A program made the translations under genes and the position numbers. DNA of 45,724 nt, taken from positions 1 to 45,724 of the forward strand of contig CAIYOZ010000415.1 of assembly GCA_903927945.1 (NCBI GenBank). The letters run 5' to 3'. Shown here in pieces: positions 1-45,724 of the stretch. The number at the start of each line of letters is the position of its first letter. Position 1 is the first letter of the stretch. The notes under the pieces were generated by a model, which saw nothing but the letters and a program-made list of their open reading frames with translations, searched no databases and had not been told where the DNA came from. The stretch is from an uncultured Bacteroidales bacterium (GTDB lineage Bacteria; Bacteroidota; Bacteroidia; Bacteroidales; Paludibacteraceae).

Positions 1-20
1 ACTCCCATAGAAATTTAATG

Positions 21-67
21 AAAAAACGAACTTAGAGAATAGTGTTTACTCTAAGTCCGTTTTTTTG
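21..67 (-). terminator. Predicted intrinsic terminator, possibly bidirectional
   Basis: Two 17-nt arms (21-37 and 49-65) surround an 11-nt loop, and a T-run continues to 67. On the minus strand the single imperfect position is a G.U wobble, so the stem is continuous; on the plus strand it is an A.C mismatch. A-runs and T-runs lie at both ends. It could end minus-strand transcription from copA-copZ as a second terminator, or a plus-strand gene lying left of the window. Confidence 0.6.
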
Positions 68-100
68 CGTTCTACAAACGGCTGATTTGGGATGCTTACG

Positions 101-128
101 GACTAAGGACTAATGACTAATGACTATT
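101..128. repeat. 7-bp tandem repeat tract
   Basis: Four 7-bp units run head to tail: gactaag, gactaat, gactaat, gactatt. The tract lies in the spacer downstream of copZ, between two terminator hairpins. A tract with the same period and a related unit (ccgacta) lies at 11755-11789. Confidence 0.7.
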
Positions 129-130
129 GA

Positions 131-170
131 TCAAAAGAAAAGAGGAATCGGTTTATACGATTCCTCTTTT
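131..170 (-). terminator. Intrinsic terminator of copA-copZ
   Basis: A perfect 13-bp stem (138-150 paired with 158-170) has a 7-nt loop and on the minus strand runs into a T-rich stretch (140 down to 131). It lies about 20 nt after the copZ stop codon, as expected for the end of the copper operon. Confidence 0.8.
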
Positions 171-191
171 AATATTTACCTTCCGTTTGAG

Positions 192-401
192 TTAAACAAC
201 TCCTACAACTTCATATCCAATTGTTTCTACAGCGTTTTTAATGGTTTCATCGCTTACATCATGTGTAAGTTTTAGTTGTGCTGAATTAGATTCCAGGTCA
301 ACTGTTGCTTCTACACCCTCAATTGAATTCAAGACTTTTTCGATACGAGCTGAACAATGAGGGCAGCTCATTCCTTTTATTTGCAAAATTTTGTTTGACA
401 T
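192..401 (-). CDS. copZ: Heavy-metal-associated domain protein, CopZ-like copper chaperone
   Basis: This 69-residue protein is a single HMA domain with a ferredoxin-like fold. The metal-binding motif GMSCPHC places cysteines at positions 13 and 16 near the N-terminus. Proteins of this family carry Cu(I) in the cytoplasm and hand it to the ATPase. The gene follows the P-type ATPase on the same strand with a 25-bp gap, so the two almost certainly form one transcript ending at the terminator near 138-170. There is no signal peptide. The gene symbol is by analogy; a mercury-binding role is possible from the domain alone, but the neighbouring Cu-type ATPase argues for copper. Confidence 0.88.
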   Translation of the reverse strand: MSNKILQIKGMSCPHCSARIEKVLNSIEGVEATVDLESNSAQLKLTHDVSDETIKNAVETIGYEVVGVV

Positions 402-426
402 AATGTTTTTGTATTTGTATTTTTAC

Positions 427-2730
427 TTATAAAATTGGTTCTTGTTTTATCAATGAAACGGTTGGTTTAAACCGCAATAATCGCAATGCATTCAACACCA
501 CCGTAATGGAACTGAAACTCATGGCAGCAGCTGCAAACATAGGGTTGAGCTTCCAACCCAGCATACTATAGAACACACCCGCTGCCAAGGGTATGCCTAT
601 GATATTGTAAAAAAACGCCCAGAATAAGTTTTGTTTGATATTCACCATCACCGACTTGCTTAACCGCAACGTAGTGACAGCATCCAACAGATCACTCCGC
701 ATCAAGACTATGTCGGCTGATTGAATGGCAATATCCGTACCCGCCCCAATGGCAATGCCCAGGTCGGAACGTGTCAGGGCAGGCGCATCATTGATGCCAT
801 CGCCAATCATTGCTACCCGTTTGCCATCTGCCTGCAACCTGGCAATCTCTTTATCTTTATCCCCAGGAAGCACTTCGGCTACCACTGTCGAAATACCAAG
901 TTGTTGTTGAATGGCAGCGGCCGTTTTTGCATGATCGCCCGTGAGCATTACTACCTGCATACCGAGGGATTTAAAATATCCAATGGCTTCCTTACTGGTT
1001 GGTTTCAGCACATCAGCTACTGCGATTAACCCCAACACTTCATTCTTATCCGCTATAAACAACGGAGTCTTCCCCTGTTCGGCTAATTTGTCGGACAATT
1101 CTTCAAACTCATGAAGAATCAGTTTATGGTCTTTTATCAGCTTCAAATTGCCTGCCAGATATTGAATTCCATTCATCGAAGCTTCAATCCCTTGTCCCGG
1201 TATGGCTTGGAAGTTTTCGACACCCTGTATCGGAATGAATTGTTTTTCAGCCTCCAGGATAATTGCTTCGGAGAGTGGATGTTCCGATGGCTTCTCCAAT
1301 GAAACGGCTATTTCTAATAATTGTTTTTCTGAAATTTTATTAACTGTAAATACATCAGTCACCCTTGGTTTACCTTCAGTCAACGTACCCGTTTTATCAA
1401 GCACGATTGTATCAATTTTGTGTGCCATTTCTAGTGTTTCTGCCGATTTAATCAGGATACCATGTTCTGCTCCAATACCTGTTCCGACCATAATGGCAAC
1501 AGGAGTGGCAAGTCCCAATGCACAAGGACATGAGATCACCAACACAGCAATGCCAATGGACAGGGCAAAATCAAAAGGATAACCCAATAACATCCACACA
1601 CCGGTTGATAATATTGCTATGACAATAACTACCGGTACGAATATCGCGCTGATTCGATCGGCTAGCCTGGAAATTGGAGCCTTGGAAGAGGCTGCTTCTT
1701 CCACCAGTTGAATGATATGGGCCAGGGTGGTATCATTCCCTACTTTATTGGCTGTTAACCTGAAATAGCCCGACTTATTGATGCTGGCCGAGAGAACGGT
1801 ATCCCCGGTATCTTTAAATACGGGCAGGCTTTCACCGGTCAATGCCGATTCATCTACCGACGAATTGCCGCTTTCTACAATACCATCGACCGGAACCCGC
1901 TGTCCTGGTCGTACGACTACTATTTCACCCACTAAAACTTCTTCCACCGGAATCTCCATTTCAAGATTTCCACGGAGAACAGTGGCCGTCTTTGGGGATA
2001 GATCCATCAACCGGGTAATGGCATCCGAAGTACGGCTTTTTGATTTAGCTTCCAGGAATTTACCCAAGGTGATGAGAGTCAGAATAGTTGCTCCCGATTC
2101 GAAATATAAATCGTGGGCGAATTGACTCACCATAGAAAAATCAGAATGCCTTAAGCCAATATTGATTCGGTAAATGGCGAAAACTCCATATAGAAATGCA
2201 GCCGACGAACCTATGGCTATCAGGGTATCCATATTTGGGGAAGCTTTAAATAAGGTTTTAAAGCCATTTATAAAATACTTTCTGTTGACAAATACAATTG
2301 GGATGGATAACCAAAACTGAATAATTGCAAAGATCAATGCATTTTCCGTTGCATGGAAGGCCATGGGATAAGGTAGTCCAAGCATATTCCCCATGGATAA
2401 ATAAAGCAACGGAATCAAGAATACGACCGAAACCCACCAACGAAATTTCATTTCTGCCTGTTCCTTTTGAACAAAGTCAGTTTTGGCGATATCTACATCC
2501 AATCCATTCACCCTTTCAGCATGCAAATGTGCCTCATACCCTGCGTTTTCTACCGACTTTTCTATTACGGTGGCATCAAGATGCAATTCATTGAAGCTTA
2601 CCGACATACTATTTGTGAGCAAATTGACATTCACAGCATTCACACCTTCCAATTTACTGACACTTTTCTCTACATGTGCCACACAGGAAGCACAAGACAT
2701 ACCCAATACATCAAATTTTTCAGTCGTCAT
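427..2730 (-). CDS. copA: Copper-translocating P-type ATPase (P1B-type)
   Basis: A 767-residue cation pump exporting Cu(I) across the inner membrane at the cost of ATP. One N-terminal HMA domain (about residues 4-70) has GMSCASC with Cys13 and Cys16. Hydrophobic segments follow, then the actuator motif TGES, the transmembrane metal site Cys401-Pro-Cys403, the phosphorylation motif DKTGT with Asp445, the SEHPLSEA nucleotide-domain His-Pro motif, and the hinge [11 protein letters not shown] final pair of membrane helices precedes the C-terminus. The CPC motif identifies the Cu/Ag subgroup rather than Zn/Cd. The length is normal for a single-HMA family member. It is the first gene of a copA-copZ operon. 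All catalytic motifs are intact. A role in supplying copper to a periplasmic oxidase instead of detoxification cannot be excluded. Confidence 0.95.
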
Positions 2731-3219
2731 TCTATAAAATTTCCTTTATGCTCAAAAACAGTCTTAAACCAATATAGTTCATCGCAAAGAATTATACGAT
2801 TGCAAAATTAGTATAAATATAGGTTTTGAACTCATTATAGTACATGTTAATTTGAAAATGCCGCCATTGATATCCGACAAACCGCTAAAAAGCGGTTGAT
2901 CGGTATCAGCGTCTAACCGATATTTTCACGGTTTGACGCGTAAAAGAAGTAAAGTTCAATACAGGAAGAATCTCTTAAATTAAACAATCCACAACATAAT
3001 CGGTGAATAAACGTTATTTATCTGTGTAATGATATCTGCAACAATTAATTTATTTGACTATTACTTCTTATTTCGACCTGATTATCAGCATTAGTACTAA
3101 ATTCTCACGCCTACAATGTTAAATAACAACTTTTTTCATTCGATTTAAATCCAAATCAATCTTTCGTTTCGTCTAATTAGAAAACAAACATTATTTTTAC
3201 ACTTTAAAAAATTACAATT
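2731..3219. other. Divergent spacer with two adjacent hairpins
   Basis: This 489-bp spacer separates copA (minus) from the DUF6249-like gene (plus) and contains no credible ORF. It holds a 7-bp perfect hairpin with an AAAA loop (2880-2897). About 10 bp further on is a second hairpin (2909-2913 and 2915-2919 paired with 2929-2933 and 2935-2939, one T.T mismatch, 9-nt loop). Neither is followed by a T-run. A near-match to the -7 box (TATTTTTA, one mismatch) lies just before the 3220 start. Nothing else was recognised. Confidence 0.5.
2803..2810 (-). promoter_or_regulatory. Candidate -7 box for copA
   Basis: On the minus strand this reads TAATTTTG, a full match to the Bacteroidota -7 consensus TAnnTTTG, 73 nt before the copA start codon. 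I see no convincing -33 TTTG at the expected distance. Confidence 0.45.
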
Positions 3220-3852
3220 ATGAAACGAATTGGATTATTTCTATTGGCTTTGACTCTAATGGTTGGAGCTAATGCAGCAAAAATCACCATTATGCACTCA
3301 GACAGTGCAAAGGGAGAGAAGATTATTCGAATGGAAAAAGACGTTAACACGGCAAAAGATTCTTTGATGATGTCAAAACTTTCGTCCGATCAGATCATGC
3401 AGCTTGAAAAAGCAAAAATCGATCTGGAACGTCAGAAAGTAGATGCTGACAGTGGTGATCATCTTCCGATGAGTCCTTTTGCTATCTTTATGATTTGTGC
3501 TTTGCCATTTCTTTTTGTGGCAATTATCATTGCGCTGAATGTACGCTCTAAGAATGCGGAATCCAAACGCAGGTATGATTTGTATACCAAATCGCTGGAT
3601 ATGGGACAAAACGTACCGGAACACTTCTTCGATATGCCGAAACGTGCAAATGATTCCTCTAATTTGAAAAAAGGCATTCTTTGGTTTGTAGTCGGTGTTG
3701 CATTGTTGATTTATTTTATGGTTGTCAACAATCACGAAGCGTTGATTGCGGGCATAGTTCCTACCTTTGTGGGTATCGGTTATTTACTGGTTCATTTCCT
3801 AGATAAGCCAAAAACTGATTCAACGGTAAAAAACGATGAGCAACACGGATGA
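3220..3852 (+). CDS. DUF6249-like membrane protein
   Basis: This 210-residue protein begins with a signal peptide (MKRIGLFLLALTLMVGANA). A charged, probably coiled region with many Lys, Glu and Asp follows (about 25-80), then one transmembrane helix (about 87-107), a basic cytoplasmic-type linker, and two closely spaced helices near 150-195. The tail is hydrophilic. This layout resembles the DUF6249 family found next to ECF sigma factors in Bacteroidota; the assignment is from recall of the family, not a search. Its last 17 bases overlap the sigma-factor gene, implying translational coupling. Its role is unknown. By context it could be a membrane sensor or an accessory to the sigma factor. 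Confidence 0.7.
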   Translation: MKRIGLFLLALTLMVGANAAKITIMHSDSAKGEKIIRMEKDVNTAKDSLMMSKLSSDQIMQLEKAKIDLERQKVDADSGDHLPMSPFAIFMICALPFLFVAIIIALNVRSKNAESKRRYDLYTKSLDMGQNVPEHFFDMPKRANDSSNLKKGILWFVVGVALLIYFMVVNNHEALIAGIVPTFVGIGYLLVHFLDKPKTDSTVKNDEQHG

Positions 3853-4414
3853 TATCCGATGGGTCACACAGGTTGCTTTGCTCGGCGACAAGAAAGCGTT
3901 CGACAAGCTGGCCACTAAATACCAATCCCCAATACGGCGGTTCTTTCTGAACCTGACCGTGGGAGATGGCCCGTTGAGTGACGACCTGGCACAGGAAACA
4001 TTCATTAAAGCGTATCTGAACATCACGGCTTTCAAAGGATTATCCGGATTCTCAACATGGCTTTACAGGATTGCCTACAACGTGTATTATGACTCGGTGA
4101 GAGCCCAAAAACATTACGAAGATATTAACGAACAAGTGATCGACAGCCAGCATCAGACACTCAATGCTTTCTCAGCGGAGAAAATGGATATTTATAAAGC
4201 GTTAAAATTGCTGCGCAAAGAAGAACAAACTGCCGTATTGTTGTTTTATATGGAAGATAAGTCCCACAATGAAATTGCCAAAATCATGAATTGCCCACTT
4301 GGCACTGTCAAGACTTACATTCTAAAGGGGAAAGAAAAATTAACGGTTTACTTAACAAAAGAAGGATATGGAAACGAATATAACAGACAACATGCTGAAA
4401 ACATTTTTCAGTGA
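3836..4414 (+). CDS. ECF-type RNA polymerase sigma factor
   Basis: A 192-residue sigma-70 family protein of the extracytoplasmic-function type. Region 2 is clear: DDLAQETFIKAYLNITAFKG followed by FSTWLYRIAYNVYYD, which binds core polymerase and the -10 element. A linker follows, then region 4 (about residues 120-180) with EEQTAVLLFYMEDKSHNEIA and the helix-turn-helix sequence NCPLGTVKTYILKGKEKL. The length is normal. The ATG at 3836 lies inside the upstream gene, a 17-base overlap, and the 3' end overlaps the next gene by 47 bases, so the three genes form one coupled unit. No classic anti-sigma factor is recognisable; the flanking small membrane proteins are the best candidates for its control. 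The target genes are unknown. Confidence 0.93.
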   Translation: MSNTDDIRWVTQVALLGDKKAFDKLATKYQSPIRRFFLNLTVGDGPLSDDLAQETFIKAYLNITAFKGLSGFSTWLYRIAYNVYYDSVRAQKHYEDINEQVIDSQHQTLNAFSAEKMDIYKALKLLRKEEQTAVLLFYMEDKSHNEIAKIMNCPLGTVKTYILKGKEKLTVYLTKEGYGNEYNRQHAENIFQ

Positions 4415-4688
4415 GAACAAACAGGAAATTGCCAATGACGGGTTTACCCAACGGTTGATGCGTAACCTTCCTGAACAAGCCGACCGTGGTTGGATAGTCT
4501 GGGTGTTTGCTGCTATCGGCATGGCACTTTCCATTTACCTGGGCATCACTTCCGGCCTGATAGAATATATCCTGCTTGCCCTTAAACACGTTTCCATCTA
4601 TTATATCCTGGGAGGTATCTTTTGCCTGCCGTTGGTGGGAACAGCCGGATTCTTTATGAGCCAAAACAGAAATTACCAGATCATCTGA
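4368..4688 (+). CDS. Small membrane protein, DUF5056-like, possible sigma-factor partner
   Basis: This 106-residue protein has a soluble N-terminal part of about 42 residues (METNITDNMLKTFFSENKQE onward, with FTQRLMRNLPE) and two or three hydrophobic segments after it (about 43-60, 68-80 and 83-99). It resembles small DUF5056-type proteins that follow ECF sigma genes in Bacteroidales. A cytoplasmic head of this size on a membrane anchor would suit an anti-sigma role, but no zinc-binding anti-sigma motif is visible. It overlaps the sigma gene by 47 bases, which implies coupled translation. Its function is an inference from context. Confidence 0.72.
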   Translation: METNITDNMLKTFFSENKQEIANDGFTQRLMRNLPEQADRGWIVWVFAAIGMALSIYLGITSGLIEYILLALKHVSIYYILGGIFCLPLVGTAGFFMSQNRNYQII

Positions 4689-4710
4689 TTGCTACCTGAT
4701 TTTATAAAAT

Positions 4711-4744
4711 GCAGAAAGAGACATGTAAACCTGTCTCTTTCTGC
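4711..4744. terminator. Bidirectional intrinsic terminator
   Basis: A perfect 13-bp stem (4711-4723 with 4732-4744) with an 8-nt loop lies between the convergent genes ending at 4688 (plus) and 4772 (minus). T-rich sequence follows on both strands, so it can serve both. Confidence 0.8.
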
Positions 4745-4771
4745 ATTTATTATTTACTACTACAAGTGAAC

Positions 4772-6616
4772 CTACAGGATAACCTTATAAGTCCTCGAGG
4801 CTGTTCTTAACAGGTATACCGCATTGGACTTTGCCTGTAGAATGATTTGTTCCCCGTGCGATTTGACTGTTTGCAAAGGCACTCCGGTTACAGAATAAAG
4901 TGTCACTTCTTTTCCTTCGGGAATCCCTTCCACTATGATCTCAGAATGTAGAGAATAAACCCTGACTTGCTTTTCCAATCCTGCACCTAATCCTGTTGGC
5001 AAACTGACAAAATTGACTACCAGGGTGCTGTTGGCAGTAATTGCAGGTACGTTGAATACGCTTCCAACTAAACTGGCCGTTACATCCACGCCGTTGTAGA
5101 ATACTGTCTGAATTTTAGAACCTATAGAAGGTGTGAAATCAAAGGAGGGCGTAGCTCCATAGTCATAATATAAGTTCATTACTCCGAAACCGCCTGTTTG
5201 AATACTCACTTTATACTGAATTTTCTGAAATGTAACGTTCAAAGTTGTGTTCGCATTGACAGCAGGGGTTGTATATTGATTGTTTATAATTTGAGATTTG
5301 ACGTCCACACCAGCATATGAAACGGTAGCAATAGCATATCCCGGATTGGGTGCAAAAGTGAAAGTCTTGGCAGCACCACTACTTGCAATTAAAACAGATC
5401 CATTTCCCAGATTGACATTACTTTCTTTTACATCACCTCCTGTACCTATTTGAATTGTTATGCCATAGGTATCTGCAACAATGGCCTCTGATAAAATAAT
5501 AAACAAGCTCCAGTAGTCAGCCGTCTCATACGCTAAACTAGACCATACCGGGATTTCCAGTGTGGTAGTTTCCCGGTTGACTCCGGTAAATGTATTGGCA
5601 TAGATGGTAGGAGGAACAGACTGAGCCACCGATATCTTTTGTAATCCCGAGCAATTATAAAATACGCAATCGCCAATAGAATTTACATTTTTATTAATAA
5701 TGAGTTGTGCAAATGCTGCACATCCGTAAAAAGCATAATCATATATTCGATTTACCGAAAGCGGAATTGTTAATACGCCACTTAAACCACTACACCCACT
5801 AAAAGTATATGGTGAAATAATAGTGATGGCATTGGGCAAGGTTAATGCACCTGTAAAACCCGTGCAATTTTGGAAAGCATAACTCGCAATTGATATTACT
5901 GAATTTGGAATTGATAAAGGACCAGTAAAGCCAGAGCAACTTTGAAAAGCATATGATCCAATAGATGTGACTGAGCCTGGTATTGTCAGATTACCGGTTA
6001 ACCCGGTGCATCCTGCAAATGCATAGTTGCTGATAGTTGTCAATCCAAGGGGGAATGTTAGTATTCCTGTTAATGCAGTGCAATTTTGAAATGCAGAGTT
6101 TCCAATAGAAGTGACTGAAGCTGGTATAGGTATAACACCTGACAAAGAGGTACAACTCGAAAAAGCATTATCTCCAATAGAAACCAAAGTCGAAGGTAGT
6201 ATAACAGACGTCAAGGTCGTTTTATTTTGAAATGCATTTGCTGGCAATGCATTTGCGGCCACGGTAACGCCTGAAATATCAACGAAGGTAAGGGCAGTCA
6301 TGTTGGTATTCATTTGAGAAATATCCACACTGTTCAGGTTCCCTGTTACCGTCAGATGAGTAATGGAGGACAATGGACCATAACCACCTGTTATCAATGC
6401 ATTTGCCAGACTGCCTGCGATAGGATTATTGATAGTTACATGCTTTTCGGCAGCAATAGTGGATGGACTCCAAACAGGAGCAGATTTGCATACATTTACT
6501 GCACTTGACGGAACATTAACAATAGAAAGTTCCTGAATTGAGGGGGGAACACTAACCTGAGCCGAAGCAAGGGTGGCAAACAGGAATACTAAGAAAAGAG
6601 GTAAAAGTTTCTTCAT
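4772..6616 (-). CDS. Leucine-rich-repeat (BspA-like) surface protein with T9SS-type tail
   Basis: The start is set at the ATG at 6616, which begins a signal peptide (MKKLLPLFLVFLFATLASAQ); a longer reading from 6721 would begin inside the promoter. The mature protein has about eight LRR_5-type repeats of 23-24 residues (roughly residues 140-325), each like SIGSYAFQSCSGFTGPLSIP. Two repeats resembling divergent InlB B-repeat modules follow (about 390-530). The C-terminal 70 residues contain EVTLYSVTGVPLQTVKS and end YLLRTASRTYKVIL, the pattern of T9SS type A sorting domains. BspA-like repeats generally bind proteins or surfaces, so an adhesin role is plausible. There is no carbohydrate-active domain, and it lies outside the pectin locus proper. 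Confidence 0.88.
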   Translation of the reverse strand: MKKLLPLFLVFLFATLASAQVSVPPSIQELSIVNVPSSAVNVCKSAPVWSPSTIAAEKHVTINNPIAGSLANALITGGYGPLSSITHLTVTGNLNSVDISQMNTNMTALTFVDISGVTVAANALPANAFQNKTTLTSVILPSTLVSIGDNAFSSCTSLSGVIPIPASVTSIGNSAFQNCTALTGILTFPLGLTTISNYAFAGCTGLTGNLTIPGSVTSIGSYAFQSCSGFTGPLSIPNSVISIASYAFQNCTGFTGALTLPNAITIISPYTFSGCSGLSGVLTIPLSVNRIYDYAFYGCAAFAQLIINKNVNSIGDCVFYNCSGLQKISVAQSVPPTIYANTFTGVNRETTTLEIPVWSSLAYETADYWSLFIILSEAIVADTYGITIQIGTGGDVKESNVNLGNGSVLIASSGAAKTFTFAPNPGYAIATVSYAGVDVKSQIINNQYTTPAVNANTTLNVTFQKIQYKVSIQTGGFGVMNLYYDYGATPSFDFTPSIGSKIQTVFYNGVDVTASLVGSVFNVPAITANSTLVVNFVSLPTGLGAGLEKQVRVYSLHSEIIVEGIPEGKEVTLYSVTGVPLQTVKSHGEQIILQAKSNAVYLLRTASRTYKVIL

Positions 6617-6720
6617 TTTTGACAGTTTTGGAGTTAGAATATTGTATTTTGCTAAGTTAGAAAAGCTTTCCCAAAATGTATCAGGTTCAAGCGATTGAAT
6701 TACGAATAATAAATACTGCA

Positions 6721-6728
6721 CAAAGGTA
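6721..6728 (-). promoter_or_regulatory. -7 box for the LRR protein gene
   Basis: On the minus strand this reads TACCTTTG, a full TAnnTTTG match, 104 nt before the ATG at 6616. It coincides with the upstream ATG at 6721, which argues that 6616 is the true start. Confidence 0.6.
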
Positions 6729-6937
6729 CTGTTTTTATTTAGAAAGTTAAATTAATGTTGAGTATTATTTTAATATATTTTTATTAATTTGATTGAAAGT
6801 GTGACTTAATAAGGATATTATTAAATTTATGATGAATCATTGATCATTTCGCTTCATAAAAACACACCATAGCTAAACTGAAAATATCAGTAATGCGTAT
6901 CTAATAGGTCTGAAATAAAAGGCATTCACTCTGCATA

Positions 6938-7131
6938 CCTAATGGAAACCTAATGGAAACCCTTACAAAGGGAAATGATAAATTGTTTACGTTATCGATA
7001 CTGAATGTATAGGTGACGCACCTATAACGCATACTTAAGTAAATATGTGTTATATATGCGTTATCTATGCGTTATGTATGCGTTATGTATGCGTTATCTC
7101 ATTTCACTTTGTAAGGGTTTCCATTAGGTTT
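6938..7131. repeat. Palindromic element built from 11-bp units (element 1)
   Basis: The element has 30-bp inverted arms (6949-6978 and 7099-7128) with one mismatch. The left arm is preceded by a duplicate of its first 11-mer (cctaatggaaa at 6938 and 6949). Inside the right half are five head-to-tail 11-mers (7044-7098): tatgtgttata, tatgcgttatc, tatgcgttatg, tatgcgttatg, tatgcgttatc. A small perfect hairpin (7009-7015 with 7019-7025) sits near the centre. The element lies in the 823-bp spacer downstream of the GH43 gene and upstream of the LRR gene and contains no ORF. Confidence 0.8.
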
Positions 7132-7214
7132 TGTATGGTCTGGCAGGTGAATGGCAAAGTATAGGGGAAGGTGAAAAATCAATTTGGTTATTCCTTCCGA
7201 GCTCCGTGTCGTAT

Positions 7215-7244
7215 AAAAAAAAGCCTGATCAAACTGACCAGACT
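7215..7244 (-). terminator. Intrinsic terminator downstream of the GH43 gene
   Basis: On the minus strand a 10-bp stem with two G.U pairs (7244-7235 with 7231-7222) and a 3-nt loop is followed by seven T residues (7221-7215). It is about 195 nt beyond the GH43 stop codon and would end the left-arm transcript. Confidence 0.7.
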
Positions 7245-7407
7245 CTAATTGATACTTTACTAACCACAATTGTCGTTAGAATGCCTTTACTTTAAACTAA
7301 TTCTTTTCTATAAACTCTTATCTAACTAAAAATTCAAATGATAATGTACGATACTTATACTCTTCATATTCATTGCAGTATCTTTTTTTTGTTAGATTAC
7401 GTTTTTT

Positions 7408-7426
7408 AGACTGGTATTCCCAGTCT
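7408..7426 (-). other. Stem-loop just after the GH43 stop codon
   Basis: A perfect 7-bp stem (7408-7414 with 7420-7426) has a 5-nt loop. On the minus strand it is followed by A residues, not T, so it is not an intrinsic terminator. It may protect the 3' end of the message. Confidence 0.4.
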
Positions 7427-7439
7427 GGTATGCTATAAA

Positions 7440-9095
7440 CTAATTGTTTACCCGAAACCAGTCCACGTCTGCATACCCCGAGTCATTGCTTGCACCCGGG
7501 CGTGAGCAATAAAGCCCGACCTTTGCTCCAATCCATTTCCCTTCGCGTGCTGTAAAGGCTGTTCCAAGTATTTTAAAGGAAGATCCATCAGTACTGTAAC
7601 TGAATGTGCAGGTAGCTTTTGGTTCATTTATTCCATCCTTGTTCATTTCTTTCGTTTGAGTCACCTTTACCCGCAAATAAAGGGTTAACTGTGTGAGAGC
7701 AACCGAGGCATGAATCGTTTCTGCAGTTCCTTTATCGGCATTCAGGCAAGATATCTGATTTAGCATGAATCCTTTCCCTGTATTTTCAAGGGTTAGTGAG
7801 GCATAATTCAAACCCATCACCACAAGCCCTGTACGCTCGCCTATTACCATGGGGGTAAAAGTCAGTTTTGTAGTAGCGCTGAAATTGGGAGCAGGGAACT
7901 TCTGAAGGTACAGGTTGGGTGCATCCCACAGGTTTTTAGCCTCACCAGCCAACTGCCAGGAGAACAGACGCAAATACCCTCTATCGCCGGCGCAATAATA
8001 CCACAGCGGGTTGCTATTTGCCTGCCACTGCCATTGAAGGCTCGGGGTTAGTCCATTAAATTCATCGCTTTCTGCGGGAGTGGCTACAGGATATGTTTTC
8101 CCCACATCAGGCTTACTATACGTTGAAACGGGTGTTCCGCAACCTGTATTTTTATTATCAATTCCGATAACCGGCCAGTTGTCCACCCATTTCATTGGTT
8201 GTAATAATACGGCACGGCCATAGGCATACAAGTCCTGGAAATGCAGGAACCAATCCTGTTTCCCATCGGGGGTATCCACCCAGGCACCCTGGTGCGGACC
8301 GTTGATATCTGACTTCCCCTGTGCCATGACCTGTTTTTGTTCGTAAGGTCCGTAGATGCTTTTCGAACGCAGTGACAGCTGCCAACCGGTTTTCACTCCT
8401 CCTGCCGGGCAAAAGATATAATAATATCCGTTCCTCTTGTAAAACTTCGGACCTTCTGTGGTTGAATTATCGGGGTGACCATCAAATACCAGGCGGCTTT
8501 CGGTGATTGCCTTCATACCATCGGGTGTCATTTCGAAAATTCCGAGCACGCTTTTCATACCGGCACGGCTTCCGGCATAACCATGCACGACGTAGGCTTT
8601 TCCATCTTCATCCCAAAAGGGGCATGAATCAATGAGTCCTTTCCCGGCTTTGACCAGGGTTAAGGGTGACCACGTTCCAACTGGATCGGTGGTTTTTGTC
8701 ATGTAGATACCGGCATCGGGATCGCCAAAGTAAATATAAAATTCATTGTTATGATACCTAATGCTGGGAGCCCATACCCCGTTGCCATGCTGCGGGATAG
8801 TAAAGCGTTCTTCGGGTTCCATTTTCTGAAGAGCATATCCGATGATGGTCCAGTTTACCAGGTCATTTGAATGAAGTATTGGAAGACCCGGTATGCAGGC
8901 AAACGATGAAGCAACCATATAATAATCATTGCCCACCCTGCACACGTCAGGATCGGAATAATCGGCATACAGGACAGGATTCTTGTAATGGCCATTTCCC
9001 AAATCGGATACCCAGGTGTTGGAAATATTCTGAGCAACCAATGAAATACTACTCAATAATAAAAATGAAAGGAAATATCTAAAATGCTTTTTCAT
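7440..9095 (-). CDS. GH43 family glycoside hydrolase (beta-xylosidase or arabinofuranosidase type)
   Basis: A 551-residue protein with a signal peptide (first 21 residues, cut near AQ). The five-bladed propeller domain spans about residues 36-320. The three expected acids are visible: Asp48 in YADYSDPDV (base), Asp156 in LIDSCPFWDEDG (pKa modulator) and Glu214 in TTEGPKFY (acid). The C-terminal 200 residues form the beta-sandwich usual for xylosidase-type members, which look most like subfamily 12, though I cannot confirm that without a search. There is no sorting domain or lipobox, so a periplasmic site is expected. It is the last gene of the left arm and has part of the bipartite motif upstream at 9136-9183. 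It probably removes xylose or arabinose side groups from imported pectin fragments. Confidence 0.9.
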   Translation of the reverse strand: MKKHFRYFLSFLLLSSISLVAQNISNTWVSDLGNGHYKNPVLYADYSDPDVCRVGNDYYMVASSFACIPGLPILHSNDLVNWTIIGYALQKMEPEERFTIPQHGNGVWAPSIRYHNNEFYIYFGDPDAGIYMTKTTDPVGTWSPLTLVKAGKGLIDSCPFWDEDGKAYVVHGYAGSRAGMKSVLGIFEMTPDGMKAITESRLVFDGHPDNSTTEGPKFYKRNGYYYIFCPAGGVKTGWQLSLRSKSIYGPYEQKQVMAQGKSDINGPHQGAWVDTPDGKQDWFLHFQDLYAYGRAVLLQPMKWVDNWPVIGIDNKNTGCGTPVSTYSKPDVGKTYPVATPAESDEFNGLTPSLQWQWQANSNPLWYYCAGDRGYLRLFSWQLAGEAKNLWDAPNLYLQKFPAPNFSATTKLTFTPMVIGERTGLVVMGLNYASLTLENTGKGFMLNQISCLNADKGTAETIHASVALTQLTLYLRVKVTQTKEMNKDGINEPKATCTFSYSTDGSSFKILGTAFTAREGKWIGAKVGLYCSRPGASNDSGYADVDWFRVNN

Positions 9096-9135
9096 AGAAT
9101 AGTCTAAACATTCGGTTTACGGATATGAATTAAAT

Positions 9136-9183
9136 ATAATGTCGTATTTGATGAAAGAACAGCACGCTGATTTCCAAGGATCT
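9136..9183 (-). promoter_or_regulatory. Bipartite upstream motif, copy C (GH43)
   Basis: On the plus strand the core 13-mer ataatgtcgtatt (9136-9148) is followed 42 bp from its start by ggatct (9178-9183). The 13-mer is identical to that at 39638-39650 before a GH3 gene, where ggatct follows at 41 bp. It lies 41-53 nt upstream of the GH43 start codon. The role is unknown; a binding site for the locus regulator is possible. Confidence 0.45.
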
Positions 9184-9195
9184 ATTGGAATTTAA

Positions 9196-9229
9196 ATCCG
9201 TATTTATCCGCGAAATCCGCGTTTATCAG
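9196..9229. repeat. Short repeat tract with about 10-bp period
   Basis: The motif atccg recurs at 9196, 9206 and 9215, and atcag at 9225, giving spacings of 10, 9 and 10 bp. The tract lies in the spacer between the GH28 gene ending at 9253 and the GH43 gene. Confidence 0.5.
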
Positions 9230-9252
9230 CGTTCTATTGTTATCCTAATAAA

Positions 9253-10857
9253 TTACGAGTTCACTTTCATCAATTTGAATGACGTGGAGATACCACTATC
9301 CAGTTCTATGCTGAGGATATAGTACCCGGCTGAGAAAGTAGAAATATCCATTAAAAATTGAGTCGATTTATGGGCATCATCTTCTTTTATTTTTATTCCG
9401 GTTAAGGTGTATAGCCTTACTTTTGAAATGGCATTGTCGGTATTTATGGTCACATGATTCGTTGCCGGGTTGGGGAAACAGTGCAGCGATCCGGTCTTGA
9501 TATCCTCAATGCCTGCAGCAACACATGAGGTTGACTTCCCGGTGATTCCGTTTATCCCCCTAACGTTTAGGGTATCGAGCGGAAGGTAGATGGCATTTCC
9601 TTTACTGCTTGGAATCGTGATGGAAGAACAGTTTTTGAATATTAAAGTATCCACGAAACAGGTTTGCATTCCTCTGGAAGTAGCCGAAATCTTTACATTA
9701 TCGAATACCACATTGTTGACATACATTTCCGGTAATCCCCAAATAAATCCTGCATATGTTGAATTGGTGACAGTGATATTTTTAAAATAAATATTCTTCC
9801 AGGAAGGAGTAGTGCCGGTTACCGCTTGAGCTGGATCGGTTTGCGATGGACTCGAAGTCTGGTAATAACTGGTAATATAGAATGGCCAGGTTACATTAGT
9901 CATCGTAATATTTGAATAGGACATATTGTACACCGCATTGACACCATTACCACCCCTATCCCGTGCCGATTTCAACCGGATTCCGTTGGTAGTATTGGTA
10001 AAAGTACAACTATCCACTGTGACATTGTTTACCCCAATGGCATAGCTGCCTACTGAAACTCCATGTCCATACCCGAAAGTACAATCGCTAATCGAAACGT
10101 TTTGACTGTAACTATCCATAGCCACATTATCATCCCCTTCAGAAAGATTACAGTGATGGATGTTTACGCCCTTGCAATACCAGGTATCTATGGCGTCGGT
10201 GTTGGGTGACGTGTTTGGAGCTTTTACCGTAATATACGAAATGGTCGCGTTGGAACCCATCGTGCTGCTCTGTCCGATAGTCACATGAACGCCCGGTGAA
10301 TTTTGCAACGTGATTCCGGTGACTAAAACTGTATTACTGGCAACCAGCCGAATCAAACTAGGCCGTTTCATATTGGCATTTGTAGTGAAGGCTGTCCACC
10401 AGGGCGACCCTTGTCCTTCGATTGTTCCGGAACCACTTACCTCAATATTGCTCAGACTCTTTCCATAGATGAATGGATTGTATTGATCCAAGGTACCGTT
10501 GTTTGGATAAGTTCCAGGTAAAATGCCGTTTCCACTTCCATAAGGCAGTATTTTCAGTGTGTCACCCTCAGCAAGAAACAAGTTCACGTTACTTTTCATG
10601 GTGATCGGTCCACTCAAAAAAGTTCCTTTCGGAAGGATAACGGTACCTCCACCCGCAGTATTGGCCGCAGAAATAGCTGCGTTTATAGAAGTTGCATTAT
10701 CTATACTCGACGTTGAAGCACCGTAATCGGTAATAAGAAATTGAGTAGCAGGAATTACCGGAAGAGGGATGGAATTAGTTGCCTTAACACTATTTAAAGT
10801 GCTAAATAACAGCAAAGTTATCAGAGCTTTACATAAATCTGTTTGCATTTTAATCAA
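9253..10857 (-). CDS. GH28 polygalacturonase-type enzyme with T9SS tail
   Basis: A 534-residue right-handed beta-helix protein of the GH28 family, which hydrolyses alpha-1,4 bonds next to galacturonate by inversion. It has a signal peptide; Met1 or Met4 could be the start. The four GH28 signatures are present: Asn219-Thr-Asp221 with Asp224, Asp242-Asp243 in GDDNVA, Gly-His265-Gly, and Arg294-Leu-Lys296. The last 75 residues (FPNPATNHVTINTD, then YTLTGIKIKE and FSAGYYILSIELDSG) form a T9SS type A sorting domain, so export to the cell surface is expected. It starts only 19 bp after the CE12 stop, so the two are co-transcribed. It is closely similar in layout to the enzyme at 27787-29364. Endo or exo action cannot be read from the sequence. 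Confidence 0.93.
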   Translation of the reverse strand: MIKMQTDLCKALITLLLFSTLNSVKATNSIPLPVIPATQFLITDYGASTSSIDNATSINAAISAANTAGGGTVILPKGTFLSGPITMKSNVNLFLAEGDTLKILPYGSGNGILPGTYPNNGTLDQYNPFIYGKSLSNIEVSGSGTIEGQGSPWWTAFTTNANMKRPSLIRLVASNTVLVTGITLQNSPGVHVTIGQSSTMGSNATISYITVKAPNTSPNTDAIDTWYCKGVNIHHCNLSEGDDNVAMDSYSQNVSISDCTFGYGHGVSVGSYAIGVNNVTVDSCTFTNTTNGIRLKSARDRGGNGVNAVYNMSYSNITMTNVTWPFYITSYYQTSSPSQTDPAQAVTGTTPSWKNIYFKNITVTNSTYAGFIWGLPEMYVNNVVFDNVKISATSRGMQTCFVDTLIFKNCSSITIPSSKGNAIYLPLDTLNVRGINGITGKSTSCVAAGIEDIKTGSLHCFPNPATNHVTINTDNAISKVRLYTLTGIKIKEDDAHKSTQFLMDISTFSAGYYILSIELDSGISTSFKLMKVNS

Positions 10858-10876
10858 TTGTATTAAACGTTCCGGG

Positions 10877-11632
10877 TTATTTCAATTGGTTTTTCAGGAT
10901 ATCTTTCTCTTTAAGCTCTTTGGCTGCCAGCTTAGCGAATTGCCAGGCGCCTTCGCTTTTCAGGTGCGTGTCATCGGCATTCACATACAGCTCTTTTTTC
11001 GATTTATCCGGTCCGTATGCTTCCACCAGTTTTGCGGTTGAAGTGGTCATGTCAATCAAAGGTACAGATAACTGACGGGCAACACTTTTCATGGAGGCAA
11101 CATAATTCAGGATGCTGTCAGTGGGATTTTCCACTAAGTTATGCTGTGCTTTTTGGGTTAATTTGTTGTCTTTAAAATACCGTCGTACCACCGGGGTAAA
11201 GAATACAGGAATGGCACCTCGTTCGCGGCTTTCAACGACATAGAGTTTCAGATACTTCTGATACTGACTCCAGGGATTAGTTCCCCTGGCGTTCACATCA
11301 TTTTCTTCCGTATCCAGTCCATTTTGTTTTTCGTCGTTATGACCGAATTGAATAAATACGATATCTCCCGGTTGCAGTTCATTGCGCAGCGTCACCCATA
11401 CTTCCTTGTAAAACGATTTAGAGCTCCGTCCATTTCTGGCCGCATTCTTTAAGGTTGCATCCCCATTCAGGAACTTTGGAAATAACTGGCACCAGCCACG
11501 TTGTTCTTTATCACCGCTATATTTCAGCGTATCGTAATCGGCCATGGTTGAATCACCGATAGTAAATATCCTCACTTTAGCCTGCATGACTGAAAAGGAT
11601 AACAAAAACAGTAATAGATATTTGATCTTCAT
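10877..11632 (-). CDS. CE12 rhamnogalacturonan acetylesterase (SGNH hydrolase)
   Basis: A 251-residue SGNH-fold esterase that removes acetyl groups from rhamnogalacturonan, opening it to glycosidases. A short signal peptide (about residues 1-18) precedes block I, TIGDSTMADYD with the nucleophile Ser28. Block III is FGHNDEKQ with Asn99, and block V has Asp220 and His223 in DDTHLKSEG. The length fits single-domain CE12 enzymes. No sorting domain or lipobox is present, so it is probably periplasmic. It lies between CE8 and GH28 genes on the same strand, 19 bp before the latter. The substrate is inferred from family and neighbours; acetylated xylan or homogalacturonan remain possible. Confidence 0.92.
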   Translation of the reverse strand: MKIKYLLLFLLSFSVMQAKVRIFTIGDSTMADYDTLKYSGDKEQRGWCQLFPKFLNGDATLKNAARNGRSSKSFYKEVWVTLRNELQPGDIVFIQFGHNDEKQNGLDTEENDVNARGTNPWSQYQKYLKLYVVESRERGAIPVFFTPVVRRYFKDNKLTQKAQHNLVENPTDSILNYVASMKSVARQLSVPLIDMTTSTAKLVEAYGPDKSKKELYVNADDTHLKSEGAWQFAKLAAKELKEKDILKNQLK

Positions 11633-11642
11633 TGTGTTTTAA

Positions 11643-11720
11643 GTTGATTGGTTAATTACGTTGATTGGTTGATTAAGTTGATTAAGTTGACTGGTTGTAT
11701 AGCTGATTAGTTGATTGGTT
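11643..11720. repeat. Degenerate repeats of gttgattg
   Basis: About nine imperfect units of 8-9 bp (gttgattg, gttaattac, gttgattg, gttgatta and so on) fill the spacer immediately upstream of the CE12 start. The same motif recurs at 24238-24272 near the end of another transcription unit. Confidence 0.6.
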
Positions 11721-11754
11721 CTTATTTTAACAACAAACTATAAACTACTGTATA

Positions 11755-11789
11755 CCAACTACCGACTACTCACTACCGACTACCGACTA
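11755..11789. repeat. 7-bp tandem repeat tract
   Basis: Five 7-bp units follow each other: ccaacta, ccgacta, ctcacta, ccgacta, ccgacta. The tract stops four bases short of the CE8 stop codon at 11794, so on the transcript it begins just after translation ends. Confidence 0.7.
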
Positions 11790-11793
11790 CAAA

Positions 11794-12741
11794 CTATTTC
11801 CCCGGGTTCCAGTTGTCGTAGCCTCTCAATACTTTCTCCACCGTATATTCCGAGGCTTCCTTGGCAGTTAATACTTTGCTCCACGTACGTCCCTGTGTTG
11901 AGGCACCTTCTCCGGTATTTTTATATTCCATAAAGCGGGCAGTCTTCTCGTTTGCCTCATTCTTCCAGTTGTCCCATCCTATTGCTTTTATTCCTTTCGG
12001 CAACTGGCAATTCATATACAATGTCATGGCGTAAGCCCGCCAGGGACGGCCCAGATACATGGCAGTATCCTTTTCAGCCAACACAATCTTACACTTGTTG
12101 AAGACATATCCTACCGGGATGTTTTGGGGGGTGCTGGCTGCTGTGATATACGAACTCTTTTTACAGAAGATGGTGCATTTTTCAAACCAGGCTGTTGAAG
12201 GGCCAAAAATGAAATCGGTGGTGCCTTCAATATAACAGTTTTCGAAGTATTGACGCGAATTCTCCTTCCCTGTATAGATGGTGTCCTGATTCCCCAGGAA
12301 CCGGCAGTTTACAAACACCACCCTGTCGCCTTCCACATGAAGCGCTACGGCTTGTCCAAGGGGCAATGCAGAATTCTCCACAGTCAGGTTTTCGAGCCTG
12401 ATATCATTCCCACATATTTTCAGGGTAAAGGTCTTGAAAGTTCCCATCTTTTTAATGTTGGCATGGTCATCGTAGTTGATAATCGTTTTATCCCGGTCCT
12501 CCCCTACAAGCCTGACATTGCAGATATGAGTGGGTATTTCGATTTTCTCCTTATAAACACCATTCTTGATAAAGATGGTCACAGTGCCCGCGGGATTGAA
12601 TGCCCTGACCGAATCAATAGCCTGCTGGATATTGCGGAAATTACCGGTGCCGTTCCGGTCGACTACAATGTAGTTTTGTTGCTGTGCACATACATTAAAC
12701 GCAAAGCTTAAAACTGCCAGTAAAAAAAATACTTTTTTCAT
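11794..12741 (-). CDS. CE8 pectin methylesterase
   Basis: A 315-residue, single-domain pectinesterase that removes methyl esters from homogalacturonan. A signal peptide (about residues 1-19, ending VCAQ) is followed by a right-handed beta-helix. Catalytic residues are visible: Gln152-Asp153 in GNQDTIYTG, Asp176 in DFIFGPSTAWFEKC, and Arg232 with Trp234 in YLGRPWRAYAM. The length is standard for bacterial CE8. No sorting domain is present, which suggests periplasmic action on imported oligosaccharides, in contrast to the giant CE8 at 30369-33701. It sits between GH105 and CE12 on the same strand with spacers of 189 and 161 bp filled by repeats. Confidence 0.94.
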   Translation of the reverse strand: MKKVFFLLAVLSFAFNVCAQQQNYIVVDRNGTGNFRNIQQAIDSVRAFNPAGTVTIFIKNGVYKEKIEIPTHICNVRLVGEDRDKTIINYDDHANIKKMGTFKTFTLKICGNDIRLENLTVENSALPLGQAVALHVEGDRVVFVNCRFLGNQDTIYTGKENSRQYFENCYIEGTTDFIFGPSTAWFEKCTIFCKKSSYITAASTPQNIPVGYVFNKCKIVLAEKDTAMYLGRPWRAYAMTLYMNCQLPKGIKAIGWDNWKNEANEKTARFMEYKNTGEGASTQGRTWSKVLTAKEASEYTVEKVLRGYDNWNPGK

Positions 12742-12792
12742 ACTATTAGATAGAAATACTTATAAATTTATTATTGGGTTAATTTATTATTA

Positions 12793-12860
12793 GGACTCGC
12801 GATTTCCATATCGCGAATATTAAAGTTGATGGAAGAACGCGATATGGAAATCGCGTGTCC
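12793..12860. repeat. 23-bp inverted repeat in the GH105-CE8 spacer
   Basis: Arms 12793-12815 and 12838-12860 are inverted copies with one mismatch, separated by 22 bp. Each arm contains the near-palindrome of cgcgatatgg and its complement. On the minus-strand transcript it would form a strong stem-loop 70 nt after the GH105 stop, without a following T-run. Confidence 0.75.
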
Positions 12861-12884
12861 CGAAAGAGATATTCATTCGGTCTC

Positions 12885-12930
12885 AATCATCAAATCACCA
12901 CATCATCACATCATCACGTTATCACATCAG
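12885..12930. repeat. 8-bp tandem repeat tract
   Basis: Units of 8 bp run up to the GH105 stop codon: aatcatca, aatcacca, catcatca, catcatca, cgttatca, then a partial unit. It begins directly after translation ends on the minus strand. Confidence 0.7.
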
Positions 12931-14106
12931 TTATTTTTTCAACAGCACGCTCACCATGATAAACGGCCCCACTGCCTTGGCATCATTATCTCTTTTGGGT
13001 TCTGAGATATAATACGTATAACTTCCGTCACGGTAATGCGTGGCACCACCCAGCCCTGCCACTGAGCAAACATCCGTCAATGAAATAGTTCCATCAGCGT
13101 TTTCCTTAATGAACTTTTTGACGAACTGGTCATAGGCCTTTGCCCCTTTCTCACCGAATGACTTAGGCAGATAACCGTTATGGGCACCTTTCACCCAGGC
13201 GTATATAAACATAGCCGAACCTGACGATTCCACATAATTTCCTTTCTCGCCCGGTTTATCGGTCACCTGATACCACATGCCCGTGACCGGGTCCCTGTAT
13301 TTTTCGAGCGATTGACTCAGATTCGTCAGAATCTTGATGATTTCAGGTCGTTGGGGGTGATCTTTGGGTAAATAATCGAGCACATCCACTAAGGCCATCA
13401 TGTACCACCCGATGCTTCGTGACCAAAAATTGGGAGAGGTACCCGTCTTTGGATTCGACCACTTTTGTGTGTGGCTCTCGTCCCATCCATGATAATACAG
13501 CCCTGTAACAGGATCATACGTATGTTTGGCCACCGTGAGGATTTGATGGGCCGCTTCGTCAAACAATTCTTTCTCGTTAAATTTAGCTCCATATTCTGCC
13601 AGGAAAGGCGAAGCCATATACAGTCCGTCCAACCACATTTGATCCGGATAAATCTTCTTGTGCCAGAATCCACCGTCGCTCGTCCGCGGTTGCTTTATGA
13701 TCTGGTTGCGCAATACATCCATCGCTTTCTTTAGCTTTTCTTCGTTGGATTTAGCGTACAGGTCGAACAATATCTTTCCGGTATTCAGTTTGTCCAGGCT
13801 GTAATCTTCCGGTTTATAACCCCTGATCACCCCTTGTGGGTTAATAATGGTGTCAGTATAACTTTTTACATAATTAAAATATACTGGATTGGCCGTTAGT
13901 TTCCATACTTGATAAATGGATTGAAGTTCCAGTCCCATGCAATAGTCCCATTTTGGCCTGCTGGAAAAATCAATCATCCAGCTTTGCGGATTTCGTTTCA
14001 TCTCTGAATCGGCCATCCGTACAGAATAAGGTTTGGCTGCCAAAATGAGGGTTGGAAAAAGGAATAATAGAATAAACAGTGAATGCTTTAGCCTGATTTT
14101 TGTCAT
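12931..14106 (-). CDS. GH105 unsaturated galacturonyl/rhamnogalacturonyl hydrolase
   Basis: A 391-residue (alpha/alpha)6-barrel hydrolase of the YteR/YesR type. It has a signal peptide (about residues 1-23). The conserved DQMWLDGLYMASPFLAEYG places the presumed catalytic Asp at residue 160. Other family sequences include the HGWDESHTQKWSNPKTG and FWSRSIGWYMMALVDVL segments and GNYVESSGSAMF. These enzymes hydrate the 4,5-double bond of unsaturated uronates made by pectate or rhamnogalacturonan lyases, releasing the terminal sugar. No recognised lyase lies in this window, so its substrate must come from enzymes coded elsewhere or from an unrecognised lyase. No sorting domain or lipobox is present; a periplasmic site is expected. 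Confidence 0.93.
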   Translation of the reverse strand: MTKIRLKHSLFILLFLFPTLILAAKPYSVRMADSEMKRNPQSWMIDFSSRPKWDYCMGLELQSIYQVWKLTANPVYFNYVKSYTDTIINPQGVIRGYKPEDYSLDKLNTGKILFDLYAKSNEEKLKKAMDVLRNQIIKQPRTSDGGFWHKKIYPDQMWLDGLYMASPFLAEYGAKFNEKELFDEAAHQILTVAKHTYDPVTGLYYHGWDESHTQKWSNPKTGTSPNFWSRSIGWYMMALVDVLDYLPKDHPQRPEIIKILTNLSQSLEKYRDPVTGMWYQVTDKPGEKGNYVESSGSAMFIYAWVKGAHNGYLPKSFGEKGAKAYDQFVKKFIKENADGTISLTDVCSVAGLGGATHYRDGSYTYYISEPKRDNDAKAVGPFIMVSVLLKK

Positions 14107-14251
14107 AGTAAATTATAGTATGGAATGAATCAATTTTACACAATGCAAATTTGCAAATTTTTAGTCACATCCATGTGGTAAAAATTGATTTAAATTGAGG
14201 AGTTTTTAATCGAACAACTTTTTATTCATCTATAAAATCTAAGTATGATAT

Positions 14252-15931
14252 TTATTTTATAAACTTGATTTCCTTCATGCAGTTTTTCTCGGTATTGAGC
14301 ACAAAGCTTTTATTTTCATTTATTGCCGGAAGCAAAATATTCTTTGTTCTATCACCTGTGATTAGGAATGGTTGTTTTAATCCTTCCGGATATTTAAGTC
14401 CAGAGGCAGTAAAATTCTTCACGTTTTCAAGTTTAAATGCAGGACCCTGAGCAGGAATGACAGTTACATTTTTGAAATTGATTCCATCCGATTCCACCAG
14501 TTCAGCTCCAAAGGTGGCTGAGATAACAACATTTTCCACATTAATGTTAAAGATATTTTTTTCGGGCAACCCGTTAAAGAACATGGCTCGTCGGGCATTG
14601 CGTGAGACAAGATCTTTTACATAAATGTTCCGGAAACAAGGAGTTGTTTCATCTGCTTTTAGCTCTTTAACCTTAGAAGTTGGTTTGTCATTTCCCACTT
14701 CAAGTTCCTCCCCGGCAGATTTTCCACCATAATATAAATCGAACAAAAATGAATCGGTAACGATATTTGACATGTAAATATTGCTTACATATATGTTTTC
14801 AACGACACCACCACGACCACGATTGCTTTTGAAACGAAGTCCCACATCTGTGCCCATAAACTGACAGTTTGTGACCGAGATATTCCGGACACCCCCTGAC
14901 ATTTCACTTCCTACTACAAATCCACCATGTCCGCGAAAAACCTTACAATTATCAACGATCACATTTTCAGTTGGCCTGCCTCTTTTCCTGCCTTCTTCAT
15001 CTTTGCCCGATTTAATACAGATTCCGTCGTCACCCACATCGAAAATGCTATTAATAATTAATGAATTCTTACATGATTCCAGATCCAGGCCATCCCCATT
15101 CTGGGCATAATTCGGATTTTTTACAAAAATATGATCTATGATAACATTCTCACATAGTAAAGGATGAATATTCCAGTTCGGTGAATTTTCAAATAGAACT
15201 CCCTGAAGCATCAGATTCTTGCAGTTTATAAAACTCACCATTACCGGACGAAGAAAATCTTTTATTCCTTCCCAGTCTTTTTCTGTAAAATTCAACGTAG
15301 CACCTTTCGTTTTAGAAAACTGTTCTCCCTTAAAGTACTCTTCGGAAGGATACCAAACAGTCGATTTATCAATAAATCCACCAGTGGAACTCAACTGCTT
15401 CCACTCATACTCGGTTACCTTATCCTTTTTCAAGGGGCGCCAGATTTGCCCTGACCCGTTAATTGAACCTTCACCCGTTATCGAGATATTTTGTAGATTT
15501 CGCCCGCTTATCGGTGACTGGCATCGGTATGCCTCCATACCCTCGAAACTTGTTTTCACTAACGGATAAGTCGATTTATCTGTTGTAAAGAGGATCAATG
15601 CGCTTTTATTCAGATGTAAATCGATATTTGATTCAAAGACAATGGGACCTGTTAACCATACGCCGGCGGGAACAATCAAATGACCTCCACCTTTTGCCGA
15701 TAATGATTTCATGGCACGTGAAAAGGCCTCCGTATTGACAACTATCCCATCTCCCACACCACCATACGTAGTAATACTTTCCTCCATATTTGAGATAACG
15801 GGTTCTGACACCTGAGTCATTTCAAACGGAAGGTGCTTATATAGATAATCGTATTTATTATTGCCTGCACAAACTATCGGTAAAACTATCCACAATAAAA
15901 CAAGTTCCAATCCAATCTTTCTAAATCTCAT
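14252..15931 (-). CDS. GH28 glycoside hydrolase (larger type, no sorting domain)
   Basis: A 559-residue beta-helix enzyme with a signal peptide (about residues 1-23). The GH28 signatures differ slightly from the other three copies: Asn278-Gly-Asp280-Gly with Asp283 (NGDGLDLES), Asp301-Asp302 in VGDDGICIKSGKDEEGRKRG, His335 in RGHGGFVVG, and Arg366-Phe-Lys368. The NGDG form and the long loop after the second motif are features of bacterial exo-acting and rhamnogalacturonan-directed members, but the specificity cannot be fixed from sequence alone. There is no C-terminal sorting domain, so the enzyme is probably periplasmic. It is the first gene of the left arm and diverges from the HTCS gene; the 245-bp shared promoter region has a direct repeat at 15982-16028. 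Confidence 0.93.
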   Translation of the reverse strand: MRFRKIGLELVLLWIVLPIVCAGNNKYDYLYKHLPFEMTQVSEPVISNMEESITTYGGVGDGIVVNTEAFSRAMKSLSAKGGGHLIVPAGVWLTGPIVFESNIDLHLNKSALILFTTDKSTYPLVKTSFEGMEAYRCQSPISGRNLQNISITGEGSINGSGQIWRPLKKDKVTEYEWKQLSSTGGFIDKSTVWYPSEEYFKGEQFSKTKGATLNFTEKDWEGIKDFLRPVMVSFINCKNLMLQGVLFENSPNWNIHPLLCENVIIDHIFVKNPNYAQNGDGLDLESCKNSLIINSIFDVGDDGICIKSGKDEEGRKRGRPTENVIVDNCKVFRGHGGFVVGSEMSGGVRNISVTNCQFMGTDVGLRFKSNRGRGGVVENIYVSNIYMSNIVTDSFLFDLYYGGKSAGEELEVGNDKPTSKVKELKADETTPCFRNIYVKDLVSRNARRAMFFNGLPEKNIFNINVENVVISATFGAELVESDGINFKNVTVIPAQGPAFKLENVKNFTASGLKYPEGLKQPFLITGDRTKNILLPAINENKSFVLNTEKNCMKEIKFIK

Positions 15932-15981
15932 AAACTAAAATATTAACTTTAAACTAAACTAATTAATCAATAAAAATATCA

Positions 15982-16028
15982 GGATGCAAAATTGGTTGTT
16001 TTTTTTTAACCGTATGGATACAAATTGG
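15982..16028. promoter_or_regulatory. Direct repeat between the GH28 gene and the HTCS gene
   Basis: GGATGCAAAATTGG (15982-15995) and GGATACAAATTGG (16016-16028) are direct copies 34 bp apart in the divergent spacer. The minus-strand reading of the first contains CAATTTTG, one base from the -7 consensus, and could be the GH28 promoter. The pair could be a regulator site. Confidence 0.4.
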
Positions 16029-16090
16029 TCGATTAATTGCAGTTTTTGGTAAAAACGAATTCCGGGTATGTTTGTCTGAAGAATCAGTTG

Positions 16091-16098
16091 TATATTTG
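16091..16098 (+). promoter_or_regulatory. -7 box for the HTCS gene
   Basis: TATATTTG is a full TAnnTTTG match 79 nt before the ATG at 16177. TTTG occurs upstream at 16071-16074, at a spacing of 16 nt, somewhat short for a -33 element. The box lies inside a possible TTG-started extension of the reading frame, which supports the ATG start. Confidence 0.5.
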
Positions 16099-16176
16099 TT
16101 TGTCGTTATCTTGAAAAACAAACGACTAACTTTAAATTCTTTTTTGTTGATTTATACCAAATTAATGCTTACTAGT

Positions 16177-19100
16177 ATGAACAGATTTCTTATTGGGTGT
16201 ATTCTTTTCTCAATTATTTCAATCGTATCCGCCAGCACCTATACTCAATTTTCTCACTATTCCATCAAGGAAGGCCTTTCGGAAATAAATGTGCAGTGCA
16301 TGCTTCAGGATAAAAAAGGACAAATGTGGTTCGGTACCTTCGATGGACTTAATAAATTTAACGGATACACGTTTAAAACCTACAAAACAAACCCCGGGCA
16401 GTTATCAGGTCTTGAAAATTATCGGGTCGACAGAATAAAGGAAGACAGAAACGGGTACTTATGGATACAAACTAACGATGGCCATGTATATCAATTCAAT
16501 ACCCAAAGTGAGACTTTTTTACAGGTTCCTCAATGCAAAAAAGAATTCGCCGATTATAAAGTTGACGTAGGAACCATGAGCACATTCGATGATGGCTCCA
16601 TATGGATATTGGGGAATGATGATGGCTGTTTTAAAATAACCTATGATAATGATAACAAATTAATTATTTCGCATTTCAATAAAAACAACGATTTACTCAC
16701 TTCAAATAAGGTAAAAAAGATTTTCCAGGACTCCAGGAAAAACACATGGGTGTTGACATCCCGGGGGGTTAATCTGTTTAAACCACACAACAATGCGCCG
16801 GTAAAGTTTTTTCAGGAGAAAGATGACGATGATTTTTTATCCATTGCCGAAAGCGGAAATTACATTTGGTTGGGAGGTAAGCGTGGTAAATTGAGGTATT
16901 ATGATTTAAAAAAGGAATCATTCGACGGTATAAATCTTTCATGCCCGTCGGATATTATCGATATTCAAAAACTATCACACGATGAACTTTTTATTCTGAC
17001 TAATCACGACGGATTTTTTATTTACAACACCACTACCCAATCACTCGCTGCTTTCAATACGAAAACTCATTCAGGAATCATTGATGATAATTTCTACTCC
17101 TGCCATCTCGATAAGAAACACAATATCTGGTTGGAAAGCAATAATTCAACCGTTGTTTACTTTCAGACTAAAAATCGTCAGGTCTTCAATTTCACTGTAA
17201 AACCTAACCGTACCAGTCTGTTCGCTCAAAATCCCAGTTTCTTATTCAACGAAGATGTTTTAGGAAACATATGGATTCAACCTCGTTTTGGCAGCTTTTG
17301 CAAATTCAACCCCATTAAAAACAACCTGGAATTATTCTACAATGATCCTGACTCCCCCGATAAGAAGTTTTCAAATCAGGTTCATTCTGTTTATTCTGAC
17401 CGGCAGGGTGATCTTTGGATTTGTCCCTATTCACATGGTATTGAAAAGATTGTTTTCAGTGAATCACCCTTTCGTTTTATTAAACCGTCACCGTCGGAAA
17501 CCAGCTCGGCAGAAAATGAAATAAGGTCTATCTATCGGGATAAAGATAACCGGATTTGGTCAGGAGCTAAAAATGGAACAATCACCATTTATGATGAGAA
17601 TCTCAATAAAATAGGGATTCTGGGAGTTGATGGAAGAATAAACGGTTCAACTCCACTCAATGCATCCATTTATTCCATTGCGGGCGATAAAGATGGGAAT
17701 ATCTGGCTTGGATCAAAAGGTGACGGGTTATTTTGTTTGTCGAAAACCGGCAATGGAAATAACATGAGGTATAAAATCACACATTATGAATACAATGCTG
17801 ACGATATTTATAGCCTGAGTTCCAATAATGTCTATTCCATTTTTGAAGATCACCTAAACCGTCTCTGGTTTGCTACTTATGGTGGAGGACTAAATCTGCT
17901 TGATATACATGGAAGCGAAATACGATTTATTAATACCCGCAATAAACTCAGGAATTACCCGATTGATAAATGTGCACGTTCCAGAGTAATCACAGAAGAC
18001 AAAAAAGGACATCTGTTAGTGGGTACTACCGGAGGATTGATTGTTTTCCATGCTGACACGAAAAATCCCGAAGATATTCGTTTCCATAAATTCACCCACA
18101 CGCCCGGTAATAAGGAAACACTAAGTGGAAATGATGTGTATGCTATTCTCCCGGCTAGTAACGGCAAACTTTATCTGGCCATTTTCGGTGGTGGAATTAA
18201 TGTGTTGAGTAACAATTTTGAATTGAGTGAAAAACCAGTTATCAACTCTTTTCAGGTTGAAAATGGAATTCCATCCAATATTATCTTTACGTTGAAAGAA
18301 GACATACAAGGAAATATCTGGTTTACAACCCAAACTGAAATTGGAAAATTCAATCCTAAAAATCAACAGGTTGATACCTACACCCCCTTAAATGATAATC
18401 CTTACGTTTTTGTGGAAGCAGCTTTCTGTGCAACCAGAAAGGGAGATTTTGCCTATGGCACCAGTGAAGGATTAGTCATTTTCAATCCACAGAAGGTGAT
18501 CAAAAGTAATTTCGTACCACCCATTGTGCTTACTAATTTCCAGTTATTCAATAAAAACATGCAGGTAGGGGTAGATGGTTCCCCATTGAAAAAGGTGATC
18601 GACGAAACGAAAGAACTGGTATTGAATCATGCACAAAATATCTTTTCCATCAGTTTTGCAGCATTGGATTATACTAATCCTCAAAACATTCAGTATGCCT
18701 ATAAACTCGATGGCTTTGAAACGGATTGGAACTATGTCCACGATCAACGTGTTGCTACCTATACCAACCTTCCTAAAGGAAAATATGTGTTTCGGGTAAA
18801 ATCTACGAATGCTGATGGCGTTTGGGTAGAAAACGAGAGAAGCATTGTGATTGTGAAGAGGCCATCTTTTTGGGAATCAGCATGGGGTTTCCTCTTTTAT
18901 TTTATTATTTTGCTGGGACTATTAGCATTGACTTTTTATATTCTCTATACATTTTTCAAACTGCGAACCAATGTGGAAGTAGAACAGCGGATGACCAATA
19001 TGAAGTTACGGTTCTTTACCGATATTTCACACGAACTGCGAACACCACTGACACTCATCGCTTCCCCGGTGGAGAATATCCTGCGTACTGAAGTTCTTTC

Positions 19101-20580
19101 GGAGACTGCCACTGAACAATTAACGGTGGTTCAGCATAATACAGATCGAATGCTTCGGCTTATCAACCAAATTCTTGATTTCAGAAAGATACAAAACAAG
19201 AAAATGAAGCTGTTGGTAGAGATGATTCAACCCGGGAGCTTTTTGAAAGATATTTCAATAAACTTCAGTAAAATGGCCGAAGAAAGAAACATAGATTTCC
19301 GGATCGTCGACGATAGCAATAAAACCTCTATTTGGGCTGATAAAGATAAGTTTGAAAAGATATTTTTCAACCTGCTTTCAAATGCCTTTAAGTTCACCCA
19401 ACCGGGAAATCCGATAGTAGTGCACATCTCTGAAAATCAGGATACAGTAAGTGTTTCGGTTAAGGACAAAGGCATGGGTATGAGTAAAGACCGGATAAAA
19501 GTATTATTCAACCGTTTCGAGAGTATCGCCACAGCCAACGTGTCATTCCAGCAAGGAACAGGAATTGGGCTTTCGCTGACCAAAGAACTCGCTGAACTCC
19601 ATCACGCCGTCATTGAAGTAGAAAGTGAACCGGGCAAAGGGTCTTCTTTCAAGGTTATTTTCCTGAAAGGACACGATCATTTCTCAGAAGATGAGGAATA
19701 TGTATCGTTTGAAAACACAGAAGAGAATATTGTTATATCTACAGAACAGGTTGCTGAAAATTCAGAAGCAATGATTTCAGCGGTTGAAGGCGTCAGTGAA
19801 AAACAAACAATCCTGATTGTGGAAGACAATAACGAGTTAAGAGCCTTTCTACGAACAGTGTTAACCCGTAAATACGATATTCTCGAAGCTGAGAATGGGC
19901 GGCAGGCGCTGGAAATAGCTCAGAAAGAAATACCCGATATTATCATCTCAGACGTCATGATGCCCGAGATGAACGGCATGGAACTTGCCAAAGCCATCAA
20001 GGAAGATATTAATATCAGCCATATTCCGCTTGTTTTATTAACGGCTAAAACGGATATGGAAAACAAGCTGGAAGCTCTGCAATATGGGGTGGACGATTAC
20101 ATCACCAAACCATTCAGCTCTGCTTACCTGGAAGCCCGCGTTGAAAACCTGTTGAAACTGAGGAAGCAGCTGCAGGAGTTATATCGTTCGTCTCTGACAA
20201 GTGGTGTATTATCTCCTTCAAAACCAAACGTAGTCTCGCAGGATGATATTTTCATTCAACGGATCATGACCTTTATCGAGAGTAATATCGAGAACTCTGA
20301 ATTGACCATTGATGAGATTGCCAACCATATAGCATTTGGCCGTTCCACGTTCTTTAAGAAGCTGAAAAGCCTTACCGGACTTTCACCCATTGAATTTCTA
20401 AGGGATATGCGAATCCAGCGTGCTGCCCAACTCATTGAATCAGGCGAATACAATTTCAGTGAAATCACCTACATGGTTGGTATCAGTGATCCACGCTATT
20501 TCAGCAGGGTGTTCCGTCAGAAGTTCGGAGTCAGTCCCCGTGAATACAAAGACCGCTGTCAGGAAAAAGAACCTGAATAA
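16177..20580 (+). CDS. Hybrid two-component system sensor/regulator (HTCS)
   Basis: The ATG at 16177 is chosen because it opens a signal peptide (MNRFLIGCILFSIISIVSAS); an earlier in-frame TTG at 16072 overlaps the promoter. The 1467-residue protein has a periplasmic double beta-propeller of Reg_prop repeats (to about residue 780; motifs such as GNIWLGSKGDGL), a Y_Y_Y domain (about 820-890) and one transmembrane helix (about 900-928). A histidine kinase follows, with His952 in FFTDISHELRTPLTL, NLLSNAFKFT, and GTGIGLSLTKEL. The receiver domain (about 1210-1325) has Asp1259 in ISDVMMPEMNG, and an AraC-type DNA-binding domain covers about 1360-1460. HTCS proteins sense oligosaccharides directly and activate their locus. 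All phosphorelay residues are intact. It diverges from the left arm, so it is the likely activator of both arms. Confidence 0.96.
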   Translation: MNRFLIGCILFSIISIVSASTYTQFSHYSIKEGLSEINVQCMLQDKKGQMWFGTFDGLNKFNGYTFKTYKTNPGQLSGLENYRVDRIKEDRNGYLWIQTNDGHVYQFNTQSETFLQVPQCKKEFADYKVDVGTMSTFDDGSIWILGNDDGCFKITYDNDNKLIISHFNKNNDLLTSNKVKKIFQDSRKNTWVLTSRGVNLFKPHNNAPVKFFQEKDDDDFLSIAESGNYIWLGGKRGKLRYYDLKKESFDGINLSCPSDIIDIQKLSHDELFILTNHDGFFIYNTTTQSLAAFNTKTHSGIIDDNFYSCHLDKKHNIWLESNNSTVVYFQTKNRQVFNFTVKPNRTSLFAQNPSFLFNEDVLGNIWIQPRFGSFCKFNPIKNNLELFYNDPDSPDKKFSNQVHSVYSDRQGDLWICPYSHGIEKIVFSESPFRFIKPSPSETSSAENEIRSIYRDKDNRIWSGAKNGTITIYDENLNKIGILGVDGRINGSTPLNASIYSIAGDKDGNIWLGSKGDGLFCLSKTGNGNNMRYKITHYEYNADDIYSLSSNNVYSIFEDHLNRLWFATYGGGLNLLDIHGSEIRFINTRNKLRNYPIDKCARSRVITEDKKGHLLVGTTGGLIVFHADTKNPEDIRFHKFTHTPGNKETLSGNDVYAILPASNGKLYLAIFGGGINVLSNNFELSEKPVINSFQVENGIPSNIIFTLKEDIQGNIWFTTQTEIGKFNPKNQQVDTYTPLNDNPYVFVEAAFCATRKGDFAYGTSEGLVIFNPQKVIKSNFVPPIVLTNFQLFNKNMQVGVDGSPLKKVIDETKELVLNHAQNIFSISFAALDYTNPQNIQYAYKLDGFETDWNYVHDQRVATYTNLPKGKYVFRVKSTNADGVWVENERSIVIVKRPSFWESAWGFLFYFIILLGLLALTFYILYTFFKLRTNVEVEQRMTNMKLRFFTDISHELRTPLTLIASPVENILRTEVLSETATEQLTVVQHNTDRMLRLINQILDFRKIQNKKMKLLVEMIQPGSFLKDISINFSKMAEERNIDFRIVDDSNKTSIWADKDKFEKIFFNLLSNAFKFTQPGNPIVVHISENQDTVSVSVKDKGMGMSKDRIKVLFNRFESIATANVSFQQGTGIGLSLTKELAELHHAVIEVESEPGKGSSFKVIFLKGHDHFSEDEEYVSFENTEENIVISTEQVAENSEAMISAVEGVSEKQTILIVEDNNELRAFLRTVLTRKYDILEAENGRQALEIAQKEIPDIIISDVMMPEMNGMELAKAIKEDINISHIPLVLLTAKTDMENKLEALQYGVDDYITKPFSSAYLEARVENLLKLRKQLQELYRSSLTSGVLSPSKPNVVSQDDIFIQRIMTFIESNIENSELTIDEIANHIAFGRSTFFKKLKSLTGLSPIEFLRDMRIQRAAQLIESGEYNFSEITYMVGISDPRYFSRVFRQKFGVSPREYKDRCQEKEPE

Positions 20581-20612
20581 AAGGTTACTTCGATATCTCA
20601 TTTAGCCTGTTT

Positions 20613-20648
20613 AACTCCCGTAGAATCCCATTTCTGCGGGAGTTTTTA
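20613..20648 (+). terminator. Intrinsic terminator of the HTCS gene
   Basis: A 13-bp stem with one G.U pair (20613-20625 with 20632-20644) and a 6-nt loop is followed by four T residues and further T-rich sequence, 33 nt after the stop codon. Confidence 0.8.
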
Positions 20649-20749
20649 GTTTAATCGGGTTAGGTCATAGCAGGTTCCTGTGAAGATGACTATCACAAAA
20701 AGTCCTCCTTTTTTACCAATATCTGAACAACTACAAAAATCTATCTCTC

Positions 20750-20757
20750 TATTTTTG
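20750..20757 (+). promoter_or_regulatory. -7 box for the large beta-helix protein
   Basis: TATTTTTG is a full TAnnTTTG match 55 nt before the ATG at 20812, downstream of the HTCS terminator, so the gene is probably transcribed on its own. No clear -33 TTTG is seen. Confidence 0.5.
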
Positions 20758-20811
20758 CACCGTAAGTATTTACACTAAAATTAATCTAATATTAATAAAA
20801 AATCAAATGTC

Positions 20812-23800
20812 ATGAAAAAAACTTTCTCTAAATTACTTTTATTTACTCTTTGTATGGTGCTATTCGGAACAACCGGATTTGCAGCTGATTATACAACAGT
20901 TACACTTGGCACCGGTGAAGGCATTGCTACCGGTATCACACGTGTTATTCCTACTGCGACAAATGTAACGGACGTCATAGTTGTTGTACCTGTAGGTTAT
21001 ACACTTACCGGTCAAACACAAGGTTTAACAGCTTACACCAATCTGAAAAGATTAATTATTCAAGGTGATGGATCAAATCCGGTACTTAACACCAAACAAT
21101 TCAATTTCGCAGGTGGGGCAATGACTTGCTTTAAGTTTCAGAACATTCAATTATTAGGTGTTTCGGATGGCAGTACTCCTGCAAACTATATAAGCTCACA
21201 ATCGGTATCGTTAGCGATTGATACAGTTTCTTTCGTAAATTGTAGTGTTCGGAATTTTGCAGGTATATTCAGAATGTACTCGGGTAATAACTTTAAAAAT
21301 ATAGTCATTAACAAATCTGAACTCAGGAATATTAATAATTATAACCTGATTAATGGAGCTTCTGGTTCAGCTTTTTCAAGCATTACAGCGATTAATAGTA
21401 CTTTTTATGGTTTCCATCAATCATTATTCGCCTGTGCGGCTGCTACCATGACCAATGCTTCATTGAGTTTTGATCATTGTACGTTTGATGAAATTATGGG
21501 AAATGTGACTGGAAAATACTTTATGGATTTTGGAGCTAATACGGGTTGTACTTTAAGTGTTACCAATTGTATTTTTGGAAGAATCGGAGGTACGGTTGTG
21601 AATTTTGGAGCCATAACCGGAACCAGTTCACCAGCACCGGTTGTCACCAGTTCAGGGAACTATGCTACAACAGATTGGACAAATAATGTAAAGGCAAATA
21701 CAACAACAGCTTTTAATATAACAACTACAGCATACTCAGGAACTGTTACTGGTTTATTTGTAACCCCCACTGCATATACCGCTGGAACAAACTCTACTGC
21801 AGGAAATTACACAATAAATGATATTACATTTACAGCTAAAGCAACTTCAGGTCCAACACAATTTTATTATCCTGTCTCAGTTCCGTTGAGCGTTACCAGC
21901 TTAAGCGGATTCGGCTACAATGTCGGATCAGCCACCTCACTCTCTCAGTCATTCACATTGAGTGCAGTAGCCCTTCGTGGCGCTGTAACACTGACGGCTC
22001 CGACAGACTATGAAATTTCTTCAGATAATGCAACCTTTTCAGGCGCATTATCTGTAGGCACAGCCGGAAGTGATGTATCATCAACCACCCTGTATGTCCG
22101 ACTGAAATCAGGATTAGGTTTTGCTACCTATAACAACGAACTGATTACAGTGGCCACTGCCGGGTTGGCAAACCAGACAATAACCTGTTCAGGTACTGTT
22201 TTAAGCGGTAGAACGGTATTGGGAACTCCCGGCGGTGTAAATACAACGAATATCACCACCGGTGGATTTACTGCAAGCTGGACTACGGTTCCCAACGCTT
22301 CTGGATATACGGTGAATGTATACCAGGGTACCTCCACCATAACCACTGTAAGCGGTATATCGGGAACAACGACCGACATATCCGGCCTGACTTCAGGCAA
22401 TACCTACTCGTACAAAGTACTGGCTATCGGTGACGGGACCTCTTACGATAACTCACCCGAATCATCGGCGACTACTGTCCGACTTTCAGGCTCTTATGCA
22501 ACCGATCTCTTTAAAACTAAAACGAGCGGAAACTGGGTTGACGCTTCCACCTGGCAGTCTTCTCCGGATGGTGGAACCACCTGGAACGATGCTACCCTTA
22601 CCCCGGATGCAAATGCTGCTTCGGTGTCTGTTTCAAACGATGTGACCTATGCAGGAACTCCGGCTATTATTGGTAACACAACTGTAAATTCAGGAGCCAC
22701 GTTCATCAATACGACGATTGCCGTAGCAGTAGCTACCGGTAAAACGCTGACCATTGCCACCGGAGCAACCCTGGATAATCAACTCGACAATTCTTCTTTC
22801 TCTGCAGGAACCGGGTCAGCGCAAGTAAATGGCACTTTTAAAATTTCTTCCTACACAGGGACCTCACAACTTGCATTCACCAACATTACTTTTGCTTCGG
22901 GATCAACGCTGTATATTGGTTGTCCGGGTGCTCCCCGGTTAGCCGCAACGAATGCGGGAAATGTTGTATGGGCTTCAACAGCCGGCGGCTCTTTATTGAA
23001 TTCAAACCCAACGACCATTGCCGGTAATTTTACTATTACCAATGCATTGGGATCTGCCTTAAACCATGGGACAGGCAATACTGTCAGGACGTTGACTATC
23101 GGAGGAAACCTGACCATCAACGGTGGAGCCTATAATCCACAGGGTGGTAGTGGTACAGGCACTCAGGCTTTAACTGTAAACGGAAATGTTTATTTGTCGG
23201 GCGCCGGGAAATTATATGCGGTGAATCCCACAGTAACCGGTTTAGGTACCATATCAGTAGGTGGAAATATCTACATTCAAAGTCCGACTGATGTGGCACT
23301 GGGTGCAGGTGTTTCTTCAGGAGTATTCAGCCTAGCAGGTGTTTCTCAACAAACTGTCACCAGTGATGCTTCCACCGGGTATGCTATCGGTGATATGACC
23401 CTGAATAACAACACAGGCCTGTCTCTGGGAAGTGATCTGACGATAAACGGAGCATTAAACCTCACATCCGGAAAAGTGACCCTGGGAGCTAAAAACCTAA
23501 CGGTAGGATCTGTCGCAGGTGCCACCTCCTCCAATTATATTATAACTGACGGTACAGGCGTATTAAACCAGGTAGTAGCTGATGGTTCGACAAAACTATT
23601 CCCCGTTGGTGCTTCGGCAGCAAGTTATGATCCGGCAAGTGTTACTCCTGTTACCGGAACAACCTTCGGTGTAAGAGCGTATGCCACTCTTTCCGGTTCC
23701 GCACCCGATGGGATCGGTTATAATGCCAAAGAATGGGATATCACACCCGCTGTAGCCTCTTCCACACAGATAGCGCTGACACCCTCCAATTTAGTGGTAT

Positions 23801-24174
23801 CGGTATCAAGTCCGGTCATCGGGCATTATGTAAACGGATCGTATGTCAACAATAGTAATGTAACGGTATCCAATGGCACATTCACAGGTACATTTGCTAC
23901 TTTCTCCCCCTTTGTCACAGGAGGCAACACCGTTGCAACCACACTTCAGGAGGGTATCAGCAATGCAACCCGGGCTTTAGCCTTCAATAATCAACTGATG
24001 GTAAAAGGCACAGTGATCAACGATCTGATTACGGTCTACGGTATAAATGGACAGGTTGTTGCAAAAGTAAAAGCTGCAGGAGAACAAACGACATTAAACC
24101 TGAACCGGGGAATCTATCTGGTCAATGTGAAGTCGTCAAACAGTTCAACCAACTTCAAAGTAGTTATTAACTAA
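20812..24174 (+). CDS. Large T9SS-exported beta-helix protein (DUF4957/DUF5123-like) with FN3
   Basis: A 1120-residue protein with a signal peptide (about 1-24). Residues 25-345 are a beta-helix-like domain homologous to the whole protein at 26234-27502. Shared blocks are GDGSNP...KQF, CSV then a G..R segment, NSTFY, CTFDEIMGN and NYATTDW. Architectures like this are named DUF4957 and DUF5123 and occur in pectin loci. An Ig-like module follows (about 360-460), then an FN3 module (about 470-560), a low-complexity repetitive region rich in Gly, Thr and Ser (about 580-950), and a T9SS sorting domain at the end (DLITVYGINGQVVAKVKAAG, YLVNVKSSNSSTNFKVVIN). No catalytic residues can be named. It could bind pectin at the surface or be an unrecognised beta-helix enzyme. 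It has its own promoter and terminator. Confidence 0.85.
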   Translation: MKKTFSKLLLFTLCMVLFGTTGFAADYTTVTLGTGEGIATGITRVIPTATNVTDVIVVVPVGYTLTGQTQGLTAYTNLKRLIIQGDGSNPVLNTKQFNFAGGAMTCFKFQNIQLLGVSDGSTPANYISSQSVSLAIDTVSFVNCSVRNFAGIFRMYSGNNFKNIVINKSELRNINNYNLINGASGSAFSSITAINSTFYGFHQSLFACAAATMTNASLSFDHCTFDEIMGNVTGKYFMDFGANTGCTLSVTNCIFGRIGGTVVNFGAITGTSSPAPVVTSSGNYATTDWTNNVKANTTTAFNITTTAYSGTVTGLFVTPTAYTAGTNSTAGNYTINDITFTAKATSGPTQFYYPVSVPLSVTSLSGFGYNVGSATSLSQSFTLSAVALRGAVTLTAPTDYEISSDNATFSGALSVGTAGSDVSSTTLYVRLKSGLGFATYNNELITVATAGLANQTITCSGTVLSGRTVLGTPGGVNTTNITTGGFTASWTTVPNASGYTVNVYQGTSTITTVSGISGTTTDISGLTSGNTYSYKVLAIGDGTSYDNSPESSATTVRLSGSYATDLFKTKTSGNWVDASTWQSSPDGGTTWNDATLTPDANAASVSVSNDVTYAGTPAIIGNTTVNSGATFINTTIAVAVATGKTLTIATGATLDNQLDNSSFSAGTGSAQVNGTFKISSYTGTSQLAFTNITFASGSTLYIGCPGAPRLAATNAGNVVWASTAGGSLLNSNPTTIAGNFTITNALGSALNHGTGNTVRTLTIGGNLTINGGAYNPQGGSGTGTQALTVNGNVYLSGAGKLYAVNPTVTGLGTISVGGNIYIQSPTDVALGAGVSSGVFSLAGVSQQTVTSDASTGYAIGDMTLNNNTGLSLGSDLTINGALNLTSGKVTLGAKNLTVGSVAGATSSNYIITDGTGVLNQVVADGSTKLFPVGASAASYDPASVTPVTGTTFGVRAYATLSGSAPDGIGYNAKEWDITPAVASSTQIALTPSNLVVSVSSPVIGHYVNGSYVNNSNVTVSNGTFTGTFATFSPFVTGGNTVATTLQEGISNATRALAFNNQLMVKGTVINDLITVYGINGQVVAKVKAAGEQTTLNLNRGIYLVNVKSSNSSTNFKVVIN

Positions 24175-24201
24175 TCTACTAAGTCAACATACATTTATGA
24201 T

Positions 24202-24236
24202 AACGCCTGATTGAAATTCAATCGGGCGTTTTTTTA
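24202..24236 (+). terminator. Intrinsic terminator of the large beta-helix protein gene
   Basis: A 13-bp stem with one G.U pair (24202-24214 with 24218-24230), a 3-nt loop and six T residues lies 28 nt after the stop codon. Confidence 0.85.
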
Positions 24237-24237
24237 T

Positions 24238-24272
24238 AGTTGATTGGTTGATTAATTAGTTGGTTGATTGGT
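24238..24272. repeat. Degenerate repeats of gttgattg
   Basis: About four imperfect copies of gttgattg directly follow the terminator T-run. The same motif fills the spacer at 11643-11720. Confidence 0.5.
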
Positions 24273-24377
24273 TTAGAACCCTACCCTGGGGGATTCATAG
24301 GAATTCACCGATTATTGGTTCATTATTGATCTAAGAAACCAAAGAATCGATCTGATTCGTATAGCCAACGTCCTATG

Positions 24378-24586
24378 TTCATTCGTGGATGCTTCGTGGT
24401 TCATTCGTGGTTCATTCGTGGACATTACATAGATGTTACATAGACATTACATATATATTACATATACATCACATATTTATATAGGTATGTAATATCTATG
24501 TAACATCTATCTAAAATCTATAGGATACGTAATTTTTAATGACGAAGCATCCACGAATGAACCACGAAGCATCCACGAAGCATCTA
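24378..24586. repeat. Palindromic element built from 11-bp units (element 2)
   Basis: Outer arms of 29 bp are perfect inverted copies (24382-24410 and 24551-24579). Each arm belongs to an array of four 11-mers: on the left ttcattcgtgg or atgcttcgtgg (24378-24421), on the right cgaagcatcca or variants (24543-24586). Inner arms of 22 bp are inverted copies with one mismatch (24431-24452 and 24487-24508) and are also 11-bp arrays (acattacatag, atgttacatag and so on). The whole could fold into one long stem. It occupies the 664-bp spacer between two convergent genes. No ORF is present. Confidence 0.85.
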
Positions 24587-24752
24587 AGGACCTTTCTAGT
24601 ACGATCTAAGGACATGAATAGAATCATCTCCAGGAATCAATACGATTGCAGTTGTTCAGAGCAACAGGTGCACTTAAAATAACACTTCCCCATTTTGATC
24701 GGTGCAGGGTGTTTAGCAACACTCAATGGTATCAGATTTCACATTCAGGCAT

Positions 24753-24784
24753 AAAAAAACAGCAGACAAATCTGCTGTTTTTTT
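24753..24784. terminator. Bidirectional intrinsic terminator
   Basis: A perfect 14-bp stem (24753-24766 with 24771-24784) with loop CAAA has A-runs and T-runs at its ends. It lies 55 nt beyond the stop of the minus-strand GH28 gene and would end the right-arm transcript. Confidence 0.85.
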
Positions 24785-24838
24785 ATTTATTGGTAAGTAC
24801 GCTATGTATCGTCAAGGGGAAGTAAGCAAGTAGAATTT

Positions 24839-26134
24839 TTATTTCTTTAAGACAGGCTTACCGGAAGATAGATCAATTCCTGTCGGTGAACATCGATAGG
24901 TGACAATGGCATCACCTCCTGAAACATTCATCGTGGAGTTTTTAAATTCAACGTTTTTGGCATTATTCAAAACCATGCTTTTCTGAGCATTGATCTGGAC
25001 ATTGTCAAACAGCACATTGGTGACCGACAGCTCAGGAAGACCCCAGATGACACCTGCACTCTCACAATTTACAATCCGTATATTCCTGAACGTGATATTG
25101 CTCCAGGAAGGCGTTTTGTCACTGACAGCCTGTGCGGTATCGTCCTCGGGGCTTTTAGGAACTTTGGGGTAATAGCTTTCAATGGATATTGGCCAGCGTA
25201 CATTACTGATGGTCAGGTTGGAATAGGTGATGTCCGTTTCACCGCCACCACGGTTCCTGTTGCTTTTCATACGGATAGCCGAAGTTGTTCCTTTAAAAGT
25301 GCAGCTATCCACCAATACATGTTTCACGTTGTGGGTAAAGCTTCCAATGGAACATCCATGCCCGGTGCCAAAGGTACATTTCTTAATAGTAATATGTTGG
25401 GTTTCTGAATCCATGGCAATGTTGTCGTCGCCACAGGAGATCGAAGAGTTTTTAATCACGATGTTGGGTGCCCAGGTATCAATTCCATCGCTGTTGGGAG
25501 CATCGGAGGGCGTATCGATGGTAATGCCATCAATGGTCACATCCGAAGACTTCTTGCCAATGGCAATGTGCACATTGGGTGCATTGATCAGTTTTATGCC
25601 ATTTATTTCGGCATACCTGCAACCGTTGAAAGCAATCAGGCAACCCCTTTTCATGACAATAGCGGTGCCTTTAATGGCTCTGTACGCACTCCACCAGTCA
25701 GCACCCTGGCCGTCGATCGTACCTCTACCACTTACCCGGATATTCGAAACATCTTTGCCTGAAATAAAGCTTGGATAGACACCTGGTTTCCCTGCATTGG
25801 GATACGTACCCGGACGTGTACCATCACCATGCCCATAAGGCAGCATTTTCAGCACACAGCCTTCTGCAAGGTGAAGTTCGGTTTTATCCAACAGATTCAG
25901 CGGGCCACATAAAAACACTCCTTTGGGTACTATCACTACACCTCCACCACCGGCAGCGCATTTATCGATCGCTTTTTGAATGCATGCTGTATTGTCGGCA
26001 GAGGCTGTGGAAGCACCAAAATCGGTAATAACGAACTGCTTTGAAGGAATCTTCGGCAATGCTATTTCAGCACGGGTGTACCATCCTGTAAACAGGAATA
26101 AAAAGAGGATTCCGTATAATTTTTTGTTTTTCAT
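24839..26134 (-). CDS. GH28 polygalacturonase-type enzyme, no sorting domain
   Basis: A 431-residue GH28 enzyme, the shortest of the four here. It has a signal peptide (about residues 1-22) and ends soon after the beta-helix (GIDLSSGKPVLKK), so it lacks the T9SS tail carried by its close relatives and is probably periplasmic. Signatures: Asn214-Ser-Asp216 with Asp219, Asp236-Asp237 in CGDDNIAMDS, His259 in GTGHGCSIGS, and Arg288-Met-Lys290. The N-terminal half is very similar to the enzymes at 9253-10857 and 27787-29364, down to the LPYGHGDGTRPGTYPN and RGTIDGQGADWWSAY segments, suggesting duplication. A terminator-like hairpin (26185-26219) lies upstream, so it may be expressed at a lower level by readthrough or from its own promoter. 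Confidence 0.93.
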   Translation of the reverse strand: MKNKKLYGILFLFLFTGWYTRAEIALPKIPSKQFVITDFGASTASADNTACIQKAIDKCAAGGGGVVIVPKGVFLCGPLNLLDKTELHLAEGCVLKMLPYGHGDGTRPGTYPNAGKPGVYPSFISGKDVSNIRVSGRGTIDGQGADWWSAYRAIKGTAIVMKRGCLIAFNGCRYAEINGIKLINAPNVHIAIGKKSSDVTIDGITIDTPSDAPNSDGIDTWAPNIVIKNSSISCGDDNIAMDSETQHITIKKCTFGTGHGCSIGSFTHNVKHVLVDSCTFKGTTSAIRMKSNRNRGGGETDITYSNLTISNVRWPISIESYYPKVPKSPEDDTAQAVSDKTPSWSNITFRNIRIVNCESAGVIWGLPELSVTNVLFDNVQINAQKSMVLNNAKNVEFKNSTMNVSGGDAIVTYRCSPTGIDLSSGKPVLKK

Positions 26135-26184
26135 TTCAATGGTAAATCAAATAGAACAGGGATATCTTTCAGCCAAAATGGAGC

Positions 26185-26219
26185 AAAAAATAAGCCCGAC
26201 CTTTGAGAGCCGGACTTAT
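26185..26219 (-). terminator. Intrinsic terminator after the smaller beta-helix gene
   Basis: On the minus strand a 9-bp stem with one U.G pair (26219-26211 with 26198-26190) and a 12-nt loop is followed by five to six T residues (26190-26185). It starts 15 nt after the stop at 26234 and separates this gene from the downstream GH28. Confidence 0.65.
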
Positions 26220-26233
26220 GATGAATCAGCGTA

Positions 26234-27502
26234 TTATCGGATAGCTATTTTTTGTATTGCATTACCGGCTTTTACAATATAAATGCCACTAGGAAGATCG
26301 GATACTGACAACCGGTTTGCATTCGTAGCAGACTTCAGCAACAAGCCGGTTACATTGAACACGTTGATGGTTCTGGCTTCCGGAACACTGATTTCCGAAC
26401 CGTTGAAACGGATATCGGAAGATACTCTTGGTGCAGTCAGCGCAGTGAGTGTACCACCTTTAGGATCGCCCACTCCGGCAGGGAATGCACCATCGGCAAT
26501 TGCATAATTGCCAATTGTGGTTAACTGATTTGTAGTATCGTAGGTTGTTGGTGATTTAAATAAAGCAGCATAGGTTCCGGTATAAGGCGTGGTGGTAAAC
26601 ATATTGGCAGTCACGCTGGCTACCCAGTCGGTAGTTGCATAGTTATTGGTGGAAGTAATCACGCCACCCCGTACACCCTTATTGGATGCACCTGCCCTTG
26701 CAAAAATAGAATTTGTAATTGAAACAGGCGTCGTGGTGTTTGAAGCTGTCAAGTCTAACAGATACTTGGCGGTGGTGTTAATCATGATATCATCGAATGT
26801 ACATTTATCAATCGTAACAGCAGTCACCGTTGAATAAATAGCTGATATATTTAAGAATGAACCGTTAATCGAATAAAATGTACTGTTAGTGAGTGTGATA
26901 TTATTTAAAATTGTACCGGCTGCAGCATTTACGATATTATAGCTGCTGGCAGCATAACCGATATTCCTGACAACACAATTATCAAATTTAAGGTTCGTGA
27001 CCGTAAGCCCGGAGGTTTGAAGTCTCACTACCCCACGATAATCGGCAACTGAACAACCTATAATGTTTAGATTTGTCACATTAATAGCGGCACTACTGCA
27101 ATTGAACATGTATCCTGTCAGGGAATAGGGAGATGTTGAAGTAGCCTCATCCACACCGCTTATCGTTAATCCCTGTGCCGTGAAGGAATTCAATGCCCGC
27201 TGAGGTAACACAAATTGTTTAACTAACAGCTTTGGATTTGAGCCATCACCTTTAATAGTCACTTTTTGAACGAATTTATGAAGGGTCAAGGTATCCAACA
27301 CAATGCTTTTAGCGGCGGTAAATTCCGGGTTGGTATATCCATTTGGAATTACAATAATCAATTCGGTGGAAGTACCCGTGTAACTTTTAACAGTGGAAGC
27401 GATACTATCATTGACTCCCAGATTGATAACGTCCTGGGCAACCAGCTTTTGAAAGCTTGCCAGGGTTAAAATAACAACAAGAATGGTAACTAGTTTTTTC
27501 AT
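26234..27502 (-). CDS. T9SS-exported beta-helix protein (DUF4957/DUF5123-like)
   Basis: A 422-residue protein with a signal peptide (about 1-22). Residues 23-350 match the N-terminal domain of the 1120-residue protein across the HTCS region (shared GDGSNPKLLVKQF, GCSVADYRGVVRL, NSTFYSINGS, CTFDDIM, NYATTDW). The last 55 residues (RTINVFNVTGLLLKSATNAN, LPSGIYIVKAGNAIQKIAIR) are a compact T9SS sorting domain. It lies between two GH28 genes, which ties this family to pectin use. No catalytic residues can be named; binding or an uncharacterised beta-helix enzyme activity are both open. It has its own -7 box at 27550-27557 and a terminator at 26185-26219, so it may be a separate unit. Confidence 0.85.
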   Translation of the reverse strand: MKKLVTILVVILTLASFQKLVAQDVINLGVNDSIASTVKSYTGTSTELIIVIPNGYTNPEFTAAKSIVLDTLTLHKFVQKVTIKGDGSNPKLLVKQFVLPQRALNSFTAQGLTISGVDEATSTSPYSLTGYMFNCSSAAINVTNLNIIGCSVADYRGVVRLQTSGLTVTNLKFDNCVVRNIGYAASSYNIVNAAAGTILNNITLTNSTFYSINGSFLNISAIYSTVTAVTIDKCTFDDIMINTTAKYLLDLTASNTTTPVSITNSIFARAGASNKGVRGGVITSTNNYATTDWVASVTANMFTTTPYTGTYAALFKSPTTYDTTNQLTTIGNYAIADGAFPAGVGDPKGGTLTALTAPRVSSDIRFNGSEISVPEARTINVFNVTGLLLKSATNANRLSVSDLPSGIYIVKAGNAIQKIAIR

Positions 27503-27549
27503 GATACTTTGAATTTTGATTTGAATAATTTTACTGTGATTAATTGAAA

Positions 27550-27557
27550 CAAAGATA
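27550..27557 (-). promoter_or_regulatory. -7 box for the smaller beta-helix gene
   Basis: On the minus strand this reads TATCTTTG, a full TAnnTTTG match 48 nt before the start at 27502. The 284-bp spacer (27503-27786) holds no ORF and no other feature I recognise. Confidence 0.5.
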
Positions 27558-27786
27558 AATCTGAAAATAATTCCAGAGAGGGAAAAATTGGTAATAAAGT
27601 TGGATTTATTGAGTATTTAGTTATTATTCAATCAAAAAAGCAGCCTTCAATTGTTATCACCATAAAAACCGGTTTCCTTCAACCAGCCTTCTACAATCGG
27701 CATCCAGAGTGAGGATACATTCCTTTTAACTGATCTCCTGTTTTTTACTTTTAATCTTAATTCTTCCTTGATTGTTGGGTATTGAA

Positions 27787-29364
27787 TTATTGGATAATAA
27801 TCCTCTGTCGGGAAAATGAGTTATCTTTCAGTTTAATATACACAACATAGATTCCTTTCGGTAAATCCGAAACATTCTCATTCAATTTGTCGGAAACACC
27901 AACTTGTGATTTGACCTGAATACCGTTGATGGCGGTCAACAGTACAAAATCAATGTTAGAAGGTGCTGTAATACTCAACACTCCATTTTTAACAGGGTTG
28001 GGATAACATTTTATCAATGGATTTTGCACCTCCTCTACAGCCGTGTTAATGGCTTTGCCGGTTGCGACATTGATTCCTGAAATAGTTGTTGTATAGGTGG
28101 TCACCGCTGAACCACTTGATGCCGTTATAGAGGAACCATTCCTGAATACCAGTCCGGTTACAAAATAAGCCTTCATTCCGGCGGTAGCATTGATACTCAC
28201 GTTATCGAATACTACATCTGAAATGGATTGTTCGGGAAGCCCCCATAAGATTCCGGCAACGGGCGAACCAGTAACCGTAATATTTTTAAACAACAAATGT
28301 TGCCAGGTTGGTGTAGTGCTCGTTACTGACTGAGCGGGGTCACTCGAAGGGGTGGTTGGTTCCTTTGGATAATAACTGGTCACATAAAAAGGAGTCGTCA
28401 CTCCGCTCATTGTGATGTTCGAATAGGTGAAGTACTGTTCAACTCCACCACGGTCACGTGCTGTCTTCAAGCGAATACCGGAAGTTGTTTTTGTAAATGA
28501 GCAGCTGTCCACTAGAATATTGCCCACTGCCGAGGCATAACTCCCTACGGAACATCCATGGCCAGTACCGAAAACACAATGTTTAACTGTAATATTCTGA
28601 CTGCCGCTATCCATGGCGATATTGTCGTCACCAACGGCAATGTTGCAATTGAAAATATTGATATTAGGCCCCCAGGTATCAATCCCATCGGTATTCGGCG
28701 CTGTGGAAGGCGAGGATATGGTCAGGTTTTTAATAGTGGCATCACTCCCTGATTTCCCGATAGTAATGTGTACGTTTGGTGCATTCTGTATTCTAAAATC
28801 GGATAAGAGTACATATTTACATCCATCAAAGCGAATCAGGCATGGACGGGCGATGGCTGAATTAGCGGTGTAAGCTGCCCACCAGTCGGCACCGTTCCCA
28901 TCAATGGTGCCAGTTCCGGTAATTGCGATATTTGTCAGGTTCTTGCCGTAAATGAAGTCACTGTAATCATTCAACGTACCCGAATTAGGATATGTTCCGG
29001 CAACTGTTCCGTTACCGCTTCCATAAGGCAGAATACGCAGGGTAGAGCCGGCAGCCAGGTGAAGGTTCACCTTGCTTTTCATGGCAAGAGGTCCACTCAG
29101 AAAGGTACCGACAGGAAAAAGAACTACACCGCCACCGGCAGTGGAACAGGCATTTATGGTTTGTTGTATGGCCACCGTATTGTTCACTGTTGTACTATTT
29201 ACGGCACCATAAGCAGTGATATTAAAGGTATCGGCGGGAATGACCGGAACAATTACCGCTGATACCCGGGTGATGGATTCCTGACCTGTAACCCCTGCTA
29301 TAAGTGGCATAATGGCAAGGCTGCCCAGTAGAAATAATAAAATACTTTTCTTTAAATGTTTCAT
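27787..29364 (-). CDS. GH28 polygalacturonase-type enzyme with T9SS tail
   Basis: A 525-residue GH28 enzyme with a signal peptide (about residues 1-23). Signatures: Asn224-Thr-Asp226 with Asp229, Asp246-Asp247 in VGDDNIAMDS, His269 in GTGHGCSVGS, and Arg298-Leu-Lys300. The C-terminal 80 residues (KCYPNPVKNGVLSITAPSN, LPKGIYVVYIKLKDNSFSRQ) form a T9SS type A sorting domain, so surface exposure is expected. It is a close paralogue of the enzyme at 9253-10857 on the other side of the regulator. The upstream spacer carries copy A of the bipartite motif (29386-29437), which suggests direct control. It would cut galacturonan or a substituted form outside the cell before SusC/D uptake. Confidence 0.94.
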   Translation of the reverse strand: MKHLKKSILLFLLGSLAIMPLIAGVTGQESITRVSAVIVPVIPADTFNITAYGAVNSTTVNNTVAIQQTINACSTAGGGVVLFPVGTFLSGPLAMKSKVNLHLAAGSTLRILPYGSGNGTVAGTYPNSGTLNDYSDFIYGKNLTNIAITGTGTIDGNGADWWAAYTANSAIARPCLIRFDGCKYVLLSDFRIQNAPNVHITIGKSGSDATIKNLTISSPSTAPNTDGIDTWGPNINIFNCNIAVGDDNIAMDSGSQNITVKHCVFGTGHGCSVGSYASAVGNILVDSCSFTKTTSGIRLKTARDRGGVEQYFTYSNITMSGVTTPFYVTSYYPKEPTTPSSDPAQSVTSTTPTWQHLLFKNITVTGSPVAGILWGLPEQSISDVVFDNVSINATAGMKAYFVTGLVFRNGSSITASSGSAVTTYTTTISGINVATGKAINTAVEEVQNPLIKCYPNPVKNGVLSITAPSNIDFVLLTAINGIQVKSQVGVSDKLNENVSDLPKGIYVVYIKLKDNSFSRQRIIIQ

Positions 29365-29385
29365 TTGAAAATATGAATGAAAATA

Positions 29386-29437
29386 AATAATGTTGTATGA
29401 TTCAAAATAATAAAGGCGATAAGTTTAGATCTTTTTG
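29386..29437 (-). promoter_or_regulatory. Upstream motif, copy A (GH28)
   Basis: A 52-bp stretch 22-73 nt before the GH28 start aligns by hand with 39637-39689 before a GH3 gene (41 of 53 columns identical, one gap). The ends are best conserved: aataatgt(t/c)gtat at one side and (a/g)gatctttttg at the other. Confidence 0.5.
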
Positions 29438-29507
29438 ATTGATATCATATACTCTCACAGGCAAATCGAAGTCTTAAGAGTGTAAAAAGAACTCTCTACA
29501 TGTCATT

Positions 29508-30269
29508 TCAATCTTTCACACAACGGACTGAACGTCCCCAATTTTTTGCAGCAGGATAAATAGTGAAAGTTGATTCTGAAAAATGAAGATAACAATAAAC
29601 TGCATTAGCTGGAGTTGATTCAGTAGTTGTCCACCAAAATGCATGATATCCAATATTGGCAAAGGAACCGTTATTAATACGATAACCACCAGGCAATGCA
29701 GTGAAACCCGATTTGTTATTTTTAGACAAATCATTTCCAATGGAACCAATTGATGTATTTGTTGACCAATCGGTGGTTGCAGATAATGATTTTGCTATGT
29801 AATTACCTGTAGTAGAACCATCATAATTATACCCGTTTGCAATTAAATAATCTTGCAAAATAGCCCAATCCGCATCGGTAGAGACATGCCATCCCACAGG
29901 AGCTAAATTACGACTATCGGACACTGCATACCAGTTATAGAGACATCCGTACTTAGAACCGTAATAAGTTTCATTGTTATAATTACAATAACCGCCGGTA
30001 GTTAAATTTGCCCAACTGGTAGCATCTGAAATATTATGTATTGAATCCCCGTTTCTATATCTGGTAGTTTTTAAATTTTCTACTATCCATGTTTGAGTTC
30101 CGATTTTCACTGTCTCGTAGACATTGCCATCTATGTCTTTTATTGTTGTTGTTTGAACAGCATCTGTTTTTGAGCAACTTGTAATAACTGAAATCATTAA
30201 TCCGGCAACTAGTAAACTCAACATTATATTCTTTTTCAGTATCTTTATTTTTTGATTCTTAAAGTTCAT
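29508..30269 (-). CDS. FISUMP-domain lipoprotein
   Basis: The ATG at 30269 is chosen because it opens a lipoprotein signal (LLVAGLMISVITSC) with the lipidated Cys 16 residues after the second internal Met; a longer frame to 30344 adds 25 residues of unlikely leader. The 253-residue protein has one domain of the Fibrobacter succinogenes major paralogous type: DGNVYETVKIGTQTWIVENL near the start, then YGCLYNWYAVSD, APVGWHVSTDADW, and GRSVRCVKD at the end. The domain has a C-type-lectin-like appearance; its function is unknown. It lies between the giant CE8 and a GH28 gene on the same strand, so a surface pectin-binding role is worth testing. It starts 53 nt after the palindrome at 30323-30358. 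Confidence 0.85.
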   Translation of the reverse strand: MNFKNQKIKILKKNIMLSLLVAGLMISVITSCSKTDAVQTTTIKDIDGNVYETVKIGTQTWIVENLKTTRYRNGDSIHNISDATSWANLTTGGYCNYNNETYYGSKYGCLYNWYAVSDSRNLAPVGWHVSTDADWAILQDYLIANGYNYDGSTTGNYIAKSLSATTDWSTNTSIGSIGNDLSKNNKSGFTALPGGYRINNGSFANIGYHAFWWTTTESTPANAVYCYLHFSESTFTIYPAAKNWGRSVRCVKD

Positions 30270-30322
30270 AATTGTATGATTTTCGATTAGTATCCCGCAG
30301 TTCTTTAAGCAATTAAATTTGA

Positions 30323-30358
30323 AGTATTGAGTCCGGATGATCATCCGGACTCAATACT
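30323..30358. repeat. 36-bp perfect palindrome after the CE8 stop codon
   Basis: Positions 30323-30340 and 30341-30358 are perfect inverted copies with no spacer. It begins 10 nt after the CE8 stop on the minus-strand transcript, where it would form a very stable stem-loop. No T-run follows, so it is more likely an mRNA-stabilising or processing element than a terminator. Confidence 0.75.
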
Positions 30359-30368
30359 ATCATTTATC

Positions 30369-33300
30369 TCAATAACCAGTTTTTATGATTTTACTTGTTT
30401 CTACACGACCGTCCGAATAAGTTGAACGAACGATTACAACACCTTTGTAAATCCCCAGGTTACGGATTTTTTTACCTTCCGCGGTATAATAATTCTGTTC
30501 AATCAGTTTTGATGTGTCATACTGATTCATGACCCCTGTCACTGAGGAGTAAGCATATACGTTTGACACGGCACTAAGTCCACCCATTTCGTTTGCAGCA
30601 CAGACGGTATAGTTGCCTGTATTTATGGAGGAGGGAATCGTAAAACTGGTTGCTGTAGTAGCCGTTACAAATACTCCGTCTTTAAATACAACCCAACACG
30701 ACACGTAATTATCGTTGGTCCAGCTTATCAGGCTTCCGCTACCTGAAATGACAGGAGCAGTAGCCTGATCGGTATATAATTTCGGTTGCCAGGCATCAGT
30801 TCCTCCAAGCACATTGTCGATGGTGTATTGGGCAGCCTGATCGGCAGTCAGATAAGGATTAACCGGTGTAGTGACTCCGTTGTAGGTAAAGCTCTTCTTG
30901 CGTAAACTTACGTCAACAGCAGTTCCGGAAGAAGTGACACTGTTGTATTCGGCAAACAGGCCGGGAACAACCCCCATCTCGGTCCATCCAGCAGCACTAG
31001 GCAATATATTCATCGTGGTATTGATATAAATGGATTTTGGAGAGTTCTGCCATGGACGTCCCAATACAAAGTTGCCGTTTGCTACAGCAAAACCGTCGAT
31101 AGTGCAACCCGAGAATACATATCCCCAATTTGAAGTGGTTGAAGGGGCTGTACAACAGTTACCGGTCCTGTTTTCGAGATAGATCAGACTTTCATTAAAG
31201 AATACATCACCTCCACCGCAGATAAAGTCAACCGTGCCGTGAATACTGCCCCCTTCGAAATAAAGCCTGCCGCTACCCGAGTAGTAGGTATCCTGATTAC
31301 TCAACACATTCACATTTTTGTATATGTTTTTAGTCCCCTGATCCATCAAGGCAGCACAACGTCCAAGTGATGAGTTTCCGCTTCTGTAATCATTATTCTT
31401 CAGTGTAAGATCCTGCAAATACATGTTATTTGCGGTATTTGAAAAAAACATGGTGGCTGTCACTCCAATTCCTTCAGATACATTTTGGTTATAAAGTACA
31501 ACACCATCAGCACTCTGGCCAATGAGCGAGATGTTCGGAACACCAATTGTAGTCATTTGATTGGCATCACCTGTGCTTGCTCCAATATTATATTGCCCAT
31601 TCGGAAAGAAAACCTTAAAGCGATTGCCTGATGCGGAAGCAGCTGATGCAGCTTGCAGGGCAGCTTTAAAATCACCGTTTACACCTACGACAAAGTCATA
31701 GGTTTTTTTAGTCACCTGAGGACGGGTCATTGTTGTAAAGCTGATAGTAACAGGTGTTGACAGTACATTGCCCGCTAAGTCTGAAACAGAGTTTGCCGGG
31801 AATGTAAAGTTGTACTGAGCGCTATAATCCAATCCCGTATACGCGAATGTAATGGTTTTGCCTGAAATAACCGGAGTAATTTGTTTTCCATTCAGTGTGG
31901 CAACTACAGAACTTGAAGTAAGCATGACTTTCTTATCGAATGTAAGCACGACCTTACCTGTGGTGGAAGCATTGGTTGAAGCAGCTGCCGGCACTGTCCC
32001 TGATAGTATCGGGGCAATTCCATCATTGTAAATAGCTGCAGTAGCTGTCACAAAGATATTTGAAATGGCTGTACCATCATTGCCAATTGCTAACGTACCA
32101 TTCATGGCTGATGTATAATCCGGTATCCATCGAACATATACTTTATCCACATGGTTGGCGTCTGCCGGTAAAGAAAAAGTATTGGGGTACCAGGTTTGAC
32201 TGGAAGGCATGGTATAAGTACCTAATGTAGTAAAGTTCGTGCCGTCTAACGAATAATCACATTTCTGAACGGTATAGGCATTGTAATTGTACGCCAATCC
32301 GGCAGATATTTTAATATCCGTGAAATCTTTGGTACTAAAACTGATCTGGTAATAATTCTGATCGGCAACCGGCTTCCAGTTTACGGCTGCGCCTGGACCA
32401 TAATATCCGTTAGCAGCGACAATTGATTTATCCAACCACGAGTTAACAGTACCATCGGCTTTACGAAGTACCAATGTAGATACCTGGTTATCCAGGGTAG
32501 AATAAAAATCAGCCTGACGGCTGCTACCTCCTGCTTTATAGAAATCCCAACCAACCACATAATCCACTGCACTATAAACGGCAGTGATATTTTGGTTCTG
32601 ATTCATTGGAATGGATAAGGTTGAATTGGTTTCTCCGGTCAGCCAGTTTGTAAAAGTCATTATCTGATTATTACCGGCCACCAACGATAAATTTGTACCC
32701 TCTTCGTACATGGTTTGTCCATTAACCACAGTACCTGCCGGTAAAACCGAAACCATATAAGGTTGTGCACCACCGGTGGTGTTTAATGTTAATGAATAGG
32801 TGTTCAATGTATTGAATACAGCTTTCAATGACACATCAGAGTTCAATGGAAAGGTGTATGGATTAGCAGTTGAAACAGGCAGACCGGTAATGGCATCATC
32901 CCATTCTTTGAACTGATACCCGAAGTTACGTGCTGCAGTCAATGTGATAGAGGTTCCCTGATCGAAGCTGGTACCCATGGGAAAGGAAGTAATAGTACCA
33001 CCAGCCGTAGGATAGGCTACCTGGTTGCAGGCGAATTTGGTAACGGTAACTACATTCCCGGTCACATTTCCATTCACGATAATATTCGCGATACCAACTT
33101 GTTTATTCGTTGCAAAGCTGTACATATAAACGTACAGACCGCAATCACCGGAAGAAACCGGGATATTCAAGGTGCTAAGATCTATGGAGACATGCGAGAA
33201 TGCGGTTCCGCCATCCACACGATTTGGATTTAAACCGGTTTGAAGTGAAGTTATGGTTCCATCACCAGATTTCCAGGCAATATTAAATATGCCGCCACTG

Positions 33301-33701
33301 GTTCCATATCTTCCGCAATCAAACGATATGCTGGTGGGCTGGAAACTCAACCCGGTAAGAGGTCGTAGATTAAAACTAACCAAATCCGTGGCATCTACGG
33401 TTGTATTTGCGCCTACTGGCTGAAACCTTGTCAATGTATCACCAAAGTTGATGGCCGCATCCTTGTAGGTCAGATTAGAGGCCATGCCTACCCAGTCAAG
33501 GCTAAAGTTTGAGGGCGTTCCTGAAGCATAGGCTGCCACCTGTCCTGCTTTCCCTGAATTAAAATTCCAGACAATCTTAGCAGGAATGTTCAGGGTTTGT
33601 ACCCTGGCAACGTTAATTTGAGCCTGCACATTCAATCCAAGTGGAAACAAACAGACTAAGAGATAAAAAATGCGTAAAAAGTTTGATTTTTTCATAAACA
33701 T
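30369..33701 (-). CDS. Giant multidomain CE8 pectin methylesterase
   Basis: A 1110-residue secreted pectinesterase; Met1 or Met3 may be the start. After a signal peptide (to about residue 28) comes an uncharacterised beta-sandwich-like region (about 35-215), two InlB-like B-repeat modules (about 220-375), a second beta-sandwich region (about 380-550) and a Big_5-type Ig module (about 560-655). The CE8 domain spans about 662-972: Gln803-Asp804 in SNQDTYYSG, Asp825 in VDFICGGGDV, and Arg882 with Trp884 in LGRPW. The tail holds an FN3-like module and ends with YYTAEGKKIRNLGIYKGVVI and a SKIIKTGY terminus, which resembles a T9SS sorting domain. It should demethylate pectin outside the cell, with the N-terminal modules binding polymer. 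Perfect palindromes flank the gene on both sides. Confidence 0.92.
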   Translation of the reverse strand: MFMKKSNFLRIFYLLVCLFPLGLNVQAQINVARVQTLNIPAKIVWNFNSGKAGQVAAYASGTPSNFSLDWVGMASNLTYKDAAINFGDTLTRFQPVGANTTVDATDLVSFNLRPLTGLSFQPTSISFDCGRYGTSGGIFNIAWKSGDGTITSLQTGLNPNRVDGGTAFSHVSIDLSTLNIPVSSGDCGLYVYMYSFATNKQVGIANIIVNGNVTGNVVTVTKFACNQVAYPTAGGTITSFPMGTSFDQGTSITLTAARNFGYQFKEWDDAITGLPVSTANPYTFPLNSDVSLKAVFNTLNTYSLTLNTTGGAQPYMVSVLPAGTVVNGQTMYEEGTNLSLVAGNNQIMTFTNWLTGETNSTLSIPMNQNQNITAVYSAVDYVVGWDFYKAGGSSRQADFYSTLDNQVSTLVLRKADGTVNSWLDKSIVAANGYYGPGAAVNWKPVADQNYYQISFSTKDFTDIKISAGLAYNYNAYTVQKCDYSLDGTNFTTLGTYTMPSSQTWYPNTFSLPADANHVDKVYVRWIPDYTSAMNGTLAIGNDGTAISNIFVTATAAIYNDGIAPILSGTVPAAASTNASTTGKVVLTFDKKVMLTSSSVVATLNGKQITPVISGKTITFAYTGLDYSAQYNFTFPANSVSDLAGNVLSTPVTISFTTMTRPQVTKKTYDFVVGVNGDFKAALQAASAASASGNRFKVFFPNGQYNIGASTGDANQMTTIGVPNISLIGQSADGVVLYNQNVSEGIGVTATMFFSNTANNMYLQDLTLKNNDYRSGNSSLGRCAALMDQGTKNIYKNVNVLSNQDTYYSGSGRLYFEGGSIHGTVDFICGGGDVFFNESLIYLENRTGNCCTAPSTTSNWGYVFSGCTIDGFAVANGNFVLGRPWQNSPKSIYINTTMNILPSAAGWTEMGVVPGLFAEYNSVTSSGTAVDVSLRKKSFTYNGVTTPVNPYLTADQAAQYTIDNVLGGTDAWQPKLYTDQATAPVISGSGSLISWTNDNYVSCWVVFKDGVFVTATTATSFTIPSSINTGNYTVCAANEMGGLSAVSNVYAYSSVTGVMNQYDTSKLIEQNYYTAEGKKIRNLGIYKGVVIVRSTYSDGRVETSKIIKTGY

Positions 33702-33739
33702 TATTTTATAATTACTAAAATGGATGATTTTTATTAAGT

Positions 33740-33772
33740 CAATAACACGAGTAATGATTACTCGTGTTATTG
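33740..33772. repeat. 33-bp palindrome after the GH3-CBM6 stop codon
   Basis: Arms 33740-33755 and 33757-33772 are perfect 16-bp inverted copies around a single base. It starts 8 nt after the stop at 33780 and 39 nt before the CE8 start. No T-run follows on the minus strand. Confidence 0.75.
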
Positions 33773-33779
33773 AGAAATA

Positions 33780-36700
33780 TTATTTTATCAGATTTAAAAG
33801 ACATGATTTACTGTAATTTTTAGTAACGAATCTCACTAAATAAATTCCTGAAGACAATCGTTCTGTATCCACTTTGAGCTTATGTGCCCCGAAACTCTGT
33901 TCTTTCAGATGAACTGACTTTAGCAGGGTACCTTGCATCGAGGATATTTCAATACTGACATCCGAACCGACCGGTAGATTATAATCCATAGTAAAACTTG
34001 AATTTGCCGGGTTTGGATACAGATTAAGTTTATATCCCTCATTGTCTTTTGCATCTACCAACCCGTTTGCTACTGAGTCTTTTGGTTGAAAAGCGAACCA
34101 GTTTAATTTACAAACCGATGTCCCCCCTTTAAATACCAGGTATACATCATGAACCCCCGTTATTGTACTCAGCTTGCATGAATCTGTTATAAAGGTTGTT
34201 GCACTGCCGGTATTTGTCAGGTTAAGTGTCCCGATAACAGGTCCTGTCAGGTTGTCGAGTGCCAAGCTTATGGTTCCATTAGCGGATAGTGTCGCCTGAC
34301 GTGCTTTAAACTGAAGAACCCCTTTATTAAAATTGAGATTTTTGTAGACAACATTGCTGTTATTTACCAGCGAGTCGATACATAATCCACCTTCACTGCA
34401 TGCTTTTATGGCAACTGTAGCCGATTTATTTTCGTAATCTTCAGCTTCCACCGGAATGTAAGGGTTCTGGTGGTAAGTTTCGGAAACAGTTCCGGCAGTG
34501 GCACTTATCTGTCCGGTGAGTCGGACATCCTGTGATGAACTTCCAATATATAGATTTACTGGACCACCCTCCACTTTGAATGTTCTTGATGTCATATCGT
34601 AATACTGCAAATCTTCGTACTTCAATGTAAAGCTTACATTTTTTGTTTCGCCGGGTTGCAGGGTTACGCGGGAGAAACCTTTCAACTGTTTGGCAGGGCG
34701 CACCAATGTAGATGGAATATTGATATATAACTGAGCGACTTCATCACCGGCTTTTGACCCGGTATTGGTAATATCAGCACTTACCACGATCGAATTACCT
34801 AAACCAAGGCTCTGAGAACTTAATTTCATGTTAGCATACCCAAATGTAGTATAGCTGAGTCCGTATCCGAAAGGATACAGGGGTGTGCCTTTAAAATACA
34901 TGTAGGTACGATTGTTCATAATGTTATAGTCACTCTTGGAGGGCAGGTCAGTCAATGATTTGTACCAGGTTGAAGCTAATTTACCACCCGGATTGTAATC
35001 TCCAAACAGCACATCAGCAATGGCAGCACCCTGTGCCTGACCTCCGAACCAGGCAGACATAATGGCCGGCAAATTATCCTGTTCCCAGTTTACAGCCAGC
35101 GAGTAACTATTTACAAGTACCAGTACTGTTTTGGGATTGGCAGCATAAACAGCCTGGATCATTTGGTCCTGTGCTCCGGGTAAGCCAATGGTTGCACGGT
35201 CAGCACCTTCACCGCCGGTACTCATGTCAGTTCCACAGGCTAAAACAACGATTTGTGCTTTTTTGGCCGTTGCAACTGCTTGATCAATGTCGGCCTGAGT
35301 ATATGCCCCGTTTATACTCGAACCAAATGCATAGTAGATAGTTTTGGTGCCATTCGTGTAACTGAGGTCACTCGTTGTCCCATCCGCACTGTTATAGAAC
35401 TTAAACCAATTCAGGTTAAACAGGTATCCGGTTGCTGCTCCGGTGAATTTGATATATAGTTTATGCCTACCTGTCAATCCAGTTACACTGGCTGATACAG
35501 TAGTCCAGGTCTGCCAGGCACCCGTTGAGGGAACTGTAGCTGTACAGATTACGGTTCCTGTTGTTGCGTTGTCCAACATTACCGTGATGGTACCTCCGGT
35601 TGTTGCACTGGCAACCCGGAAATTCACCTTGTCTATGTTATTTGCGAAAGTGATCGAGTCATATCCAACATAGGTACTGTTTTTGATATAGCCTATTTCA
35701 GAACCGCCCTCGTTACAAGCTTCCGATTTAGGACCACCCGATAAAGTTGTAGCTGTTTCCGCTTCAATAACTCCATCCGAAACATTAATGCCAAGTTTGT
35801 CGGCAATACCCTGAAAAGGACTTATGCTAACCGAAGGGGAACCACTATAGTCACCTAACTGAACTGCTTTGGCATTTGCTCCGATAACAGCAATGGATTT
35901 AATGGTATCACCCCGAAGAGGTAAAAAGGAATTATTATTCTTCAACAGTACAATGGCTTTTTGAGCTGCCAAGACTGCTAAGTCACGGTTAGCCTGACAA
36001 TCAAGCCTGCTTGCCGGAATTGAAGAATACGATACTGAAGAAGATGGATCAAATTCACCCAGCATAAATCTTGTTTTAAAAACCCGAACTAAAGCCGAAT
36101 CAAGATCAGCCTGGATGAGTAATCCTTTATTTATAGCATCATTGGTATACGTTGTATAGGTATATTGACAATTCAGATCGGTCCCGCTTCTCAGTGAAAC
36201 TGTCGTGGCATCAGTCAACGTAGGAACATAATTATGATTCACGCAAACATCTGAAACTGCGTCACAGTCGGAAACCACAAAGCCTTTAAATCCCCATTCC
36301 TTGCGGAGAATATTAGTAAGTAACGTGCGATTTGCCGGGCAGGGAACACCATTCAGCGCATTATAAGCACTCATAATGGAATAAGCTTTACCTTCCTGCA
36401 CACATGCCTTGAATACGGGTAAGAAATACTCCCGAAGACTACGTTCATCCACATCCGATGAGATACTGGTCCGTCCCTGCTCCACATTATTACAGGCGAA
36501 GTGCTTTGCAGTCGCCACGGTCTTAAGATATTTAGGGTCATTACCCTGCATACCTTTTATGAAGTTTACGGCCAGTCGTGCTGCCAGGTAATTATCTTCG
36601 CCAAAGTTTTCTTCTTCCCGACCCCACCTTGGATCCCTGTCCATGTTGACCACCGGGCACCAATATGTTAATCCCAGGCCGCTAGTATTATTCTTTACCC

Positions 36701-37043
36701 TGGCTTCATCGGAAATGACTGTAGCAATATTATATATCAACGTACTATCCCAGGTGGCAGCTAATCCATAAGGCTGAGGAAAAGAAGTGGCTAATCCTTG
36801 CCGGGCAACTCCATGCAAACCTTCCGTCCAATAGTTGTAACTTTTAACACCAAGCCTGCTAACAGCTGCTGATTTATGCCCAAGTTGTGAAATCTTCTCT
36901 GAAAGAGTCATTTTTGATATTAAATCCTTTGCCCTGACATCTACCGGCAAGGTAATATCTAAATAAGGATCTACAGCATTTACCGAGATTATACTCAGTA
37001 AAATTCCGCATATAAGGAACTTTAATTTTGAAAATTGTTTCAT
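33780..37043 (-). CDS. GH3 beta-glycosidase with two CBM6-like modules and T9SS tail
   Basis: A 1087-residue exo-glycosidase with a signal peptide (about 1-23). The GH3 N-terminal barrel holds the nucleophile Asp259 in GFVVSDCDAV. A CBM6-like module (about 424-550, beginning GVIEAETATTL and ending NLNWFKFYN) is inserted in the second GH3 domain, ahead of the acid/base candidate Glu612 in STGGEGADRATIGLPG. The fibronectin-like GH3 C-domain follows, then a second CBM6-like module (about 863-983, VEAEDYEN to LNWFAFQ) and a T9SS sorting domain (LNLYPNPANSSFTMDYNLP, LSSGIYLVRFVT). GH3 enzymes of this layout are usually beta-xylosidases or beta-glucosidases; xylogalacturonan side chains would fit. 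It starts 19 bp after the other GH3 gene, so both are on one transcript. Confidence 0.92.
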   Translation of the reverse strand: MKQFSKLKFLICGILLSIISVNAVDPYLDITLPVDVRAKDLISKMTLSEKISQLGHKSAAVSRLGVKSYNYWTEGLHGVARQGLATSFPQPYGLAATWDSTLIYNIATVISDEARVKNNTSGLGLTYWCPVVNMDRDPRWGREEENFGEDNYLAARLAVNFIKGMQGNDPKYLKTVATAKHFACNNVEQGRTSISSDVDERSLREYFLPVFKACVQEGKAYSIMSAYNALNGVPCPANRTLLTNILRKEWGFKGFVVSDCDAVSDVCVNHNYVPTLTDATTVSLRSGTDLNCQYTYTTYTNDAINKGLLIQADLDSALVRVFKTRFMLGEFDPSSSVSYSSIPASRLDCQANRDLAVLAAQKAIVLLKNNNSFLPLRGDTIKSIAVIGANAKAVQLGDYSGSPSVSISPFQGIADKLGINVSDGVIEAETATTLSGGPKSEACNEGGSEIGYIKNSTYVGYDSITFANNIDKVNFRVASATTGGTITVMLDNATTGTVICTATVPSTGAWQTWTTVSASVTGLTGRHKLYIKFTGAATGYLFNLNWFKFYNSADGTTSDLSYTNGTKTIYYAFGSSINGAYTQADIDQAVATAKKAQIVVLACGTDMSTGGEGADRATIGLPGAQDQMIQAVYAANPKTVLVLVNSYSLAVNWEQDNLPAIMSAWFGGQAQGAAIADVLFGDYNPGGKLASTWYKSLTDLPSKSDYNIMNNRTYMYFKGTPLYPFGYGLSYTTFGYANMKLSSQSLGLGNSIVVSADITNTGSKAGDEVAQLYINIPSTLVRPAKQLKGFSRVTLQPGETKNVSFTLKYEDLQYYDMTSRTFKVEGGPVNLYIGSSSQDVRLTGQISATAGTVSETYHQNPYIPVEAEDYENKSATVAIKACSEGGLCIDSLVNNSNVVYKNLNFNKGVLQFKARQATLSANGTISLALDNLTGPVIGTLNLTNTGSATTFITDSCKLSTITGVHDVYLVFKGGTSVCKLNWFAFQPKDSVANGLVDAKDNEGYKLNLYPNPANSSFTMDYNLPVGSDVSIEISSMQGTLLKSVHLKEQSFGAHKLKVDTERLSSGIYLVRFVTKNYSKSCLLNLIK

Positions 37044-37062
37044 AGTACTATTTTCTTGAATA

Positions 37063-39618
37063 TTATTTGATTTTTAGATTTAAGGTAGTCAAGTCCTTCA
37101 TATTAGAGCTTCCGCCAATGAACAACTGATAATCACCCGCAACTGTATGAATTGAATTTGTTTTAGTATCCCACCATTCAAGGTTATCATCATTCAATTC
37201 AATCGTAAGTTTAATTGTTTTTCCCGCAGGTACCGCGATACGTCTGAAAGCACGCAATGTTTTTGTCGGCCCATCAGTATCATCTACTTTTTTGAGATAT
37301 ACCTGCACAACTTCATCGCCCTGCAGTTTTCCTGTATTGGTAACAGGTACTGTAAGAATTACTTTATCCCCTGCTTTTATTGTTTTTTTGTCTAATTCAG
37401 GGGTGCCTAATTTGAATGTGGAATAACTTAAGCCATATCCGAATGGATACAAAGGCTCCTTGTCCATGTAACGGTAGGTACGTCCCTTCATATCGTAACT
37501 TTCAAAAGGAGGAAGCTGTTCTACATTCTGATAGAAAGTTATGGGTAGTCGTCCTGACGGATTGAATTTCCCGAGTAACACATCTGCCACAGCTTCGCCT
37601 CCTGCTTCACCGGGATACCAGGCTTGCAGGATGGCATCACAATTTTTACTTTCGGGTACCAATCCCATGGCTGAACCTGAAAAATTAACGAGAACCACTT
37701 TTTTACCTGCAGCCTTGAGTGCAGCGATAAGGTCCCGCTGTACCTGAGGCAATTCAATACTGGTACGGTCGCCGCCTTTAAATCCGGGAGCATATACATT
37801 GGCATCTTCCCGTTCATACTCCGCAGAGATACCCCCCGCAAAGACGACTACATCAACCTTTTTCAGATCAGTTATTAATTTGGCCACATTTGGAGCTTCA
37901 TTCCGTTGGATGGTAAATCGGAATTCACCATATTCATTGTTGCGAATAAAATCAAAACCTATATCATACGATTTACCTGCCTGAACCTGCATCTTCTGTA
38001 AATAAAGTGTCTTGGTCAGTTCTTCCGGATGGGCTTGCCGCCCATCAATATAAAGTGTTATTTTAGCAGGTGCAGTATAAAGAATCTCGACTTCTCCGGA
38101 TAAGGTCGGAGTAAAAGTTGTACTGAATTTAGCTGAAAATGAATTCGCAGCAACTCCTTCGGCGAATGGTTTTAATTTTGGAAATTTCAGTGTAGAATCA
38201 TATTGAGCTTTTGCTGCCGGGCTGCCGGACATATCTGTATTATTCCAATAGTTAGCCGAAAGACCCACTTTCCCATTTGACTTACATTCAGAAAACAGAT
38301 TAATAGTTTTATAGGTGTGTGGGCAAGATGCTGCACTTACCAGGTCTGGTATCTGAAGTTTCAATGCCTCCGACAACGTGGTTGTTTTCTTGGGAGTGCC
38401 ATTGTAATTTGCCCATTGCATGACTGAATCACTGGCATTAGGACCGATTAGAGCCACTTTTAAATTTTTAGGTAAGGGTAAGATACCATTGTTTCTTAAG
38501 AGCACCATGGACTCCCGTGCCATTTTCAACGACAAATTATGATGACTGATGCAGTTGACAAGCGAATCGGGCAATTTATCCCAGGGGGTGCTATCATCCA
38601 TTTCCCCAAGCTCAAAACGAGCTTTCAACAGTCGTTTCAACGATAGGTTGATGACATCCTCTGAAATCAATCCCTGTTTGGCTGCCGAAATGATAGATAA
38701 GAATGAACTGCCACATTCCAGGTCGGTTCCACTCATGACTGCGGTAGTGGAAGCATGAGCTGAATCGGGTTCCGTCATGTGTGTATCCGGTTTATAAAAA
38801 TCATTGATGGCTCCACAATCTGAAACAACGATACCATTGTAACCCCAATCATTACGCAATATTTGAGTCAGCAGACGGTTGCTTCCGCAACATGGTTGTC
38901 CTTCGAAACTATTGTAAGCACACATCACTTCCTTCACTTTCCCTTTTTGAACTGCAGCTTTAAAGGCAGGTAAGTAAGTTTCCCACAAATCACGGGGTGC
39001 TATATTTTCGGCATCGAAATAATGCCGGCTCCATTCAGGTCCTGAATGCACCGCAAAATGTTTGGCGCAGGCATGGAGTTTGTCATACTCCCCTTGTCCA
39101 TTTCCTTGTAATCCGGTAATAACGGCAACTCCCATCACACTTGTCAGATAAGGATCCTCGCCATACGTTTCCTGTCCTCGACCCCAGCGCGGATCACGGA
39201 ATATGTTGATATTGGGTGTCCATACATCCAACCCCTGATATCGGTTACGCTCTCCTTTTTCTACAGCCTGCCGGTGCTTTACCCGTGCCTCATCGGAAAC
39301 GACAGAAAATACTTTATAAAGCAAGTCATTGTCAAATGAAGCTGCCATCCCAATGGTTTGTGGAAAAACAGTGGCTATCCCGTTACGGGCTACACCATGT
39401 AACGCTTCGTTCCACCATTCATATTTTTTAATTCCTAACCGTGGGACTTCCTTAGATGAATTCATCATAAGGTTCACCTTCTCTTCCAGGGTTAGCCTAT
39501 TCAACAAATCTAACGCCCTGGATTCAGCTGAAAGTGCTTTATTCTGAAACGGAAGTTGTGCAAAAGAAAACATTGAAAGGCAAAGACAAAGATTTATAAG
39601 CAGTAATATCTTTTTCAT
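37063..39618 (-). CDS. GH3 beta-xylosidase-type enzyme with inserted PA14 domain
   Basis: An 851-residue GH3 enzyme with a signal peptide (about 1-20). The barrel has RLGIKKYEWWNEALHGVARNG, typical of the xylosidase branch, and the nucleophile Asp267 in GIVVSDCGAIND. A PA14-like module (about 446-570; GLSANYWNNTDMSGSP, ITLYIDGRQ, YDIGFDF) is inserted in the second domain before GGISAEYEREDANVY, which holds the likely acid/base Glu. A fibronectin-like domain closes the protein (TNTGKLQGDEVVQVYLKK). No sorting domain or lipobox is present, so it is probably periplasmic, unlike its neighbour. It is the first enzyme gene after the SusC/D block, with copy B of the upstream motif before it, and probably releases xylose from imported oligosaccharides. 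Confidence 0.92.
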   Translation of the reverse strand: MKKILLLINLCLCLSMFSFAQLPFQNKALSAESRALDLLNRLTLEEKVNLMMNSSKEVPRLGIKKYEWWNEALHGVARNGIATVFPQTIGMAASFDNDLLYKVFSVVSDEARVKHRQAVEKGERNRYQGLDVWTPNINIFRDPRWGRGQETYGEDPYLTSVMGVAVITGLQGNGQGEYDKLHACAKHFAVHSGPEWSRHYFDAENIAPRDLWETYLPAFKAAVQKGKVKEVMCAYNSFEGQPCCGSNRLLTQILRNDWGYNGIVVSDCGAINDFYKPDTHMTEPDSAHASTTAVMSGTDLECGSSFLSIISAAKQGLISEDVINLSLKRLLKARFELGEMDDSTPWDKLPDSLVNCISHHNLSLKMARESMVLLRNNGILPLPKNLKVALIGPNASDSVMQWANYNGTPKKTTTLSEALKLQIPDLVSAASCPHTYKTINLFSECKSNGKVGLSANYWNNTDMSGSPAAKAQYDSTLKFPKLKPFAEGVAANSFSAKFSTTFTPTLSGEVEILYTAPAKITLYIDGRQAHPEELTKTLYLQKMQVQAGKSYDIGFDFIRNNEYGEFRFTIQRNEAPNVAKLITDLKKVDVVVFAGGISAEYEREDANVYAPGFKGGDRTSIELPQVQRDLIAALKAAGKKVVLVNFSGSAMGLVPESKNCDAILQAWYPGEAGGEAVADVLLGKFNPSGRLPITFYQNVEQLPPFESYDMKGRTYRYMDKEPLYPFGYGLSYSTFKLGTPELDKKTIKAGDKVILTVPVTNTGKLQGDEVVQVYLKKVDDTDGPTKTLRAFRRIAVPAGKTIKLTIELNDDNLEWWDTKTNSIHTVAGDYQLFIGGSSNMKDLTTLNLKIK

Positions 39619-39636
39619 ATTTAAGTAACAGAACTG

Positions 39637-39689
39637 AATAATGTCGTATTATTTTAATTTAAATAAGGGAATAAGCTTGGATCTTTTTG
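39637..39689 (-). promoter_or_regulatory. Bipartite upstream motif, copy B (GH3)
   Basis: A 53-bp stretch 19-71 nt before the GH3 start aligns with 29386-29437 (41 of 53 columns) and shares the 13-mer ataatgtcgtatt with 9136-9148. The 12-mer actgaataatgt overlapping its edge (39633-39644) also occurs before susC (45688-45699). Confidence 0.5.
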
Positions 39690-39716
39690 CTCAACACCTC
39701 TTTTGAGGGGTAAAAA

Positions 39717-39724
39717 CAAAAATA
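39717..39724 (-). promoter_or_regulatory. Candidate -7 box upstream of the GH3 gene
   Basis: On the minus strand this reads TATTTTTG, a full TAnnTTTG match 99 nt before the GH3 start at 39618. It may start a separate transcript for the two GH3 genes. Confidence 0.4.
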
Positions 39725-39829
39725 AGGTGTTCAATTTAATACCCTTATTTACAGATAGTATCCATTCGTAGAAAATCAAATCTCCCGGATTAAGCCCTTA
39801 TTCCTGTACAAGATGTGTGAGAGTCTTGA

Positions 39830-39865
39830 TTACAGAATTAAGACAATTCTATCTTAATTCTGTAA
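39830..39865 (-). other. Strong stem-loop after the SusC/SusD/FN3 block
   Basis: A perfect 14-bp stem (39830-39843 with 39852-39865) with an 8-nt loop lies about 40 nt beyond the FN3 lipoprotein stop. No T-run follows on the minus strand. A shorter hairpin (39889-39895 with 39903-39909) overlaps the stop codon itself. Confidence 0.65.
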
Positions 39866-39903
39866 ATCAAATCAGTACTCATTATCGAAATTAGGTAAAG
39901 TGC

Positions 39904-40320
39904 CTAATTAGCGCTTGTAACAAAATATAATTGCTGATATTTTGAAGGTTTAATAGCCGGATCATTTGACAAACAACTAACCCTGACAGAGTAGGGAGTT
40001 CCCGGAGCCAAGCCCAATAATGTACAAGTGATATTCGTAGTAGTTGCTAGAGTTAACGCAATGGTATCACCTACTAGTTTGTTTTCGAATTTCAAGCTGT
40101 CCTGGCTGGTTTCAATAAGGTACTTAGTCCCTCCAGGAACAACGGTCCATGCCGCATCGGCAGTTGTCGAAGTTATGTTTGAAACTGTAAAAGTGATCGG
40201 ACGGAACATCCTGTTTGTGGTTGGATCAAGAATAGTATCCGTCTTTTGACAAGAACTGAACCCTGCCAGGATCAACAAAAATACGATCGTATACTTTGCA
40301 AATGAACTGTTGTTTTTCAT
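39904..40320 (-). CDS. Small FN3-domain lipoprotein, SusE-position protein
   Basis: The ATG at 40320 opens a lipoprotein signal (TIVFLLILAGFSSC, lipidated Cys about residue 24); an in-frame ATG 24 bases upstream is less likely. The 138-residue protein is essentially one fibronectin type III module (about 45-135: RPITFTVSNITSTTADAAWT, then LGLAPGTPYSVRVSCL). It directly follows susD with a short spacer, the position where SusE/SusF-type surface glycan-binding proteins are found, though those are usually larger. No sugar-binding residues can be named. A surface pectin-binding or scaffold role is an inference from position. Confidence 0.82.
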   Translation of the reverse strand: MKNNSSFAKYTIVFLLILAGFSSCQKTDTILDPTTNRMFRPITFTVSNITSTTADAAWTVVPGGTKYLIETSQDSLKFENKLVGDTIALTLATTTNITCTLLGLAPGTPYSVRVSCLSNDPAIKPSKYQQLYFVTSAN

Positions 40321-40374
40321 TGGTTGTTTTTTAATTAATGACATAAATCGAGTGATTTCTAAAGATCAAAAGCA

Positions 40375-42327
40375 TTATTGAAAAAACTGGTTTAACCGGT
40401 AACCATCATTTCTCAGATATTTACTGGCAGCTGTTTTCATGGTCGGTATCGGCATCAGATAAGGTGCTACATTCGTTGCATCCGCCTTATTATAGGTATA
40501 TCCCAGCCAGGTATTCAACAAATAATAGCCATCTCCTCCGGCTGTTACCGAATAAAGAGTGGTTGATCTTCCCCAATCCATAGTGGAATATCCTGTGATA
40601 TCTGTAACCGTTGGATCAACTTTTGTCAATCCATCATTTAAGAACACGATTAACCCATTTACCACTTTATAGTAAAGTTTATCGGCATAGGTGCTGTATT
40701 TACTAACTGCGGGGTTATTAAGTTCTTGTAAATTTGCAGCTTTTCCTATGTTTCTAAGCAACGTAATAGTCTGATCAATTCGGGGTCCATACAGATTCCA
40801 ACGGATAAGGTCGTATTTGCGTAAACACTCCCCACCGAATTCCCAGGCTCTTTCATTAACGATAGCCGAGAAGAAAGTAGGTTGGTCAACCGAAACTGAA
40901 TCCAGATAGTGTTCTACTTTTAAATTCTGATCCTGAGCCGCAAATGCACGGTTTCTGACACGTCTCAACGCTTGTTTGGCAGAAGAAGTTGGTCCGTTAA
41001 GATGGTTCTCAGCTTCAGCAAACATTAATAGCACGTCAGAATAGCGCATGATCGGCCAGTTTATGCCAGTCCCCTTGGAAGAAGTCGAAGTCAGGCTATT
41101 GGTAGCTCCCACCCATAACCGGCACCATTTACCAATGGTTAGGTTTGTAATCGATTTAATGATGGCTTGTGTAGCATCTCCGGTATATGAAATTTTACTG
41201 ATGGTAATATCGCGTCTCACATCTTTAGAGTCAAAGGTAAAGTAGTAACCCGGATTCAAGCCTGTTGATAACGTGGTGGTCCCTTTTGTGGAAGCACTCA
41301 CACCTATCCCGATATTCCAACCCACATCACCCCCGCTGCTTGCACTGCCAAATGCCATTTCATAAAGCACCTCACTATCGACGGGTTTCAGGTATTGACA
41401 TTCATTGAGAAAGATCTGTGAAAAGCTCGGATTTAACTGTCTATCTTTAATGGACATTAGTTTCTCGCAGTAATCTTTTGCTAATTGATAGTACTCATCA
41501 CTGGTCCGTGCTGTTTTCGGAGTTCCATTGTACGTGTATTTCACTGCCAGGCTATCATTATGAGCTACATCCAGATAATCATCGGCTCGTTTCATCGTTC
41601 CATCATGATTCATCGAATACCCGGCTCTGAAAAGTGCGATTCTGGATATCAGTCCTAATGTAAATTCGCGGTTCATCCGTTCGATACCATCTGAGAACTG
41701 ATCGGCAAAATACATCTTTTCCTCGCAATTTATCATATCCTGGATAGAGGCTGAATAAATAAGGTTTTTATCCGTCCTTGGAATATCCAGTTGCATACCC
41801 GATTTAGCGGATGCCCTAAAGTAAGGAACATCACCCCATATCTGCGTCAACAGTAAGTAACGGTATGCCCGCAACGTATAACACTCTCCCAGCATCTGTT
41901 GCATATCTTTATCACTCGAAATGCTGCTTGCCTTTATTCCTTCAATACATTGATTTGACCTGTCAACAGCTAAATAATTATTTTCCCAACACGTATTATT
42001 ATCCTTCAAACCTTGTAAGCGTCCTCTTTGTAAAGTCCACATATCGGTCTTGTCCGAAGAGGTACTCAATTTACTTTCGCTGGCTTCTACGTCAGTGCTT
42101 TGAGCCCATGCATTTGACATCCTGGAAGTAAATGCATCCTCTGTAAACAATGCATAAGCCCCCAATACCATTCTCTTGGCATCCGAAGTGTTTGAAAATA
42201 CATAATTCGCATCAAACGAGGATGGTGATTCAACATTTAAAAAGTCTTTGCAGCCTACAGCAGTCAGCATGATAAGACTCATGAACATGATATAATATAT
42301 TCTTTTCATAATAAACTCTTTTTTCAT
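40375..42327 (-). CDS. SusD-family outer-membrane glycan-binding lipoprotein
   Basis: A 650-residue SusD/RagB-type lipoprotein that caps its SusC partner and captures oligosaccharides. The lipobox is LTAVGC followed by KDFLNVESPSSFD, the usual SusD mature start. The TPR signature GECYTLRAYRYLLLTQIWGD is present, and the protein ends with the family-typical MPIPTMKTAASKYLRNDGYR. The start is either 42327 or 42309 (MKRIYYIMFMSL); the second gives a more usual signal length. It begins 4 nt after the susC stop codon, so the pair is translationally linked. The length is at the upper end for SusD proteins. The pectin specificity is inferred from the surrounding enzymes. Confidence 0.95.
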   Translation of the reverse strand: MKKEFIMKRIYYIMFMSLIMLTAVGCKDFLNVESPSSFDANYVFSNTSDAKRMVLGAYALFTEDAFTSRMSNAWAQSTDVEASESKLSTSSDKTDMWTLQRGRLQGLKDNNTCWENNYLAVDRSNQCIEGIKASSISSDKDMQQMLGECYTLRAYRYLLLTQIWGDVPYFRASAKSGMQLDIPRTDKNLIYSASIQDMINCEEKMYFADQFSDGIERMNREFTLGLISRIALFRAGYSMNHDGTMKRADDYLDVAHNDSLAVKYTYNGTPKTARTSDEYYQLAKDYCEKLMSIKDRQLNPSFSQIFLNECQYLKPVDSEVLYEMAFGSASSGGDVGWNIGIGVSASTKGTTTLSTGLNPGYYFTFDSKDVRRDITISKISYTGDATQAIIKSITNLTIGKWCRLWVGATNSLTSTSSKGTGINWPIMRYSDVLLMFAEAENHLNGPTSSAKQALRRVRNRAFAAQDQNLKVEHYLDSVSVDQPTFFSAIVNERAWEFGGECLRKYDLIRWNLYGPRIDQTITLLRNIGKAANLQELNNPAVSKYSTYADKLYYKVVNGLIVFLNDGLTKVDPTVTDITGYSTMDWGRSTTLYSVTAGGDGYYLLNTWLGYTYNKADATNVAPYLMPIPTMKTAASKYLRNDGYRLNQFFQ

Positions 42328-42331
42328 AAAA

Positions 42332-45300
42332 TTAGAAGGTTACGTTAAGTCCAAAAGTGGTTCCAAAGCTCTTTGGATAAGACGAATAATCGCATCCCGG
42401 CGTTAAACCCGAAGCACTTGTTCCCCGGATAGCAGTACTTACCTCAGGATCATATCCGGTGTAATTTGTCAACAGGAATACATTGCTAAGTGTGCAATAA
42501 ACCCTGAATTGACTGCATCCAAACTTCCTGGTTGTTTTCTTAGGTATCGTATAGCCAACTGTCACATTTTGCAAGCGAAGATATGATCCGTCTTCTATTG
42601 CCCAGGAGTGTGCAACAACCTGAGTGGTACTGAACGACCAGGGTGACCAGTACTGTTTAGCGTTTGCCCCTTCATTCATGGCAGCAAGCGTTGGTAAATC
42701 CGTAACATAATTACCGGTAGCATCGATATACGTATACCTGTTGCCCGAACTCATAAATCCGATTAAATTTGGATAGGTATCCGAAGACCGGTAGTTCTGA
42801 GCCATGGCAACCTTATCCGCATTGTAAATCTGATTTCCATATACATAGTTGAACAGCAAGGCTACATCAAATCCATGAAATGAACCGTTAATGGTAAAAC
42901 CTCCCGTGAATTTAGGTGCTGTTTTTCCGATAGTTGTTTGGTCGTAACTATCAACCACTCCATCCGGAACTCCATTTGGACCTGAGATATCCTTAAATTT
43001 GATAGTACCAGGCCTTACCCCGATTTTGCCACCTACAATGGTATTATTCGCAACCCCCGCTGCTAAAATATATTTTTTTGTAGTGGGATCATAGGAAGTA
43101 AAATCTGTCGTTTTGTAATAACCATCGGTTACATATCCCATGATCAATCCTACCGGTTGTCCAACCCGAACCTGATAGTCGTAATAATTGGTCAGATCGG
43201 TACCTGCCCATCCGGAAGCATATTCCTGAAGGTTTATTCCATCCGCCAGCTTATCAACATTTGAATGATTAAACGCAATATTGAAATTAACCTGCAAACT
43301 ATAATCTTTGTGTTGGATCAGGTTTCCATTTAAGGTTAATTCAATGCCTTTGTTTGATATTTGACCAACATTTTCCATAACCGTGGAATAACCCGGTGCA
43401 ACAATCTTTCTCTCAATCAGCAGGTCGGAAGTCGTATTCCAGTAACCTTCCAGGGTTCCGGTCAGTTTTTCATTGAATAATCCGAAATCCAATCCTACAT
43501 TCTTGGTAATTGTAGATTCCCATTTAAGATTTGGATTTGCCATTTGAGTATTGGTAGGAGCGTAATAATTATTAGGAGCATCTCCTAAGGCGTACGTTTT
43601 GGTGGTCTGCAAGGCATAATCGAGTTTGTACATAGTATTTGCTATCCGATTGTTTCCGGAAGCTCCATAACTCAAACGTAATTTAAGGTTGGAAATAGAA
43701 AGTGCATTCTTAATACCTTCCATGAATGGTTCTTCGTATATTCTCCAGGCAAAGGCTCCGGCAGGGAAATATCCCCATTGTTTGCCGGGTGCAAACTTAG
43801 AAGAACCATCAGTACGCATTGTCAATGTTAATAAATACCGGTCATTTAATATGTAGTTAAACCTGCCGAAATAAGATTCCAGGTTATCCTGCGGATAAAG
43901 AAAACTTGTTACAGAACTTGCTCCTGCTCCCAGTGCAATGTTTGGGAATATTTTTTCAGGTGCCAGGCTGTTTGCAAATTGCTTGGCTGTAATAAAATTA
44001 TACCCTGTCTGACCCGAAATAACTTCCTGACCTACCATTAAATCAACCTTTTGATGGGTTGAAATGATTTTCTTGTAAGTTAATGTATTGGCAATGCGAT
44101 ATTTTCCCGATTGTCCTTTATTCCATTCAATATAAGGTAATCCGTTCGTATCGCTTCCATATCTTACCTGGCTGGTAAACTGACCATAGTAATTTTTATA
44201 CTCATCGAATGAGTATTCATAACCGGCATCCATCCGATAGGTCAGTTCAGGCAATATATTCCACTCCAGGCCCCCGGAGAAATTAAATATCCTGTCATTT
44301 TTTTGTCTCCAGTATTGAGCTGCCAGCTGTGCCAGGGTTAAATGTCCCTGAAGCCAGTTTTCATAATCCACTTCATCCAGTGTTGTAGGGTCAACCGGAT
44401 TGTATTCTTGTAAACCAACTACAGGAGGCCTTGTAATGGTTCGGGATGTACGTACTTTATACGTTCCACCCGAAGTTCCCGACCCGTCAACTTCGGTATC
44501 TGAAAACCTGCCACTGAAATTTACTCGTAAGCTTTTAGATATTTCGTGATTGATTTTGAAATTTGAATTAAGACGGGTATACACATTTCCAACCATCAGA
44601 CCGGCGTTATTTACATAGGTGGCACCTGCTGAAAATTTTGTTTTTTCTGTTCCTCCCTGGATATTGATGTTATGCTGATAGGATAACATTTGTCCCCCGA
44701 AAAGGTCGTTCTGCCAGTCATGACCAGCTTTGCTCTTATAAATGTCAAAATCCTGAAAGACTCCGAATGTGTTGTAGAAATCAGATAGCGCTGCTGACCC
44801 GTTGATGGCTGCATATTCATAGTTCTGCTTAACGTACTCGTACGGATCTAAAACTTGCAATCGTTTTGAAAGCGATTTGATTTGTAAATATCCGTTATAA
44901 GAGACCGTTGTTTTTCCTGCCACAGCTGATTTAGTGGTGATAAGCACTACTCCATTCGACCCCTGTGAGCCATAAATTGCAGTCGAAGAGGCATCTTTCA
45001 ATACTTCAAAACTTTGAATATCATTCGGGGCAATATCACTGATACTCGATACCGGAAAACCATCCACCACATACAAGGGTGCATTATCACCTGTAATAGA
45101 CTGTCCACCGCGAACCCTAACCACTACTTCCGCATCCGGGGAACCATCGGTAGTGGTCACCTGAACACCGGTCAAACGTCCGGTAATTGCTTCTGCTATG
45201 TTAGAAACGGGCATTTTTGAAATCGTCTCAGCACCTACGGAAGTTACTGAACCCGTTAAATCACGCTTCCTGACCGTTCCATAACCAATGACCACTAAAT

Positions 45301-45613
45301 CGTCCAATTGGTTTGAATTCGATTCCAGATTGACTATCAAATCTTTAGTTTTTCCTCCCTGAAGGGCAAGTTCAAAATTCTTCATCCCGATATACGAAAA
45401 AAACAAGATCGTTGAATTCGGATTTTGAACTACCAGGCTGAACTTACCGTTCATGTCGGTGATCGTTCCTTTTAAAGTTCCTTTGATTTTTACAGATGCT
45501 CCGGGGAGTGCTTCGCCCGTGTCATCTTTTACTAACCCTGTAACGGTGGTTTGTGCCGTTGCGTAACAAACACAAAATACTGCCAGCAGCAATGCGAAGA
45601 GATGTTTTCTCAT
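42332..45613 (-). CDS. SusC-family TonB-dependent outer-membrane transporter
   Basis: A 1093-residue SusC/RagA-type receptor that imports oligosaccharides using TonB energy. It has a signal peptide (about 1-21), then a carboxypeptidase-regulatory-like N-terminal extension (about 22-97: GLVKDDTGEALPGASVKIKG), a plug domain starting near VVIGYGTVRKRDLTGSV and containing DASSTAIYGSQGSNGVVLIT, and a 22-strand barrel closing with TTFGLNVTF. The terminal Phe is the usual outer-membrane signature. No anti-sigma interaction domain is apparent, consistent with HTCS control. It is the first gene of the right arm. The minus strand at 45678-45669 reads TATTTCTTTG, an imperfect -7 element. Further upstream regulatory sequence is cut off by the window edge. 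Confidence 0.96.
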   Translation of the reverse strand: MRKHLFALLLAVFCVCYATAQTTVTGLVKDDTGEALPGASVKIKGTLKGTITDMNGKFSLVVQNPNSTILFFSYIGMKNFELALQGGKTKDLIVNLESNSNQLDDLVVIGYGTVRKRDLTGSVTSVGAETISKMPVSNIAEAITGRLTGVQVTTTDGSPDAEVVVRVRGGQSITGDNAPLYVVDGFPVSSISDIAPNDIQSFEVLKDASSTAIYGSQGSNGVVLITTKSAVAGKTTVSYNGYLQIKSLSKRLQVLDPYEYVKQNYEYAAINGSAALSDFYNTFGVFQDFDIYKSKAGHDWQNDLFGGQMLSYQHNINIQGGTEKTKFSAGATYVNNAGLMVGNVYTRLNSNFKINHEISKSLRVNFSGRFSDTEVDGSGTSGGTYKVRTSRTITRPPVVGLQEYNPVDPTTLDEVDYENWLQGHLTLAQLAAQYWRQKNDRIFNFSGGLEWNILPELTYRMDAGYEYSFDEYKNYYGQFTSQVRYGSDTNGLPYIEWNKGQSGKYRIANTLTYKKIISTHQKVDLMVGQEVISGQTGYNFITAKQFANSLAPEKIFPNIALGAGASSVTSFLYPQDNLESYFGRFNYILNDRYLLTLTMRTDGSSKFAPGKQWGYFPAGAFAWRIYEEPFMEGIKNALSISNLKLRLSYGASGNNRIANTMYKLDYALQTTKTYALGDAPNNYYAPTNTQMANPNLKWESTITKNVGLDFGLFNEKLTGTLEGYWNTTSDLLIERKIVAPGYSTVMENVGQISNKGIELTLNGNLIQHKDYSLQVNFNIAFNHSNVDKLADGINLQEYASGWAGTDLTNYYDYQVRVGQPVGLIMGYVTDGYYKTTDFTSYDPTTKKYILAAGVANNTIVGGKIGVRPGTIKFKDISGPNGVPDGVVDSYDQTTIGKTAPKFTGGFTINGSFHGFDVALLFNYVYGNQIYNADKVAMAQNYRSSDTYPNLIGFMSSGNRYTYIDATGNYVTDLPTLAAMNEGANAKQYWSPWSFSTTQVVAHSWAIEDGSYLRLQNVTVGYTIPKKTTRKFGCSQFRVYCTLSNVFLLTNYTGYDPEVSTAIRGTSASGLTPGCDYSSYPKSFGTTFGLNVTF

Positions 45614-45687
45614 AAAGTGTGATTAATAAATAATATTTGACTCTTGATGTTTAATACTTTTGATGGTACAAAGAAATACTAATTAAT

Positions 45688-45699
45688 ACTGAATAATGT
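45688..45699 (-). promoter_or_regulatory. Partial upstream motif before susC
   Basis: The 12-mer actgaataatgt is identical to 39633-39644 before the GH3 gene. The second half of the motif (ggatct about 40 bp on) would fall just beyond the window end, so it cannot be checked here. Confidence 0.35.
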
Positions 45700-45724
45700 G
45701 TAATAATCGGTATAGAACTTGCAC

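Follow-up and report, generated by a model that had tools for sequence, protein, structure and literature searches.

Anatomy of the Palindromic Element

The window analysed here, i.e., the whole stretch of 45,724 nucleotides on contig C415 of the genome G000 (the "own genome", assembled to 4.47 Mb in 450 contigs), holds a long palindromic element between two convergent genes. The element is built of 11-bp units, with TTCATTCGTGG and ATGCTTCGTGG units spaced 11 bp apart within 24378–24586, and is composed of outer arms, a core array, a central dyad ("apex") and an inverted right core (Table 1).

Table 1. Features of the palindromic element and of its immediate surroundings in the window.
Feature	Position	Strand	Comment or basis
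Terminator-like hairpin 3' of the upstream + strand gene, outside the element	24202–24230	+	Context
Left outer arm, four 11-mers TTCATTCGTGG / ATGCTTCGTGG / TTCATTCGTGG / TTCATTCGTGG	24378–24421	+	24382–24410 is the reverse complement of 24551–24579
Core array, five direct TTACATA-type 11-mers	24422–24476	+	About 16 other own-genome loci with similar TTACATA arrays
Apex, 18-bp imperfect dyad CATATTTATATAGGTATG, element centre, overlapping the last array unit	24472–24489	.	Apex pattern: 30 in own genome, reversed control 0
Right core, inverted units degenerating outward	24490–24541	+	Pairing with left core (26 elements) declines outward from 0.85 to 0.40 over the first 60 bp
TAATTTTT, +49 from apex centre, the place of the −7 box TAnnTTTG in copies linked to the gene family A1 (see below); final G missing	24530–24537	+	Sequence
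Right outer arm, inverted TTCGTGG-type 11-mers	24542–24586	+	Sequence
Terminator-like hairpin, listed on the + strand, outside the element	24751–24786	.	Context

The outer arms are perfect inverted copies over 29 bp, as had been claimed from the sequence. The inverted pairing claimed for the inner arms is likewise present; however, it is weaker than in the outer arms, and the original figure of 22 bp with one mismatch is only approximate (e.g., 24425–24442 with 24486–24503, 18 nt, 94%). The 11-bp period, rightly described as close to one helical turn, stands far above shuffled sequence: across the 210-bp element, identity at lag 11 reaches 0.658 versus 0.277 ± 0.032 in 1000 dinucleotide-preserving shuffles (z 11.9), the left and right halves reaching z 9.3 and 7.8, respectively. 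Folded as RNA, a 241-nt stretch containing the element yields −101 kcal/mol (z −13.7), which is equalled by none of 200 shuffles, and a search of the window against Rfam 15 gave 0 matches at gathering score.

That the element is not a normal terminator is borne out by the two separate terminator-like hairpins outside it; in our reading, the hairpin at 24751–24786 would serve the minus-strand gene whose end is at 24839, to which its A-run presents a T-run. The location between convergent genes, also part of the original prediction, is correct for this element but incidental, since among 20 own-genome loci of the family the 16 with clear flanking genes on both sides comprise one convergent, five divergent and ten tandem pairs (ORF-based count). 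This distribution does not support the suggested end-processing of convergent transcripts, and, together with the separate hairpins on both sides, led us to reject a terminator role for convergent genes.

Dispersal of the Element

By BLASTN, the window element finds 55 matching pieces in its own genome at E ≤ 10, the weakest of them near chance. The number of loci is smaller because palindromes match on both strands; six loci match over most of the length and many others share the centre only. Related elements are present in congeners, so that the element is a repeated and dispersed one. The original observation is therefore confirmed, as neither of its two refuting conditions, a lack of further copies and an 11-bp autocorrelation no stronger than in shuffled sequence, applies. 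In the 20 own-genome loci compared, the centre is common, while the outer arms vary by copy and in most copies still pair with each other.

The general layout comprises the 18-bp apex, about 55–60 bp of 11-mers on each side and outer arms from about 60 bp; the two sides of the apex differ, one being a regular array and the other consisting of inverted units that degenerate outward. Over 26 oriented own-genome elements, the array side at 30–60 bp from the centre is conserved between copies (0.74–0.78) but shows poor pairing within elements (0.40–0.57). At 60–100 bp, arm identity within an element is 0.68–0.81, and same-side arms of different elements are 0.37–0.53 (left–left) or 0.42–0.59 (right–right) identical. 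The arm mismatches, counted over 697 bp in 18 elements (eight of the 26, with arms needing a gap or pairing poorly, were skipped), comprise nine G-U cases for one strand, 11 for the opposite strand and 47 of other kinds. Because this G-U share is about that of random change, the arms look copied as DNA and not kept by RNA pairing. A search for target-site duplications at 17 elements revealed none, the longest word shared by an element's own flanks averaging 5.47, as between flanks of different elements (5.47).

Across 48 genomes of the genus, an apex pattern occurs 30 times in the own genome, 18 times in G007 and nine times in G005 (28, 16 and all nine sites read, respectively), and 0–1 times in each of the remaining 45, a reversed control pattern giving 0–1 everywhere. 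Single apex matches in G015, G062, G066, G031, G018 and G117 have no array by eye. In a sample of 149 genomes from the whole order, a narrower apex pattern is found in two, one of which is the own genome. Such species-specific copy numbers would fit a mobile element. The exact TTACATA pattern was recovered from a collection of genome contigs in four stretches, none of which is shown to belong to the palindrome family.

A Multi-Copy Gene Family with the Same Module Upstream

Three elements (L020, L037 and L038) lie 5' of one protein family, termed A1, which is an uncharacterised, multi-copy family of 269 aa in Bacteroidota. A search of ten genomes gave 72 A1 matches and placed A1 beside eight elements previously found, which differ in unit type; 29 of the 72 loci, mostly those of the strongest matches, were read. 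With an array defined as a lag-11 identity ≥ 0.55 in a 90-bp window upstream, 22 of the 25 A1 copies having ≥ 500 bp upstream carry one, as do 14 of the 17 copies not picked via an element. The same holds for 17 of 507 upstream regions of control ORFs ≥ 250 aa, at least two of these 17 being A1 genes (149 of the 507 ORFs come from contigs chosen for holding elements), and for 1.7% of 1200 random 540-bp stretches. Fisher's test of A1 against the control ORFs, computed with 22/24 (fragment C413 omitted), gives p 2.6e-26. Other lags from 5 to 20 pass at no more than seven of the 25 copies (lag 16), with lag 8 passing in six. The array is missing at G005_C77 and G005_C104, where the strongest periods are 8 and 24, and at the fragment C413. 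Outside the 25 are C49 and C101, without an array in upstream sequences of 193 and 207 bp that stop at or close to a contig end, as well as C91 and C21 (2–3 bp upstream). On these four G000 contigs, the 5' side of the A1 gene is close to the contig end. Upstream palindromes may have broken the assembly there, and the true A1 copy number may be higher.

Typically, about five direct 11-mers are followed by the apex, inverted units, a −7 box TAnnTTTG and, finally, the A1 ORF. The −7 box lies 38–58 bp past the array in 17 of the 22 array-bearing copies; in the other five (C312, C104, G002_C319, C425 and G005_C46), it is found elsewhere or is missing. TAnnTTTG corresponds to the −7 consensus that was deduced for sigma-ABfr of Bacteroides fragilis and later found to hold in Flavobacterium (PMC7366714). 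This promoter-region role of the module at a multi-copy gene family had not been foreseen by the original prediction.

The module recurs at A1 in two other families of the order. Among 11 loci read outside the genus, which include six G266 copies besides C4, the lag-11 statistic passes at C4 of G266 (0.62) and in G277 (0.61), falls just under the threshold in G111 (0.54), and is below it in G304 (0.49), L344 (0.48) and G194 (0.38). Of the six other G266 copies of A1 (385–396 bp upstream), five reach ≥ 0.55, one of these (L340) having its best window after the −7 box. Within the order, A1 was detected in 21 of 295 genomes, and within the phylum in 29 of 395, the own genome included; many matches are partial and copy numbers are lower bounds. 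Comparison of A1 with Pfam, NCBIfam, PHROGs, PADLOC and PDB sequences gave no match above noise, domain-library scans detected no DNA-binding or transposase domain, and A1 was not found in IMG/VR.

A second uncharacterised multi-copy family, DUF6266 (PF19781; L006:490–1173, minus strand, and elsewhere in G000), was considered as a linked family and rejected. Only one of its 17 own-genome matches, C192, is beside a known element (an orphan palindrome upstream), and two other copies with upstream sequence are without an array (0.45 and 0.47, 66-bp window). A1 has no detectable relation to a DUF6266 member and no DUF6266 hit.

Arrays of 11-bp units are also seen upstream of non-A1 genes, namely TCATTGAACCC (six units), CCTAACGCAAC (five) and ATCTAAGATAC (four to five), at L101:~7930–8060, L188:~7930–8060 and L111:~7670–7800. 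In a same-genus genome, a stretch without A1 has TTACATA 11-bp repeats (L064:2739–2768) upstream of a gene whose product looks, by eye, like a UDP-2,3-diacylglucosamine hydrolase.

Turnover of the Unit at a Fixed Period

While the 11-bp period is fixed, the unit sequence turns over. Other copies, in which apex and layout are identical or close to those of the window element, have as their 11-mers AATACATAGAT, ACGTACATAAT, AACGCATACAT, ATAACCCANNN, TAGGTATTATG and ATAATCCATAT. Within arrays, eight contiguous positions show an average conservation of 0.87–0.96 and the other three of 0.64–0.73, as calculated from 49 array windows that are not independent and include a few missing the array (e.g., C104 and G002_C319). 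The three freer positions vary more than under column shuffling (0.678 versus 0.713 ± 0.007).

The unit can change between close relatives: C312 and G007_C3, whose proteins are 75% identical, have a unit similarity of 0.55, compared with 0.50 for pairs of <40% identity. Over 17 proteins (C425, with an in-frame stop, was omitted from the alignment), A1 distance and unit similarity are correlated with r 0.41, with five of 5000 permutations as strong, a correlation that linkage alone predicts; in this comparison, the window of G005_C46 was mis-picked (0.39). Only some of the dispersed unit types have an A1-linked match in the same genome, i.e., TTACATA at C412, and ATAACCCA at C399 and G007_C3; for TAGGTATTATG and CCTAACGCAAC, no such same-genome match was seen.

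Orphan and A1-Linked Copies

The −7 box is present at +49 in four of the 26 oriented elements (C56, C189, C234 and the A1-linked C412), hence in three of the 25 elements without a known A1 neighbour. None of these 25 orphans shares a contig with any of the 22 own-genome A1 matches, where orphan status depends on a fragmented assembly in which some elements, e.g., C234 and C176, are close to contig ends. Inverted repeats scoring ≥ 15 lie upstream of eight of the 29 A1 genes. Given the rarity of the −7 box in orphans and the few A1 genes with inverted repeats upstream, the dispersed palindromes resemble a version of the A1 control module in which the promoter has decayed while the outer arms have been reinforced.

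Interpretation and Alternative Explanations

Overall, the original interpretation is partly supported, and what was an odd palindrome between convergent genes is now read as an orphan copy of a phased operator-promoter module. We consider it probable, with modest confidence, that the window palindrome is an orphan copy of the control module found 5' of A1. This module would be an autoregulatory array whose reader is probably A1 itself, and the orphans would behave in a REPIN- or MITE-like manner. Judged from sequence, both of the roles first proposed for the window element, i.e., a site for a DNA-binding protein and a mobile repeat, may be retained.

In the module, about five direct 11-bp sites, each with eight better conserved and three freer positions, lead up to a central dyad; inverted sites follow, and a predicted −7 box is placed some 49 bp beyond the centre. 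Both this layout and its link to A1 are seen directly. The product of the adjoining A1 gene would occupy the array at one site per helical turn and thereby autoregulate A1. The unit word differs among the A1 paralogues within a genome. A single regulator common to all could scarcely recognise every word by sequence, so that A1 is the simplest candidate reader. The spread of orphans may resemble that of REPINs or MITEs, the outer arms then forming the ends, and orphans would serve as decoys or extra targets. Their arms may be homogenised by DNA copying of one arm from the other and not by RNA selection; the arm identity fits template switching between arms, which is reported for inverted-repeat arms in other systems (PMC6649704, PMC8604942).

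Among the alternatives, a sequence-blind, phased curvature holds up best, though we regard it as unlikely. In this scenario, 11-bp-periodic DNA bends, and the arrays would be curved upstream promoter DNA or sites of chromosome architecture, with the unit drifting, the period holding and A1 merely being regulated. The turnover of the unit at a kept period and the location of the array just upstream of the −7 box are as expected from curvature; however, the division into eight conserved (0.87–0.96) and three freer (0.64–0.73) positions looks like that of a read site, and paired outer arms are not needed for bending.

Distinctly less probable is a neutral by-product, by which replication slippage and hairpin template switching would make and homogenise functionless periodic palindromes. 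The template-switch literature cited above describes just such homogenisation, and the same genomes carry palindromes of periods 7, 8 and 9. Functionless repeats are, however, hard to reconcile with a common apex, about five units, a near-constant distance to the promoter box and the tie to a single gene family, which is seen in more than one of the order's families.

Slightly weaker still, and in our view quite improbable, is a structured RNA, i.e., a transcribed palindrome whose hairpin is selected for processing, mRNA stability or a duplex with a turn every 11 bp or so. In its favour, the helical repeat of the A form is likewise about 11 bp, the fold is very stable (z −13.7), and the stems vary between copies and still pair. 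Against this, the stem mismatches show no G-U preference (9 + 11 versus 47), terminator-like hairpins flank the window element on both sides, the window is without an Rfam match at gathering score, and in the A1 copies the array lies outside the presumed transcript because it is upstream of the −7 box.

An invertible (phase-variable) promoter, in which a recombinase would act on the outer arms and flip the promoter between them, would suit inverted arms around a segment able to hold the −7 box in A1 copies, and such promoters are known in Bacteroidales (PMC8748976), but it is very improbable given that most orphans read are missing the −7 box and that the arms vary between copies, unlike the sites of one recombinase.

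Relation to Known Systems

Autoregulated plasmid rep loci of the iteron type have about five direct repeats of ~20-bp units upstream of the gene, with inverted partial units over the promoter and a locus-specific repeat. The A1 module resembles them in its array at 22 of 25 copies, its inverted units and a predicted −7 box 38–58 bp beyond in 17 of 22; it differs in the 11-bp units, in its many chromosomal-contig loci per genome and in A1 having no Rep domain match. In ParR/parC centromeres, 11-bp direct repeats are arrayed next to the promoter of the operon that encodes their reader. With them, the module shares 11-bp direct-repeat arrays adjoining a promoter, whereas A1 has no match to such families, loci are many per genome and palindromic copies are dispersed without the gene. 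Like Bacteroidota sigma-ABfr promoters (PMC7366714), A1 copies have the −7 TAnnTTTG, here downstream of the array; in contrast to them, an upstream array of five 11-mers and a dyad are added.

In REPIN/RAYT systems, extragenic hairpins are dispersed in groups, different groups adjoining different copies of the gene family that accompanies them (Bertels & Rainey 2011, PMC3116915), and to this extent the present hairpins, with distinct groups beside distinct copies of a gene family, are alike. Unlike in REPIN/RAYT systems, the palindromes here have a greater length and an 11-bp period, their gene-linked copy forms a promoter module, and no short REP core is conserved in inverted pairs: outer arms are 0.37–0.59 identical between copies and the centre is conserved. 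Nor does A1 match Y1, as scanning 20 members against Pfam, NCBIfam and PHROGs gave no such match. A RAYT association was rejected: of 60 genomes searched, 49 contain Y1_Tnp, and the palindromes are absent from most of these 49. Among the three own-genome matches listed of six, none is near a known element. At one element, L014, a neighbouring ORF is Y1-like by eye only. MITEs, as defined in PMC3116915, are matched in size (about 200 bp), dispersal, lack of an ORF ≥ 70 aa inside most copies and terminal inverted repeats (within-element identity 0.68–0.81 at 60–100 bp), but not in target-site duplication, of which none was found at 17 elements, nor in the outer arms, which differ between copies. 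A parent transposon for the palindromes was not identified.

A bolder proposal may be ventured, which we consider less likely than not. A1 proteins might form a new class of DNA-reading, perhaps DNA-mobilising, proteins with a recognition code that diverges rapidly. Each paralogue would recognise a private 8-bp word, present about five times at intervals of one helical turn in the promoter of its gene; within the genus such words would turn over, and orphan arrays, including that of the window, would spread as palindromes, REPIN-like but without an HUH transposase. The claim to novelty is based on the failure to place the module in any of the systems above and on the empty library searches, function being no part of that basis, and the open-access papers searched yielded no description of such a module or palindrome family. 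Provided that A1 reads the arrays, each genome would be a natural library of protein–site pairs, whose code evolves at constant geometry and which could be used to learn how DNA recognition changes, with the system as a counterpart to REPIN/RAYT that employs a different protein. The module would also offer a first handle on an unnamed multi-copy gene family of Bacteroidota and on a class of intergenic palindromes.

Other Palindromes in These Genomes

Long palindromes with other units are present as well. In the own genome, arms made largely of 8-mers (TTAATTGG/TTGATTGG) are seen at L116:3133–3266, L120:6909–7072, L121:5695–5911 and L134:14492–14672. A 7-mer palindrome (AGTCGGT) lies at L124:1571–1803, and a congener carries one of 8/9-mers (L096:12757–13053); in the 7-, 8- and 8/9-mer palindromes, arms pair well despite varying units. 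Hairpins of the type CCCCTAACCCCTAAAGGGG...CCCCTTTAGGGGTTAGGGG occur in several genomes of the genus and in one of another family (L130:17707, L110:13904, L084:5484, L086:12695 and L142:8419). Finally, a 193-bp imperfect palindrome in G013 (L164:15605–15878), which is without an 11-bp period, folds as a long nested hairpin.
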